Assembly: GCA_947165275.1 (NCBI GenBank)
Contig: CAMUZQ010000004.1
Location: forward strand, 18,951 to 82,950
Length of the DNA: 64,000 nt
Reading direction: 5' to 3'
From: an uncultured Lachnospiraceae bacterium
Lineage (GTDB): Bacteria > Bacillota > Clostridia > Lachnospirales > Lachnospiraceae
Shown: piece by piece, positions 1 through 64,000 of the stretch
How the letters are laid out: every line of letters begins with the position of its first letter
Position numbering within the stretch: the first letter of the stretch is position 1
Notes under the pieces: model-generated
The model's input: only the letters and a program-made list of their open reading frames with translations
Databases searched by the model: none
What the model was told of the DNA's origin: nothing
Position numbers and translations under genes: made by a program

Positions 1-1
1 G

Positions 2-256
2 ATAATGGAGGTTCTGCCCCAGTCTCTCAGAAACGCCAGTGTGCCCAGTCATAAAAAAGAGGCATATATGGAGTATCCCGAAATAGTCGAAGCGATACAG
101 GCTCTTGAAGCAAAATATAACGGTGAAGGAAGAGTTCTCATACGTCCCTCGGGAACAGAACCGCTGGTCAGGGTTATGATAGAAGGCAGAGATCAGGCGG
201 AGATCGACAAGGATGCAAGAGATCTGGCCGATCTGATCGAGCAGACAGTCCTGTAA
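2..256 (+). CDS. glmM: phosphoglucosamine mutase, C-terminal part (truncated by window start)
   Basis: C-terminal GEGRVLIRPSGTEPLVRVMIEG motif of phosphohexomutases; frame is open to the window edge. Confidence 0.85.
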   Translation: MMEVLPQSLRNASVPSHKKEAYMEYPEIVEAIQALEAKYNGEGRVLIRPSGTEPLVRVMIEGRDQAEIDKDARDLADLIEQTVL

Positions 257-343
257 ATATACAGGGAGAGCAGGACAGTTGCTATTTGAATATTTTTTAC
301 ATATTTGATATATTATAAAAAGCAGTATTATTGGAGCGAAAAG

Positions 344-607
344 ATGGTTTCACAAAAAATAACGATAAAAAATCCCACAGGGCTGCATCTGCGTCCCGCC
401 GGCATCCTATGCAAAGAGGCAATGCAGTATAAGTCCCTGATCACATTCAAATTCAGAGAGAACACGGCTAATGCAAAAAGCGTGCTGTCAGTACTCGGAG
501 CATGTGTAAAGTGCGGGGATGAGATAGAGATATTCTGTGAGGGAGAAGACGAGGATACGGCATTAAGGGCATTGGTAGGCGCCATAGAGGCCGGACTCGG
601 GGAGTAG
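344..607 (+). CDS. HPr family phosphocarrier protein
   Basis: MVSQKITIKNPTGLHLRPAG with His site context and the NAKSVLSVLGACVKCGDEIEI regulatory-site region; ATG at 344 preferred to TTG at 305. Confidence 0.85.
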   Translation: MVSQKITIKNPTGLHLRPAGILCKEAMQYKSLITFKFRENTANAKSVLSVLGACVKCGDEIEIFCEGEDEDTALRALVGAIEAGLGE

Positions 608-629
608 ATTTATTAAATTATGAAGCAGG

Positions 630-660
630 GTCTCTCTGAAATATTTCAGAGAGACTTTTT
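630..660 (+). terminator. intrinsic terminator or attenuator-like hairpin between HPr gene and leuA
   Basis: Perfect inverted repeat GTCTCTCTGAAAT/ATTTCAGAGAGAC followed by TTTTT. Confidence 0.8.
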
Positions 661-685
661 GTATTATCAAAGAGGAGATGAAAAA

Positions 686-2392
686 ATGCTGAATTACAAA
701 AGATACAAAAGAAATCCGGTCATTGATTATCCGGATAGAAAATGGCCTGACAGACAGATAGAAAAGGCACCTGTATGGGTTTCGGTCGATCTGAGAGATG
801 GAAATCAGGCCCTGGTCGAACCCATGGTGGTGTCAGAGAAGATAGAGATGTTCAATGAGCTCGTAAAGCTTGGATTCAAGGAAATAGAGATAGGTTTCCC
901 TGCAGCGAGCCAGATCGAATTCGATTTCCTGAGGGAGCTCGTGAATAATAAAATGATACCGGATGATGTCACTGTGCAGGTATTGACCCAGTGCAGAGAG
1001 AACCTTATAGACAGAACCTTTGAATCCATAGAAGGGATCCCCAGAGCAATTGTGCATATTTACAATTCCACCTCCACTCTGCAGAGAGATGTGGTCTTTA
1101 ATATGAGCAGGGATGAAATAAAACAGCTGGCTGTGGACGGAACCCTTATGGTCAAGGAGAGAGCCGCAAAATTTCCCGGAGAGATAATCCTGGAGTATTC
1201 CCCGGAGAGCTTTACAGGGACGGAGCCAGAGTATGCCTGTGAGGTATGCAGTGCCGTTACCGAAGCCTGGGGAGCAACACCTGACAACAAGGTCATAATC
1301 AATCTCCCGGCTACTGTCGAGATGACGACGCCTAATGTCTATGCGGACATTATAGAATGGGAGAATTCACATCTTGAGCGAAGGGATTCGGTAGTGCTTT
1401 CCATACATCCTCATAATGACAGGGGTACAGGAGTGGCTGCCACCGAGCTTGCTATCCTTGCGGGAGCAGAGCGGGTCGAGGGAACACTTTTCGGAAACGG
1501 AGAGAGGACAGGAAATGTTGATGTGCTGAATATAGCATATAATATGTTTTCCCAGGGGATCGATCCCGAGCTCAATATAGAAAACATAAATGAGATAATA
1601 GAGATGTACGAGAAATGTACGAAGATGAAGATCGATCCCAGGCATCCGTACGCAGGCAAGCTTGTATTCACGGCTTTTTCGGGGTCACATCAGGATGCGA
1701 TATCAAAGGGCGTGAAGGCCATGATGGAAAGACATCCCGATACCTGGAATGTTCCGTATCTTCCTATCGATCCGGCAGATATAGGCAGGGAATACGAGCC
1801 GATAGTGCGTATCAATTCTCAGTCGGGTAAGGGCGGAGTTGCCTTTATCATGGACTCATACTTCGGTTTCAAGCTGCCTAAGGGCATGCATAAGGAATTT
1901 GCCAATGTGATCCAGGAGATCTCTGAAAAACAGGGAGAGGTTGCGCCGAAGGAGGTCATGGATGCCTTCCGCAGGACTTATCTGGATATGAAGGAGCCGA
2001 TACATTTCCGCAAGCTTCAGGTTGTCGATCTTTCGGATGAGACAGATACTGAATTTGATACTCAGGTTACAGTCACTTATACTGATCATGGCATTGAAAA
2101 GAAATTCGAGGCAGCCGGCAATGGTCCTATAGATGCGGTACAGAGAGGGATTTCCGCTGAGCTTGGTATAAATATAAAGATCGTAGACTATGAGGAGCAT
2201 GCATTGACCGGAGGATCAAATGCACAGGCGGCAGCGTATATCCATATGCTTTCCGTAGAGGATAATCATATCACCTATGGAGTGGGAGTATCCTCAAATA
2301 TAACGAGAGCCTCAGTCAGGGCTATATTCTCCGCGGTCAATCGTCTTTTCGGTGAAAGGTTTGAGGCCGAATTCTCCCGTCTCAGCCAATAG
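686..2392 (+). CDS. leuA: 2-isopropylmalate synthase (long LeuA form)
   Basis: VSVDLRDGNQALVEPM, HPHNDRGTGVAATELAILAGAERVEGTLFGNGERTGN motifs; GAGGAG SD before ATG 686. Confidence 0.93.
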   Translation: MLNYKRYKRNPVIDYPDRKWPDRQIEKAPVWVSVDLRDGNQALVEPMVVSEKIEMFNELVKLGFKEIEIGFPAASQIEFDFLRELVNNKMIPDDVTVQVLTQCRENLIDRTFESIEGIPRAIVHIYNSTSTLQRDVVFNMSRDEIKQLAVDGTLMVKERAAKFPGEIILEYSPESFTGTEPEYACEVCSAVTEAWGATPDNKVIINLPATVEMTTPNVYADIIEWENSHLERRDSVVLSIHPHNDRGTGVAATELAILAGAERVEGTLFGNGERTGNVDVLNIAYNMFSQGIDPELNIENINEIIEMYEKCTKMKIDPRHPYAGKLVFTAFSGSHQDAISKGVKAMMERHPDTWNVPYLPIDPADIGREYEPIVRINSQSGKGGVAFIMDSYFGFKLPKGMHKEFANVIQEISEKQGEVAPKEVMDAFRRTYLDMKEPIHFRKLQVVDLSDETDTEFDTQVTVTYTDHGIEKKFEAAGNGPIDAVQRGISAELGINIKIVDYEEHALTGGSNAQAAAYIHMLSVEDNHITYGVGVSSNITRASVRAIFSAVNRLFGERFEAEFSRLSQ

Positions 2393-2404
2393 GGCACAGG
2401 AGCT

Positions 2405-3934
2405 TCAGGCAGCGGGTCCGGTGACAGTTTTACCGGATGCAGCAGAGCGGCATATAAAGAGCAGGATGATGAAAAAATATGTCGTAAAGTAAACGGGGAA
2501 ATAATATTTAAAGTATGAAGCCGGAGCCAGTAAAAAAACAATGGCAAAATGAGCAAAAAGACAGAGAGAGAGCATTACAAAAAATGCTCTCTCTTTTATC
2601 CTGCAAAGACTCCATACGAAAAGTAAAACAAGAAGCAGCATGGGAATATAAAGATTATAGGCTATTGTCTTTACCAGACTTACGATAAAGGCTGCAGCAC
2701 CAAAACCGGTCACAGGATCATATACTGTGGCCGCATAATCAAAGGAACCCCATTTGGTTCTCAGAAGCACGCCGGGATTATGCTTCATAAGCTCCTGCAC
2801 ACCCTCAACAAAAAGCATATAGTCTTCATCTGTGGCATCAGGTCTTCTGCCGTTATATCCCTCATAATAGAGTATAAGAGAATCCTCATAGTTGATATCA
2901 CCCAGATAGTCGTTTATGGCAGCGATGGTTTCCACGTCAAGGAACCTGTCTACCTTTTTCCAGGAGGCGGCATTTACTTCATCTGTAAGATCCAGGCCAT
3001 TGCGGTAAAGATTTGTAACCGTATATGCATAGAAAGGGAGCATGCGGTTTGCGGCCTTGTCGCCCATCCGCGAAGGAATGAGCCCGTACTGGGGTACAGC
3101 CACGATATACTGTATGAAAAATGCTGCGGCTATAAGCTTAAGTACATTGCCCGCAGCCTTATCACCGGGGGCAAGGACCGACGGATAACAGATAAGTATC
3201 AGGATAATCCCGAAGACGGCAAGGTAGATGCCCTCAGTCCTCCACTGGGTGAGTATAGCCATCAGTATCAGCATGGGGAGGATATGACGCAGACTGAAAG
3301 GGACCTGCTCCAGCTTATCCATAAACAGAGAAAACATGAAAATGATATACAGGAATATATATATCGGTATCCTGTGGGCGGAGGTGGTATATGCGAGGAT
3401 CGGGGGCAGGATAAAGGCTATATATATCAGGTATGCCCTCTTATCGCCCTTTAGATACCGCTTCAGCCTCGCTGCAGCATAGCCTGCCGTGACGCACTGG
3501 AGTATGACCTTTATTATGATGGGACCAAGCCATGACGGTATGATCATCATTGATATGATATAGTACCAGGTGGTTATGTAATAAAACCAGGTATAATCAG
3601 CCAGACCGGATGCCTCAGAAAAGATCAGGGATTCATCATTGGAAAGAAAGCCCTCAGGCAGCTTAAAGACCAGCACGGCGATAATGGGGATAAAATAGAT
3701 AAAGCTGTATTTCAGGATCTCCCATTCAAAGGAAGCCCTGTCTGTCAGGGCCTTTGCAATAAAGCAGGCCGTCAGGTATATCGCGGCAGACATAAGGATC
3801 TTGCAGGGAATATAATTATGTGCCATGGATAAAGGAGCCACGGTAAAGGTATTCCTGTCATAAAAAAGGGAAGCGATGGTCCAAATGAGAGCGATCGCGG
3901 GAGGGATGATTTTTACAATCTTTCTACTATTCAT
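2405..3934 (-). CDS. polytopic membrane protein of unknown function, possibly glycosyltransferase-C-like
   Basis: Long ORF with many hydrophobic segments; ATG at 3934 (MNSRKIVKII). Confidence 0.7.
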   Translation of the reverse strand: MNSRKIVKIIPPAIALIWTIASLFYDRNTFTVAPLSMAHNYIPCKILMSAAIYLTACFIAKALTDRASFEWEILKYSFIYFIPIIAVLVFKLPEGFLSNDESLIFSEASGLADYTWFYYITTWYYIISMMIIPSWLGPIIIKVILQCVTAGYAAARLKRYLKGDKRAYLIYIAFILPPILAYTTSAHRIPIYIFLYIIFMFSLFMDKLEQVPFSLRHILPMLILMAILTQWRTEGIYLAVFGIILILICYPSVLAPGDKAAGNVLKLIAAAFFIQYIVAVPQYGLIPSRMGDKAANRMLPFYAYTVTNLYRNGLDLTDEVNAASWKKVDRFLDVETIAAINDYLGDINYEDSLILYYEGYNGRRPDATDEDYMLFVEGVQELMKHNPGVLLRTKWGSFDYAATVYDPVTGFGAAAFIVSLVKTIAYNLYIPMLLLVLLFVWSLCRIKERAFFVMLSLCLFAHFAIVFLLAPASYFKYYFPVYFTTYFFIILLFICRSAASGKTVTGPAA

Positions 3935-3976
3935 GATATAAATGCCTTCAGGTAGTTTTTGTGATAATATTATAGC

Positions 3977-4609
3977 ATGAACAAAAGGATTCAACAGCAA
4001 TTTGATAGACTCGACGATGAATATGGCAGGGAGATCAGGATATTTCTTGAATATGAAAAGCCTTACGAGCTTTTGATCGCGACCATTCTTTCAGCCCAGT
4101 GTACCGATAAAAGAGTAAATGAAGTGACAAAGGGATTATTTGTAAAGTATCCCACACTGGAGTCTTTTGCCGAAGCCTCTCTTCCCGAGCTGGAGCAGGA
4201 TATAAAAACCTGTGGATTTTTCAATATGAAAGCTAAACATATAAAGGGAGCGGCAGAGAAGCTGCTGTCGGATTTCGGCGGGGAGGTGCCCTCGGATCTT
4301 GAAGGACTGACCTCTCTTCCGGGAGTCGGACGCAAGACGGCAAACGTAATACGTACGCATATCTTTCAGATACCTTCTATAGTCGTGGATACTCATGTAA
4401 AAAGGGTATCAGGCCGTCTGGGATGGACAAGACAGACGGATCCGGTGAAGATAGAGTATGACCTTATGAAAAAGATCCCCCGTGACCGGTGGTGTCTTAT
4501 CAATCAGGACCTTATAAGTCTCGGAAGAAGCATATGCCACTCTAGAAAAGCCGGGTGCGCCACATGCTTCATGGAGGATATCTGTCCGAAGACGGGAGTC
4601 AAAAAGTGA
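3977..4609 (+). CDS. nth: endonuclease III
   Basis: HhH motif LPGVGRKTANVI, catalytic region VDTHVKRVSGRLG, C-terminal Cys cluster CHSRKAGCATCFMEDIC. Confidence 0.93.
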   Translation: MNKRIQQQFDRLDDEYGREIRIFLEYEKPYELLIATILSAQCTDKRVNEVTKGLFVKYPTLESFAEASLPELEQDIKTCGFFNMKAKHIKGAAEKLLSDFGGEVPSDLEGLTSLPGVGRKTANVIRTHIFQIPSIVVDTHVKRVSGRLGWTRQTDPVKIEYDLMKKIPRDRWCLINQDLISLGRSICHSRKAGCATCFMEDICPKTGVKK

Positions 4610-5364
4610 GTACCTATGTGATCAGCGATATACACGGAGCTCTGGAGGCTTTTATCCTTCTCTTGTCGGAGATCGGCTTTGACCCCGAATCACAGGAGGA
4701 TGAATTATACCTGCTTGGGGATTATGCGGACTGGGGGACACATTCCATAGAGACCATAGGATATGTAATGGATCTGGACGCGAATCCTAATGTCCACTGT
4801 CTTATGGGAAATCACGATCTGATGTTTCTGCAGGCTATAGAGGAAGACAGGAAAATGTCTTTTCCGAGCATGGTATGGTATGAGACAAATAAGGGCTTCA
4901 AAACCTGGGATGATTATGAAAAGCTTTCTGATGTGAATAAGAATGCAGTATATGACTGGCTTCTCTCACTTGATTTTTCCATCGATATCAGGGTCGGAAA
5001 GAAGCTCTACATGGCTGCGCATGCATATCCTTATTTTGGAAACCGCGGTAATCTGGGAAGGATATACACACAGAAGGAAGCGGTATGGCACCGTGCAAAA
5101 TTTGACGAGGATCCCTTTGCAAACTATCATGGAAGAAAAAAATATGATGCTCTGATAATGGGACACACGCCGACGTCCTTTTTCCGATACTGCAGGGCGG
5201 GTAAGATAGTAAATGAACCGAATACAGTATTTTTCGGTAAAAATATCATAGATATCGACTGCGGGGCAAAGGTACTTGAGTATCCCGGGATCGGCCCGGA
5301 GTATGATAATGCAAGACTTGCGGCGTTAAGGCTTGAAGATGAAAAGTGTTATTATGTAAGATAA
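4606..5364 (+). CDS. metallophosphoesterase, Ser/Thr phosphatase-like
   Basis: SDIHG, GDYADWG, GNHD, MGHTP motifs; GTG start overlapping nth stop. Confidence 0.82.
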   Translation: MSTYVISDIHGALEAFILLLSEIGFDPESQEDELYLLGDYADWGTHSIETIGYVMDLDANPNVHCLMGNHDLMFLQAIEEDRKMSFPSMVWYETNKGFKTWDDYEKLSDVNKNAVYDWLLSLDFSIDIRVGKKLYMAAHAYPYFGNRGNLGRIYTQKEAVWHRAKFDEDPFANYHGRKKYDALIMGHTPTSFFRYCRAGKIVNEPNTVFFGKNIIDIDCGAKVLEYPGIGPEYDNARLAALRLEDEKCYYVR

Positions 5365-5387
5365 ATGATGCTAAAGGAGGCAGAAGC

Positions 5388-6704
5388 ATGAATATAGTTT
5401 TATTATCCGGAGGCTCGGGAAAGAGGATGTGGCCTCTGTCCAATGATATAAGATCCAAGCAGTTCATCAAGTTATTCAAAAATGACGAGGGTGAATATGA
5501 ATCCATGGTGCAGAGAGTCTACAGACAGATAAGAACTGTAGACAAGAATGCGAATATAACCATAGCGACCAGCAAGACACAGGTCTCAGCTATACATAAT
5601 CAGCTGGGAGAGCATGTATCGGTGTGTGTGGAGCCGACCCGGAGGGACACCTTCCCTGCCATTGCGCTTGCCTCAGCCTATCTGCATGACGAGCTTGGCG
5701 TGAGCAGGGATGATTCTGTAGTGGTATGCCCTGTGGATCCTTATGTGGATAATTCCTATTACGAAGCAGTGGCAAAGATGGGAGAGATCGCATCCGAAGG
5801 TGATAAAAATATCACACTCATGGGAATAGAGCCGACCTACCCCTCTGAGAAATACGGTTATATCATTCCGCAGAATAAGGGAGAGCTGTCTGCGGTTTCG
5901 GAATTTAAGGAAAAGCCCGACGCAGAAACGGCAGAAAGATATATAAAGGACGGAGCGCTTTGGAACGGCGGCGTTTTTGCCTTCAGGCTTTCCTATATGC
6001 TGGATAAGGCCCACTCTCTCCTGGATTTCACAGACTACAGGGATCTGTACAACCGGTATATGGATTGCAGCAAGATATCCTTTGATTATGCGGTGGTCGA
6101 GAAGGAAGAATCCATACAGGTACTCAGGTACTCCGGTGAATGGAAAGATGTGGGAACCTGGAATATGATGGCAGAGGTCATGGCTGATGAGATAAAAGGC
6201 AAGGCCATAACCGATGAGACCACAACAGGAACAAATGTGATCAACGAGCTTGATATACCCATACTTGTGATGGGAGCAAAAAACATGGTGGTGGCTGCAT
6301 CCGGCGACGGCATACTCATAGCGGACAAGGATCAGTCGAGCTATATGAAGCCCTATGTGGAAAAGATCTCAACTGATGTAAGATTTGCAGAGAAATCCTG
6401 GGGGTCATACTCTGTCATAGATGCAGGAGAGGGGTATCTGAATGTAAAGGTGATACTTAATCCCGGAAACCGTATGAGCTATCACTCCCATGAATTCAGA
6501 GATGAGGTCTGGACAGTGCTTTCAGGCAGAGGCAAGACTGTAATAGACGGAATGGAGCAGGTCATAAATCCCGGAGATGTGGTGACTATGGCTGCAGGAT
6601 GCAGACACACGGTCATTGCCGAGACAGAGCTTACCATACTGGAAGCTCAGCTCGGAGAGAATATATCTGTATCGGACAAAAAGAAATATGAGCTACCTGT
6701 ATGA
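5388..6704 (+). CDS. manC: mannose-1-phosphate guanylyltransferase with C-terminal cupin region
   Basis: N-terminal LSGGSGKRMWPLS pyrophosphorylase signature; C-terminal SYHSHEFRDEVWTVLSGRGKTVIDG cupin. Confidence 0.88.
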   Translation: MNIVLLSGGSGKRMWPLSNDIRSKQFIKLFKNDEGEYESMVQRVYRQIRTVDKNANITIATSKTQVSAIHNQLGEHVSVCVEPTRRDTFPAIALASAYLHDELGVSRDDSVVVCPVDPYVDNSYYEAVAKMGEIASEGDKNITLMGIEPTYPSEKYGYIIPQNKGELSAVSEFKEKPDAETAERYIKDGALWNGGVFAFRLSYMLDKAHSLLDFTDYRDLYNRYMDCSKISFDYAVVEKEESIQVLRYSGEWKDVGTWNMMAEVMADEIKGKAITDETTTGTNVINELDIPILVMGAKNMVVAASGDGILIADKDQSSYMKPYVEKISTDVRFAEKSWGSYSVIDAGEGYLNVKVILNPGNRMSYHSHEFRDEVWTVLSGRGKTVIDGMEQVINPGDVVTMAAGCRHTVIAETELTILEAQLGENISVSDKKKYELPV

Positions 6705-7672
6705 ATAAAAAACCGGCGCCCTTACGTCTCAAACCGGCCGGAAAGGGTTATCTCTGGGGCGGGGAGAGACTGAAAAAAGAATATAACAAGTCAGAACTGG
6801 AGGTTTCCCCTCTGGCAGAGTCATGGGAGTGTTCGGTACACCCGGACGGATTGAGTGTTGTCAGCAGCGGGGAATATAAAGGATCCACATTGAAGGAGGT
6901 CCTGGAGCTTAATCCTGAGTATCTTGGAAGCAAAAGCAAGGATATGCCCATCCTGATCAAGTTCATCGATGCGGCAGCGGATCTGTCGATCCAGGTGCAT
7001 CCGGATGATGCTTACGCAAGGGCATATGAGGGAGATAACGGGAAGACAGAATTCTGGTATGTGCTGGATGCGGAAGAGGATGCCGAGTTAATATATGGTT
7101 TTGAACATCCCATGGACAGAGACAGGCTGTGGGAAGCCATAGATGAAGGCCGGCTTGAAAACATGGTACATCATATACCTGTACATAAGGGGGATGTTTT
7201 TTTTGTGCATCCCGGTACTGTGCATGCGATCGGCAAGGGGATAGTGATCGTTGAGGTTCAGGAGAGTTCGAATCTCACATACAGGCTGTATGATTACAAC
7301 AGAAAAGATAAAAACGGCAAAAAAAGACCTCTGCATTTTGATAAGGCAGTAGATGTCCTCGATATGAGTCCCGTCAGGATCATACGGCAGCCTCAGAGAA
7401 TGGTAAAATACTATTTCGGGTGCGCAAGAGAGCTGCTTTGCCGGTGCGAATATTTTGAGGTCGAGCGTATACAGGTAACAAAGGGGTTTTCTTTTTCAGT
7501 CCTGGATACATCTTTTCAGGTTCTGCTATGCATAGACGGAAACGGCGGTCTTGAAACAGATGAATCAAATAAGCCCGTCAGATTTGATAAAGGCGCCTGC
7601 CTTTTTCTGCCGGCATCTTTGGGCCGGTGTCATGTCATAGGAGAATGTACTCTACTTAAAGTCAGATGCTGA
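6701..7672 (+). CDS. manA: mannose-6-phosphate isomerase, class I
   Basis: WGGERLKKEY, SIQVHPDD, FFVHPGTVHAIGKGIVIVEVQESSNLTYRLYDY motifs; 4-nt overlap with manC. Confidence 0.9.
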   Translation: MNKKPAPLRLKPAGKGYLWGGERLKKEYNKSELEVSPLAESWECSVHPDGLSVVSSGEYKGSTLKEVLELNPEYLGSKSKDMPILIKFIDAAADLSIQVHPDDAYARAYEGDNGKTEFWYVLDAEEDAELIYGFEHPMDRDRLWEAIDEGRLENMVHHIPVHKGDVFFVHPGTVHAIGKGIVIVEVQESSNLTYRLYDYNRKDKNGKKRPLHFDKAVDVLDMSPVRIIRQPQRMVKYYFGCARELLCRCEYFEVERIQVTKGFSFSVLDTSFQVLLCIDGNGGLETDESNKPVRFDKGACLFLPASLGRCHVIGECTLLKVRC

Positions 7673-7730
7673 CAGGGATCTGTGCGAACTCCAAAACACC
7701 GGAGAATGAAAGGATAAAATACAAAAATCT

Positions 7731-8339
7731 ATGGAAAAAAAGCTTGCAGTCATATTTCCCGGTATAGGTTATCATTCCGATAAGCCTTTGCTCTATTACT
7801 CGAAAAAGATAGTCAGACAGCACGGATACGATATATCAGAGGTCGTATTCAAGGGCCTGGATAAGTCCGTGCTGCTCGGATCAGATAAGCTCCTGACCTC
7901 TTCAAGGGATGATGCGGAAGCTGAAAAAAAGAAGCTGGAAGCCTTTGAAACAGCTTTCGGAGAGGCGAAGGAGCAGCTGGCGGGGATTGATTTCTCCATG
8001 TATGGTGACGTGATATTTGTATCCAAAAGTATAGGGACGGTCGTGGCAAGTGTATACGCGTCGAGAGAAAATGTGCCGGCCAGACAGGTTTATTTTACTC
8101 CTCTTGAGCAGACATTTTCCCGGGTGGAGGAGAAGAACGGACTGGTGTTTTTCGGTACAAAGGATCCCTTCATCAATACGGCAAGGATAGAGGAGCTTTG
8201 CATAGAAAAGAACCTTACTTATCGTATATTTGAAAACTGCAATCATTCGCTTGAGACAGGGGAGCCTCAGACTGATCTTAAAAACCTGACAGAGGTGATC
8301 AGTGAATGCGAGAGCTATCTCGCGGGAAGTCCTGTCTGA
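7731..8339 (+). CDS. hypothetical protein, alpha/beta-hydrolase-like
   Basis: Good-length ORF, LAVIFPGIGYHSDKPLLYY and IFVSKSIGTVVAS resembling hydrolase elbow. Confidence 0.6.
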   Translation: MEKKLAVIFPGIGYHSDKPLLYYSKKIVRQHGYDISEVVFKGLDKSVLLGSDKLLTSSRDDAEAEKKKLEAFETAFGEAKEQLAGIDFSMYGDVIFVSKSIGTVVASVYASRENVPARQVYFTPLEQTFSRVEEKNGLVFFGTKDPFINTARIEELCIEKNLTYRIFENCNHSLETGEPQTDLKNLTEVISECESYLAGSPV

Positions 8340-9702
8340 ACAGGCTGCAGCAAAGGAGCTTGGACAAATGCCCCAGATGTCACTTTTTGACAAAAGTATT
8401 CCCGAACCGCTTGCGGCCCGCCTCAGACCTACCGGTCTTGAGGAATACGTAGGGCAGGAGCATCTTATCGGTCCGGGAAAGGTACTGAGAAGGCTGATCG
8501 AAAACGACCAGATAACCTCCATGATATTCTGGGGGCCTCCGGGTGTCGGCAAGACCACTCTCGCGCAGATAATAGCACAGAGAACACAGGCACAGTTCAT
8601 TACTTTTTCGGCGGTTACCAGCGGTATCAAGGAGATAAAGGAGGTCATGCAGGAGGCCGACCGGATGAAAAGCTATGGACAGAAGACCATAGTTTTTGTC
8701 GATGAGATCCACAGATTCAACAAGGCACAGCAGGATGCCTTTCTTCCTTTTGTAGAGAGGGGGACCATCATCCTGATCGGAGCAACAACCGAGAATCCCT
8801 CCTTTGAGATCAACAGCGCTCTGCTTTCCAGATGTAAGGTTTTTGTACTGAAGGGGCTTACCAGGGATGACATCGTGAGGCTGCTCAAACAGGCGCTTAC
8901 GAGTCCCAGGGGCTTCGGCGGACAGAGGATAGATATAGAGGATGAGCTGGTGGAGATGATCGCCTCATTCTCAAACGGTGATGCGAGAATGGCTCTGTCC
9001 ACACTTGAGATGGCTGTTTTGAACGGGGATATGGATGCAGACGGAAATATCCTGATCACAAAGCAGACCATAGAACAGATCACGGGAAAGAAGGCGCTTC
9101 TTTATGATAAAAACGGAGAAGAGCATTATAATCTTATCTCGGCTCTTCATAAATCCATGAGAAATTCGGATCCTGACGCAGCGGTTTACTGGCTTTCAAG
9201 AATGCTGGAGGCGGGCGAGGATCCCATATATATAGCCAGAAGGGTTACCCGTTTTGCTGCTGAGGATGTAGGGCTTGCCGACCCGTATGCCATGACACTT
9301 GCGATATCCGCATATCAGGCATGCCATTTTATAGGTGTGCCGGAGTGTAATGTTCATCTTACAGAGGCTGTGATATATATGGCGCTGGCTCCGAAGTCCA
9401 ATGCCATGGAGACGGCATATCTTGCTGCCAGGGAGGATGCCCTGAATGATCTCGCCGAGCCGGTGCCCCTGGCCATACGTAATGCTCCGACCAGGCTTAT
9501 GGATGAGCTGGGATACGGCCATGGATATAAATATGCTCATGATTATGAGGAAAAGCTTACAGATCTGCAATGCCTTCCTGACAGACTGGCAGGTAAGGAA
9601 TACTATCACCCCGGGGACCAGGGCGAGGAGGTCAGATTCAGCAAGCGTCTGGAATATATAAAAAAATGGAAGGGGGAGCATGGCTTCCTGCGCGAGAAAT
9701 AG
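8302..9702 (+). CDS. rarA: replication-associated recombination protein A (MgsA/RarA AAA ATPase); exact start uncertain
   Basis: RLRPTGLEEYVGQEHLIG, GPPGVGKTTLAQII, VDEIHRFNKAQQDAFLPFVE, RarA C-terminal region. Confidence 0.92.
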   Translation: MNARAISREVLSEQAAAKELGQMPQMSLFDKSIPEPLAARLRPTGLEEYVGQEHLIGPGKVLRRLIENDQITSMIFWGPPGVGKTTLAQIIAQRTQAQFITFSAVTSGIKEIKEVMQEADRMKSYGQKTIVFVDEIHRFNKAQQDAFLPFVERGTIILIGATTENPSFEINSALLSRCKVFVLKGLTRDDIVRLLKQALTSPRGFGGQRIDIEDELVEMIASFSNGDARMALSTLEMAVLNGDMDADGNILITKQTIEQITGKKALLYDKNGEEHYNLISALHKSMRNSDPDAAVYWLSRMLEAGEDPIYIARRVTRFAAEDVGLADPYAMTLAISAYQACHFIGVPECNVHLTEAVIYMALAPKSNAMETAYLAAREDALNDLAEPVPLAIRNAPTRLMDELGYGHGYKYAHDYEEKLTDLQCLPDRLAGKEYYHPGDQGEEVRFSKRLEYIKKWKGEHGFLREK

Positions 9703-9728
9703 GAATCTCGCGCAAGAACTCCGCGTTG

Positions 9729-9941
9729 TCAGGATCTGACATATCTGCTGTTTCGGCCGTAGGTGATGTAATGCCTGTCCTCTGCACTGGATGAGGCAGT
9801 ATAGTAAGCTACCGTATCGTCAAACAGGGACTTCAGCTGCTCTTTCTTTTCTCTTTTCTTTTTTTCGTTTTCCCTTTTCTTATCTTCTTCATTTTTGATA
9901 TATTCGGAGAAGACTACGGGGGTGATCATTTCTGTATTCAT
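9729..9941 (-). CDS. small highly charged hypothetical protein
   Basis: 70 aa ORF with strong SD AAAGGAGG on minus strand ahead of ATG 9941. Confidence 0.6.
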   Translation of the reverse strand: MNTEMITPVVFSEYIKNEEDKKRENEKKKREKKEQLKSLFDDTVAYYTASSSAEDRHYITYGRNSRYVRS

Positions 9942-10124
9942 CTGTACTGCCTCCTTTCGTATTTGATGTGTGATCTGCAGTGTAAAACACCGGTCCTTAT
10001 ATTATATATATCGGCTTGTTCCGGTGCTTTCGGCACAGCATGTTTTCTGATATAGTAGACAAAACCCGCAGGAAGCCGCCGGACCGCCTGTGCAGCTGCT
10101 CAGTCCGGCAGATAAAGAGGTAAA

Positions 10125-10844
10125 ATGGCGATAAAAGTTTATATAGCAGATTATAAAAAGCTCGGAATAGACAAAAACTGGCAGGAGCTTCTTCCATATC
10201 TTACCGGGGATGAAAGAGAGAAGGTCCTGCGGTACAGGTTTGATGAAGATAAGATAAGGTCTCTGACGGGAGTCTGTCTCATAAGATCGGCAGCGGCGGA
10301 AAGGTTTCCGGGTGAGACTGTATCCATAATGAAGACGGATAAGGGAAAGCCGTACTTAAGCGGCAGGACCGGTTATGAGTTCAATCTGTCACATTCCGGA
10401 GATCTTATAGTTCTGGCGGTGGATGAGCTTCCGGTAGGGATAGATGTGGAGCAGATAAAGGATAAAAACTGGGAGATATTTCACAGATATCTCACTGATG
10501 AGGAGATGTCGATGATAAGGGGATCAGATGATCCGCCAGCCGTTTTTTTCGAAGTCTGGACTGTCAGAGAGGCCTTTTCCAAAGAGGAGGGTCAGGGCCT
10601 TTCGATACTCGACAGTATATTCAGTATGGATTATCACGAAAAGACCGTAAGCTATAACGGCAAAAAGCTGTATTTCAGAACAGAAAAATACAGTTCATCG
10701 GATGAATACAGGATAAGTCTCTGTTCCCGGAGGCGCCTGGATGATGTGACAATGGAATATCTGGACATATGGGATTGGGAGAGGAGGATAGGCCTGATAA
10801 GACAAGGAAACGGGAGTTCACAGAATCTTCACAAAAATTATTAG
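10125..10844 (+). CDS. 4'-phosphopantetheinyl transferase superfamily (Sfp-like)
   Basis: NLSHSGDLIVLAV, PVGIDVEQI, VWTVREAFSKEEGQGL motifs. Confidence 0.9.
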   Translation: MAIKVYIADYKKLGIDKNWQELLPYLTGDEREKVLRYRFDEDKIRSLTGVCLIRSAAAERFPGETVSIMKTDKGKPYLSGRTGYEFNLSHSGDLIVLAVDELPVGIDVEQIKDKNWEIFHRYLTDEEMSMIRGSDDPPAVFFEVWTVREAFSKEEGQGLSILDSIFSMDYHEKTVSYNGKKLYFRTEKYSSSDEYRISLCSRRRLDDVTMEYLDIWDWERRIGLIRQGNGSSQNLHKNY

Positions 10845-10867
10845 CACTCACCCTTGACGAGTGCTAA
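10841..10867 (+). promoter_or_regulatory. CIRCE element (HrcA operator)
   Basis: Exact TTAGCACTC-N9-GAGTGCTAA. Confidence 0.96.
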
Positions 10868-10882
10868 TAAAAGTGGTATAAC
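10854..10882 (+). promoter_or_regulatory. sigma-A-type promoter for hsp20 overlapping CIRCE
   Basis: TTGACG-N17-TATAAC; -35 lies in the CIRCE spacer/right arm. Confidence 0.8.
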
Positions 10883-11058
10883 ATAATCAGTCCAAGGGAA
10901 ACGGAGGACAGAGAAACAATTGACGAGATGCCACGTTGCCGGGACTGATGCCCGGGGCGGACGGGAAGAAACAAAAGAAAAAAAACCCGTGCAGACAGTC
11001 TTAGAGCAGAGACCGGACTTCGGAGGCAAATACATATTCATTTAAGGAGGACACGATT

Positions 11059-11511
11059 ATGTTGTACACACCCAGTATTTTAAGAACAAATCTTTTTAAC
11101 GATCTTTTTGATGATGATCTTTTTACAAGACCCTTCAGTCATCTCGACAGCTTCCAGGGTAATGCGGGAGAGCTTATGAGGACAGATGTAAGGGAAGACA
11201 AGGATTCATATGAGCTTCAGATGAGTCTTCCCGGGATAGACAAGAAGGACATCAAGGCATCTCTGAAGGACGGATATATGACGATCAATGCTTCCACGGC
11301 AAAAAGCAGCGATGAGAAGGATAAGGATCTCCACTACATCCGCAGAGAGAGGTATCAGGGTTCAGTAAGCAGGACCTTCTACGTAGGCGAGGCTGTTAAG
11401 GAGGAGGATATCAAGGCCAGATTTGAAAACGGCATCCTTACCCTCACCGTACCGAAGAAGGTTGAAGAGCCTAAGGTAGAAGAGCAGAAATATATCGCTA
11501 TAGAGGGCTGA
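11059..11511 (+). CDS. Hsp20/alpha-crystallin family small heat-shock protein
   Basis: DVREDKDSYELQMSLPGIDKKDIKASLKDGYMTI and FENGILTLTVPKK; SD AAGGAGG. Confidence 0.93.
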   Translation: MLYTPSILRTNLFNDLFDDDLFTRPFSHLDSFQGNAGELMRTDVREDKDSYELQMSLPGIDKKDIKASLKDGYMTINASTAKSSDEKDKDLHYIRRERYQGSVSRTFYVGEAVKEEDIKARFENGILTLTVPKKVEEPKVEEQKYIAIEG

Positions 11512-11569
11512 TGCTTCCCTTTACAGCAGAATAAAGCATCAGGATCAGCGAAAAGCTGCTTATCATAAA

Positions 11570-11608
11570 GACCCGCCCGGAGCAATACTCCGGACGGGTC
11601 ACTTTTTT
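11570..11608 (+). terminator. intrinsic terminator after hsp20
   Basis: GACCCGcCCGGAG-CAATA-CTCCGGaCGGGTC followed by T-run. Confidence 0.85.
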
Positions 11609-11698
11609 ATAAATATTTGGTATAATAGTATGATTACGATGTCAATATTATCGTTCAGTGACAGAGCAGAAAAGAAGTATAGATCAGGGGGAATCTGT

Positions 11699-13531
11699 AT
11701 GATATCGGTAAACGAGACGGGGTTTCTGCCGCATGTTGTAAAGCTTGCTGTAAGTGATAAGGACGGCAGCTTTTACATAGTGGATGACAATGAGAGGGAG
11801 CAGCTTAAAACCGGAGTGGTTTCAGTATATGCAGGTTATGATGAAACAGCCGGTCATGATGTATACAGGCTTGATTTTTCGGGAGTGAGTGATCCCGGTA
11901 TCTATCATATAGAATCGGAGGATGGAGAGCGTTCCGCATCCTTTAAGGTAGAACCGCATGTATACAGGACACTTAAGAATTCGCTGCTCAAGGCCTTTTA
12001 TTTTCGCAGGTGCGGCTGTGAGCTTCCGCGCAGGCATGCAGGTCCTTTTGAGAGAGGGACATGCCATAACGGACCGATAAAGCTCCTCGGGACAGATGAA
12101 ATATATCCTCTGCATAAGGGATGGCATGACGCGGGGGATTTTGGAAGGTATGCAAGTGCCGGGGCCGTAGCCGCAGCGCATATGCTGTATGCTTATGAGC
12201 TTTTTCCCGAGGCGTTTTCAGAGGAGGTGAATATACCGGAATCCGGAAACGGGATACCGGATATATTGAATGAATGCAGATATGAACTGGAATTCCTGAG
12301 CGAGATGCAGGATGAGGACGGCGGAGTACATCACAAAGCCACCCCTCTGGTCTTCTGCGGATATATTATGCCGGAGGAGGAAAAAGGGGATCAGTTTGTA
12401 TTTCCGGTCACGAGCATGTCAACGGCGGATTTTGCGGCCGTAATGTGCATAGCATCCAGAGTATATGAAAAGTACGATCCGGCCTTTGCGAGGAACTGTA
12501 TGCATCAGGCATATATGGCCGGACAGTGGCTTATGTCCCATCCGGATAATACCGATTTCCATAATCCTGAGGGCTGTATCACGGGTGAGTATACAGATGA
12601 ATCGGACACGGATGAAAGGATGTGGGCGTATGCCGAGCTGATGAGGACTGACCATGATATCATACAGGACAGAGACAGATCCCTGATGGCGGCAGCGGCA
12701 CAGAAGGAATCCAGGCAGGATAAATATACGGAGCATTTTATTGAGGAGCTGAATAAATATACAGAAGATCACCCGCATGCGGACGGCAGGAGTATTGACG
12801 ACGGCTTCGGATGGCAGGATGTATCGATGTTTGCTGCAGTGGCAGTGATATTTGATCCGCTGAATACCGCCGGCGATGAAATGAGAGAACGCATGACGGA
12901 GATGCTAAGGGAAAGAGCGGATGCCTTTGTTGAGATGCAGGAGGAAGGATATCCGCTGTCGATGGTAAGACAGGATTTTGTCTGGGGAAGCAATATGGTT
13001 GTATCAAACAGAGCCGATATACTGGTTCTTGCAGGTCTGGCATTGAAGCAGAAACTGGAGCTGTCTGAAGGAGCGATCCGGACTGAAAAGGTGCATAATG
13101 TGAAGGCCGTCCAGCTTTCATATCACGACAGGAAGAAGACAGGAGGAGAGAGGCTGTCGGATGCGGAGAGGGATGAGCTGCAGCTTGACAGGGAGGTGTA
13201 TGAGGAAGCGGCATTGAACCAGCTTCATTATTTACTCGGAATGAATGCCATGGATATTTCATATGTGACAGGCTTTGGCGATCATGCCTTCAAGGATCCT
13301 CACAACAGGGTAACCGTGGCAGATAAGGTAGGGAGTCCTATCCCCGGAGAGGTTTCGGGAGGACCGTGTACATTACTTGCGGATGAAGAAATAAAAAAGC
13401 ATGCAGATCCGAATACTCCGCCTCAAAAATGCTATGTAGATGATCATATGAGCTACAGTACCAATGAAGTGGCGATATACTGGAACTCTTCACTGCTTTT
13501 TTTAACAGCATATTTTGACAGACAGCAGTAA
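11699..13531 (+). CDS. glycoside hydrolase family 9 with N-terminal Ig-like domain
   Basis: GWHDAGDFGRYASAG and C-terminal YVDDHMSYSTNEVAIYWNSSLLFL catalytic region; AGGGGG before ATG 11699. Confidence 0.9.
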   Translation: MISVNETGFLPHVVKLAVSDKDGSFYIVDDNEREQLKTGVVSVYAGYDETAGHDVYRLDFSGVSDPGIYHIESEDGERSASFKVEPHVYRTLKNSLLKAFYFRRCGCELPRRHAGPFERGTCHNGPIKLLGTDEIYPLHKGWHDAGDFGRYASAGAVAAAHMLYAYELFPEAFSEEVNIPESGNGIPDILNECRYELEFLSEMQDEDGGVHHKATPLVFCGYIMPEEEKGDQFVFPVTSMSTADFAAVMCIASRVYEKYDPAFARNCMHQAYMAGQWLMSHPDNTDFHNPEGCITGEYTDESDTDERMWAYAELMRTDHDIIQDRDRSLMAAAAQKESRQDKYTEHFIEELNKYTEDHPHADGRSIDDGFGWQDVSMFAAVAVIFDPLNTAGDEMRERMTEMLRERADAFVEMQEEGYPLSMVRQDFVWGSNMVVSNRADILVLAGLALKQKLELSEGAIRTEKVHNVKAVQLSYHDRKKTGGERLSDAERDELQLDREVYEEAALNQLHYLLGMNAMDISYVTGFGDHAFKDPHNRVTVADKVGSPIPGEVSGGPCTLLADEEIKKHADPNTPPQKCYVDDHMSYSTNEVAIYWNSSLLFLTAYFDRQQ

Positions 13532-13536
13532 CAGGC

Positions 13537-14838
13537 ATGAATAAAACTGTTGCTTTTCACAATCTGGGATGTAAGGTAAATTCATATGAAACGGAGATGA
13601 TGATAAAGGCTCTGGCAAAAAAAGGTTTTATCATCGTCCCATTCGATCAGAGATCGGATATATGTATAATAAATACCTGTTCCGTAACGAATATCGCTGA
13701 CAGAAAATCCCGGCAGATGATACACAGGGCAAGATCGGCAAATCCGGACTCTGTCATAGTCGCAGCAGGCTGCTATGTCAATACCCACGGAGAAAACGAA
13801 GTTACAGCCGAAGGCGTTGATATCTGTGTCGTAAATGAGCAGAAAAAGAATATAGCTGATATTCTGGAAAGATATCTGAAGGAAAGGAATCTGAAAGAAT
13901 CCTCAGGAAACGAGGCTTCCCCGGATATCTCAGGCAGAGGCATTTTCCATACGCGCTGCTTTATAAAGGTTCAGGACGGCTGCGACCAGTTCTGTACATA
14001 CTGTATTATCCCATATGCAAGGGGAAGGATATGCTCGAGACCTGTAAATGAGGTAACGGATGAGATAAGGCAGTATGTTGATCTGGGATACAGGGAATTC
14101 GTCCCGACGGGCATACATATCTCTTCATACGGGAAAGACAGGCCGGAGGACGGAGAGGATCTTCTGGAGCTTATGAAAGGGATCTCCAGGGTCGAGGGAG
14201 TGGAGCGGATAAGGCTCAGCTCGCTTGAACCAAGGCTTATCACGGAGGAATTTGCCGACGGGCTCTCTCAGATACGTCAGATCTGCCCTCACTTCCACCT
14301 GAGCCTGCAGTCCGGCTCCGATCCGGTTCTGAAAAGAATGAATCGCCGTTATACTACAGACGAATATATGCAGGGGGTTGATATACTCAGAAAGTATTTT
14401 ACCGATCCTGCTGTCACTACTGACTTAATAACGGGTTTTCCGGGGGAAACGGAGGAGGAATTCAGCGAGACGGTTGAATTCGTAAAAAAAGCAGGATTCT
14501 ACGAAACACACATATTTAAATATTCCAGACGCAAAGGTACAGCTGCCGACCGGATGGAAGGACAGCTGTCCGAAAAGATAAAGCATGAAAGATCCTCGGT
14601 ATTGCTTGAGATAAACAAAAAGCAGAAGCGGGTTTTTGAGGACAGGCATATAGCCGCGGGAGCTAATCATGAGGTGCTCTTTGAGGATGTGGAGGAAGTG
14701 GACGGGCGCTCATACAGGGCAGGCTATACCGGAGAGTATATAAAGGTGTACGGTAATGCTGCTGATCATGATATGGGAGAGATCGCTGCCGGGAGGATCA
14801 GGCGGCAGGGAAATATTATCTTATTTGAAGGAAATTGA
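13537..14838 (+). CDS. mtaB: tRNA (N6-threonylcarbamoyladenosine(37)-C2)-methylthiotransferase
   Basis: GCKVNSYETE, radical-SAM CDQFCTYCIIPYARG, MiaB-family architecture. Confidence 0.9.
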   Translation: MNKTVAFHNLGCKVNSYETEMMIKALAKKGFIIVPFDQRSDICIINTCSVTNIADRKSRQMIHRARSANPDSVIVAAGCYVNTHGENEVTAEGVDICVVNEQKKNIADILERYLKERNLKESSGNEASPDISGRGIFHTRCFIKVQDGCDQFCTYCIIPYARGRICSRPVNEVTDEIRQYVDLGYREFVPTGIHISSYGKDRPEDGEDLLELMKGISRVEGVERIRLSSLEPRLITEEFADGLSQIRQICPHFHLSLQSGSDPVLKRMNRRYTTDEYMQGVDILRKYFTDPAVTTDLITGFPGETEEEFSETVEFVKKAGFYETHIFKYSRRKGTAADRMEGQLSEKIKHERSSVLLEINKKQKRVFEDRHIAAGANHEVLFEDVEEVDGRSYRAGYTGEYIKVYGNAADHDMGEIAAGRIRRQGNIILFEGN

Positions 14839-14840
14839 TC

Positions 14841-15983
14841 ATGGAATGCTATCTGGATAATTCAGCGACTACGAAGGCCGATCCGGATGTGGTTTCGCTT
14901 ATGCAGAAACTGATGCTTGAAGATTACGGCAATCCGTCCAGTCTTCACAGAAAAGGGTTTGAAGCAGAGAAATACATACGGGAAGCAAAGGCTACGCTGT
15001 CAAAGCTGCTCAAATGTAAAGAAAACGAGCTTATCTTCACCTCAGGCGGGACCGAGTCCGACAATATGGCATTAGCAGGAGCATATGCCGCGAACAGGAG
15101 ACGGGGGGCTCATATCATAACCACCGGGATAGAGCATCCCGCCGTGGCACAGACAGCGGCACATCTTGAGGAGCTCGGAGCCCGTATAGATTACCTGGAG
15201 GTGGATGCCAACGGGCATATAGACCTGTCGCAGCTGGAGTCGCTTCTGGATGACGAGACCGTCCTGGTTTCCGTCATGCATGTCAATAATGAAGTCGGTG
15301 CTGTGGAGCCTGTACATGAGATAGGGAAGCTCATACATGAGAAACAGCCTGAATGTCTCTTTCATGTGGATGACGTTCAGGGATTCGGAAAACTGAAGCT
15401 CATACCGGGGGAGGAGCATATCGATTTGCTTTCGGTCTCCTCACATAAGATACACGGACCCAAGGGAACAGGGCTTCTGTACAAATCCGGGAGGACAAAG
15501 CTGGCGCCGCTTATCTACGGCGGAGGGCATCAGGGAGGATACAGATCCGGAACCGAAAATGTACCGGGAACGGCAGGTTTTTCCCTGGCGGCAGATAAGA
15601 TGTATAAGGATATGGATGATGCCCTGGATAAGATGCAGAGGCTTCATGATCAGTTCATACGGGATATTTCAGGTATAGAAGATATAAAGATAAACGGCGG
15701 GGATGTGCCTTACATCATTTCTCTTTCCGTGAAGGATGTGCGGGCAGAGGTGCTGCTGCATGCTCTGGAGGATAAGGGAATATATGTGTCTGCCGGCTCT
15801 GCCTGCTCATCAAACAGACCGGCGGTATCTGCCACCCTGAAGGCGATGAAGGTGGAAAAATGGCAGCTTGATTCCACGATCCGGATCTCGCTGTCCCGTT
15901 ATAATACAGAAGATGAAATGAGCTATACGGCAGATCAGCTTAAAAGTATAATACCGGCCTTAAGAAGGTTCGTCAGAAGATAA
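14841..15983 (+). CDS. cysteine desulfurase family protein
   Basis: YLDNSATTKADPDV, FTSGGTESDN, SVSSHKIHGPKGTGLLY, YVSAGSACSS. Confidence 0.92.
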   Translation: MECYLDNSATTKADPDVVSLMQKLMLEDYGNPSSLHRKGFEAEKYIREAKATLSKLLKCKENELIFTSGGTESDNMALAGAYAANRRRGAHIITTGIEHPAVAQTAAHLEELGARIDYLEVDANGHIDLSQLESLLDDETVLVSVMHVNNEVGAVEPVHEIGKLIHEKQPECLFHVDDVQGFGKLKLIPGEEHIDLLSVSSHKIHGPKGTGLLYKSGRTKLAPLIYGGGHQGGYRSGTENVPGTAGFSLAADKMYKDMDDALDKMQRLHDQFIRDISGIEDIKINGGDVPYIISLSVKDVRAEVLLHALEDKGIYVSAGSACSSNRPAVSATLKAMKVEKWQLDSTIRISLSRYNTEDEMSYTADQLKSIIPALRRFVRR

Positions 15984-16726
15984 TGAGCATGTATCATTTT
16001 TTTGCAGATCAGACGGATATATCGGACAGAGACATATATATCCGCGGTGATGATTACAATCATATAAAAAATGTCCTGAGGATGCATCCGGGTGAGGTGA
16101 TATCCGTTTCTGACGGGGTATCGGGAAAGGAATACAGATGTCATATCGAGGATTTTACCGCTGAAGCCGTGCACTGCAGGCTTGATTTTATAAAGGAGGC
16201 GGATACGGAGCTTCCTGTAAGGGTCCTGCTGTTTCAGTCACTTCCGAAGTCGGACAAGATGGAATTTGTGATACAAAAGGCCGTTGAATTAGGCGCAGCG
16301 GAGATCATTCCCGTGGCGTCCGAAAGATGTGTCGTAAAACTGGATGAAAAAAAGGCAGCTGCAAAGGTTAAAAGATGGAAAGGGATAGCAGAGGCAGCGG
16401 CCAAGCAGAGTAACCGGGGAATAGTGCCTGAGGTTACGGAGGTAATGGATTTCGATACAGCCTTAACATATGCCGGAAAATGTGATGTCAGACTGATCCC
16501 CTACGAGCTGGCAGAGGATTTTGAAAAGACCCGGCAGATAACTGACGGCATAAAAGAGGGACAGTCTGCAGCAGTCTTTATCGGTCCCGAGGGAGGGTAT
16601 GCCGAGGAGGAGATAGCAAAGGCACAGGAAAGGGGTGTCATACCGATAACTCTCGGGAGGAGGATATTGAGGACAGAGACGGCGGCCCTTGTTGTATTAT
16701 CATGGCTCGTCTATAAACTCGAATGA
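15983..16726 (+). CDS. rsmE: 16S rRNA (uracil(1498)-N3)-methyltransferase
   Basis: FIGPEGGYAEEEI and LGRRILRTETAAL signatures. Confidence 0.92.
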   Translation: MSMYHFFADQTDISDRDIYIRGDDYNHIKNVLRMHPGEVISVSDGVSGKEYRCHIEDFTAEAVHCRLDFIKEADTELPVRVLLFQSLPKSDKMEFVIQKAVELGAAEIIPVASERCVVKLDEKKAAAKVKRWKGIAEAAAKQSNRGIVPEVTEVMDFDTALTYAGKCDVRLIPYELAEDFEKTRQITDGIKEGQSAAVFIGPEGGYAEEEIAKAQERGVIPITLGRRILRTETAALVVLSWLVYKLE

Positions 16727-16751
16727 TCCCGCTTCAGGGATGATCAGGATT

Positions 16752-17792
16752 ATGAAGGATTTATTAAACAAAAAAACTGTCATGATCATATTTTCGGTCA
16801 TGATCCTGCTGACAGCAGCTACAGTAGCGGGCGTCATCATCTATGGAAACATGATGTTCCGTATAATCGAATCCCCCGGAAATGAAAGCTTCACCGGGAA
16901 GCACTATGCATTCATCTGTGAGAATTCCCAGGACGGTTTTTACAGCTCGATATATGAAGGAGCATATAAGGAGGCGGACAGCAGAGGGGATTATCTGGAG
17001 AATATGGGGGAAAATATCGCCTTCCGGCAGGATAAATATGAGCTTATGGAGCTGTCGATAGATGCGGGAGTGGATGGGATAATCGTAGAAGCCGGAGAGA
17101 GCGAAGCCATGAATAAGCTCATAGAGCGGGCTGACAGCGAAGGTATCCCGGTGGTAACGGTAGGCAGTGACAACACTTCATCCGCAAGGAAATCCTATGT
17201 CGGCTTCGGTTATTATGACCTTGGTACGAATTACGGCAAGGAGCTTCTCAAAACCGCTACGGATGATCCGAAAAGGGTACTTGTGCTGATGAGCCCTGAT
17301 GCTGATGATTCCAGCCAGAATATAATATTCCAGGGAATAAGGGAGACAATAGAAAGATCCGATATGTCTTCCAGCTTCAATCTTGAGACCATGGCTGTTC
17401 CCGATACATCGGCTTTCGGCGCTGAGGAAAGGATAAGCGGCCTTATCATGAGGAATGATGAGCTTCCGGATGTGATAATATGCCTGAATGAGATCTTTAC
17501 CACCTGCGTAAGCCAGGCCCTGGTAGATTACAACAGGGTAGGACAGACTACGGTATACGGCTTTTACGAAAACAGCACGATACTCTCTGCCATACAGAAG
17601 CAGATAATTTTTGCCACATTTACAATGAATACCGGACAGATGGGGACTTTTTGCATAGAAGCCCTTAAGGAATACGAAGAGTACGGAAACGTGAACGAAT
17701 ATCTGCCTGTGGATATCAAGGTTGTGACATCGGATAATATAAGTGATTATATCCGTGAAAAGACGGAGGAGGCTGAAAATGGCCAGCTCTGA
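16752..17792 (+). CDS. membrane-anchored periplasmic-binding-protein-like sugar sensor (XylFII-like)
   Basis: N-terminal TM segment without lipobox, type 1 periplasmic-binding fold (DGIIVEAGESEAMNKLI); immediately upstream of HK/RR pair. Confidence 0.8.
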   Translation: MKDLLNKKTVMIIFSVMILLTAATVAGVIIYGNMMFRIIESPGNESFTGKHYAFICENSQDGFYSSIYEGAYKEADSRGDYLENMGENIAFRQDKYELMELSIDAGVDGIIVEAGESEAMNKLIERADSEGIPVVTVGSDNTSSARKSYVGFGYYDLGTNYGKELLKTATDDPKRVLVLMSPDADDSSQNIIFQGIRETIERSDMSSSFNLETMAVPDTSAFGAEERISGLIMRNDELPDVIICLNEIFTTCVSQALVDYNRVGQTTVYGFYENSTILSAIQKQIIFATFTMNTGQMGTFCIEALKEYEEYGNVNEYLPVDIKVVTSDNISDYIREKTEEAENGQL

Positions 17793-19089
17793 GAATCAAC
17801 GCAAGGAAAAATCCAAGGTCCAGACAAACATGGTCATGCTTACGGTGGTGACGTCAACGATAATCCTGACAGTAAACATCGTTCTTTTTATCTATATAAG
17901 CCGGGCTATAGACGTAATAAACAAGGTGTATTCCACAAACGTGGAGATAGGAGAGCTTTCCGAGTCCTTAAATCAGGTTCGCGGGAGCATGACTGAATAT
18001 CTTAATACCAAATCCACCGACTCAATGGAGCAGTATTTCGATGCTACCCAGCAATACAGGGATTATCTCTCGGACCTGGTGCTTCAGGGACAGGGAAGGG
18101 ACAATACCGCGATCCTTCAGGATATACAGGGCCTTTCCGACACATATCTGTCTGTTGCCGAGGAGACGATACAGGCAAAGCGCGGCAGGGTCGTCGAGAA
18201 ATACAATGCAGGATATGAAAGATCGGAGAAGATATACGGATATATAAATGCATATATATACAGTCTGAATAATGAGCAGTTCAGGCAGAATTCAGAGAAA
18301 TACGCAGCTCTCAGAGCATCTCTGAGGTCTCTGGCCGCCGTCACCATGTCCGTCATTCTGGCGGTCGCTCTGATAAACATACTCCTTACGATAGTAATGA
18401 CAAAGAATATAATGGACCCGGTGCGGCAGAAAGAGATAATGATGGAGTCCCACCTGAAGGATGCCGAGCTGAAGTATCTGCAGGCTCAGGTAAACCCGCA
18501 TTTCCTGTACAATACCTTAAACGCGGGGGCACAGCTTGCCATGCTTGAGGACGCGGAAAAAACCTCAGGTTATCTGCAGAATGTGGCTGCCTTTTTCAGA
18601 TACAAGATAAAGGGAGAGGATAAGGAGACAACCCTTGAACAGGAAATAGCTTTGGTGGATAATTATATCCACATATTAAACGTCCGTTTTTCCGGCGAGA
18701 TCCATTATGAGAAAGAGCTGGATGAAAGATGTCTGTCTGTTTCGGTTCCGGGAATGATACTTCAGCCGATAGTTGAAAATGCAGTAAATCACGGGATAAG
18801 AGATATTGAAAGAGAAAAGAAGATAATACTTAAGGTGGAGAGACTGCCGGAGCTTATAAGAGTAAGGATCGAGGATAACGGAGTGGGCCTGACTGAGGAG
18901 CGTTTAAGGGAGATAATGTCCGGGAATGCCGGTGAGAACCCTATGATGAAGGACTCAAACGGAGTGGGAATAGCAAACGTGATATCGAGGCTCAGACTTT
19001 TTTATGACCGGGAAGATGTAATGCAGATGTTCAGCGAGGGAAGAGACAGGGGGACCATAGTCGATATACTCATCCCCGTTACGGAATAG
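17779..19089 (+). CDS. sensor histidine kinase, LytS/YesM type
   Basis: LQAQVNPHFLYNTLNA H-box, IVENAVNHGI N-box, RIEDNGVGL. Confidence 0.92.
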   Translation: MASSENQRKEKSKVQTNMVMLTVVTSTIILTVNIVLFIYISRAIDVINKVYSTNVEIGELSESLNQVRGSMTEYLNTKSTDSMEQYFDATQQYRDYLSDLVLQGQGRDNTAILQDIQGLSDTYLSVAEETIQAKRGRVVEKYNAGYERSEKIYGYINAYIYSLNNEQFRQNSEKYAALRASLRSLAAVTMSVILAVALINILLTIVMTKNIMDPVRQKEIMMESHLKDAELKYLQAQVNPHFLYNTLNAGAQLAMLEDAEKTSGYLQNVAAFFRYKIKGEDKETTLEQEIALVDNYIHILNVRFSGEIHYEKELDERCLSVSVPGMILQPIVENAVNHGIRDIEREKKIILKVERLPELIRVRIEDNGVGLTEERLREIMSGNAGENPMMKDSNGVGIANVISRLRLFYDREDVMQMFSEGRDRGTIVDILIPVTE

Positions 19090-19121
19090 GAATAAGGATC
19101 AGACAGCAGAGGGAAGGGATA

Positions 19122-20711
19122 ATGTACAGGATAATGCTTGCAGATGACGAAGGTATCGTCACGGATTCGATCAAATTCATTATAGATAAGGAATTCAAGG
19201 GACTCTGTGAAATAGAGACGGCAAAGACGGGAAGAGCCGTGATAGAGCTTGCCGAGAATTTCAGACCGGATATCGCTTTCATGGATATACAGATGCCGGG
19301 AATAAACGGCATAGAGGCTATGAAGGAGATACGCAGGACAAACTCTTCCACGGTTTTCATCATCCTGAGTGCCTATGACAAATTTGATTATGCCAAGGAA
19401 GCGATAAATCTGGGAGTTCTCGATTACCTGAACAAGCCCTTCAGCAAGGGAATGATAGTGGATGTGCTGGGAAGAGCGATAAAGCAGATAGATACGGCCA
19501 GGGAGCGCCGTAGACAGGAGCTTTCGATACGTGAAAAGATAGAAACAGTCACTCCTGTAATAGAAAACGGCTTTGTTTATTCGATCCTTTTTCAGGAGAG
19601 CCGGCAGGCTATGGAAAATTACAAGGAGCTTTTGGGTGTAGAGGAAAATTACGGGTTTATGATGGTGGTGGCTGTTGTCGATGCTGATTCGGATTCTGAG
19701 AATCCGGTCGGCTCCGGGATAAGGGTCCAGTCAGAGTATACGAGGATCAGGGATATGATAAGGGTCAGGCTCGGCTGCGTGACGGGGCCGCTGCTCTCGA
19801 ATAAGATAATCTGCTATTTTCCCCGGACAGATGCCCACATAGAATACGAAGACAGGGTAAGGATGATAGAAAGATGTGAGGAATTCTTAAAGGAACTCCT
19901 CCAGAAGACCGGGATCTCCGCACGTATAGGCCTGGGATCGATCCAGCCCATAGAGGCTGCATCGGTGTCCTATAAGGCAGCATTGGAGGCGCTTCAGCTT
20001 TCCCGGACCAGAGTGGCTCATGCCGAAGATCTGCCTATAGGCTGCGCATATGAAAAGGATTATCCCGCAGATCTGGAAAAGAAGCTTTTCGCCGCAGTAG
20101 GCGCCGGGAATGTGGGAATGACCAGAGAATATGCCATCAGTTTTTTTTCATGGATGAAGGAGGCCTATCCCGATGCTCTCGTAGATGCAAGGCTGAAATG
20201 TCTGGAGTTTGTATTATGGGCAGAGCGTTTATGCTACGAATCCGGGGGTATGACGTACAGATTTCTCCGCAGGTCGGATTATCTGCCTTCAATAATGGGA
20301 TGCGAAAGCTTTGATGAGCTGGAAAACTGGTTCACCGTAAAGATATGTGAAGCAGCCCGGAATGTAACAGTAAAAAAAGAAGAGAAGCTGGGGAATCTGA
20401 TCGAAGAGGCGAAGGACTATATAGCAGATAATTATTCCAGGGATATCTCCCTTGACGAGATATCCGGAAAGGTGGATGTGAGTCCGTATTATTTCACCAG
20501 GCTCTTTAAGGAAGAAACAGGGGAAACCTTCCTTGAATATCTGACGAGCTTCAGGATCGATAAGGCAAAGGAGCTGATGAAGGATCCGGATATTTCGGTA
20601 AAGGATATATGCTCACAGGTCGGATATGCCGATCCGAATTATTTCTCAAGGATATTCAAGAAGACTGTCGGCAAGACGCCTACGGAGTACAGGGCGGGCA
20701 CAGAGGCTTAA
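19122..20711 (+). CDS. response regulator with AraC-type HTH output, YesN type
   Basis: MLADDEGIVTDSIKF, FMDIQMPGING, C-terminal VSPYYFTRLFKEETGETFLEYLTSFRIDKAKELM. Confidence 0.93.
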   Translation: MYRIMLADDEGIVTDSIKFIIDKEFKGLCEIETAKTGRAVIELAENFRPDIAFMDIQMPGINGIEAMKEIRRTNSSTVFIILSAYDKFDYAKEAINLGVLDYLNKPFSKGMIVDVLGRAIKQIDTARERRRQELSIREKIETVTPVIENGFVYSILFQESRQAMENYKELLGVEENYGFMMVVAVVDADSDSENPVGSGIRVQSEYTRIRDMIRVRLGCVTGPLLSNKIICYFPRTDAHIEYEDRVRMIERCEEFLKELLQKTGISARIGLGSIQPIEAASVSYKAALEALQLSRTRVAHAEDLPIGCAYEKDYPADLEKKLFAAVGAGNVGMTREYAISFFSWMKEAYPDALVDARLKCLEFVLWAERLCYESGGMTYRFLRRSDYLPSIMGCESFDELENWFTVKICEAARNVTVKKEEKLGNLIEEAKDYIADNYSRDISLDEISGKVDVSPYYFTRLFKEETGETFLEYLTSFRIDKAKELMKDPDISVKDICSQVGYADPNYFSRIFKKTVGKTPTEYRAGTEA

Positions 20712-20729
20712 GGGTGATTGGAGACAGAA

Positions 20730-21779
20730 ATGAAGGGTGATCTCAGAAAAGCGGTTTGTTTATTATTGTTTATAATGTCGGCCTGGCTTATAAACGGCTG
20801 CGGCAGCCGTTCCGAGGATAAGGAGGAGTCGCTTGTCCGGGAGGATTCGGATCAGGAGATACAGATCGGGGTCGCTTTTGACAGCTTTCTTATCGAACGC
20901 TGGGAGCGCGACAGGGATATATTCGTATCAAGGGCCAGGGATCTTGGAGCCGTCGTAAATGTACAGAATGCCAATGGAGATGTCGATAAACAGAAGGAAC
21001 AGATCGAATATCTCATCGACAGGAAAATGGACGTGATCGTCGTCATTGCCGTAGACAGCTTTTCGATGAAAAAGGAGATCCAGGAGGCAAAGGATGCAGG
21101 GATAAAGATCATCGCCTATGACCGGCTGATAAATGATGTACCGCTGGATCTTTACATATCCTTTGATAATGAGATGGTAGGACGGTATATGGCAGATGCG
21201 ATCATAGAAAAGCTTCCCTCCGGGGGACGGGTCATGAAGATCAACGGACCTACGAAGGATAATAACGTACTGCTTGTGAACAGAGGCTTTGACAATGAGC
21301 TGCATGGTCACGGGATCAACGTGTTTGACACGTATTACGCTACGGAATGGAAGGGAGAGGAAGCCTTTAACTATCTCTCCGAGAATCCCGAAAAGGCAGA
21401 CAGGGCTGATGCGGTGATGTGCGGCAATGACTCCCTTGCCGGACAGGCCGTGAGGTATTATTCCGAGAAGCAGAGGGCCGGAAGCATACCTATAGTAGGA
21501 CAGGATGCAGATCTGGATGCCTGCCAGAGGATAGTGGAGGGCACACAGACGATGACTGCATATAAAAGCATAGAGCAGCTTGCCAAAAAAGCGGCGGAAG
21601 CGGCGGTTTCGCTGGCAAAGGGAAACAGTGTGGCAGGGGTCACGCAGATGGAGAACGGAAGCTACGAGATCCCCTATCTCAGCATACCTCCGATAATGGT
21701 GACTAAGGATAATATAGACAGTGTGATCATAGACAGCGGATTTCATCTGCGTGAAGATGTCTATCTTAAGGAAAGATAA
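20730..21779 (+). CDS. sugar ABC transporter substrate-binding lipoprotein (XylF-like)
   Basis: Lipobox-like LINGCGS, periplasmic-binding fold QIEYLIDRKMDVIVVIAVDSFSM; AYDRLI. Confidence 0.87.
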   Translation: MKGDLRKAVCLLLFIMSAWLINGCGSRSEDKEESLVREDSDQEIQIGVAFDSFLIERWERDRDIFVSRARDLGAVVNVQNANGDVDKQKEQIEYLIDRKMDVIVVIAVDSFSMKKEIQEAKDAGIKIIAYDRLINDVPLDLYISFDNEMVGRYMADAIIEKLPSGGRVMKINGPTKDNNVLLVNRGFDNELHGHGINVFDTYYATEWKGEEAFNYLSENPEKADRADAVMCGNDSLAGQAVRYYSEKQRAGSIPIVGQDADLDACQRIVEGTQTMTAYKSIEQLAKKAAEAAVSLAKGNSVAGVTQMENGSYEIPYLSIPPIMVTKDNIDSVIIDSGFHLREDVYLKER

Positions 21780-21988
21780 AGGGCGGACTTATTCTTTATA
21801 GCATTTTTTTGACGGTTCAGGACAAATTTGTGCTATCAGCTGCGGAAGTCTCCGGTTCAATACGCAATTATTTCCTGTTTTGTTTCAGATAGCGGTGTGC
21901 TAGTATCATAGCGTACAGAAACTCTGTGCCCTGAAAAAAGACAGGGTCCGGAAAAATTCTAATCATATTTTACAGGGAGGAAACAAAC

Positions 21989-23182
21989 ATGAAGAAAAAG
22001 TTACTCAGTGCCATTCTTTCTATGACAATGGTAGCTGCATTGCTTGCAGGCTGTGGCAGCACCGCCGCTGATACTGCAGCACCCGCAGCAGATGCACCTG
22101 CAGCAGAAGAGGCAGCTCCTGCAGCAGAGGAAGCACCCGCAGCAGACGCAGCTGAAGACACAGCTGCAGCAGCAGACTCAGGTGAGCAGAGCGCAGCTCC
22201 TGCAGAAGGCCTTAAGGTTGGCGTTTCAATGCCTACCAAGGATCTTCAGAGATGGAATCAGGACGGCGCAAACATGGAGAGCCAGCTTAAGGATGCAGGT
22301 TACGAGGTTGACCTTCAGTATGCAAACAATGACGTTCAGACACAGCTTTCACAGGTTGAGAACATGATCTCAAGCGGATGCAACGTTCTCGTTATAGCAG
22401 CTATAGAGGGTTCATCACTTGGTGAGGCTCTTGACATGGCTAAGGAAGCAGCTATCCCGGTTATCGCTTATGACCGTCTTCTCATGGATTCAGATGCAGT
22501 TTCATACTATGCTACATTTGATAACTACATGGTTGGTACGGTTCAGGGTACATATGTAAAGGATACTCTTGATCTTGACAACGCAAAGGGACCTTTCAAC
22601 ATCGAGTTCACAGCAGGAGATCCCGGTGACAACAATGCAGGTTATTTCTTCAACGGCGCTTATGATGTTCTTAAGCCTTACATTGATGAGGGCAAGCTTG
22701 TGATCCAGTCCGGAAAGTCAACCTTCAACGATGTTGCTACTCCTGAGTGGAAGACAGAGACAGCTCAGTCTGAGGCTGAGAACAGGATCTCTTCATTCTA
22801 CACAGACAAGGACATCGATGTATGGCTTTGCTCAAACGACTCTACAGCACTCGGTGTTGAGAACGCACTTGCAGCAAACTACAAGGGCAAGTATCCCATC
22901 GTAACAGGTCAGGACTGCGATATTGAGAATACCAAGAACATGATCGCAGGCAAGCAGTCAATGTCAGTATTCAAGGATACCCGTACACTTGCAAGCCAGG
23001 TTGTTAAGATGGTTGGACAGATCCTTAAGGATGAGACAGTTGATGTAAACGATACAGAGACCTACAACAACAACGTTATAACTGTTCCTTCATACCTTTG
23101 CGAGCCTGTATTTGCAGATGCAAACAACTACAAGGAGATCCTTATAGATTCAGGCTACTACACAGAGGATCAGCTTAAGTAA
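21989..23182 (+). CDS. sugar ABC transporter substrate-binding lipoprotein with Ala/Pro/Glu-rich linker
   Basis: Lipobox LLAGCGS, then AEEAAPAAEEAPAAD linker, then VGVSMPTKDLQRWNQDGANM binding-protein fold. Confidence 0.93.
   Translation: MKKKLLSAILSMTMVAALLAGCGSTAADTAAPAADAPAAEEAAPAAEEAPAADAAEDTAAAADSGEQSAAPAEGLKVGVSMPTKDLQRWNQDGANMESQLKDAGYEVDLQYANNDVQTQLSQVENMISSGCNVLVIAAIEGSSLGEALDMAKEAAIPVIAYDRLLMDSDAVSYYATFDNYMVGTVQGTYVKDTLDLDNAKGPFNIEFTAGDPGDNNAGYFFNGAYDVLKPYIDEGKLVIQSGKSTFNDVATPEWKTETAQSEAENRISSFYTDKDIDVWLCSNDSTALGVENALAANYKGKYPIVTGQDCDIENTKNMIAGKQSMSVFKDTRTLASQVVKMVGQILKDETVDVNDTETYNNNVITVPSYLCEPVFADANNYKEILIDSGYYTEDQLK
22066..22207 (+). repeat. low-complexity Ala-rich coding repeat (GCAGCAGA-like)
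   Basis: Repeated gcagcaga/gcacccgcagca units encoding AAPAADAPAAEEAAPAAEEAPAAD. Confidence 0.8.
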
Positions 23183-23213
23183 TTGAGAACACTCTCAAAT
23201 TTTAACCAAACTG

Positions 23214-23246
23214 AAATTTGGGGCGGGCAATGCCCGCCCCAATTTT
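23214..23246 (+). terminator. strong intercistronic hairpin between binding protein and ATPase (partial terminator or mRNA stabiliser)
   Basis: AAATTTGGGGCGGGCA / TGCCCGCCCCAATTTT, one mismatch in 16 bp, single-base centre. Confidence 0.8.
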
Positions 23247-23298
23247 ACTTATGAAATAAGAGGATTTGTACAGAAGGTATTGAGAGGAGGGAAAAGTT

Positions 23299-24837
23299 TT
23301 GGCAAAAGAATTGCTGAGAATGGATCATATAACCAAGGTCTTCCCCGGTGTAAAGGCATTGGATAATGTCAACCTTTCAGTTGAAGAAGGCGAGATCCAT
23401 GCTCTGGTTGGCGAAAACGGGGCGGGGAAATCCACACTCATGAATGTTTTGAGCGGTATATATCCGTTCGGAACATATGAGGGAGATATCATTTACAATG
23501 GTGAGGTCTGCAAATTTCAGAAGATAAAGGATTCTGAAGAGAAGGGTATAGTTATCATCCATCAGGAGCTGGCCCTTGTACCGCAGATGTCTATAGGCGA
23601 GAATATGTTCCTCGGAAACGAACGGGGAAAGAAAAATGCTATTAACTGGAATGAGACATATGGCGAGGCTGACAAATACTTAAAGATGGTCGGTCTTTCC
23701 GAGTCTTCAAGAGTATTGATAAAGGATATAGGAACAGGTAAGCAGCAGCTTGTCGAGATAGCAAAGGCACTGGCAAAGCATGCAAAGCTCCTTATCCTTG
23801 ATGAGCCCACATCATCTCTTAATGAGACTGATTCAAGAGCACTTCTTGATCTTATGCTTGAATTCAAGAAGCAGGGCATGACAATGATAATCATCAGTCA
23901 TAAGCTCAACGAGGTCGTATATGTTGCGGATAAGATCACTGTTGTCCGTGACGGTTCGACAGTAGAGACCATGGACTGCCACAGCATGGAGATAAACGAG
24001 GATCGTATAATCCGCGGAATGGTCGGCCGTGAGTTGACAAACCGCTTCCCTAAGAGAGAGGGAGTTGAGCTTGGCGATATAAATATGGAGGTGGATAACT
24101 GGACAGTTTACCATCCCCTGTATACAGAGCGTAAGGTGGTCGATGACGTTACCCTCAAGGTCAGGGCAGGCGAGGTGGTCGGTATCTATGGACTTATGGG
24201 TGCCGGTCGTACAGAGCTTGCAATGAGCATATTCGGAAAGTCATACGGATCGAGCATCACCGGAACACTCAAGATACACGGCAAGGAAGTTGACCTGAAA
24301 AATTCAAGAGCTGCCATAGACGCAAAGCTTGCCTATGTTACAGAGGACAGAAAGGGCAACGGTCTTGTGCTTACCAATCCCATAAGGGTAAATACCTCCC
24401 TTGCAAATATGGCAGGTGTCAGCGACAAGGGTGTCATAGATCAGGATAAAGAATATCAGATCGCGGATGATTACAAGAAGAAGCTCAGGACCAAGACCCC
24501 TTCGGTAGAGCAGAATGTAGGTAATCTGTCCGGTGGTAACCAGCAGAAGGTGCTGCTTGCAAAGTGGATGTTCACCGATCCCGATATCCTTATTCTGGAT
24601 GAGCCTACAAGAGGTATAGATGTCGGAGCCAAATACGAGATCTACTGCATCATAAACGATCTTGTAAAAGCAGGAAAGTCTGTCATTATGATTTCTTCAG
24701 AGCTTCCTGAGGTTATCGGTATGAGCGACAGGATATATATCATGAATGAGGGAAGATTCGTAGGAGAGCTCAATGCCGATGAGGCTTCCCAGGAGCGGAT
24801 AATGGCGAATATAGTACAGTCGGGAAGGGGTGAATGA
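23299..24837 (+). CDS. sugar ABC transporter ATP-binding protein (duplicated ABC domains, MglA/XylG type)
   Basis: [26 protein letters not shown], second half [14 protein letters not shown] and [16 protein letters not shown] start. Confidence 0.93.
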
Positions 24838-24838
24838 C

Positions 24839-26005
24839 ATGAGTATAAATATTAAAGATGTACTTAAGAAATATACGATGGTATTTGCCCTTATAGCGGT
24901 GATCATCTTCTTTCAGCTGATGACAGGCGGAAAGATGCTTCTGCCGCAGAATGTAAATAACCTTATTTCACAGAATGCATATGTGTTTGTACTTGCAGCA
25001 GGTATGCTGCTCTGTATCCTTACCGGTGGAAATATCGATCTGGCTTGCGGATCGGTGGTCTGCTTCTTGGGTGGTATCGGAGCAGTTGTAATGTCGAAGG
25101 ACATAAACTGGGTCGTTGCGGTCATCATAATGCTCATCGGCGGCATACTGGTCGGCGCATGGCAGGGCTACTGGATAGCTTATGTGAAGGTGCCGCCCTT
25201 CATTGCAACTCTCGCAGGCATGTATGCCTTCAGAGGTTTGTCCAACTTTGTTCTTAACGGATATTCGGTAGGTATAGATGATGCCGTATTCCTGAATGTG
25301 TTCGGCGGCGGAGCAGACTGTTATGTACCGGATATTTTCGGCGGACAGGGTCTTAATCTGACCTGCCTGCTTGCCGGTATCATCCTGGTCGTGATCTATG
25401 TACTTGTGGTGATAAAGAACAGGATGTCTGCTATCAAGGCAGGATATGATGTCGGTCCCTTCTATTCAGAGATCATCAAGATGGTGATAATAAGTGTGGC
25501 GGTCATATGGTTTTTCCTGAAGCTCTCCAGCTATAAGGGTATCCCGACATCACTTATATGGATAGGAGTTGTTCTCCTTGCATATGCCTACATCACCGCA
25601 AATACTACCATGGGACGTTATCTCTATGCAGTAGGCGGAAATGAAAAGGCAACTAATCTTTCAGGTATTGACTCCAGGAAGGTATACTTCTTCGCATATG
25701 TAAACATGGGTCTCATGTCAGGTCTTGCCGGCATACTTACCGTAGCCAGAGCTACACATGCAGAGCCTACATTCGGACAGGGCTACGAGATGGACGCCAT
25801 CGCTGCCTGCTTCATAGGAGGAGCTTCGGCATACGGCGGTGAAGGTAATGTATTCGGTATAGTCATCGGTGCGCTTCTCATGGGTGTCATCAACATGGGA
25901 ATGAGTATCATCGGCGTGGAAGCCAACTATCAGAAGGTGGTCAAGGGTATCGTCGTTCTGGTAGCGATCATATTTGACGTAGTGTCAAGTAAGAAGAAAA
26001 AGTAA
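24839..26005 (+). CDS. sugar ABC transporter permease (first of two)
   Basis: Polytopic; LTGGNIDLACGSVVCFLG and GNEKATNLSGIDSRKV branched-chain/ribose-type permease motifs. Confidence 0.92.
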   Translation: MSINIKDVLKKYTMVFALIAVIIFFQLMTGGKMLLPQNVNNLISQNAYVFVLAAGMLLCILTGGNIDLACGSVVCFLGGIGAVVMSKDINWVVAVIIMLIGGILVGAWQGYWIAYVKVPPFIATLAGMYAFRGLSNFVLNGYSVGIDDAVFLNVFGGGADCYVPDIFGGQGLNLTCLLAGIILVVIYVLVVIKNRMSAIKAGYDVGPFYSEIIKMVIISVAVIWFFLKLSSYKGIPTSLIWIGVVLLAYAYITANTTMGRYLYAVGGNEKATNLSGIDSRKVYFFAYVNMGLMSGLAGILTVARATHAEPTFGQGYEMDAIAACFIGGASAYGGEGNVFGIVIGALLMGVINMGMSIIGVEANYQKVVKGIVVLVAIIFDVVSSKKKK

Positions 26006-26019
26006 GGGAGGAGGAAGTC

Positions 26020-27198
26020 ATGACGAACAATAATGTATCAAGTGTCTTAAAGAAAAATGCAATGCTGATTGTCCTTGTCCTGGTTTACATCTTTTTCACA
26101 GTTACGACAAGCGGACAGATGTTCCAGCCAATGAACTTTAATGCATTGATCACTCAGAATGCATATGTCTTTGTGCTGGCAACAGGTATGTTGATGTGTA
26201 TGCTGACAGGAGGTAATATAGACCTTTCCTGTGGATCGTTTGTCTGTTTCCTGGGATCAGTCGGCGGCATATTGATGGTAGTGAAGCAGATGAATCCCGG
26301 TGTTTCAATATTATTGATGCTTCTTGTGGGTCTGGTCTATGGCTCGATCCTGGGTTATCTTATAGCCTATGTTGACATACCGCCGTGGATAGCTACACTG
26401 GCAGGATATCTTGCTTTCAGAGGCTGGGGCACAGCTCTTCTCAGCGCCAACAGTACTACAGGAAGTATTTCACTTGCTGCACAGAAGGGCTTCCTTGCTA
26501 TCTTTTCAGGCAAGGTATTCTCTACACCGGTAGGCAAGACAAACATGGTCTGCATCATCGCAGGTGTTGTAGCCTGTGTGGTAGTCATTGCAACATCCGT
26601 CCTCAGCAGATCCGCGAAGCTTAAAAAGGGCTATGAAGCAGAGTCTATGCTGGCAGTTATCGTAAAATGCGTACTGTCCTCAGCGGTAATAATGCTTTTT
26701 GCATTCAAGCTCTCACTGGCAGGCGGTATCCCTACAGTCCTTGTATGGGTGGTGGTGATAGTTCTTATATATAACTTCATTACGTCCCGTACCGTCCTCG
26801 GAAGATATTTCTATACCATCGGAGGAAATGCGGAGGCTACCAGGCTTTCCGGTGTGGATACAAGGAAGATCATGTTTCTGGCATATCTGAATATGGCAAT
26901 GCTTACTGCAATAACCACCTTCATAGTCACGGCAAGGTTCCAGGCAGCAAATTCACAGGCAGGAACCTACTATGAGATGGATGCCATAGCAGCGTGCGTT
27001 GTCGGCGGAGTCTCAGCATACGGCGGAGCAGGCAACATCTTCGGAATGGTAGTCGGAGCTACACTGATAGGTGTCATCAACCTCGGAATGTCACTGATGA
27101 GCGTCGATGCAAACTGGCAGAAGGTCGTTAAGGGTATAGTTCTTCTGGCCGCTGTAGTATTTGATATTCTTGCTGATAAGAAGAACAGCACAAAATAA
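26020..27198 (+). CDS. sugar ABC transporter permease (second, paralogous)
   Basis: LTGGNIDLSCGSFVCFLG and GNAEATRLSGVDTRKI; similar along its length to the preceding ORF. Confidence 0.92.
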   Translation: MTNNNVSSVLKKNAMLIVLVLVYIFFTVTTSGQMFQPMNFNALITQNAYVFVLATGMLMCMLTGGNIDLSCGSFVCFLGSVGGILMVVKQMNPGVSILLMLLVGLVYGSILGYLIAYVDIPPWIATLAGYLAFRGWGTALLSANSTTGSISLAAQKGFLAIFSGKVFSTPVGKTNMVCIIAGVVACVVVIATSVLSRSAKLKKGYEAESMLAVIVKCVLSSAVIMLFAFKLSLAGGIPTVLVWVVVIVLIYNFITSRTVLGRYFYTIGGNAEATRLSGVDTRKIMFLAYLNMAMLTAITTFIVTARFQAANSQAGTYYEMDAIAACVVGGVSAYGGAGNIFGMVVGATLIGVINLGMSLMSVDANWQKVVKGIVLLAAVVFDILADKKNSTK

Positions 27199-27247
27199 TA
27201 CAGATCTTTAAAAATGCACCGGAAACCGGACAGAAAAAGATCCTGGG

Positions 27248-27280
27248 AACCGCACGAGCGATCGTGCGGTTCTTTTTTTT
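27248..27280 (+). terminator. intrinsic terminator of sugar transport operon
   Basis: AACCGCACGA-GCGA-TCGTGCGGTT followed by CTTTTTTTTT. Confidence 0.9.
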
Positions 27281-27321
27281 ACAAAACAGGCTGTATTTGT
27301 TATAATTTCTAGGATTTGATT

Positions 27322-28446
27322 ATGAAGGATCCGGCAATAGTCATAATAGCATATAACAGAGCAGATTCTCTTAAGCGGCTGCTGTCTTCCATAGCAAGAG
27401 CTGATTATTCAGATACCTCAGATATAACCCTGATCATAAGTATAGATAAAGGAAACAACGAGGACGTGATAAGGGCGGCTGAGGATTTTTCATGGCTTCA
27501 CGGAAAAAAAACGGTGATAAAAAGAGAAAAGAACATGGGTCTGAAAGCCCACGTTCTGGCCTGTTCTCAGCTTGCCGTTGAATACGGAAGCCTGATCGTG
27601 CTGGAGGATGATCTTTATGTTTCCAGGGATTATTACGACTATACAAAAGAAGCGCTGGAATTCGTAAAGGACGACGGGCGCATAGCTGGTGTTTCATTAT
27701 ATGATCATCTTTTTAATGTTCATGTAAGAGAGCCTTTCGAAGCCGTAAATGACGGTTACGACAACTGGTATTTTCAATTTGCATCCTCCTGGGGGCAGGC
27801 TTACACAGCCGCGCAGTGGCAGGGCTTCAGTGACTGGATGAAGGAAAATGATAATACTCCTTTTCCTGATACGGTGCCGGAGAATGTCCGGACATGGGAT
27901 GATCGTTCGTGGCTGAAATACTGCATAAGATACGCAGTTGAGACTGATAAATACTTTTTATATCCCAGAGTAAGCCACAGTACCAATTTCTCTGAGGACG
28001 GAGGAACACATAAATCAGGTCAGGCTGCAGATTTTCAGGTGCCTCTGAGTCATAGGAGGAAGGGAGGGTATGTTTTTTCCTCTCCGGATGACACGATCAG
28101 CATATACGACGCTTTTTTCGAAAACATATATCTTAAGAAGCTTCTGGGAACGGACAGGGACGTGGTGATAGATCTGTACGGCAGCAAGCAGGTACCGGAT
28201 CATGGCCTTTTGCTATCCTCCAGGGCTCTGCCTTACAAAATACTGTCCGGCTACGGAAGATCTCTCCGTCCCATCGACGCAAATATCATAAATGAACTGC
28301 CGGGATCGGTTTTCAGATTATATGATCTGAGCTGCCCTGCACAGATCGTGAAGGCAGATGATGTCGACAGGCTCTTTTACAACTATCGTGCATTTAAGAC
28401 AAAATACGGTCTGCAGATACTTATGAGAAGGTTATTCGGGAAATAG
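27322..28446 (+). CDS. glycosyltransferase family 2-like protein
   Basis: IVIIAYNRADSLKRLLSSI, LEDDLYVSRDYYDY; TATAAT at 27301-27306 and AGGA SD upstream. Confidence 0.82.
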   Translation: MKDPAIVIIAYNRADSLKRLLSSIARADYSDTSDITLIISIDKGNNEDVIRAAEDFSWLHGKKTVIKREKNMGLKAHVLACSQLAVEYGSLIVLEDDLYVSRDYYDYTKEALEFVKDDGRIAGVSLYDHLFNVHVREPFEAVNDGYDNWYFQFASSWGQAYTAAQWQGFSDWMKENDNTPFPDTVPENVRTWDDRSWLKYCIRYAVETDKYFLYPRVSHSTNFSEDGGTHKSGQAADFQVPLSHRRKGGYVFSSPDDTISIYDAFFENIYLKKLLGTDRDVVIDLYGSKQVPDHGLLLSSRALPYKILSGYGRSLRPIDANIINELPGSVFRLYDLSCPAQIVKADDVDRLFYNYRAFKTKYGLQILMRRLFGK

Positions 28447-28448
28447 AC

Positions 28449-30326
28449 ATGTGCGGGATATTTGGTGTTATAAACAAAAGGATCAGTAAAGAAGAGGCCG
28501 GCAGGTGTCTTGATACCATGTTTCACAGGGGGCCGGATGCTGGAAGGATCCATCAGGAGGATGTCATCACTCTGGGGCACCGGCGACTGGCGATCCTGGA
28601 TCTTTCAGAGGCAGGGATACAGCCGATGACTGATCCTCAGGGAAGATATTCCATTGTTTTCAACGGGGAGATCTATAATTTCTTAGAGATCAGGGATGAA
28701 TTGAAAGGGAAGGGATATTCCTTCAGGACCGAAACCGATACTGAGGTGCTTTTGTGCGCATATATCGAATGGGGTAAGGAGTGTCTTAACCGCCTTAACG
28801 GCATGTGGTCCTTTGCGGTCTGGGATAAGGAGGCGGGAGAACTTTTTCTGTCAAGGGACAGATTCGGGGTAAAGCCTCTGTACTATACATGGCTGGATGA
28901 TGCACATACCGGACTTGCTTTTGCCTCGGAAATGAAGGCTCTCGCTCCGCTTTTGGAGAAGATAGAGCCAAACAGGCATCTGGTCTGCGACCCCGCCCTG
29001 ATAACCGAATATGAGAGTACGGATGAGTGTATCATAAAGGGGATCTCACGTTTTCCTGCGGCAAGCTTTGGAGTATTCAGACCGGAAAAAACAGACGGTC
29101 TCATTATAAACAGATTCTATTCGACACTTGATAATCTCAGAGCGGTCCCCGAAAGGTATGAAGAGCAGGTTGAGGAATTCAGGGAAATGTTTCTGAATGC
29201 CTGCGAGATCAGGATGCGTTCGGATGTGACACTGGGAACGGCGCTTTCAGGCGGACTGGATTCGTCGGCCACAATGTGCGCCATGGCATATCTGGCATCA
29301 AACAGAAATGCCGAAAGATCCGGACGGGACTGGCAGCATGCGTATGTAGCGGCTTTTCCAGGCACGGTCATGGACGAACGCAGATATGCAAAGGCAGTAA
29401 CGGATTATTTGGGTATCAGGTCGACTGAGGTAGTGGTGGATCCGTCAAAAGCCATAGACAGGCTGGACGAGATGCTGTATCTGTTTGAGGATATTTATCT
29501 TACAAGCCCCATACCCATGATGGAGCTGTATGCTGCATTAAGAGCGGACGGGACCATAGTAACGCTTGACGGTCACGGGGCGGACGAGCTGTTCGGGGGC
29601 TATACCTTTGATTTCATAAATGCTCTGGATGACGCAGGAAGAAATAAAAAAGACCGAAAAATGATACTTGATGCGTATATTGAGAGCTTCCCGGATGACG
29701 GCTCAAATGCTTCCCTGAGAAACAGAAGCTACGGAGCTGTCGAGTGGACATACAGGAAACGCAAATTCAAAAAGAAGCTGAGACAGATCCTGGGACGGGA
29801 GAATATCCCGTCTGAGGATGATCCGAGGCTGGACCGGCTGAATAATATCCTTTACAGGTCGGTTCATACAAATATCCTGCCGACACTGCTCCGGAATTAT
29901 GACAGATATTCAATGGCCAACAGCATAGAGATAAGAATGCCCTTTATGGATCATCGTATTGTGGAATATGCATTCTCGATCGGCTGGCGCTCCAAGCTTC
30001 ATGGCGGATATTCAAAATCCATAATAAGGGATGCATTAGAGTCGATAATGCCCGGAGAGGTAGTCCGCAGAAGAACAAAGATAGGATTCAATACACCTGT
30101 CGTGGAGTGGATGAAGGGACCTCTCAGAGAGTATTTCATTGATACGGTTAATGATCAGGCGTTCCGGAACTGCGATCTGATCGATCCTGCGTCGGTAAAA
30201 AACAAGGTATTAAGGGTAATATCGGATCCGGATGCAACTCTGTGGATGGGAGAACAGGCCTGGAGCGCATTGTACCCATATCTGTGGGAGAGGGCATTTC
30301 TTGACAGGATAAGAAAAAACAGATAA
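28449..30326 (+). CDS. asnB: asparagine synthetase (glutamine-hydrolysing)
   Basis: MCGIFGVI N-terminal glutaminase, GTALSGGLDSSA, DGHGADELFGGY. Confidence 0.93.
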   Translation: MCGIFGVINKRISKEEAGRCLDTMFHRGPDAGRIHQEDVITLGHRRLAILDLSEAGIQPMTDPQGRYSIVFNGEIYNFLEIRDELKGKGYSFRTETDTEVLLCAYIEWGKECLNRLNGMWSFAVWDKEAGELFLSRDRFGVKPLYYTWLDDAHTGLAFASEMKALAPLLEKIEPNRHLVCDPALITEYESTDECIIKGISRFPAASFGVFRPEKTDGLIINRFYSTLDNLRAVPERYEEQVEEFREMFLNACEIRMRSDVTLGTALSGGLDSSATMCAMAYLASNRNAERSGRDWQHAYVAAFPGTVMDERRYAKAVTDYLGIRSTEVVVDPSKAIDRLDEMLYLFEDIYLTSPIPMMELYAALRADGTIVTLDGHGADELFGGYTFDFINALDDAGRNKKDRKMILDAYIESFPDDGSNASLRNRSYGAVEWTYRKRKFKKKLRQILGRENIPSEDDPRLDRLNNILYRSVHTNILPTLLRNYDRYSMANSIEIRMPFMDHRIVEYAFSIGWRSKLHGGYSKSIIRDALESIMPGEVVRRRTKIGFNTPVVEWMKGPLREYFIDTVNDQAFRNCDLIDPASVKNKVLRVISDPDATLWMGEQAWSALYPYLWERAFLDRIRKNR

Positions 30327-30327
30327 T

Positions 30328-30356
30328 TTGCTTAATTTCAGCGTATGGAGTACAAT
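30328..30356 (+). promoter_or_regulatory. putative sigma-A promoter for ireB-ruvX operon
   Basis: TTGCTT-N17-TACAAT. Confidence 0.6.
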
Positions 30357-30485
30357 TTTATGGAGTATGGGCGCTGAACAGATCGGATATTTCAGCCTGA
30401 TAACGCTCCGGGGATCCTGCCTGGGGATATCAGCATACGGACGGAGTAAGGTAAATAAACTGCATTTTATAGAGGAGAATGGATT

Positions 30486-30764
30486 ATGATGGACATAGGG
30501 AGCACACAGTTCTTTAAGGTTGAGACAGAGCCGGAGACAGGTGTCAGAGTAGTATTACAGGCAGTATATGAAGCCCTGACTGAAAAAGGGTACAATCCGG
30601 TAAACCAGATCGTCGGCTATATCATGTCCGGGGATCCCACATATATAACCAGTCATAATAATGCGAGAAGCCTTATCATGAAGGTCGAGAGAGACGAGCT
30701 TGTGGAAGAGCTTCTTACTGATTATATAAAGGATAAAAACTGGAATGCTCACAAAGAGGTCTGA
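30486..30764 (+). CDS. ireB: IreB family regulatory phosphoprotein (UPF0297)
   Basis: [55 protein letters not shown] family sequence; followed by ruvX. Confidence 0.93.
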
Positions 30765-31204
30765 TGCCTGACAGGATATTGGGGCTTGATTATGGCTCGA
30801 AGACAGTAGGTGTTGCCATTACGGACGGTCTTGGACTTACAGCGGTAAGTCTTGAAACGATAACCCGGAGCAAGGAGAATCATCTGAGGCCGACTTACCG
30901 GAGGATCGCGGAGATAGCTGTCGAATATAATGTAAAGCTTATCGTCGTGGGTCTTCCGCTTAACATGGATGACAGTGAGGGCGAGAGAGCAGCGCTTGCC
31001 AGAGCCTTTGCCGGGGAGCTTACCAGACGTACGGGAGTGAGGACTGTCATGCAGGATGAACGTCTTACAACGGTGGAAGCCTCAGAGCTTATCTCGATCA
31101 CGGGAAATCATAAAAAAGATCCCAAGGCCCATATTGATGCAATGGCAGCGGCAATAATCCTTACAGACTATTTGAATCAGAACGGACAAAATGAGCACTA
31201 TTGA
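30764..31204 (+). CDS. ruvX: Holliday junction resolvase-like RuvX/YqgF
   Basis: ILGLDYGSKTVGVAITD, VVGLPLNMDDSEGERA, DERLTTVEA. Confidence 0.93.
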   Translation: MPDRILGLDYGSKTVGVAITDGLGLTAVSLETITRSKENHLRPTYRRIAEIAVEYNVKLIVVGLPLNMDDSEGERAALARAFAGELTRRTGVRTVMQDERLTTVEASELISITGNHKKDPKAHIDAMAAAIILTDYLNQNGQNEHY

Positions 31205-31451
31205 ATTTACGGACAGCGAAAACAACAAGTTCGAGTATGAAGTCATTGAGACAACCGTACTTGGCGGAAATACTTATCTTCTGGTAGCAGATGATGAAGA
31301 TAATGCGTTTATATTAAAAGAGCAGTTTTCCCCGGATGATGAGGAGACGGCTGAGTATACCGGGGAGCTTACAGACAGCGAATATGATGCTGTAGCTGCG
31401 GTATTCTCACAGCTTCTGGAGGACGGGGACATTGCTCTCGAATTAGATTAG
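31191..31451 (+). CDS. DUF1292 domain protein
   Basis: Short acidic ORF directly after ruvX, FEYEVIETTVLGGNTYLLVADDEDNAFILKE. Confidence 0.82.
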   Translation: MSTIEFTDSENNKFEYEVIETTVLGGNTYLLVADDEDNAFILKEQFSPDDEETAEYTGELTDSEYDAVAAVFSQLLEDGDIALELD

Positions 31452-31464
31452 AAGGAGCAGTAGT

Positions 31465-33147
31465 TTGAAAAAATCGAATAATGATCTACCTCATTCAAAG
31501 CTGAGGATCATTCCGCTGGGAGGCCTGGAGCAGATCGGCCTGAATATCACAGCCTTTGAATATGAGGATTCTATCATCGTCGTGGACTGCGGGCTGGCAT
31601 TTCCCGAGGATGACATGTTAGGAGTAGACCTGTGCATCCCTGATGTATCCTACCTGGAGGAGAATATAAACAGGGTCAGGGGTTTCGTGATCACCCATGG
31701 GCATGAGGATCATATAGGAGCGCTTCCGTATGTTCTTCAGAAGGTTTCCGCACCGATATATGCCACGAAGCTGACGGTCGCACTTATAGACAAAAAACTC
31801 GAAGAGCATGGCATGCTGAAAACAGTTAAAAGAAAAGTCATTGCTCACGGACAGTCGATCAACCTGGGACAGTTCAGGATAGAGTTCATAAAGACAAACC
31901 ACTCGATAGCGGATGCGGCGGCTCTGGCGATCTACAGCCCCGCGGGGATAGTTGTACATACCGGAGATTTCAAGGTTGATTATACCCCGGTTTATGGTGA
32001 TGCCATAGATCTGCAAAGATTTGGTGAGATAGGAAAGAAGGGCGTGCTGGCGCTCATGTGTGATTCTACGAATGCAGAGAGAGAGGGATTCACCAAGTCT
32101 GAAAAGACTATAGGGCGGATCTTTGATGAGATATTCGGAGAGCATCAGGAAAACCGGCTGATAATCGCTACCTTCGCATCGAATGTGGACCGTGTGCAGC
32201 AGATAATAAATACGGCATATAAGTACGGGAGAAAGGTTGCCGTGGAAGGCAGATCCATGACGAATGTCATAGAAGTAGCCACGGAGCTTGGATATATAAA
32301 TATACCGGAAAACACACTGATAGATCTGAATGATCTGAAAAACTATGCCGATGAGAAGACTGTCATCATCACGACAGGCTCGCAGGGGGAGTCCATGGCA
32401 GCACTCTCGAGAATGGCGCAGAATATTCACAAAAAGGTTACGATACGCCCCACCGATACAATAGTTTTTTCGTCGACTCCTATTCCGGGAAATGAAAAAG
32501 CCGTGGATAAGGTGATAAATGAACTGGAGTCAAACGGCGCAGAGGTTATCTTCCAGGACGTACATGTTTCCGGACATGCATGTAAGGAGGAGATCAAGCT
32601 TATCTATTCTCTGGTGAAGCCGAAGTATGCCCTTCCTGTTCATGGTGAGATCCGGCACAGACATGCCCAGGGGCGGATAGCTAAAGAGCTGGGGTATGAT
32701 ACGGATCATATCCTTATGATAAATTCCGGTGATGTGCTGGAGATCGCAGATGATGGATCGAAGCCTTCAATCGCCGGACATATTCATACCGATTCGGTAT
32801 ATGTGGACGGACTTGGAGTAGGTGATGTGGGATCGGTAGTGCTGAGAGACAGGCAAAGACTGTCAGAGGACGGCGTGGTGGTCATAGCCCTCTCAATGGA
32901 AAGAGGCACGAATCAGGTACTTTCCGGGCCTGAGATCATCTCAAGAGGGTTCGTATATGTGAAAGAGGCTGATGAGCTTCTGGAGGATGCCACAAGCGTT
33001 CTGGAAATGACAATAGAGGAGCTCCAGGACCGTAATGTGAATGACTGGGGCAAGATCCGGCAGGCTCTCAGAGAGAATCTCTCAAGTTATATATGGCAAA
33101 GAACCAAAAGACGGCCCATGATATTACCTGTGATAATGGAGGTTTAG
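31465..33147 (+). CDS. rnjA: ribonuclease J
   Basis: IPLGGLEQIGLNITAFEYEDSIIVVDCGLAFPE, ITHGHEDHIGALPYVL, PVHGEIRH; TTG start. Confidence 0.93.
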   Translation: MKKSNNDLPHSKLRIIPLGGLEQIGLNITAFEYEDSIIVVDCGLAFPEDDMLGVDLCIPDVSYLEENINRVRGFVITHGHEDHIGALPYVLQKVSAPIYATKLTVALIDKKLEEHGMLKTVKRKVIAHGQSINLGQFRIEFIKTNHSIADAAALAIYSPAGIVVHTGDFKVDYTPVYGDAIDLQRFGEIGKKGVLALMCDSTNAEREGFTKSEKTIGRIFDEIFGEHQENRLIIATFASNVDRVQQIINTAYKYGRKVAVEGRSMTNVIEVATELGYINIPENTLIDLNDLKNYADEKTVIITTGSQGESMAALSRMAQNIHKKVTIRPTDTIVFSSTPIPGNEKAVDKVINELESNGAEVIFQDVHVSGHACKEEIKLIYSLVKPKYALPVHGEIRHRHAQGRIAKELGYDTDHILMINSGDVLEIADDGSKPSIAGHIHTDSVYVDGLGVGDVGSVVLRDRQRLSEDGVVVIALSMERGTNQVLSGPEIISRGFVYVKEADELLEDATSVLEMTIEELQDRNVNDWGKIRQALRENLSSYIWQRTKRRPMILPVIMEV

Positions 33148-33149
33148 TC

Positions 33150-33482
33150 TTGTATAACGAGGCACAGTTAAATCAACACTTAGACGAATTTGCGGAAATG
33201 CTCAAGGATACCCAGGAGTATAAGGACTATATACATATGGTCGAGGTACTGCAAAGGAATACTGATCTTTACGACCAGGTCATGCTGTTCAGAAAGGCGA
33301 ATTATTTCCTGCAGCATGCTCCCGAGCATGAAGATATATATGACAGGGTAGAGGATCTGAGAAAAAGCAATGCGGAGCTTCTGGATACGCCGGAGGTTTA
33401 TGATTTCCTCATGACGGAATGGACGTTTTTCCATATGATGCAGTCAATGTTTGACAGACTTATGAACGAGATAGATTTTTAG
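33150..33482 (+). CDS. YlbF/YmcA family protein
   Basis: Helical short ORF with YlbF-like EFAEMLKDTQEYKDYI; TTG start with GGAGG upstream. Confidence 0.78.
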   Translation: MYNEAQLNQHLDEFAEMLKDTQEYKDYIHMVEVLQRNTDLYDQVMLFRKANYFLQHAPEHEDIYDRVEDLRKSNAELLDTPEVYDFLMTEWTFFHMMQSMFDRLMNEIDF

Positions 33483-33486
33483 GACA

Positions 33487-33879
33487 ATGAAGATAAGTTC
33501 ACTGATATCAGGTATATTAAATTTCATAGTAAGGGCGGCGATAGTCATCTTTGTCATATATGCGATAAAGAATCTGTGCTTCCTGTGTTACGATTACGGA
33601 TACAGGATCTATTCCGAGCCCCCGATGGCTTCGGGAGACGGGGTTGATATAGTCGTAAACATACCTATGGGAAGCTCAGTATCGGATACGGCGGAGATCC
33701 TGAAAAAAAACGGACTGATAAGGGATGAGAGATTATTCAGCCTGCAGGAGAGATTTTCCGATTATCACGGGAAGCTTGAATCGGGGATGTATACGCTCAA
33801 TACTTCCATGACAGCCGAAGAAATGCTAGCTGCCATGTCGCCTTCGATCTCTGAAGAAGCAACAGAAGACGGATCATAG
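33487..33879 (+). CDS. short MltG/YceG-like N-terminal membrane protein (no catalytic domain)
   Basis: TM segment then VNIPMGSSVSDTAEILKKNGLIRDERLFSL...LESGMYTLNTSMTAEEML, as in the LysM-like part of MltG. Confidence 0.75.
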   Translation: MKISSLISGILNFIVRAAIVIFVIYAIKNLCFLCYDYGYRIYSEPPMASGDGVDIVVNIPMGSSVSDTAEILKKNGLIRDERLFSLQERFSDYHGKLESGMYTLNTSMTAEEMLAAMSPSISEEATEDGS

Positions 33880-33882
33880 CAT

Positions 33883-34527
33883 ATGGACAGTGAGCGTATT
33901 TCTGATTTCATAAGGCAATATGGATCAGAAAGGGAGGATATACTTCAGCGGCTCAGAAAAAAGGCAGAGGCTGAAGGAGTTCCCATCATCAGGGAAGAGA
34001 CCGAGGCTTTTATCAGAACCATAACGCTTCTGATGAAGCCCCGTGATATATTGGAGCTGGGAACAGCTGTCGGTTATTCCTCCATAATGCTGGCACTGAC
34101 AGATGAAAGCCATGAATCCCGTATAGATACGGTGGAGGACTGGGAGCCGAGGATCCCTCTGGCCGAAGCGAATATCAGAGAGGCAGGGCTTGCGGAGAGA
34201 ATAAATCTCATTCACGGCGATGCGCTTGAAGTAATGCGGGATATGAAAAAAACATATGACCTTGTATTTATAGATGCAGCCAAGGGACAATACCCGGATT
34301 ACTTAAAGGAGGCAATGAGACTGACCCGTACCGGTTCTGTGATAATAGCAGACAATATCCTGCAGGACGGAGAGATAATGGAATCAAAGTTCATTGTTGA
34401 ACGGCGGGACAGAACGATACACAAACGTATCAGAGAATTTCTTGAAATGGTTTCGAAGGATGAAAGACTTGAAACATCCATACTGCCTGTAGGCGACGGG
34501 ATTACCTTTTCGGTGAGATGCAGATGA
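33883..34527 (+). CDS. class I SAM O-methyltransferase (TrmR-like)
   Basis: ILELGTAVGYSSIMLAL, YDLVFIDAAKGQYPDYLKEA, VIIADNIL; neighbour of U32 gene. Confidence 0.86.
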   Translation: MDSERISDFIRQYGSEREDILQRLRKKAEAEGVPIIREETEAFIRTITLLMKPRDILELGTAVGYSSIMLALTDESHESRIDTVEDWEPRIPLAEANIREAGLAERINLIHGDALEVMRDMKKTYDLVFIDAAKGQYPDYLKEAMRLTRTGSVIIADNILQDGEIMESKFIVERRDRTIHKRIREFLEMVSKDERLETSILPVGDGITFSVRCR

Positions 34528-35816
34528 AAAAGCCAGAGCTTTTATGTCCGGCAAAGGGGATTGATGAACTGAAAACGGCTGTAGTATACGGTGCAGATGC
34601 GGTATATATAGGCGGTGAGACATTTTCCCTGAGGGCCAAAGCAAAAAATTTCACGAAGGACGAGATAGCAGAGGGCATAGGCTTTGCTCATGAAAGAGGA
34701 GTAAAGGTTCATGTGACTGCCAATATCCTTGCCCATGACAGGGATATAGAGGATGCCTGCCGTTATTTCGAAGAAATGCGGGAATTAAAGCCGGACGCTT
34801 TTATTATTGCGGATCCGGGAATGTTTATGATCGCCAAAGAGGTGTGTCCCGAGATAGACAGGCATATATCGACCCAGGCGAACAATACAAACTACATGAC
34901 CTACCGTTTCTGGGCGGATATGGGCGCAAAACGGGTTGTAGCTGCAAGAGAGCTTTCCATGGCGGAGCTCAGGGATATAAGGGAAAGGATCCCTGCGTCG
35001 CTTGAGATGGAATGCTTTATACATGGCGCCATGTGCATTTCATATTCCGGAAGATGCCTGCTGTCCAATTATCTGACGGGAAGGGATGCAAACAGAGGGG
35101 AGTGTACCCATCCCTGCAGGTGGAGATACAGGCTTTTTGCTGAGGACAGACCGGGTGAAGACGGCACTGACGGATCTGAAGAGATCTCCGGATTCGCGCT
35201 GGAGGAGGAAACAAGATCCGGGGAGTATTTCCCGGTATTCGAAAACGAACGGGGTACTTATATAATGAACAGCAGGGATCTGTGCATGATAGAGCACATA
35301 CCCGAGCTGATAGATGCAGGGATAGATTCCTTCAAGATCGAAGGCAGGATGAAGACTGCTCTTTATGTGGCCTGTGTGACCCGTACCTACCGTACAGCTA
35401 TCGATGATTATTTGGAATCCCCGGATAAATACATGGCCAGGCTCGAGTGGTACAAGGAGGAGATAGGTAAATGCACCACGAGGAATTTCACTACGGGCTT
35501 TTATTTCGGAAAGCCTGACAGCGACGGCCAGATATATGACAATAATACATATGTGACAGACTATACCTACCTGGGACATGCTGAAGAGATAGGCGAAGAC
35601 GGTTCCTTCATACTTTATCAGAAGAATAAGTTTTCCGTGGGTGACGAGATAGAGATAATGAGACGCAGTGGGGAAAATACTGTCTGTACTGTGTTATCTA
35701 TAGTAAATGAAGACGGGGAATCCCAGGAGAGCGCACCTCATCCGGGACAAAGGATAAAGGTTATGCTCAGTTCATTCCCCGAGGAATATGATATTCTAAG
35801 ACGAAAGGCAGGCTGA
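34524..35816 (+). CDS. U32 family peptidase-like (TrhP-type tRNA hydroxylation protein)
   Basis: PELLCPAKGIDELKTAVVYGADAVYIGGETFSLRAKAKNFT, FIHGAMCISYSGRCLLSNYLTGRDANRGECTHPCRW. Confidence 0.9.
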   Translation: MKKPELLCPAKGIDELKTAVVYGADAVYIGGETFSLRAKAKNFTKDEIAEGIGFAHERGVKVHVTANILAHDRDIEDACRYFEEMRELKPDAFIIADPGMFMIAKEVCPEIDRHISTQANNTNYMTYRFWADMGAKRVVAARELSMAELRDIRERIPASLEMECFIHGAMCISYSGRCLLSNYLTGRDANRGECTHPCRWRYRLFAEDRPGEDGTDGSEEISGFALEEETRSGEYFPVFENERGTYIMNSRDLCMIEHIPELIDAGIDSFKIEGRMKTALYVACVTRTYRTAIDDYLESPDKYMARLEWYKEEIGKCTTRNFTTGFYFGKPDSDGQIYDNNTYVTDYTYLGHAEEIGEDGSFILYQKNKFSVGDEIEIMRRSGENTVCTVLSIVNEDGESQESAPHPGQRIKVMLSSFPEEYDILRRKAG

Positions 35817-36763
35817 TGAGCTTATTAAGCGTGATAGTGCCCTGCTTCAATGAGCAGGAGTCGATACCTTTTTTTTATCAGGCGATCACAGAAACCGCAT
35901 CCGGGATGCAGAAGACATGGGAGGATCTTGAGTTTGAGTTCCTCTTTATAGATGACGGCAGCAAAGACAATACGCTGGCTATTGTGGAGTCACTCAGGGA
36001 GAAGGATACAAGGGTGAGATTTGTGTCCTTCAGCCGTAATTTCGGCAAGGAAGCGGCTTTGTATGCCGGACTGTCGAATGCAAAGGGTGATCATGCAGTG
36101 ACAATGGATGTTGATATGCAGGATCCGCCGGCTCTGCTTCCGGAATTATACAAGGCGGTGACCGAGGAAGGATATGATTCGGCCGCGACAAGACGGGTTA
36201 CAAGGAAGGGTGAGCCGGTCATAAGGTCCTTTTTTGCCAGACGCTTTTACCGACTGATCAACCGGATGAGCTCTGCGGATATTGTGGACGGCGCCAGGGA
36301 TTACCGAATCATGACCCGTCGTATGGTGGATGCCATAGTAAGCATGAAGGAATATAACCGCTTTACAAAGGGAATATATGGCTGGATAGGCTTTAATACA
36401 AAATGGATAGAGTTTGAAAATGTAGAGAGGGTGGCAGGCGAGACCAAATGGTCCTTCTGGAAGCTTTTTGGGTATGCGCTTGAAGGTATCATAGGCTTTT
36501 CCACTATCCCTCTTTCTATAGCCACATGGTTTGGGATACTGATGTCTCTGGTTGCTTTTCTGGGGATACTCTTCATAATCGTGAAAAAGCTTATAATAGG
36601 GGATCCGACAAGCGGATGGTCTTCCATGGTCTGTATCATGCTTTTAGTAGCGGGGATACAGCTGTTCTGTCTGGGGATAATCGGACAGTATCTGGCCAAA
36701 ACCTATCTTGAAACAAAGCAGAGACCGATCTACATAGCGAGGAAGACCTCGGAGGATCAGTAA
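35816..36763 (+). CDS. glycosyltransferase family 2 (GtrB/bactoprenol-type, two C-terminal TM)
   Basis: SVIVPCFNEQESIPFF, FIDDGSKDNT, MDVDMQDPP; C-terminal TMs. Confidence 0.9.
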   Translation: MSLLSVIVPCFNEQESIPFFYQAITETASGMQKTWEDLEFEFLFIDDGSKDNTLAIVESLREKDTRVRFVSFSRNFGKEAALYAGLSNAKGDHAVTMDVDMQDPPALLPELYKAVTEEGYDSAATRRVTRKGEPVIRSFFARRFYRLINRMSSADIVDGARDYRIMTRRMVDAIVSMKEYNRFTKGIYGWIGFNTKWIEFENVERVAGETKWSFWKLFGYALEGIIGFSTIPLSIATWFGILMSLVAFLGILFIIVKKLIIGDPTSGWSSMVCIMLLVAGIQLFCLGIIGQYLAKTYLETKQRPIYIARKTSEDQ

Positions 36764-36789
36764 GGCCGTACAAAAGAGAGGACTGTTAT

Positions 36790-37791
36790 ATGAAGCTTAT
36801 TATACAGATACCATGCTACAATGAAGCGAAGACCCTGACCATAGCACTGGATGCGCTGCCGAAGCATATAGACGGGATAGATGAGATCGAGTATCTCATA
36901 ATAAATGACGGCAGCAGCGATGATACGGTAAAGGTGGCCAGGGACTGGGGTGTGAACTACGTAGTCAGTTTCCCCAGGAATAAAGGACTGGCCAGGGGTT
37001 TTATGGCCGGTATCGACGCATGTATAAGAAACGGCGCGGATATCATAGTGAATACTGATGCAGATAATCAGTACTGCGGCGAGGACATTGAGAAGCTCGT
37101 AAGACCTATACTTGACGGTGAGGCTGAGATCGTCATAGGAGAAAGGCCGATAGATGAGATAAAGGACTTTTCACCCTTAAAAAAGAAGCTGCAGCATCTG
37201 GGAAGCTATGTGGTAAGACTTGCATCCGCTACGGACATACCTGACGCTCCGTCGGGATTCCGTGCATTTTCAAAGGATGCGGCAATGCACCTGAATGTGA
37301 TAAACCAGTATACCTATACTCTCGAGACGATAGTGCAGGCTGGAAGAAACCGCATGGCGATCACTTCAGTGCCTGTAAGGACGAACCCGGAGCTGAGAAA
37401 ATCAAGGCTGTTTCACAGCATGGGGAGTTATATAAAGAAATCCATGCTCACGATAATCAGAGCCTTTCTGATGTACAGACCGCTCACCTTCTTCAGTGTC
37501 TGCGGTCTTATCCCATTTGTCATAGGTGTGGCATATATCATAAGATTCCTGGTGTTTTTTGCCAGCGGAAACGGCGCGGGCCATACACAGTCGCTGGTTG
37601 TAGCAACCATGCTGATCATCATAGGATTTATGACGATCGTACTGGGGCTTCAGGCGGATATCATAGCTGCAAACAGAAAGATACTTGAGGATGTCCAATA
37701 CCGTATAAGGCGGATGGAGGCAGGTGATACGTTCATGCCCGGAACGGTATCGAAAGATAAAGCTGATGCTGTAAAGGAAAAGACGGAGTAG
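36790..37791 (+). CDS. glycosyltransferase family 2 (polyprenyl-phosphate type)
   Basis: IIQIPCYNEAKTL, LIINDGSSDDT, VNTDADNQY; C-terminal TMs. Confidence 0.9.
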   Translation: MKLIIQIPCYNEAKTLTIALDALPKHIDGIDEIEYLIINDGSSDDTVKVARDWGVNYVVSFPRNKGLARGFMAGIDACIRNGADIIVNTDADNQYCGEDIEKLVRPILDGEAEIVIGERPIDEIKDFSPLKKKLQHLGSYVVRLASATDIPDAPSGFRAFSKDAAMHLNVINQYTYTLETIVQAGRNRMAITSVPVRTNPELRKSRLFHSMGSYIKKSMLTIIRAFLMYRPLTFFSVCGLIPFVIGVAYIIRFLVFFASGNGAGHTQSLVVATMLIIIGFMTIVLGLQADIIAANRKILEDVQYRIRRMEAGDTFMPGTVSKDKADAVKEKTE

Positions 37792-37799
37792 ACCGGGAC

Positions 37800-38930
37800 A
37801 TGGATACAAGGACAGAAAATATGGATATATCAGATAAGATAGTTCTTTTGGGTCCGGTATATCCGTTTAAGGGGGGGATCAGCCACTATACCGGACTGCT
37901 TTGCCGCGCGCTCAGGGAGAGATATGAGGTTGTAATGCTCTCATACTCCATGCAGTATCCAAAGCTGCTTTTCAGGAAGGAGCAGAGAGATTTCAGCAAT
38001 GACAGCTTTAAGGTTGAGGATACTGACTTTATCCTTAATACGGCAAGCATAAAAAGCATAAAAAAGACTGCAGACCGCATAAATGAGATCGATCCGGGAC
38101 TGACCATCATACAGTGGTGGCATCCTTACTTTGCCCCATGCTATCAGATGCTGATAAAAAGACTGAGGTCAAAGGTTTTATTCATCTGTCACAACGTGTT
38201 TCCCCATGAGAGGTTTCCGCTGGATCGTTTTCTGACCAGGAGCACCCTGAAAAGAGGGGATTATTTTATCCTTCATTCTGCAAAAGAAGCAGATGAGCTT
38301 AAAACCATAATACCGGATGCGAAATACCGCATTAATATGCATCCTACCTACAGCGAATTCAAAAGAGTGGAGGAGGAAAGCGGGGCGATCCCTGTCGATC
38401 AGTCCTCGGTCATCCTGTTTTTCGGATTCGTGCGGCCGTATAAAGGATTAAAAGTCCTGATAAAAGCTATGGCATCCATACCCGAGATCGTACATTTGAA
38501 CATAGTCGGAGATTTTGCCGGTGCAAGGGGAGACTATGAGCATATGATAGCAGAGCTCCACCTGACGGACAGAATATCCATAAGAGACGGATATGTGCCC
38601 GACAGAGAGGTGGGAGAATATTTTGAAAGATGTGACGCTGTCGTGCTGCCTTATCTGGATGCGACACAATCCGGGATAGCACAGATCGCATTTGGTTTCG
38701 AAAAACCGGTCATCGCAACAGCTGTCGGCGGTCTTCCCGAGGTCGTAACAGACGGAGAGACAGGGGTGCTGTGTGAACCCGGAAATCCGGAGGAGCTGTC
38801 AAAAGCCATACAAAGATTCTATGAACTGAAAAAAACGGTGGATTTCGTGGAAAACATAAGACAGGATGCGCCGAGGTTTTCATGGGAGCATATGGTTGAT
38901 ACGATATCAGAGCTTACGGAGACAGAGTGA
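37800..38930 (+). CDS. glycosyltransferase family 4/1
   Basis: GPVYPFKGGISHYTGLL, FFGFVRPYKGLKVLI, GFEKPVIATAVGGLPEVV. Confidence 0.88.
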   Translation: MDTRTENMDISDKIVLLGPVYPFKGGISHYTGLLCRALRERYEVVMLSYSMQYPKLLFRKEQRDFSNDSFKVEDTDFILNTASIKSIKKTADRINEIDPGLTIIQWWHPYFAPCYQMLIKRLRSKVLFICHNVFPHERFPLDRFLTRSTLKRGDYFILHSAKEADELKTIIPDAKYRINMHPTYSEFKRVEEESGAIPVDQSSVILFFGFVRPYKGLKVLIKAMASIPEIVHLNIVGDFAGARGDYEHMIAELHLTDRISIRDGYVPDREVGEYFERCDAVVLPYLDATQSGIAQIAFGFEKPVIATAVGGLPEVVTDGETGVLCEPGNPEELSKAIQRFYELKKTVDFVENIRQDAPRFSWEHMVDTISELTETE

Positions 38931-39610
38931 TGGGGCTTCTTAAACGAAAGGCTGCAGAGGCGGCCTCCATTTTATATCGTTTCTGGATATGGCCGTGGGT
39001 CAGGATCTTTACAGAAATAAAAACGAAAAGCATCATGAAGCAGCGCTCCTATATGATAAATACGAGGCTTGAGGGCCGGAATCTTGTAGGAAAGGCGGCT
39101 TTTTTGAAAAACTGCACTATGGGATACGGTTCCTATGTACAAAACGGCTGTGATCTCACGGATACGGATATAGGCCGTTATACAAGTATAGGGAGCGATG
39201 TAAAAAGCGTGATCGGCTCGCATCCCACGGAGAAGCTTGTGTCCCTGCATCCGGCATTTAATGTGACTACAGATGCTGCCGGATTTACATATGTGAAGGA
39301 GAGCAGATTTATGGATATGCCGGCCCAGCGCACAAGGATAGGTTCCGATGTCTGGCTTGGCAATGATGTGCGTATAATGGGTGGCGTCAGTATAGGTGAC
39401 GGTGCCGTGGTCGGTACGGGAGCGCTTGTGACGAAGGACATACCGCCGTATTCCATAAATGTGGGAGTACCTGCCAAAACGATCAGATACAGATTCACTG
39501 AAGAGCAGATAAAAAAGCTCCTTGCGGAAAAATGGTGGGAAAAAGACGAAAAGTGGCTCAGGGATAATATAGAAAGATTTGGAGATATAGAAACCTTTTT
39601 AGACAGTTAA
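38930..39610 (+). CDS. CatB-related hexapeptide O-acetyltransferase
   Basis: IGSDVWLGNDVRIMGGVSIGDGAVVGTGALVTKDIPPYSINVGVPAKTI left-handed beta-helix. Confidence 0.88.
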   Translation: MGLLKRKAAEAASILYRFWIWPWVRIFTEIKTKSIMKQRSYMINTRLEGRNLVGKAAFLKNCTMGYGSYVQNGCDLTDTDIGRYTSIGSDVKSVIGSHPTEKLVSLHPAFNVTTDAAGFTYVKESRFMDMPAQRTRIGSDVWLGNDVRIMGGVSIGDGAVVGTGALVTKDIPPYSINVGVPAKTIRYRFTEEQIKKLLAEKWWEKDEKWLRDNIERFGDIETFLDS

Positions 39611-39632
39611 AGTCAGGGTTCTTTGATCTGAT

Positions 39633-41414
39633 ATGAAAAAGCTTATTGAAGAGATTGCATATATTTTTGACGGGAAACAGAAGAGAGGGATGCTGTTTCT
39701 TTTGTTTGCGATCTTTATCGGGGCCGTGTTTGAGCTGCTGGGGGTATCGCTTTTCATGCCCCTGCTCCAGATAATCTCGGAGCCCGGTAAAATATCCTCC
39801 AATGTCCTCCTCAGCGGGATAATGGATATATTGGGACTATATGATACAAAGCAGATGTTTGTAGGATTTGCCATCATCATAATCCTCATATATATCATCA
39901 AAAATGTATATCTCAGTGTCATGTATTATTTCCTTTACAGCTTTATTTATGATAATCAGCTTAAGGTCGAAACAAGACTCATAGACTGCTATATGAAAAA
40001 GCCGTATACCTATCATCTGGATCATAATACCTCTGAAATGATAAGAAATATAATGCTTGACAGTGAAAGGCTGTTTCAGCTGATCCTGCAGTTTCTGAGT
40101 GTTATCTCTGAGCTGATGCTCTCAGGTCTGCTTATCATATATCTGCTGGCGACCGATCCGCTGATGACCATATCCGTATTTGCCGTTCTTTCCGTAAGCA
40201 TGATCATTTTCATGGGACTTACGAGAAAAAGGGCAAATAAATACGGACAGATCAATCAGGAATATGACGGCTACATGCATCAGGCTATAGAAGAGGCGCT
40301 TGGGGCGGTGAAGGATATAAAGATATATCACCGGGAAAAGTATTTTGTCGATAAATTCTCCTATGGCGGTGAGAAAAAAATGGACGCCCTCATCCGTACG
40401 AACCTTTTCGGCGCCATACCTAAATACCTGATAGAAATGGTATGTATGGCAGGGATCCTTACTGTCATGATATTCAAGGCCTTATCGGGAGTGGATATGA
40501 ATTCCATAGTACCGGAGCTGGCGGCCTTTGCCGTTGCCGCATTTAAGCTTCTGCCCTCTGTAGGAAAGATAGCAAACTATTTTAACGGGATATCCTTCCT
40601 TAAGCCCTCGATAGATATAATCTATCATGATCTCAGGGAAACAGAAGACATGCTGGATCTGGAATATAAGGATGAGAGTACGGCGCCTGATGTATCAGAT
40701 GCTGAGGGAATAGATATAAGCAGGGTTTCATTTTCATACCCGAATACAGACAAAAATGTATTGAACGAAACCTCGTTTTATATACCTGTGGGCAAATCGG
40801 TAGGGATAATAGGGCAGTCCGGCTCCGGCAAGACCACTATGGCAGACATCATACTGGGAATATTCTGTCCCAAGAGCGGATATGTGAAATACGGCAGGAT
40901 GGACGTGCACGAATATCCCATGACCTGGGCCGAAAAGCTTGCCTATATTCCTCAGGCCATCTTCCTGTCGGATGAATCCATAAGAGAAAATATCGCATTT
41001 GGCATAGAACGCGGGAAGATAGATGACAACAGGGTATGGCAGGCTGTCGAGGAGGCGCAGCTGACGGAGTTTGTGAAATCCCTGCCGGAAGGACTTGATA
41101 CGAAAGTAGGAGAAAGAGGCGTCAGGCTTTCGGGAGGACAGAGGCAGAGGATAGGGATAGCAAGAGCGCTCTACGGAGACCCTGAGTTCCTGGTGCTGGA
41201 TGAAGCGACAGCTGCTCTGGATGGCGAGACTGAAAGGGCTGTCATGGAAGCCATAGATTCCCTTCACGGCAGAAAAACCCTGATGATCATAGCGCACAGG
41301 CTGACGACCATAAATAACTGCGATCTGATATTTTCCGTTGAGAACGGGAAGGTGAGGCCGGTGGACAGAGCAGAATTTGAAATAATGCTGAGGGAGCAGA
41401 CAGGCAATGAGTGA
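39633..41414 (+). CDS. ABC exporter, fused TMD-NBD, PglK-like
   Basis: N-terminal TMD, IIGQSGSGKTTMADIILG Walker A, LSGGQRQRIGIARALYGDPEFLVLDEATAALDGETE. Confidence 0.9.
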   Translation: MKKLIEEIAYIFDGKQKRGMLFLLFAIFIGAVFELLGVSLFMPLLQIISEPGKISSNVLLSGIMDILGLYDTKQMFVGFAIIIILIYIIKNVYLSVMYYFLYSFIYDNQLKVETRLIDCYMKKPYTYHLDHNTSEMIRNIMLDSERLFQLILQFLSVISELMLSGLLIIYLLATDPLMTISVFAVLSVSMIIFMGLTRKRANKYGQINQEYDGYMHQAIEEALGAVKDIKIYHREKYFVDKFSYGGEKKMDALIRTNLFGAIPKYLIEMVCMAGILTVMIFKALSGVDMNSIVPELAAFAVAAFKLLPSVGKIANYFNGISFLKPSIDIIYHDLRETEDMLDLEYKDESTAPDVSDAEGIDISRVSFSYPNTDKNVLNETSFYIPVGKSVGIIGQSGSGKTTMADIILGIFCPKSGYVKYGRMDVHEYPMTWAEKLAYIPQAIFLSDESIRENIAFGIERGKIDDNRVWQAVEEAQLTEFVKSLPEGLDTKVGERGVRLSGGQRQRIGIARALYGDPEFLVLDEATAALDGETERAVMEAIDSLHGRKTLMIIAHRLTTINNCDLIFSVENGKVRPVDRAEFEIMLREQTGNE

Positions 41415-42396
41415 ACCCCTGCTGTCAGTACTGTTTATCACATATAACCATGAAAAATATCTGAGACAGTCCCTGGACTCCGTCATGTCCCAGAAAACAG
41501 ACTTTGATTTTGAAGTCGTTGTCGGCGAGGACTGCTCCACGGACGGGACACGGGATATACTCAGGGAATATAAGAAGAGATATCCGGATCGGATAAGATT
41601 ATTATTCAGGGAGAGAAATTTCGGAAGACCTACGCTCAATGTCTACTGCACTGCCCTTGAATGCAGGGGAAGATATGTGGCAACCCTTGAGGGGGATGAT
41701 TACTGGACTGACGAATACAAGCTTCAGAAGGCTGTAGATTTTCTGGAAAAAAATCCCGGGTATTCCGGCTGCGCCAATCCTTCGGTGCTTGTGGGCGAGA
41801 ATGGGGAGGAGCTGGGGGATAAAAGCCCGCTGGAATTATATTCATGGAATGCAGAGGATTATACCTTAACTGATTACGGCGCAGCTGATATATGGCCCGG
41901 ACAGACAGCTTCGATAGTCACAAGAAATTTCTGGAAGGACGGAGATTATGATTATACCGTTATCTACAGAGCGCATGACTTTATAGATGACGCCTGGATA
42001 CTGCTGTTTTCACTGCTTCATGGACCCATACACCGTTTTGATGAAAAGATGAGCGCGTGGAGATATGTAAAAAAAGAAGGCGGAGAGAACTGGAATTCTC
42101 TGAATCAGAAAAGAGGACAGTATATGCAGGAGACATATTTTCATGTGGCGCAGATGTACTGGATGGAGCAGTACGGCATACTCGGAGAGAAAAGAAAGGA
42201 TAAGGCCTGGTACGATTTCAGATTAGGAACATCTGTATTTGTGAAGCATCCCTCAAAGGATACATTCAGGCTTTTCCTGACAGTCCTGAAATATGATCTT
42301 TTTCATGTGATACTGCATTTTCCCAGGCCGGCCTTAACCGTGGAAACCGGGGCCTGGCAGAGTGACAGCATTCCCCGAAAGACGGAGGAGTCATGA
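41407..42396 (+). CDS. glycosyltransferase family 2
   Basis: LSVLFITYNHEKYLRQSLDSV, VVGEDCSTDGT, LEGDDYWTD. Confidence 0.88.
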   Translation: MSEPLLSVLFITYNHEKYLRQSLDSVMSQKTDFDFEVVVGEDCSTDGTRDILREYKKRYPDRIRLLFRERNFGRPTLNVYCTALECRGRYVATLEGDDYWTDEYKLQKAVDFLEKNPGYSGCANPSVLVGENGEELGDKSPLELYSWNAEDYTLTDYGAADIWPGQTASIVTRNFWKDGDYDYTVIYRAHDFIDDAWILLFSLLHGPIHRFDEKMSAWRYVKKEGGENWNSLNQKRGQYMQETYFHVAQMYWMEQYGILGEKRKDKAWYDFRLGTSVFVKHPSKDTFRLFLTVLKYDLFHVILHFPRPALTVETGAWQSDSIPRKTEES

Positions 42397-43283
42397 TAAT
42401 ACAGCGCTTTACATCCGGGCTCGGCAATCAGATGTTTCAGTATACCTTTTTCAGACTGCTGAAAAAAAACCATCCCGGGGAAAAAATAAAAGCGGATCTG
42501 ACATGGTTTGACTGCTACAATGAGCATCAGGGGTATGAACTGAAAAAGCTCTTTGACATAGATCTGCCGGTGGCGGATCATTTTGAGATAGCCCGGGTAT
42601 CCGGACAGCTTCCGGAGGATGTTCCGGGACACTGGTCTGTGAACAGACTGCTTGGAAAGATCTGCGGGAAATATAAGGAGAAGCATTGCAGGGAAGAGAT
42701 CTCACTGACGGATATGCTTTCGCTGAAGCCCGGAAGTAATATATATATCACCGGCTTCTATGTTTCCGAGGGATATTATAAAGACGATCTGCCGGAGATA
42801 AGGAAGGTTTTCCGCTTTCCGCAGAGGGAGGCGGACAGCTCTTTACCGCTGATACGTGAAATAGTATCCACAGAGTCGGTTTCTGTTCATGTCAGAAGAG
42901 GGGATTATCTGGATCCGGTATACAAGGACAAATTTGACCTTTTGAGAGAGGATTATTACAGGCTTGCGGTGGACAGGATAAGGGAAATATATGATCATCC
43001 GCATTTTTTTATCTTTTCGGATGATACGGAGTTTATAACAAAGGCGTTTGACTGGATACCGGAAAAGGAAAGGACCATAGTGTCCGGAAATACAGGAGCG
43101 GATTCCTGGAAGGATATGTACCTGATGAGCAAATGCAGGGGGAATATCATCGCTAATTCAACCTTTTCCACCTGGGGTGCGCTTCTTGGAGATCCGGAGG
43201 GAAGGCATGTGATATATCCTTCGGCATATATCGCAGGTCAGGACAGCGAGAGAAAAACGCTTGAGGGATGGGAGAGGATCTAA
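42393..43283 (+). CDS. alpha-1,2-fucosyltransferase-like (GT11)
   Basis: TSGLGNQMFQYTFFR, VSVHVRRGDYLD, MSKCRGNIIANSTFSTWGALL. Confidence 0.9.
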   Translation: MIIQRFTSGLGNQMFQYTFFRLLKKNHPGEKIKADLTWFDCYNEHQGYELKKLFDIDLPVADHFEIARVSGQLPEDVPGHWSVNRLLGKICGKYKEKHCREEISLTDMLSLKPGSNIYITGFYVSEGYYKDDLPEIRKVFRFPQREADSSLPLIREIVSTESVSVHVRRGDYLDPVYKDKFDLLREDYYRLAVDRIREIYDHPHFFIFSDDTEFITKAFDWIPEKERTIVSGNTGADSWKDMYLMSKCRGNIIANSTFSTWGALLGDPEGRHVIYPSAYIAGQDSERKTLEGWERI

Positions 43284-43284
43284 T

Positions 43285-44397
43285 ATGAGCAATAAAATAA
43301 ATGTCACCCGTTCATCGATGGCATCCATCGATGAATATATTGATGAGATAAAAGATCTTTGGGACAGCCACTGGCTCACCAATGCGGGAGCAAAGCATGA
43401 GGAGCTGCGTGAACTGCTCAGAAAATACATGAAGGTGGAGCATCTGGAGCTTTTTACCAATGGGCATATGGCGATAGAGCTTTCGCTGCAGGCTCTGGGA
43501 CTTACGGAGGGAGAGGTCATAACCTCACCCTTTACCTTTGTGTCCACAACCCATGCCATAGTGAGGAGCGGTCTCACGCCTGTATTCTGTGATATCGATC
43601 CTGATGATTTTACAATAGATGCCGGAAAGATAGAGGAGCTGATCACAGACCGTACGGTTGCCATCCTGCCGATTCATGTATACGGAAATATCTGTGATGT
43701 GGAAAGGATCCGGGATATAGCGGACAGACATGGGCTCAAGGTGATATATGATGCGGCGCATACCTTCGGAGAGGAATATAAAGGCAGGGGAATAGGTTCA
43801 TACGGAGATATCAGCTGCTTCAGCTTCCACGCCACCAAGGTATACAATACGATAGAAGGCGGAGCAGCCTGCTTAAGGGACAGAGTGCTTGAAGAAAGAC
43901 TGGCGCAGATAAGGGATTTTGGCATAGTAGATGAAGAGGTGGTCTCGTATGTGGGACCCAATGCGAAGATGCATGAGTTCAGCGCAGCCATGGGGATCTG
44001 TAATCTGAGGCATGTCGATGATGAGATAGCAAAGAGATCGAAGGTCAGCGAAAGGTACAGAGAGCGCCTGATGGGAGCAGCCGGCATCAGACTGAGTCCC
44101 TGTCAGAAGGATGTGAAGCCGAATCACGCATATTTCCCGGCAGTTTTTGATGAAGAGGTTTTCGGGGCTTCAAGGGATGAGGTCTTTGAAAAACTGAAGC
44201 AAAACGGGATCGGAGCCAGGAAATACTTCTACCCGATCACAACTGAGCTTGAATGCTATAATAAAATATATGATGCCTCAAAAACCCCGGAGGCACTGCG
44301 CATAAGCAGAAGGGTGCTCACTCTTCCCATGTATGCGGATCTGGGATTATCCGATGTTGACAGGATCTGTGATATCATCCTGGATCTCCGAAGGTAA
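43285..44397 (+). CDS. DegT/DnrJ/EryC1/StrS aminotransferase (sugar amination)
   Basis: VITSPFTFVSTTHAI, DAAHTFGEEYKGRGIGSYGDISCFSFHATKVYNTIEGGA with PLP lysine context. Confidence 0.9.
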   Translation: MSNKINVTRSSMASIDEYIDEIKDLWDSHWLTNAGAKHEELRELLRKYMKVEHLELFTNGHMAIELSLQALGLTEGEVITSPFTFVSTTHAIVRSGLTPVFCDIDPDDFTIDAGKIEELITDRTVAILPIHVYGNICDVERIRDIADRHGLKVIYDAAHTFGEEYKGRGIGSYGDISCFSFHATKVYNTIEGGAACLRDRVLEERLAQIRDFGIVDEEVVSYVGPNAKMHEFSAAMGICNLRHVDDEIAKRSKVSERYRERLMGAAGIRLSPCQKDVKPNHAYFPAVFDEEVFGASRDEVFEKLKQNGIGARKYFYPITTELECYNKIYDASKTPEALRISRRVLTLPMYADLGLSDVDRICDIILDLRR

Positions 44398-44442
44398 GAA
44401 ATGCGCCAGGGATCCGCGCTATGGCTACGGCCGGAAAAGGGT

Positions 44443-44472
44443 TTGACGAAACGATATTGAAAATATTATAAT
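44443..44472 (+). promoter_or_regulatory. putative promoter of tRNA-Ser/tRNA-Leu unit
   Basis: TTGACG-N18-TATAAT. Confidence 0.7.
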
Positions 44473-44500
44473 ATATGTTTGTGTGAGTAATAACTTGCCA

Positions 44501-44586
44501 GGAGACGTATCGAAGTGGTCATAACGGGGCGCACTCGAAATGCGTTAGCCCTCCGGGGCTCGAGGGTTCGAATCCCTCCGTCTCCG
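44501..44586 (+). tRNA. tRNA-Ser (anticodon CGA)
   Basis: Acceptor GGAGACG/CGTCTCC, anticodon loop CTCGAAA, long variable arm, GGTTCGAATCC T-arm. Confidence 0.95.
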
Positions 44587-44596
44587 CTTCCGATAT

Positions 44597-44682
44597 GCCG
44601 GTGTGGCGGAACTGGCAGACGCCCGGGACTTAAAATCCCGTGGGTAGTAATACCCGTACCGGTTCGATTCCGGTTACCGGCA
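44597..44682 (+). tRNA. tRNA-Leu (anticodon UAA)
   Basis: Acceptor GCCGGTG/TACCGGC, anticodon loop CTTAAAA, long variable arm, CGGTTCGATTCCGG T-arm. Confidence 0.95.
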
Positions 44683-44692
44683 TTAAATGAGG

Positions 44693-44735
44693 ACGGCTGT
44701 AAGCGTGGATGTGATCCGGGTTTACAGCCGTTTTT
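44693..44735 (+). terminator. intrinsic terminator after tRNA unit
   Basis: CGGCTGTAA...TTACAGCCG followed by TTTTT. Confidence 0.85.
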
Positions 44736-44844
44736 ATCTGACAAAGACACTCATTTTGGATAAAGAATCTGTAACATCTTTAATACATAATATGTTATGA
44801 TAAGAGTACTTGTTGGTTTCAGATTCAGAAAGAGGTCTTACGTT

Positions 44845-45900
44845 ATGAAAATCAATTATGCAGAAAACAGAAGCGGAAACTTGCAGGAGGCCCTGAAGGG
44901 TATAAGATCTCCTCAGCTTATCATAATGATGTCAAACGCCGATCAGTTTGATACTCACGTCGCACAGTTGGAGGAGCTTATGCCGGGTGTTCCCAGTATA
45001 GGATGTATAGCAATGTCCTATTGTAAAAATGTACTGGAAAAGGGCGTCAGCATTACTGCATTTACCGAGGGGGTAACCGTGGCTGCCAATGTCATTGAGG
45101 ATGCCTCTACCATGCCGGTAAAATATATAGAGAGGTTTGAGAAGGATGCAGCTTCAGTCAAACCCGGCAATTCAAATACCGCTGTGATCGATTTTTGCTC
45201 AGGCAATGATGCCGTGGTCCTGTCTACAATAAACAGCGTATTGCAAAGACATCACATCGAGCTTATGGGCGGTACCGGCGATGCCGGAAAGGTATCCTGC
45301 AACGGAAGGGTTTATTCTGACGCCATGGTGTATGCCATCATAAAGAATAATTCCGGCAGGGTCAAAGCATATAAGGAAAACATATATACCCCCCGGAAGG
45401 GTGTAAGGCTTCTGGCGTCGAAGACTGACAAGTCCAGATATTATATAGGAGAGCTTAACGGTCAGCCTGCAAAAAGGGTTTATATGGATCTTACCGGTGT
45501 GTCCGAGTCAGGTGTGGCAGACCAGACATTTGAGAATCCTCTGGGCAAGATGATAGGCGACGATATCTGCATCATCTCCCTCAAGAGCGTGGAGGGCAAC
45601 GGTCTGTGCTGTTACCGTCAGGTAAATGATTCCGATATTCTCACTATCCTGGACAGCAGGGATATATCGGAAATAGTCTCAGAAACAATAACCCAGATAA
45701 GGAGCGATTTCAACAGAATTTCCGCTGTCTTTTCCGTAAACTGCTTCTTCAGATATCTGGTCATGCAGAATCAGGGCATAGTATCAGATTATCTGAATCA
45801 GATGAGCTCTCTGGGAAGCCACTGCGGCTTCATAGGCTATGGCGAGCATTTTAACGGTCAGTTCATCAATCAGACCATGACCTGTATCGTATTTGAGTGA
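44845..45900 (+). CDS. FIST domain sensory protein
   Basis: FIST N/C-like layout: [32 protein letters not shown] and C-terminal [17 protein letters not shown]...[23 protein letters not shown]. Confidence 0.8.
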
Positions 45901-45916
45901 AGGGAGGTATCAGATT

Positions 45917-46855
45917 ATGTTTGGAATGAAAAAGAAAGAGGTCAGCACCGTAGAGGCCGTAAAAACCGAGAAGGCACCGGATAATTCACATGCGGTAAAA
46001 TATATAGCCGATAATGTGATGAAGTATCAGAAGGCCCTTGTTACAAACGAGGTGGACTCCCTCTCTGCCATCCATGATGTAGAGGATACCTTCAGTGAGA
46101 TAATGCAAAAGGATGACGAACTGAAATCCGAGCTTCTGAATTTTGAGGATGTTTTCGCCAACGTCTCAGACAGTGCAGGTAAATTTGAAAATGTGCGTAC
46201 AGATATTCTCAGCTCCGTGGAGCAGGCACAGACAAAGATGCGCGATCTCAAGGAGAATTCCGCTTCAGTCAAGAATGAATTCACACAGATGCAAAAGGAA
46301 TTTGAGATATTCAGGGATTCTGTAAGCGAGATATCAGAATACATGAAACAGATAGTGGGGATCGCATCCCAGACCAATCTGCTTGCTTTAAACGCCTCTA
46401 TCGAGGCAGCCAGGGCCGGTGATGCAGGACGAGGCTTTGCGGTGGTTGCCGAGGAAGTAAAAAAGCTCGCTGATGAGATACGCATCCTCACGGAGGAAGT
46501 CAATAAATCTCTTGCCAATGTAGACAAAGAAAGCGCCAGCCTCAGCGAAAGGATGTCCGAATCCGTAAACGCTCTCGACAGGAGTATCGAGGAGACTGAT
46601 GAGTCCTATTCTTCCTTTGATGACATAGTAGCAACCGCTAACGGAACCGATGCCGTCCAGCAGGAGATATCGGATGCAGCCGAAACTGCCGCCACAGAGC
46701 TGAAAAAGCTGGAAAATGACTTTGACAGCCTGAACAGTCAGTATGATATCCTGCTTGGCAAGCTCGAAAAGGTAAATGACCTGGGTACCACAAAGAGCGG
46801 CATATTTGAGAGGATGGATGACCTTCTTTCACAGATCGCGCCTCTTATGAAATAA
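45917..46855 (+). CDS. soluble methyl-accepting-chemotaxis-type protein
   Basis: Hairpin-tip [39 protein letters not shown]; no TM segment. Confidence 0.92.
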
Positions 46856-46877
46856 AAACGACTTTACAGGAGTACAT

Positions 46878-47654
46878 ATGGCAGAAGAAAAACGCTTTGC
46901 GGTTCTCATAGATATCGAGAATATCGCGCCCAAATACATCGAGCTTATAATAAACGAAGCCAGCAGCTACGGAAATATCACAATAAAACGTGCATATGGG
47001 GACTGGACAAGGCAAAGCTCAAGCACCTGGAGAGGCAAGCTGCTGGATTACTCGATAATCCCCATGCAGCAGTTTAATAATACCTTCGGTAAGAATTCTT
47101 CAGATTCGGCCCTGATCATCGATGCGATGAATATACTGTACCGCAGCAATGTGGACGGGTTCATCCTGGTCTCAAGCGATTCTGATTTTACAAGGCTTGC
47201 GGCTACGCTTAAGGAAGAGGGAAAGATCGTGGTAGGGATGGGAGAATCAAAGACTCCCGTAGCGCTCAGGAATGCCTGTGATTATTTTAAGGTCCTGGAT
47301 CTTTTATACAAAGAGGCAAATAAAACGCAGGGCGGCAAAAAAAATCAGAAAAAGAAATCCGCCGTATCAAAGAATAAACAGAAAAAGGATGATACGGTGG
47401 AGAATACAGATTCCGGAGCAGAGGCATCGACCGATCTGGATACCATAGAGCGGGCAATAATATCCATAATAGAGCGAAATGGTGATGAGGACAACGGGAT
47501 GTACATAGGGACTCTGGGCAACTCGCTGATCCGCAGGTATCCTGATTTTGATACGAGAAATTACGGAGCAGGTAAACTGTCCAAGTTTCTGGAGCAGTTT
47601 GACAGCCTTCAGCTGACAAAAGACGGTGATTCCACTTATGTGAAATTACTGTAA
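46878..47654 (+). CDS. NYN (PIN-like) nuclease domain plus C-terminal OST-HTH/LOTUS protein
   Basis: FAVLIDIENIAPKY, SDSALIIDAMNILY, FILVSSDSDFTRLA NYN motifs; Lys-rich linker; C-terminal IERAIISIIERNGDEDNGMYIGTLGNSLIRRYPDFDTRNYGAGKLSKFLEQF. Confidence 0.87.
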   Translation: MAEEKRFAVLIDIENIAPKYIELIINEASSYGNITIKRAYGDWTRQSSSTWRGKLLDYSIIPMQQFNNTFGKNSSDSALIIDAMNILYRSNVDGFILVSSDSDFTRLAATLKEEGKIVVGMGESKTPVALRNACDYFKVLDLLYKEANKTQGGKKNQKKKSAVSKNKQKKDDTVENTDSGAEASTDLDTIERAIISIIERNGDEDNGMYIGTLGNSLIRRYPDFDTRNYGAGKLSKFLEQFDSLQLTKDGDSTYVKLL

Positions 47655-47687
47655 AATGAAAGCATAAAGAAAACGAGGAGCAGATAA

Positions 47688-49808
47688 TTGCAGACCTATG
47701 ATTGGATCTCGGGTCTTTCCGAGACAGAGATGAAGAGATTGTACATGCTGACTATGAGACCTACCCTGCATACAAGGGCTTTGTTCTCGGACGTCACGGA
47801 GGATTATGTATCACCGCTTGAGCCGGAGCCTTATTCCATTGTCCGGATCAGGTTTCGGACAGGGCGAAACAATGCAACACATGTTTTTCTCTGTATCGAC
47901 GGAGAGAAGCATCTAATGGACAAGATAAGGTCTGTCGGGGTATTTGATTTTTATGAGACAGAGATCGAGCTTGATAATGTCCCTGTCAGATGGCATTTTC
48001 AGGTGGAAAGCGGCAGGCAGATGGCCTTCTTTGACAGGCGCGGTGTAGCAAGGAACGAGCAGGAATATTATGATTTCAGACTGATACCGGGGTTTAAGGA
48101 GCCTGAATGGGCAAAGAACTGCGTAATGTACCAGATATATGTGGACCGCTTCCGAAACGGCGATCCGACTAATGACGTGCTGGATCATGAATATAATTAT
48201 ATTGCCCAGCATTCGCAGAAGGCAAAGAGCTGGGATGAAATCCCCTACAATATGGACGTAGGTCATTTCTACGGGGGAGATCTCGCCGGGGTCATGGAAA
48301 AGCTCCCCTACCTTAAAAGCCTGGGCATAGACTGCATCTACTTTAATCCTCTTTTTGTCTCACCTTCAAATCATGGATATGATATACAGGATTACGATTA
48401 TATCGACCCGCATATCGGAAAGATCATCTCTGATTACGGCATGCTCCTGCCGGAGGGAGAGCATGATAATAAAAAAGCGACCCGCTATATAAACCGTGTT
48501 ACGAACAAGGCAAATCTGGAAGCGTCGAACCGGCTTTTTGCCGAGCTGGTGTCAAAGTGTCATGAAATGGGCATCAGGGTCATAATAGACGGAGTATTCA
48601 ATCACTGCGGATCCTTCAACAAGTGGCTCGATAAAGAGAGGATCTATGAGGGTCAGGAGGGGTATGACGACGGCGCCTATGTATCAAAAGACAGTCCATA
48701 CCACAGCTTTTTCAGATTTCATAACAGTTCAGATATGGAGTGGCCCTACAATAATACCTATGACGGGTGGTGGGGACATGATACCCTGCCTAAGCTGAAT
48801 TATGAGAATTCACAGCAATTGCAGGATTATGTGCTCCGTATAGCGGCCAAATGGGTTTCACCACCATATAACTGTGACGGCTGGAGGCTGGATGTAGCGG
48901 CGGATCTGGGACATTCGGAGGATTTCAATCATGAATTCTGGAGGAGGTTCAGAAAAGCCGTCAAGCAGGCAAACCCTGATGCGATAATACTTGCAGAGCA
49001 TTACGGAGAACCCACAGCATGGCTTCAGGGCAATGAATGGGACTCGGTAATGAATTATGATGCCTTCATGGAGCCTGTTACATGGTTCCTTACGGGTGAA
49101 GAGAAGCATTCGGATGATTTCAGACCCAATATGCTGGGCAATACCGATGCTTTCTGGGCTGCAATGACAAATAATTATATGAATTTTACAGAGCCGTCAA
49201 TATCGGTGGCAATGAACGAGCTGTCAAACCATGATCACAGCAGATTTCTGACAAGAACGAATCATATGGTCGGACGTGCTTCAAGCCTTGGTCCGCAGGC
49301 AGCATCATTTAACATAGACAAATCGGTCTTTCGGGAAGCTGTTTTGATCCAGTTTACCTGGCCCGGAAATCCCACGATCTATTACGGAGATGAGGCAGGC
49401 GTGGTAGGATTTACGGATCCCGATAACCGCAGGACTTACCCCTGGGGAGAGGAGGACAATGAACTCATTGACTTTCACAGGGCCCTGATCAGGATAAGGA
49501 GGGAAAACAAGGAGCTCCGTATCGGTTCGGTCATGAAGCTTGTAAGCGATTATGCCTATCTTTCCTATGCCAGGGTCACGCTTGGAGGGGTATCCATAAT
49601 AGCAGTAAATAATAATGACAGGACAGTAGAAAAGGCAATGTCTGTCTGGGAAACAGGACTTCCGAGAACCTGCTGGGTGAAAAGACTGATACAGACCGAT
49701 CAGAGAGGCTTCACTACCGAGCCGATGGAGATAGATGTCGTCGCAGGCAGACTTCACATCGAGCTTCCTCCCCACAGTGCCATAGTCCTTCATGGTGAGA
49801 TAGCCTGA
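47688..49808 (+). CDS. glycoside hydrolase family 13 (neopullulanase/cyclomaltodextrinase-like)
   Basis: VIIDGVFNHCG, DGWRLDVAADLGH, ILAEHYGEP, NELSNHDHSRFL; N-terminal beta domain; TTG start with GAGGAG. Confidence 0.9.
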   Translation: MQTYDWISGLSETEMKRLYMLTMRPTLHTRALFSDVTEDYVSPLEPEPYSIVRIRFRTGRNNATHVFLCIDGEKHLMDKIRSVGVFDFYETEIELDNVPVRWHFQVESGRQMAFFDRRGVARNEQEYYDFRLIPGFKEPEWAKNCVMYQIYVDRFRNGDPTNDVLDHEYNYIAQHSQKAKSWDEIPYNMDVGHFYGGDLAGVMEKLPYLKSLGIDCIYFNPLFVSPSNHGYDIQDYDYIDPHIGKIISDYGMLLPEGEHDNKKATRYINRVTNKANLEASNRLFAELVSKCHEMGIRVIIDGVFNHCGSFNKWLDKERIYEGQEGYDDGAYVSKDSPYHSFFRFHNSSDMEWPYNNTYDGWWGHDTLPKLNYENSQQLQDYVLRIAAKWVSPPYNCDGWRLDVAADLGHSEDFNHEFWRRFRKAVKQANPDAIILAEHYGEPTAWLQGNEWDSVMNYDAFMEPVTWFLTGEEKHSDDFRPNMLGNTDAFWAAMTNNYMNFTEPSISVAMNELSNHDHSRFLTRTNHMVGRASSLGPQAASFNIDKSVFREAVLIQFTWPGNPTIYYGDEAGVVGFTDPDNRRTYPWGEEDNELIDFHRALIRIRRENKELRIGSVMKLVSDYAYLSYARVTLGGVSIIAVNNNDRTVEKAMSVWETGLPRTCWVKRLIQTDQRGFTTEPMEIDVVAGRLHIELPPHSAIVLHGEIA

Positions 49809-49904
49809 GGTCAGTGTATTCAGTAAAATTATGCGGCAGTCGGATTTTATGATATAATCTCCTTATGTATTTTTAGCAGTATTTTATTGAAAGGAGAAAT
49901 GAGT

Positions 49905-50444
49905 ATGAAGTGGGTATGTCAGGTTTGTGGATATGTAGCAGAGGGCGATAACCCGCCGTCAGAGTGTCCTGTATGTCACGCACCGGCTGAGAAGTTTACA
50001 AAGCAGGGCGGAGATAAGGTATGGGCCGCTGAGCATGTGGTAGGAGTTGCCAGTGATGCTCCGGAGGATATAAAGAACGGTCTTCGCGATATGTTTAACG
50101 GCGAGTGCACAGAGGTAGGCATGTATCTTGCAATGGCACGCGTAGCCATACGCGAGGGCTATCCCGAGATCGGAGCCTTCTATGAGAAGGCAGCCTGGGA
50201 AGAGGCTGAGCATGCAGCTCATTTTGCAGAGCTTCTCGGTGAGGTCATAACAGATTCCACAAAGAAGAACCTTGAGCTCCGCGCAGAGGCTGAGTATGGC
50301 GCTACACAGGGCAGATTTGATCTTGCAAAGAAGGCAAAGGAATTAAATCTCGATGCCATCCATGATGCTGTTCATGAGATAGGACGTGATGAGGCCAGAC
50401 ACGGCAAGGGCTTCCAGGGTCTGCTTGACAGGTATTTTAAGTAA
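49905..50444 (+). CDS. rubrerythrin with N-terminal rubredoxin domain (reverse rubrerythrin)
   Basis: WVCQVCGYVAEG...CPVCHAP rubredoxin first, then EECTEVGMYLAMARVAIREGYPEIGAFYEKAAWEEAEHAAHFAELLGE-like diiron region. Confidence 0.92.
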   Translation: MKWVCQVCGYVAEGDNPPSECPVCHAPAEKFTKQGGDKVWAAEHVVGVASDAPEDIKNGLRDMFNGECTEVGMYLAMARVAIREGYPEIGAFYEKAAWEEAEHAAHFAELLGEVITDSTKKNLELRAEAEYGATQGRFDLAKKAKELNLDAIHDAVHEIGRDEARHGKGFQGLLDRYFK

Positions 50445-50481
50445 ATCCTGGCAGATAGCGATATTGTCATAGACAGTATAA

Positions 50482-50519
50482 AGGGCTGTGCATCGAAATG
50501 GTGCGACAGCCCTGTTTTA
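50482..50519 (+). terminator. intrinsic terminator after rubrerythrin gene
   Basis: AGGGCTGT...ACAGCCCT followed by GTTTT. Confidence 0.75.
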
Positions 50520-51932
50520 TTCATCAGCAGCTTTTTTGGATTTTGCCAGGGTAAATATGAATTCAGATCCGACGCCTTCGGTTGAGATAACATTTATGTT
50601 TTGATTATGCGCCTGGATGATCTCTTTTGTAATGGCAAGTCCAAGTCCGGTTCCCTTCTTGTCCTTCCCTCTGGAAAGATCGGTTTTGTAGAAGCGGTCA
50701 AATACCAGCTTTTGCGCATCATCAGGTATCCCTATCCCGGAGTCCTTTACGGATACAAAAACCTTTTCGTTTTTCTCAGTAGTCTCTATTTTTATGATCG
50801 AATTTCTATGGGAGAATTTGATGGCATTATCCACCAGATTGGCTATAACCTGCTGTATCTTTCCCATATCGGCGGAAACATATAAATGCTCCCCGGACAG
50901 TATCAGCTCTATAGAGATCTTCTTTTCCCGGCACAGAACATCAAAGGTTTCACAGATCTGGCGTATGGCGGAATTGATGTCAAAGTCGGTTATGGTAAGA
51001 ACTATGCCCATTGTGTTAAGTGAATTGAGTTCCAGGAGACCGTTTGTAAGCTTTGTCAGACGGTCGGTCTCATTCAGCACGACATTCAGATATTTTTCAT
51101 GAAGCTCAGGCGGGATCGTACCGTCGAGCATAGCATTAAGATAGCCTCTGATCGACGTAAGAGGAGATCTGAAATCGTGGGAAACGTTGGCTATGAATTT
51201 TTTCTGATTATCTTCCGAGCGGCCGATCTCCGATGCCATGACATGGAGAGTTGCTGCGAGATAGCCGATCTCGTCTCTGCCTTGCACTGACGGATCATAG
51301 TCATAATGTCCTTTTGCATATTCCTCTGCGGCTGTCGTGATCTTTCTTATCGGGATATACACCGCAAAGGTAAAGGCCACAAGCACCAGCAGAGACAGCA
51401 GATACATGAAAAGCATCGTTATATAGGATATATTCATAAGCCGGTCCCGTGAAGCATACAGGTCTGACATTGCCATCTGTATCACCACATAGCCACGGAC
51501 ACTGTAACGGCTTGTTATAGGGTAAAAAACAGAAAGATGATCTTCATTAAAGGTTCCGTAAAAATCACTGACCAGGTAATAAGAGCCTATGGCAGCCGGA
51601 TCGAAATCCTCAAAAACCACCGGTTCCGAAGAACGGCTGTCGAGTATCTGTCTTCCGTTTGAATCTATTATGCGTATCTCGGCGGATATATAGGTGTCGA
51701 TCGCCTTTAACTGCTGGAGAGCATTTTCCCTGGCAGCGGTTCCGTTGTAGATCTCGTTTCCGTAGGTGGTCGCCACGAGTCTGCTCTCGCGATACAGAGA
51801 CTCAGCTCTCGTCCGTGTAAGGTCATGCAGTATCATCCGGCTGTTTACGGTAGATATCATAGTGAAGGATAACAGAAAGAACAGGAAGTAAGCAAAGAGG
51901 AGCTTGAGATAAAGAGTCCTGTGAAGCTTCAT
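50517..51932 (-). CDS. sensor histidine kinase (two TM, HAMP, HisKA, HATPase)
   Basis: KKFIANVSHDFRSPLTSIRGYL H-box, NLVDNAIKFSH, VKDSGIGIPDDAQKLVFDRFYK, GTGLGLAITKEII. Confidence 0.93.
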   Translation of the reverse strand: MKLHRTLYLKLLFAYFLFFLLSFTMISTVNSRMILHDLTRTRAESLYRESRLVATTYGNEIYNGTAARENALQQLKAIDTYISAEIRIIDSNGRQILDSRSSEPVVFEDFDPAAIGSYYLVSDFYGTFNEDHLSVFYPITSRYSVRGYVVIQMAMSDLYASRDRLMNISYITMLFMYLLSLLVLVAFTFAVYIPIRKITTAAEEYAKGHYDYDPSVQGRDEIGYLAATLHVMASEIGRSEDNQKKFIANVSHDFRSPLTSIRGYLNAMLDGTIPPELHEKYLNVVLNETDRLTKLTNGLLELNSLNTMGIVLTITDFDINSAIRQICETFDVLCREKKISIELILSGEHLYVSADMGKIQQVIANLVDNAIKFSHRNSIIKIETTEKNEKVFVSVKDSGIGIPDDAQKLVFDRFYKTDLSRGKDKKGTGLGLAITKEIIQAHNQNINVISTEGVGSEFIFTLAKSKKAADE

Positions 51933-53278
51933 CGTCCGGAAAGCTCCGCTTCAAAGGTCAATTCCGTGTAATCGCCCCGTGAGAATCTCTTGACAGTTAT
52001 AACAGCATCCACGCCTGAGGAGAACTCTGAAAGAGTATCGGTATAATCCTTATAATCCGATATGTCCTCGGTGCCTATCTTTGTGATCACATCCCCGCTC
52101 TGGATCCCTGCGGCCATCGCCGGAGAATCAGGATCCACATTTATTACATATGCACCTGTAGGTATATCGTATGAATCTGCAGCTTCCTTTGTGACGCTTG
52201 TACCGATGATACCGAGATAGGTGCGTTCCTTTCCGTTGGCCAGATTCTCGATGGTATCTTTCAGATCGGATATGGAATAGGCGGTGATCTTGTTTGCGAG
52301 ATTCCGGTCCTTGCAGGCAGTAGTTATAATACCGAGAACCTGACCGCTGTAATTTATTATCACCCCGGATGCATTATCCGAGCCGCTGATATCCGTGGTC
52401 AGAAGATGTACATTAAAATCACTCATCTCCTGCTCCTGTGTCATGGAGGTGATGAGTCCGTAGGCTTCCGAACCTGATATGCCCAAGGGCGAGCCGATGG
52501 CTATGACAGGGGTTCCTGGAGAGGACTCATAAGCAGATGCCCCCAGATTTGCATAGGTGATCTCATCAAGAGTTTCCTCATTGATATCTGACAGCTCTAT
52601 GCTTATGATCTGAAGACCGGTATCGGGGTCCGTATTCATGACCTGTGCCTGTGTGGAAAACCCGTCTGCGAAGATCACGGAGATCTCCTCGGCATCCTTC
52701 GTAACACTGCTGTCAGCCAGTATCAGCAGCTGTCTGCCGTTATCAGCGACTATCAGACCTGTAGTGGAATGACCGTTTTCATATGGGTTTTCAAACCAGT
52801 CAGTATCTGTGGTAGTCCCTGTCACATTGACAAGAGATCTGCCGGCTGCAGATGCAACATCATGCAGAGCCTTATAAAGCCTGGCATATTTCTCGGGAGT
52901 GATATCGATCTTGTTTGTTATATTATTGATGACTGTCGAAGGGGCGGAAACTGTAGTTTCTGCCGGTTCATTCTCCGATACTGCGGCATCATCAGAGGAA
53001 ACAGTATCGTCTGAGAGGGTATCATCAGGGTCGGGAGATGATACCGGGTCGGAAACAGAGGACTGATCCTCGGGGATATTCTCGGGCTCCGGAAACTCGA
53101 TCTCTCTGATTGCCTTTTTATCATCGGGCTTTATGCGGGCATATACAATGGAAAAAGTGACGGCTGAAACCACGCCGAATATGACGGCGATGAGTACAGT
53201 CATCCCGATCTGTTTAGCCAGTTTCTTTTTATCAACCGGCTTATCCTTGATCTTCTCCTTTATAAAATCAGATGCCAC
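51929..53278 (-). CDS. HtrA/S1C-like membrane protein with PDZ domain; catalytic triad positions degenerate
   Basis: N-terminal TM, trypsin-like core (TGLIVADNGRQLLILADSSVTKDAEEISVIFADG...IGSPLGISGSEAYGLITS...TTDISGSDNASGVI), C-terminal PDZ (YLGIIGTSV...AMAAGIQSGDVITKIG); GTG start. Confidence 0.87.
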   Translation of the reverse strand: MASDFIKEKIKDKPVDKKKLAKQIGMTVLIAVIFGVVSAVTFSIVYARIKPDDKKAIREIEFPEPENIPEDQSSVSDPVSSPDPDDTLSDDTVSSDDAAVSENEPAETTVSAPSTVINNITNKIDITPEKYARLYKALHDVASAAGRSLVNVTGTTTDTDWFENPYENGHSTTGLIVADNGRQLLILADSSVTKDAEEISVIFADGFSTQAQVMNTDPDTGLQIISIELSDINEETLDEITYANLGASAYESSPGTPVIAIGSPLGISGSEAYGLITSMTQEQEMSDFNVHLLTTDISGSDNASGVIINYSGQVLGIITTACKDRNLANKITAYSISDLKDTIENLANGKERTYLGIIGTSVTKEAADSYDIPTGAYVINVDPDSPAMAAGIQSGDVITKIGTEDISDYKDYTDTLSEFSSGVDAVITVKRFSRGDYTELTFEAELSGR

Positions 53279-53337
53279 CCCACAAGCCTTCCACTTTCAT
53301 AAGATGATTGTTTAGGATATACTATTATACACCTACC

Positions 53338-55707
53338 ATGAATAAAAAAGTAATCGAAAAACTGGAATTTAATAAGATATTGAAAATGCTCGAGGATCAT
53401 GCGGCATCTCTGGAGGCAAGAAAGCTGTGTCTTGAAACCGGACCGCTGGGATCTCAAGCTGAGATAGAGCACAGACTGCAGAATGTGGCTGATGCAGTGG
53501 ATCGCATCTTTAAGGACGGATCGATCTCATTCGGCGGTATCAAGGATGTGAGGAGCGCGGTTCTTTCCACTCAAAGGGACTTCATACTTACGACATCGGA
53601 GCTGATGGACATAGCGACAACACTGGAAGCAGTCTCTGCCATAAGGTCGTATGGAATGAAGGACCGGTTTGAGGATACGCCGGATTCACTATATGACGAT
53701 TTTGAATGTCTTGCGCCGATACCGGGACTGGCAGGTGAGATACGCAGATGCATCATATCCGAGGACGAGATCGCAGATGACGCATCTCCCAGACTGAAAA
53801 GCATACGCAGGAGCATAAAGACAGCTCAGGACCGGATACGTTCCGAATTAGGAAGCATGGTTCAGGGGGCATATGCATCATATCTGATGGAGCCGGTGGT
53901 AACTCAGCGCGGAGGACGTTTCGTCATACCTGTGAAGTCCGAATACAAAAATCAGGTTCCGGGAATGGTTCATGATTCCTCATCGACAGGGGCTACCCTT
54001 TTCATAGAACCCGCCGCAGCGGTACGGCTGAATAATGAGATCAGAGAGCTTCAGCTTGCCGAGAAGCAGGAGATCGGTGTCATATTACAGAAGCTCTCGT
54101 CTGAAGCAGCGGGATCGGCAGAGCAGATAATAGCTGACATGGATATTGTAGTAAGACTGGATTATATATTCGCATGTGCACATCTGGCACTGGATATGAA
54201 GGCTTTCAGACCGGTCTTTTCCGAGGATCTGTCGTTTGACTTAAAGGATGCCAGGCATCCTCTCATAGACGAGAGCAAGGTTGTGCCTACGAATATATAT
54301 CTCGGGAGAGACTTTGACCAGCTAATAATCACCGGACCGAATACAGGCGGCAAGACTTTAACTCTGAAAACGGCAGGGTTGCTGGAGATAATGGGACTTT
54401 CGGGACTTTTCATCCCGGCTTCGGAGGGGTCGAGACTGGGACTTTTCAGAGAAATATATGCGGATATCGGAGACGAGCAGAGTATAGAGCAGTCTCTGTC
54501 GACCTTTTCCTCACATATGGCGAATATCGTAGAGATCCTGAAAAAATGTGACAAGGATTCCCTGTGTTTATTTGATGAGCTCGGGGCCGGTACAGATCCG
54601 GAGGAAGGAGCGGCTCTTGCTATATCGATACTGAATTTCCTTCATGTCAGAGGGATCAGATCCATGGCGACTACACATTATTCGGAACTGAAGATATATG
54701 CCCTTGATACTCCGGGGATAGAGAATGCCAGCTGTGAATTTGACGTAGAAACGCTCTCGCCCACTTACCACCTTCTCATAGGTGTTCCGGGCCGAAGCAA
54801 TGCTTTCGCTATTTCAAGAAAGCTCGGGCTTCCCGGGTATGTGATAGAAGAAGCGGAGCGGCGGATGGATGAATCGGACAGAGCCTTTGATTCCGTGGTA
54901 GGGAGACTGGATGATGCCAGACAGGAATTGGAAAGATTAAAAACCGAGGCAGACAGTGAGAGAACCGAGGCCGCATCATTAAAGCAGGAGCTGGACGCTA
55001 CTCACGAGAAGCTCGGCAGGGAAAGAGAAAGGATCCTGGAAAAAGCCAGAAAAGAAGCTTCAGACATACTTGCCGATGCAAAGATGCAGGCAGATGCTGT
55101 CCTGAGAGATATAAATAAATACGGGACGGCTTCAGACAGGGAGGGCGTAAAAAAACTCGAAGCGGACAGAGCTATGCTCAGACGTGGAATAGAGAGACAT
55201 GCATCCGGAGAAAAGAAGCCAAGACCGGAAAAAACAGGAATAGAAGCGAAGGATATAAGGACCGGTATGGGAGTGGAGATCGTATCCTCCGGATTTAAGG
55301 GTACGGTCACATCCCTGCCTGACGGAAAAGGGAATGTATCCGTACTGTGTGGTATAATCAATTACAAGGCAAATATAAAGGATCTGATCCCCGCAGATAC
55401 AGGGGAAAAGCGTAAACAAAAGGTACATACCGGGGGTATGGCACGTCTTTCACATGCCCGGACCATCTCTACAGAGCTTAATATAATCGGCCTTACGGTA
55501 GATGAAGGTCTGGCAAAGCTTTGGGATTACCTGGATGATGCATATATGTCCCATCTGGGTGAAGTCAGGATAGTACATGGCAAGGGTACCGGCAAGCTGA
55601 GAGAGGCCGTGCAGACTGAATTGAAAAAGATCAAGTATGTGAAATCCTTCCGCACCGGTGAATATGGCGAAGGAGATGCAGGAGTAACGATAGTAACTTT
55701 TAAGTGA
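53338..55707 (+). CDS. mutS2: endonuclease MutS2
   Basis: ITGPNTGGKTLTLKTAGLLEIMG, DELGAGTDPEEGAALA, C-terminal Smr domain VRIVHGKGTGKLR. Confidence 0.94.
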   Translation: MNKKVIEKLEFNKILKMLEDHAASLEARKLCLETGPLGSQAEIEHRLQNVADAVDRIFKDGSISFGGIKDVRSAVLSTQRDFILTTSELMDIATTLEAVSAIRSYGMKDRFEDTPDSLYDDFECLAPIPGLAGEIRRCIISEDEIADDASPRLKSIRRSIKTAQDRIRSELGSMVQGAYASYLMEPVVTQRGGRFVIPVKSEYKNQVPGMVHDSSSTGATLFIEPAAAVRLNNEIRELQLAEKQEIGVILQKLSSEAAGSAEQIIADMDIVVRLDYIFACAHLALDMKAFRPVFSEDLSFDLKDARHPLIDESKVVPTNIYLGRDFDQLIITGPNTGGKTLTLKTAGLLEIMGLSGLFIPASEGSRLGLFREIYADIGDEQSIEQSLSTFSSHMANIVEILKKCDKDSLCLFDELGAGTDPEEGAALAISILNFLHVRGIRSMATTHYSELKIYALDTPGIENASCEFDVETLSPTYHLLIGVPGRSNAFAISRKLGLPGYVIEEAERRMDESDRAFDSVVGRLDDARQELERLKTEADSERTEAASLKQELDATHEKLGRERERILEKARKEASDILADAKMQADAVLRDINKYGTASDREGVKKLEADRAMLRRGIERHASGEKKPRPEKTGIEAKDIRTGMGVEIVSSGFKGTVTSLPDGKGNVSVLCGIINYKANIKDLIPADTGEKRKQKVHTGGMARLSHARTISTELNIIGLTVDEGLAKLWDYLDDAYMSHLGEVRIVHGKGTGKLREAVQTELKKIKYVKSFRTGEYGEGDAGVTIVTFK

Positions 55708-55732
55708 CAGCGGTTGATCAAAGAGGGTTCTT

Positions 55733-56440
55733 ATGACAAACAAGCAGAAGATACTTATTGTGGATGATGATGAGAACATAGCGGAGCTTATATCGTTATA
55801 TCTTACAAAAGAGTGTTTTGACACTCAGATAGTCCATGACGGGGAGGAAGCACTGCAGGCTTTTGAGCGATCACAGCCTGATCTCATTCTTTTAGACCTG
55901 ATGCTGCCCGGGATAGACGGCTATCAGGTATGCAGGGAGGTAAGAGCAAAGAGTCAGACACCGATAATAATGCTGTCCGCCAAGGGAGAGGTATTTGACA
56001 AGGTGCTCGGACTGGAGCTGGGGGCTGACGACTATATGGAAAAGCCCTTTGATTCAAAGGAGCTGGTAGCCAGGGTCAAGGCGGTTTTGAGAAGGTACAG
56101 GCCTGTAGTACAGGAGAAGCCGGAGGCTGCATCTGTTAAAAGAGTGGATTATCCGGATCTTTCCATCAATCTGACGAATTATTCCGTTTTGTATAACGGA
56201 CAGACGATAGATATGCCGCCTAAGGAGCTGGAACTGCTGTATTTCCTGGCTTCATCCCCTAACCAGGTGTTTACGAGAGAGCAACTTCTGGATCATATCT
56301 GGGGTTATGAGTATATAGGTGATACGCGTACCGTAGATGTCCATATCAAAAGGCTGAGGGAAAAGATCAATGACCACGAATCCTGGCGTATAGCCACGGT
56401 ATGGGGTATCGGCTATAAGTTTGAAACTATAAAGACCTGA
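55733..56440 (+). CDS. OmpR/PhoB-family response regulator
   Basis: ILIVDDDENIAELI, LLDLMLPGIDGYQV, winged-helix TREQLLDHIWGYEYIGDTRTVDVHIKRLREKI. Confidence 0.93.
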   Translation: MTNKQKILIVDDDENIAELISLYLTKECFDTQIVHDGEEALQAFERSQPDLILLDLMLPGIDGYQVCREVRAKSQTPIIMLSAKGEVFDKVLGLELGADDYMEKPFDSKELVARVKAVLRRYRPVVQEKPEAASVKRVDYPDLSINLTNYSVLYNGQTIDMPPKELELLYFLASSPNQVFTREQLLDHIWGYEYIGDTRTVDVHIKRLREKINDHESWRIATVWGIGYKFETIKT

Positions 56441-56471
56441 CGGGGTTTTCTGGAAAGGAATAATATAAAGA

Positions 56472-57425
56472 ATGAAATATCTGAACGAGCTGGTTGAGGG
56501 GGATCGGATCTCTGCTGTTTATCTCTGCAAAAAGGCAGCTATGCTGACCACAAAGAACGGCAAGGAATATATGAGCCTTACCCTAATGGACAGATCTGCT
56601 AACGCGGATGCAAAGATATGGGAACCTAATTCCGAGGGGATAGGAGATTTTGATGAGCTGGATTACATACATATCACCGGAGAGGTGACAGTATTTAACG
56701 GAGCGATCCAGATAAATATAAGACGCCTGAGAAAGGCAGATGATGGAGAATATGATCCGGCTGATTATCTGCCGATGTCACCCTATGATAATGATGGCAT
56801 GTATAATCAGTTAAAAAATGTGATAGAAACAGTTAAAAATCCTTTTCTCAATCAGCTGCTTAAGAGTTTTTTTATTGACGACACCGATTTTGCAGAAAGG
56901 TTCAGAAGGAGGTCAGCAGCCAAAACCGTGCACCACGGGTTTGTCGGAGGTCTGATGCAGCACACCCTGGCAGTTACCAGACTCTGCAAGTTTTATACCA
57001 AGGCTTATACCGTACTTGATCACGATCTTCTCATTACGGCGGCAATGCTGCATGACATAGGCAAGGTGCGTGAGCTTTCGAAATTTCCCGAGAATGATTA
57101 TACGGATGACGGTCAGCTTCTGGGTCATATATTTATGGGAGCCGAGATGATAGGAGAGCATGCAGGAAAAATAGAAGGGTTTCCTCCGAAGCTTCTGTCT
57201 GAGCTTCAGCATTGCATACTTGCGCATCACGGCGAGCTGGAGTTTGGATCCCCCAAGACTCCTGAGCTGATGGAAGCTCTGGCACTGAATCTGGCAGATA
57301 ATACAGATGCCAAGATCGAAACCTTTACAGAAGCAGTTCAGGGAAAAGAGCCTGACAAGTGGCTGGGAATGAACCGACAGCTGGGCGCCAATATCAGAAG
57401 GACGTCAGTCTGGACAGGGGAATGA
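56472..57425 (+). CDS. YhaM-type 3'-5' exoribonuclease (OB fold + HD)
   Basis: OB region then VHHGFVGGLMQHTLAVTRLC and LLITAAMLHDIGKVREL HD motif. Confidence 0.9.
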   Translation: MKYLNELVEGDRISAVYLCKKAAMLTTKNGKEYMSLTLMDRSANADAKIWEPNSEGIGDFDELDYIHITGEVTVFNGAIQINIRRLRKADDGEYDPADYLPMSPYDNDGMYNQLKNVIETVKNPFLNQLLKSFFIDDTDFAERFRRRSAAKTVHHGFVGGLMQHTLAVTRLCKFYTKAYTVLDHDLLITAAMLHDIGKVRELSKFPENDYTDDGQLLGHIFMGAEMIGEHAGKIEGFPPKLLSELQHCILAHHGELEFGSPKTPELMEALALNLADNTDAKIETFTEAVQGKEPDKWLGMNRQLGANIRRTSVWTGE

Positions 57426-57467
57426 TCCAAGGAGCCAGATATAAAACTGCGCTTTATAGAGGAGAAC

Positions 57468-58949
57468 ATGGATATGAATACAAACGATCCTGGGTTAAAA
57501 AAGGATGATATTCTGAAAGGGCTTCATATAGAGGCCCTTTCTTCAGATGGGTCAGGGATAACCAAAATAGAAGGTTATCCTGTATTTATCAAGGATGCTC
57601 TGCCCGGAGACATTGTGACAGCCAAATTGATGAAGGTCAAAAAGAATATGGCTTTTGCAAGACTTATGAAAACAGAAAAGGCCTCTCCTGACAGAGTCGC
57701 TCCCAAATGCAAAAATGCCCGGCCCTGCGGAGGCTGCAGCATACAGGAGCTTTCCTATGAAAAGCAGCTGGAATACAAGGATGACAAGGTATATAACTGT
57801 CTGCTCAGGATCGGAGGGATACCGGCTAAGATCCTGGATGCCGCACATGAAGAGCCTGTGGGTATGGATAAGCCGTGGAGATACAGGAATAAGGCACAGT
57901 ATCCCATAGGGACGGACAGGGATGGAAGGATCATTTCAGGTTTCTATGCCGGACGGACACATCACATTGTTGAGATAGATGACTGTGCACTTAATCCTCC
58001 GGAGTTCGCGGTCATATTAAGAACTTTTTTGAATTACTGTGAAGAGAACCGGCTCGAACCATATGACGAGCGGACAGGCAGCGGACAGGTGAGGCATCTG
58101 CTGATCCGCAAGGGGTTTGCTACAGGTGAGTTGATGATCATGCCGGTAGTCAGAAGCCTCAAAGCATTTGGAGAAAAAAAACGAGAAGCGCTGAAGGAAG
58201 CGTTTACAGGGATACCGGGGCTTGTATCTGTGATCCTGAATGAAAATCCGGATAAAACAAATGTGATACTTGGAAAAAAAACAGAGATCATATATGGCTC
58301 CGGATACATAAGAGACCGGATGGGGACTCTGGATTTTGAGATTTCTCCGCTGTCATTTTATCAGGTAAATCCCCTGCAGGCATTAAAAGTATATGAAAAG
58401 GCTATTGAGTATGCGGCTCTTACAGGTGAGGAAAAGGTATACGATCTGTGCTGCGGGATAGGGACGATATCTTTGTTTGCAGCTCAAAAGGCAAAATATG
58501 TGTATGGAATAGAATCCGTACCTGAAGCGATAGAGGATGCAAAAAGAAATGCCAGAATCAATGGGATAACAAATGTGGAATTCACTGCGGCAGCGGCAGA
58601 AAAATACCTGCCTGAGGTAAAAGACCTCTCAGCGGATGTCGTCATTCTGGATCCTCCCAGATCCGGGATGGAAAGACCCGCACTGGATGCCGTCGTATCT
58701 GCATCACCTTCACGTATAGTCTACATATCCTGTGACCCCGCAACCCTGGCCCGAGATCTTAAAGTATTTCTGGCTGCAGGCTACCACCTGACCCGCTTCA
58801 CTGTCACCGATCAGTTTTGCCACACAAGCCATGTGGAGACTGTGTGCCTCTTGAGCAACCGAAAACCTGACTCATATGTACACTTGAATCTGAAGATGGA
58901 AGACTACTACAGAATCAAGGATGCAGAGAAAGAGCAGGGCAAGAAATAA
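57468..58949 (+). CDS. rlmD: 23S rRNA (uracil(1939)-C5)-methyltransferase
   Basis: TRAM domain, CGGCSIQELSYEKQLEYK cluster, YDLCCGIGTISLFAA, VILDPPRSGMERPAL, YISCDPATLARDL. Confidence 0.92.
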   Translation: MDMNTNDPGLKKDDILKGLHIEALSSDGSGITKIEGYPVFIKDALPGDIVTAKLMKVKKNMAFARLMKTEKASPDRVAPKCKNARPCGGCSIQELSYEKQLEYKDDKVYNCLLRIGGIPAKILDAAHEEPVGMDKPWRYRNKAQYPIGTDRDGRIISGFYAGRTHHIVEIDDCALNPPEFAVILRTFLNYCEENRLEPYDERTGSGQVRHLLIRKGFATGELMIMPVVRSLKAFGEKKREALKEAFTGIPGLVSVILNENPDKTNVILGKKTEIIYGSGYIRDRMGTLDFEISPLSFYQVNPLQALKVYEKAIEYAALTGEEKVYDLCCGIGTISLFAAQKAKYVYGIESVPEAIEDAKRNARINGITNVEFTAAAAEKYLPEVKDLSADVVILDPPRSGMERPALDAVVSASPSRIVYISCDPATLARDLKVFLAAGYHLTRFTVTDQFCHTSHVETVCLLSNRKPDSYVHLNLKMEDYYRIKDAEKEQGKK

Positions 58950-58978
58950 CCATCATAATATCATACGGAACCAACAGT

Positions 58979-59021
58979 AAGAGCTACTGATGCGAACAAG
59001 CATTGGTGGCTCTTTTCTTTT
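58979..59021 (+). terminator. intrinsic terminator after rlmD
   Basis: AAGAGCTAC...GTGGCTCTT hairpin with T-rich tail. Confidence 0.65.
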
Positions 59022-59120
59022 TCTCCGGAAACAGTAAAGGCGGTGGTGCGTATGAGAACGGTTAGAAACTGACACAGAGAGGCGACAGAAAATCAGAGTA
59101 AATCCAAGGAGAAAATCAAG

Positions 59121-59420
59121 ATGACAAAGAAAAGAAGCATTAAGATTTACGGTCAGAGTGGATATAAGTACCGGGAGACTCCCGCAATCTTGTTGAAGGG
59201 TCAGTGGCTGAAGGAAGCCGGATTTGAAATCGGTGATTATATTTCCGTCACGTTAGAGGATGGCAAACTGATAATTGCACAGGATACTGAGAGAGCAGCT
59301 CTAAAGGCCGCAGAAGAAGAGTTTATGGAAAGGGAGATGAAGAACCTGCAGAAGCGCTATGAGGCCGAGAAAAGAGCTCTGAGGGTTCAGATGGTAGCGG
59401 AACCGGGAGCGAGGTGGTGA
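59121..59420 (+). CDS. SymE-like (AbrB/SpoVT-fold) toxin family protein with C-terminal helical extension
   Basis: IKIYGQSGYKYRETPAILLKGQWLKEAGFEIGDYISVTLEDGKLII matches SymE family layout. Confidence 0.82.
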   Translation: MTKKRSIKIYGQSGYKYRETPAILLKGQWLKEAGFEIGDYISVTLEDGKLIIAQDTERAALKAAEEEFMEREMKNLQKRYEAEKRALRVQMVAEPGARW

Positions 59421-59422
59421 GT

Positions 59423-59698
59423 ATGTTTACTGAAGAAGAACTTCAGTCGATTGATACCAAGTATTTTATGATGATTACGGTGGATCCTTATGATGTGACA
59501 ATTCAGTCCCGGAATACCGGTCATTATTGGTATCTGCACAGCACCGGATATCCTACCGAGGGATCTTGCATCATTTTTCATAAGCACCGATATCAGCATC
59601 CGTATCATCAGCACGGAAGAGCACGGACACTGCGACAGGCAGTCAAATCTATTAAAAATCATGATATCTATCAGATCAAAGTGAGAGGTCACAAATAA
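59423..59698 (+). CDS. hypothetical protein coupled to SymE-like gene
   Basis: ORF begins just after/over the symE-like stop; His-rich HKHRYQHPYHQHGR; ends before terminator; start 59417 or 59423. Confidence 0.65.
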   Translation: MFTEEELQSIDTKYFMMITVDPYDVTIQSRNTGHYWYLHSTGYPTEGSCIIFHKHRYQHPYHQHGRARTLRQAVKSIKNHDIYQIKVRGHK

Positions 59699-59699
59699 A

Positions 59700-59747
59700 A
59701 CAGGGGAGCACACTACCGATGTTGGTAATGTGCTCCCTGTCTTTTTG
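59700..59747. terminator. strong hairpin terminator between convergent genes
   Basis: ACAGGGGAGCACACTACC-GATGTT-GGTAATGTGCTCCCTGT followed by CTTTTT. Confidence 0.85.
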
Positions 59748-59760
59748 TCTGGTGTTCAGA

Positions 59761-60375
59761 TTAGATGATCGTGTCCATGAATTCGAGCGTAAGTTCTTGA
59801 ATCTTCTTTACCCAGTCGATGACTGTGGATTTCGGAATGCCAAGCTCTTTTGCTATTTCACGACGTGAGAGACCATCTGAAAGAAGTTTGACTACCGGTG
59901 CATATTCCGGACGGATAGCAGCGACATAAGCCATAAGATCCTGAAGAAGCTCCAGGTATCTGTCAGAGCTATTATATCCTTCAGGGGATACAGGTTCAAA
60001 GGCTTCTTCGATGCCGTCTTCATTTGTCCAGGCAAGATCACTGAAGGTCAGAGTACCAAAGCCCTTTTTATCAAGAGAATGATACAGCGGGCAATCTTTG
60101 CACTTGTTTTCTTCAGGACAGCGAATGCAATGTCCTTTTCCGTCACTAATCTGACAGCGCTTGTCGCGATCCTCGGCCTTGAACTCTTTAGAAAATGAGC
60201 TGAGGTATGAGTCATACTGTTCTTTGGTACCCGGCACCAGAATGACGGTGCACATGCGGTTACCGATTCGCCATTGGCGGATATCCTTAAGAGAGTATCC
60301 GAAGTCCAAAGCTGCTTCGATGGTTGTCACCATCGGAATTAACACCTGATTGTCATTGATTTTCTTTTCGTTCAT
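59761..60375 (-). CDS. HTH (sigma region 4-like) protein with internal Cys cluster
   Basis: C-terminal LLSDGLSRREIAKELGIPKSTVIDWVKKI HTH; internal CQISDGKGHCIRCPEENKCKDC; SD AAAGGAGC. Confidence 0.78.
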   Translation of the reverse strand: MNEKKINDNQVLIPMVTTIEAALDFGYSLKDIRQWRIGNRMCTVILVPGTKEQYDSYLSSFSKEFKAEDRDKRCQISDGKGHCIRCPEENKCKDCPLYHSLDKKGFGTLTFSDLAWTNEDGIEEAFEPVSPEGYNSSDRYLELLQDLMAYVAAIRPEYAPVVKLLSDGLSRREIAKELGIPKSTVIDWVKKIQELTLEFMDTII

Positions 60376-60402
60376 AAATAAAGCTCCTTTTGCGTTGTTG
60401 GT

Positions 60403-60513
60403 GAACTCCGCAGGAGCCGTATTTATGTCCGTAGAAACAGAATGACGGCCAAAGGCTTAGTATCCCGTGATGGGAACTAAATCCTTGGCCGTCATGCAGC
60501 TCTGCGGATGTTC
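60403..60513 (-). other. nested inverted-repeat element, candidate structured RNA or regulatory element upstream of the HTH gene
   Basis: Outer GAAC-t-CCGCAG / CTGCGG-at-GTTC; inner ATGACGGCCAA...TTAG / CTAA...TTGGCCGTCAT; innermost TCCC/GGGA. Confidence 0.55.
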
Positions 60514-60538
60514 TGATTAAATTGTTATGGTTTAGTGG

Positions 60539-60748
60539 TTAAGCCGCTTTTTTGTAGCGGTGGATCTCGAAGGATGTAGCAGATGATCTGGTTACATCGG
60601 TGCGAGTCTGGTCTCGCTCTACGGTGAAGGTTTCGCCTATTGCCAGGTAAGCAGTAGTTCGATGCCCTTTGTAGAGAGAAGAGACGTAGCCGGTACTGGC
60701 ATCACCACAACACGCCAGTCGGCCTAAGCAGTCACGGATATCTTCCAT
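60539..60748 (-). CDS. small hypothetical protein
   Basis: MEDIRDCLGRLACCGDASTGYVSSLYKG..., ATG 60748 with SD AAAGGAGG. Confidence 0.65.
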   Translation of the reverse strand: MEDIRDCLGRLACCGDASTGYVSSLYKGHRTTAYLAIGETFTVERDQTRTDVTRSSATSFEIHRYKKAA

Positions 60749-60771
60749 ATGCGTCCTCCTTTCTTTAAATT

Positions 60772-60799
60772 CGTGAATTAGCAAATCCGCTGATTAGCG
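60772..60799. promoter_or_regulatory. putative operator copy 2 (upstream of small ORF)
   Basis: CGTGAATTAGC-N5-CGCTGATTAGCG; same two blocks and same 5-nt spacing as at 61954-61981. Confidence 0.7.
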
Positions 60800-60835
60800 A
60801 AGTTACATCTTAAAAAAATAGGAGCTGACCTACTG

Positions 60836-61555
60836 TTAGGAGAGGAGGCCCAGCTCCGTGAGTCTTATTGCTGCCGAAGTCTGTGAGACCTGATAAAATC
60901 CGGCAAACTGTTCCAGTATCCATTTGGATTTTGGTATATGCCCTGCGGACACATAAGGATTTTTCTTGCTTCGTTCAATAATCATCTGAAAAGCTTCCTC
61001 AACAGTTTCTCTTGGCATAAGAATTCGAGGTGCGATGCCGTTTGCCTGCCATTCCAGCCAATCGATATCCGTCCAGACTTCTTTCAGGTGTTCGCCTTTG
61101 GAATCTACCGGGCATTTGTTAGCTACAGCACGTCCTTCTTCAAGTGCTTCGAGTGCCATGAAGTATTTCTTGTGAAAAATCCAATGCACACATTCATGGG
61201 AGATAGTGTTTCTCCGGCTTCCGTGATTGCGCTTCATGTAGGTGTCCGGGTCGATTATCATGGTCTTTGCTTTTACAAAGACCTCTTTGTATTCATCTTC
61301 TGCGGGATCATATATCTCTACCAGACCGTCAGTAAAGCACATCTGACCAAGAATGCTAAGATCCTCTGACAGGCTGTATTCCTTGACGGTGAGATGCAAA
61401 TCATCTGTAGCAATCTTTTCGATAGGAACAGCCATTGGAGTCTCTAAAGCTTCCGGACAGAATTCTGCCAGGATATCTGCCGCCTTGTCATCGAATTGTG
61501 TCTTGTACATTCGAGGAACAAGGGAGCTTAAATATGCTTCCTTTGTCATAGTCAT
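60836..61555 (-). CDS. ImmA/IrrE-family metallo-endopeptidase
   Basis: Zinc motif ISHECVHWIFHKKY (HExxH), IrrE-like layout, overlapping upstream XRE gene. Confidence 0.87.
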   Translation of the reverse strand: MTMTKEAYLSSLVPRMYKTQFDDKAADILAEFCPEALETPMAVPIEKIATDDLHLTVKEYSLSEDLSILGQMCFTDGLVEIYDPAEDEYKEVFVKAKTMIIDPDTYMKRNHGSRRNTISHECVHWIFHKKYFMALEALEEGRAVANKCPVDSKGEHLKEVWTDIDWLEWQANGIAPRILMPRETVEEAFQMIIERSKKNPYVSAGHIPKSKWILEQFAGFYQVSQTSAAIRLTELGLLS

Positions 61556-61935
61556 CCTTTCTTGTCGATTTCTTCAAGTACCTTCTGCCAGAAATCGTCA
61601 CCGAGTTTTTTGTTGCTGGCCTTGCGGAGAGCAGCACGTACATGGGGAAGGTTTTCATCCATGATGTACTCCGGCAGATCAGGGGCAGCTTCGTTCCTTT
61701 CGCGTCCTGCAAGATCGAACATTTCTGCTTTCTCTTCTTCGGACAGGTGAAGGATTTCAGCAATCTTTAAGAGCAGGGACATTTCGGGAGGATTACGCCT
61801 TCCCTTGATGATGTCAGAAAGATAGGTTGCTGTGGTGCCCATTGCCTTAGCGATATCTTTCAGAAGGATGTCGCCGCCGTCTGATCCGCGACCGATACGC
61901 TTTTCGTTGATAAAATTTCCAAAGTCGCCTCTCAT
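61552..61935 (-). CDS. XRE-family HTH transcriptional regulator
   Basis: LKDIAKAMGTTATYLSDIIKGRRNPPEMSLLLKIAEIL HTH_3; overlaps ImmA start. Confidence 0.9.
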   Translation of the reverse strand: MRGDFGNFINEKRIGRGSDGGDILLKDIAKAMGTTATYLSDIIKGRRNPPEMSLLLKIAEILHLSEEEKAEMFDLAGRERNEAAPDLPEYIMDENLPHVRAALRKASNKKLGDDFWQKVLEEIDKKG

Positions 61936-61953
61936 AGTATTGTCTCCTTTCTT

Positions 61954-61981
61954 CGCGAATTAGCTACTTCGCTTATCAGCG
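61954..61981. promoter_or_regulatory. putative operator copy 1 (XRE-ImmA promoter)
   Basis: CGCGAATTAGC-N5-CGCTTATCAGCG immediately upstream of SD. Confidence 0.7.
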
Positions 61982-61985
61982 TATT

Positions 61986-62014
61986 AGTGTAGCATGAGAC
62001 CGTAAAAATGTCAA
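61986..62014 (-). promoter_or_regulatory. putative XRE-ImmA promoter
   Basis: Minus-strand TTGACA-N17-TACACT. Confidence 0.55.
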
Positions 62015-62019
62015 GAAAA

Positions 62020-62043
62020 GAAAAACCACACTTTTCAGTGTGG
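62020..62043 (-). terminator. terminator overlapping ASCH gene stop
   Basis: Minus strand CCACAC-TGAAAA-GTGTGG followed by TTTTTC; stop codon lies in loop. Confidence 0.8.
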
Positions 62044-62409
62044 CTCATCTTCGAGATATATGAATGATTGTGGTACATGATTGATGCCATAGTCTTCAAG
62101 CGACCTGGGCTCATCATAGGCAATCACATTTTTTAATTTGTATGCAACCGCAAGACGGCGACCTTTATAGTATTCACGAAAAAACTTGCGCGGGATTCCC
62201 GCAGCGTGTTTCGTGAGTTCCCATACGGTTGATGGAGCGCCGGATATAATCTCTTCAATTTCTGCTTCACCTACAATCTTGCTTTCCGGTGCAGTGGAGT
62301 AGAAGATGATTTTCGTTATATCCTCTCGGCATTGTCTGGTACGGAACTCAAATTCCTTGGTACCGTCTATAATGCGTTGAGCATACTCCGGCTTAATCGA
62401 TAATAACAT
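62035..62409 (-). CDS. ASCH-domain (PUA-like) protein
   Basis: MLLSIKPEYAQRIIDGTKEFEFRTRQ...IIFYSTAPESKIVGEAEIEEIISGAPSTVWELT family sequence. Confidence 0.82.
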   Translation of the reverse strand: MLLSIKPEYAQRIIDGTKEFEFRTRQCREDITKIIFYSTAPESKIVGEAEIEEIISGAPSTVWELTKHAAGIPRKFFREYYKGRRLAVAYKLKNVIAYDEPRSLEDYGINHVPQSFIYLEDEPH

Positions 62410-63481
62410 TGCTGACATCTATGTTGCCCTCCTGAAGTATTTTGTTGAATTGCTCGTGGGAGAGCTGCTGGGCAGAAGGGTAGGTATTACCCCAACATCC
62501 ATTGTTCTTCAACCATACCCAGTTGATATTGTTTCCCCCGCCAAAGAATCCATAGTAGACAAGCTCAATAATAACGAGGGATTTTTTGTTGTTATATTGA
62601 GTTTGTAATTCAAGTGGTTCGTATACAGATTTGTTTCCGATTTTGGAAGAATATTCTTCAAAGCTCATTGAAGCCTTTCCGTCCTTCTTGACCCAGGTAA
62701 TATTCTTTACCATGCAAAACGTTGTTACACAGGAATTATAACCTGGACTACCCGATCCGGTATGTTTGCGATATACAAAAACCGGGTCGCCTGCATGGAA
62801 TCCAAGTTGCGAAGTAGGTGATCCGATATAAATCTTGGATAAACCATTGCTTACATCAAGAATGACCTTGTCTGTATTATTCCTTTTGAGTTCCGAATAG
62901 GGGAATAGAGTGTCGTGGAAATAGTCATCCACAACCAAATAACCTGCTTCATCAAAGTCTGGATCGATGAAAGGGAATGATTTATAAGGATCGGAATAGT
63001 CGATGTTATTCCTGCTCTTTATATAGACACCTTCGCCATCCCGGTGACCGGCCAGAGTGAATCCGAACTTCGTTAACTGACCAATTAAATCTTGGTGTGA
63101 GTCATAGACAGTCACATAAACTTCATCATATCCGAAATCCTGCCATTTCCACAAAACAAGACCGAGAGCACCTTCGCCGAGTCGCTGGCCACGAAAGCGG
63201 GGAGCTATTAGGAAAGTAGATATCTTCAAGCGCTGTTTCGCCGGAAGTGTGCACTCATCTAATTCGATTTCTTCAGCTTCAGGCTTGATAGCAATAAACG
63301 CTCCAAGACCTTCATCATCATCAAATACCAGAGCGGTTCTGCCTTCTTTGGCTTTGGCATTAAACCAGGTGTTGAATTCGGTTGTTTTTACAGAGCCCTG
63401 ATAGTCGGATTTTAGTTGATCAAAAAAGGGATCTGCTAAATCAATGTCTGAGAACTTGCGTAATGAGAAAATACCAGCCAT
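62393..63481 (-). CDS. GNAT N-acetyltransferase fused to C-terminal domain (possibly PUA-like)
   Basis: N-terminal ISTFLIAPRFRGQRLGEGALGLVLWKW acetyl-CoA motif; C-terminal HAGDPVFVYRKHTGSGSPGYNSCVTTFCMV; SD AAGGAG. Confidence 0.78.
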   Translation of the reverse strand: MAGIFSLRKFSDIDLADPFFDQLKSDYQGSVKTTEFNTWFNAKAKEGRTALVFDDDEGLGAFIAIKPEAEEIELDECTLPAKQRLKISTFLIAPRFRGQRLGEGALGLVLWKWQDFGYDEVYVTVYDSHQDLIGQLTKFGFTLAGHRDGEGVYIKSRNNIDYSDPYKSFPFIDPDFDEAGYLVVDDYFHDTLFPYSELKRNNTDKVILDVSNGLSKIYIGSPTSQLGFHAGDPVFVYRKHTGSGSPGYNSCVTTFCMVKNITWVKKDGKASMSFEEYSSKIGNKSVYEPLELQTQYNNKKSLVIIELVYYGFFGGGNNINWVWLKNNGCWGNTYPSAQQLSHEQFNKILQEGNIDVSNVIID

Positions 63482-63496
63482 GTGATCAGCTCCTTC

Positions 63497-63958
63497 CTAT
63501 AGTGTTTTTATAAATGAAATAGCATTTTCAAGATCTTCGGCACCTTTGGAGATAAAAATCTTTGCGCCGATGTCCTGGGCTATTTCGAGTGCATAGGCTT
63601 TTTCTTCGTTCTGGAATTCCTCTATTCCTTGAACTGAGACATCTCTGCCGTCACGTTCTTTTCTCCGGTTGGAGATGATGTTCGGGTCCTCCGTCAATAG
63701 AATTATTGCCTCCGGTCTCAGAGATGTGAAAGTGTTAGATGGTATTCGTGTTACGACGCCTTCTCCGTTTAATAGGCAGAAATGACCATCAAGGATAAAG
63801 TTACCTTCTGATTGACGTAATTCCTGAACGGCATCTAGCAGATATTGCTGGTTATCGTCAATGTCCGGGATCAGCTTGTCGCTGGAGAACCCGGACTTCT
63901 TTTTCTCAGTAATCAGTGTACTGGCAGAGTATGTATTTATTGATATATTTGAACCAAA
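63497..63958 (-). pseudogene. 5'-truncated P-loop nucleotide-kinase-like protein (P-loop missing)
   Basis: Hand translation of minus strand gives FGSNISINTYSASTLITEKKKSGFSSDKLIPDIDDNQQYLLDAVQELRQSEGNFILDGHFCLLNGEG...; in-frame TGA at 63959-63961, no P-loop and no ATG/GTG start near the break. Confidence 0.55.
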
Positions 63959-63977
63959 TCACGCACCCTGTGCGTGA
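63959..63977. repeat. perfect inverted repeat at kinase truncation point
   Basis: TCACGCAC-CCT-GTGCGTGA. Confidence 0.85.
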
Positions 63978-64000
63978 AGCCTTTCTTGTTTTATCAACCG

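Follow-up and report, generated by a model that had tools for sequence, protein, structure and literature searches.

The window, the whole 64,000-nucleotide stretch of DNA that was analysed (G000:C4:18951-82950), belongs to a 2.88 Mb draft genome of Lachnospiraceae type, and on the right it runs to the end of a contig. Near that end three genes lie on the minus strand, in the order 5'-truncated kinase (63497-63944), GNAT fusion (62393-63481) and ASCH protein (62035-62418), followed by an intrinsic-terminator-like hairpin of 10 pairs with a T-rich tail (62046-62023, minus strand). The kinase and the GNAT fusion are 15 nt apart. A preliminary description of this DNA had given the same coordinates, strands, gene order and 15-nt gap, and had placed a terminator at the end of the unit, and all of this agrees with what we found. 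Its ~17-nt overlap between the GNAT and ASCH genes was counted from an internal second ATG at 62409 and had to be revised. We placed the ASCH start at 62418 because an AGGAGG Shine-Dalgarno site directly precedes that ATG and because close relatives have the identical spacing; the GNAT fusion ends at 62393, which makes the overlap 26 nt (62393-62418). Both genes are full length and have Shine-Dalgarno sites. Promoter-like sites were not commoner than in shuffled sequence.

The GNAT fusion is an intact protein of 362 amino acids and a putative toxin. Its residues 1-160 (63002-63481) form the GNAT domain, which carries the acetyl-CoA-site motif RGQRLGEG and matches Acetyltransf_1 over residues 20-141, above the Pfam cut-off. 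The AlphaFold model of the fusion (pLDDT 76.7, pTM 0.77) retrieved GNATs with Foldseek at E-values down to 4.8e-6. The preliminary description had suspected a PUA-like C-terminus and had named the fold of this half as a check. A sequence search of the PDB with the C-terminal half alone gave no EVE entry, and GNATs took up the Foldseek list for the whole protein, so the EVE identity was tested with hhalign, using an EVE profile built from Pfam EVE matches in other Bacillota. The C-terminal half matched this profile with a probability of 94.4%; the two controls, the GNAT half and the reversed sequence, gave 1.0% and 0.2%. Pfam EVE was reached directly by 2 of 17 homologs of the fusion. By profile comparison, then, residues ~168-362 (62396-62980) are an EVE domain, a member of the PUA/ASCH superfamily, as had been suspected. 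The fusion matches PDC-M11A in PADLOC over its full length (E 1.2e-62) and phrog_6345 in PHROGs (E 7.6e-60), and both the fusion and the ASCH protein match phage families of unknown function in PHROGs. The window protein alone, used as query, gave no match in viral contigs.

The ASCH protein, a putative antitoxin, is intact at 127 amino acids and scores 25.1 bits against Pfam ASCH (cut-off 21.2), so that both the ASCH and the GNAT assignments made earlier stand above their Pfam cut-offs. It also matches PDC-M11B in PADLOC (E 1.5e-43). Its closest solved relative is ZmASCH (E 2e-21; PDB 5guq, 5y6b, 5y6c), and its AlphaFold model (pLDDT 90.5) superposes on 5y6c with a TM-score of 0.86 at 2.0 A. 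ZmASCH is a Mg-dependent RNase of weak activity that cleaves only single-stranded RNA, and its Tyr47, Gln127 and Ser128 are implicated in RNA binding or cleavage (PMC5615036). These three residues align with the invariant Y40, Q117 and S118 of the ASCH protein, whereas the position of Lys53 is a serine and a lysine follows one residue further on. Because ZmASCH has weak RNase activity, the ASCH protein may not be a passive antitoxin.

A search for intact kinase versions in related genomes, which the preliminary description had proposed, found one on a contig of Lachnospiraceae bacterium RGIG8315 from water-buffalo rumen (JAGACK010000021.1, hereafter L012; the same contig as G013:C14). This contig holds all three genes, and its 171-residue kinase has the P-loop GVHGVGKS, matches AAA_17 at 75 bits and is distantly like archaeal-type adenylate kinases. 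DNA homology between the window and L012 begins at 63945, and the window kinase therefore lacks its P-loop and roughly its first 23 residues. Over 148 codons the two kinases are 81% identical, with no stops and no frameshifts in the window, so that the truncation is probably recent. The open frame spans 153 residues, is bounded by a stop near 63961, just upstream of the homologous part, and has no start codon before residue ~88. The earlier label of kinase remnant therefore fits. The missing 5' part cannot be read because the assembly contig ends at 64000.

The final 55 nt of the contig (63945-64000) are not homologous to L012 and contain a palindrome, TCACGCAC-AGG-GTGCGTGA, at 63959-63977. 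Twenty-five nucleotides of the palindrome region recur in one of 47 other same-genus genomes searched (L077), where the copy adjoins an ORF with a Zn_Tnp_IS91 domain (26.5 bits, cut-off 26.3). This neighbour makes a mobile element the likely cause of the truncation and the contig end a possible IS91-like element end. An IS200/IS605 end was also considered, from the hairpin and a TTCAA; the IS91-like assignment is weakly preferred because the sole exact same-genus copy lies beside the IS91-type ORF. Judging from these letters, and on thin evidence, a mobile element probably broke the window kinase; the contig ends 55 nt beyond the junction. The preliminary description had seen no transposase or integrase. 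This held for transposases in the 59-64 kb end of the window, where we found none, but the last ~55 nt do share the 25-nt palindromic stretch with an IS91-type neighbourhood elsewhere. The kinase is broken beside an intact GNAT-EVE and ASCH pair in three cases: in the window, on a Paenibacillus larvae plasmid (L030 4421-6117), where an IS630-family element splits the partner kinase gene, and in G529 (L098), where a TnpB-like sequence, identified by reading the translation, replaces the kinase N-terminus.

We then looked at 36 diverse loci, taken from sampled genomes, plasmids and phages and spanning Bacillota, Pseudomonadota, Bacteroidota and Campylobacterota. A nearby ASCH gene accompanied GNAT-EVE in 36 of 36 loci (on the opposite strand in two, one of them weak), and the two genes overlapped by exactly 23 or 26 nt in 26 of the 36. 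The kinase was present in 11, lying upstream in L012, L021, L090, L098, L101, L104 and L105 and downstream in Vibrio, Nitrosophilus, Paenibacillus larvae and L091. Among 42 IMG/VR phage loci, ASCH was found in all but one, which is cut by a contig end, and a kinase only in L076, where both partners lie on the opposite strand. In 10 of 10 plasmids that carry a kinase relative, GNAT-EVE adjoined it. GNAT-EVE itself occurred in 13 of 399 sampled Bacillota genomes and in 6 of 397 sampled family members (the window genome is counted in both); the kinase occurred in 4 of the 399, all among those 13 and all adjacent to GNAT-EVE. Kinase relatives in plasmids and sampled Bacillota were thus found beside GNAT-EVE, on either side, 14 times out of 14, while the kinase is present in 11 of the 36 loci; as a partner, this subfamily is therefore dedicated to the pair, but optional. 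The preliminary description had said that a lack of co-conservation would refute its grouping. These counts show the genes to be co-conserved, ASCH at all of the loci and the kinase at some.

GNAT-EVE was broken beside an intact ASCH gene at four loci (L013, L034, L044, L092), and the reverse was found at none. This fits an asymmetry between toxin and antitoxin, but with GNAT-EVE 2.8 times as long as ASCH a 4:0 split has a chance of about 30%, so the count is suggestive and not significant. One of the four, UBA3871 (L013 2887-4174), has a frameshifted GNAT-EVE, an intact ASCH gene and no kinase. Long ORFs consistent with PIN-type fusions, with no domain assignment, were seen in L089, L090 and L101.

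The cassette proteins of the window and its congener L012 are 81%, 88% and 93% identical, with the kinase at 81% and the GNAT-EVE/ASCH pair at 88-93%. The median identity between the two genomes is 60% over 37 reciprocal best matches, some of which may be paralogs, and GNAT-EVE ranks second in identity among these 37. The helicase beside the L012 cassette has its G000 counterpart on another contig, at 64% identity. In a first search of the genus, GNAT-EVE was present in 2 of 37 genomes (the window's own counted and a weak GNAT-only match left out). Because the cassette is so much closer than the genome median, horizontal exchange is the simplest reading, and the sequences strongly suggest horizontal transfer of the cassette. 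In L012 (1798-5260), an IS66-type transposase and an HsdM fragment, both read from translations, lie upstream of the intact cassette. By its neighbours, the L012 cassette is also in a mobile or defence region.

The window's own island (59-64 kb) follows core genes, among them mutS2- and rlmD-like ORFs, which were named by reading translations. Downstream of the cassette, on the minus strand at 60836-61935, an XRE-type HTH protein (61552-61935) is followed by an ImmA/IrrE-like protein with HExxH (60836-61555; phrog_4031, E 4e-59), and the pair sits behind its own promoter-like site (62014-61986). An ImmA/IrrE and HTH pair also adjoins GNAT-EVE/ASCH on a Roseomonas plasmid (L033). A further toxin-type gene in the island encodes a SymE-family protein (59121-59420, plus strand; Pfam SymE_toxin, 49 bits).

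GNAT-EVE fusions were described by Bell et al. 2020 (PMC7641849) as accompanied almost always by ASCH and often by an AAA_17 ATPase, and as common in prophages; their operons were predicted to be toxin-antitoxin systems, possibly acting on aminoacyl-tRNA. The window has the GNAT domain N-terminal to EVE and an adjacent ASCH gene. It resembles the (PIN)-GNAT-EVE/ASCH/AAA_17 operon (Iyer et al. 2013; PMC7641849) in having all three components, in domain order and in its Firmicutes and prophage distribution, and differs in having no PIN domain, in holding only a remnant of the optional AAA_17 kinase that is intact in L012, and in lying outside a recognised prophage. The cassette is not new in kind because Bell et al. 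2020 describe exactly such an operon; by its domains it is a copy of an already described, biochemically unsolved mobile gene pair plus kinase.

Two annotated systems come close to it. PDC-M11 of PADLOC is a phage-defence candidate (PDC in PADLOC names means candidate) with components A and B, and both window proteins match these over their full length, side by side and from overlapping genes; the models cover two genes, and the window kinase matched none of them. In Escherichia phage PhiR47_2 (PV340567.1), homologs that are 31% and 42% identical lie between cI and kil and are annotated as 'GevT toxin' and 'GevA antitoxin', names that come from the GenBank record. This is the same fusion with an overlapping ASCH gene, although PhiR47_2 is a lambda-type prophage with no kinase and a 23-nt overlap. 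The preliminary description had guessed at a defence or toxin-type cassette, and the PDC-M11 match, the published operon and the PhiR47_2 annotation all bear this out, with function remaining a matter of inference. Our literature search found no papers naming PDC-M11, GevT or GevAT, and no toxicity, acetylation or phage-resistance data for any family member. The type II GNAT toxins of the TacT/AtaT class are also alike in that a GNAT is the proposed toxin of a two-gene unit with an antitoxin candidate. The antitoxin partner in that class is a ribbon-helix-helix protein. The window differs in its C-terminal EVE domain and its ASCH partner, which gave no ribbon-helix-helix match, and on this point it departs from TacTA/AtaRT.

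The locus is a mobile GNAT-EVE/ASCH module whose dedicated AAA_17 kinase lost its 5' part, probably recently and through a mobile element; the identity of the parts, their co-conservation, the overlap and the truncation are shown by the sequences. We lean, somewhat beyond an even chance, towards a pair that acts as a toxin-antitoxin or abortive-infection unit. The toxin-antitoxin function would by itself be just as probable. The full-length PADLOC and PHROGs matches count for this reading, as do the published operon prediction, the GevT/GevA annotation, the constant presence of ASCH, the recurrent overlap and the EVE homology of the C-terminus. The kept fold and Tyr/Gln/Ser positions of the RNA-binding ZmASCH also count for it. 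The EVE domain would bind a nucleic acid that carries a modification, tRNA being the likeliest, and the GNAT domain would acetylate the bound RNA or its aminoacyl group, so that translation stops. RNA acetylation seems to us about evenly balanced, and aminoacyl-tRNA as its target is a tentative suggestion, the less probable side of the question. ASCH, made in strict translational coupling from the overlapping start, would restrain the toxin, and infection or loss of the locus would upset the balance and free it. The kinase would be an optional modulator and not an antitoxin; it is missing from two thirds of loci and broken where the pair is intact, which counts for its being optional, though we hold the modulator role at somewhat under even confidence. 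A more specific proposal, which we consider unlikely, gives this AAA_17 subfamily a dedicated role as third component: it would tune or reset the pair, for instance through phosphorylation of the toxin or of the same RNA end. Its repeated loss near mobile elements, with the pair left intact, would then mark an evolutionary passage from three parts to two, seen in progress at this locus.

Other arrangements of the same parts may be considered. The GNAT domain could instead acetylate a DNA base, with EVE and ASCH binding modified phage DNA in a defence or anti-restriction system and not a translation toxin. DNA bases were proposed as substrate by Iyer et al. (2013), as cited and discussed in PMC7641849, and some ASCH domains occur as fusions with HTH or HsdS, but PIN RNase fusions of GNAT-EVE point to RNA (PMC7641849) and ZmASCH cleaves only single-stranded RNA; we judge this unlikely. 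It is a little harder to believe that the effector is ASCH, acting as an RNase in the manner of ZmASCH, with GNAT-EVE as the sensor or restraining partner. The closest solved relative is indeed a nuclease, and the equivalents of Tyr47 and Ser128 are invariant in the window family, yet its activity is weak, Lys53 is off by one position, the PhiR47_2 record calls ASCH the antitoxin, and an intact ASCH gene beside a broken GNAT-EVE, as at the four loci above, would be odd for an unrestrained toxin.

Least probable of all, in our estimate, is that GNAT-EVE acetylates RNA and ASCH reverses the modification. YqfB is an ASCH-fold amidohydrolase of N4-acetylcytidine (ac4C) with Thr24 as nucleophile, and T24A abolishes its activity (PMC6972931). 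In an alignment by motif, which left Glu74 unplaced, its Lys21 and Arg26 match the invariant K21 and R26, but Thr24 is replaced by an invariant Glu24 in 18 of 18 aligned ASCH proteins, so that the Lys21-Thr24-Glu74 triad with Arg26 is incomplete, and in structure the model resembles YqfB much less than it resembles ZmASCH. A kinase without its P-loop at a contig end would fit a decaying, non-functional remnant island, but both genes of the pair keep their full length and their Shine-Dalgarno sites and show low dN against near-saturated dS, and the kinase is absent from two thirds of the related loci anyway; we consider decay very unlikely. The toxin-antitoxin or abortive-infection unit remains the reading we prefer.

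The locus is ordinary in kind, but it makes the kinase role testable. The GNAT-EVE/ASCH pair is found across phyla as well as on plasmids and in prophages, but according to PMC7641849 none of the GNAT-EVE operon modules had been characterised by experiment in these systems. The window and L012 hold the pair with a broken and an intact kinase, respectively, and so form a natural comparison for the role of the kinase. What is added here to the prior description is the invariable ASCH partner, the 23- or 26-nt overlap, the exclusive link between kinase and GNAT-EVE, and kinase breakage near mobile elements, seen at two other loci and probable here. The models worth testing are narrowed by the overlap, which is conserved, and by the exclusive link.

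A few loci have neighbours of their own. Prophage Lj965 (L024 2295-2871) has four tRNA genes (Ser, Glu, Tyr, Phe) directly upstream of GNAT-EVE/ASCH, and L075 has three upstream of the pair; a link to tRNA genes was rejected as a rule, since they lie near only these 2 of 46 loci and at none of the other 44. On the Nitrosophilus plasmid (L031 2465-4949), a second, stand-alone GNAT precedes GNAT-EVE, and ASCH is on the opposite strand.
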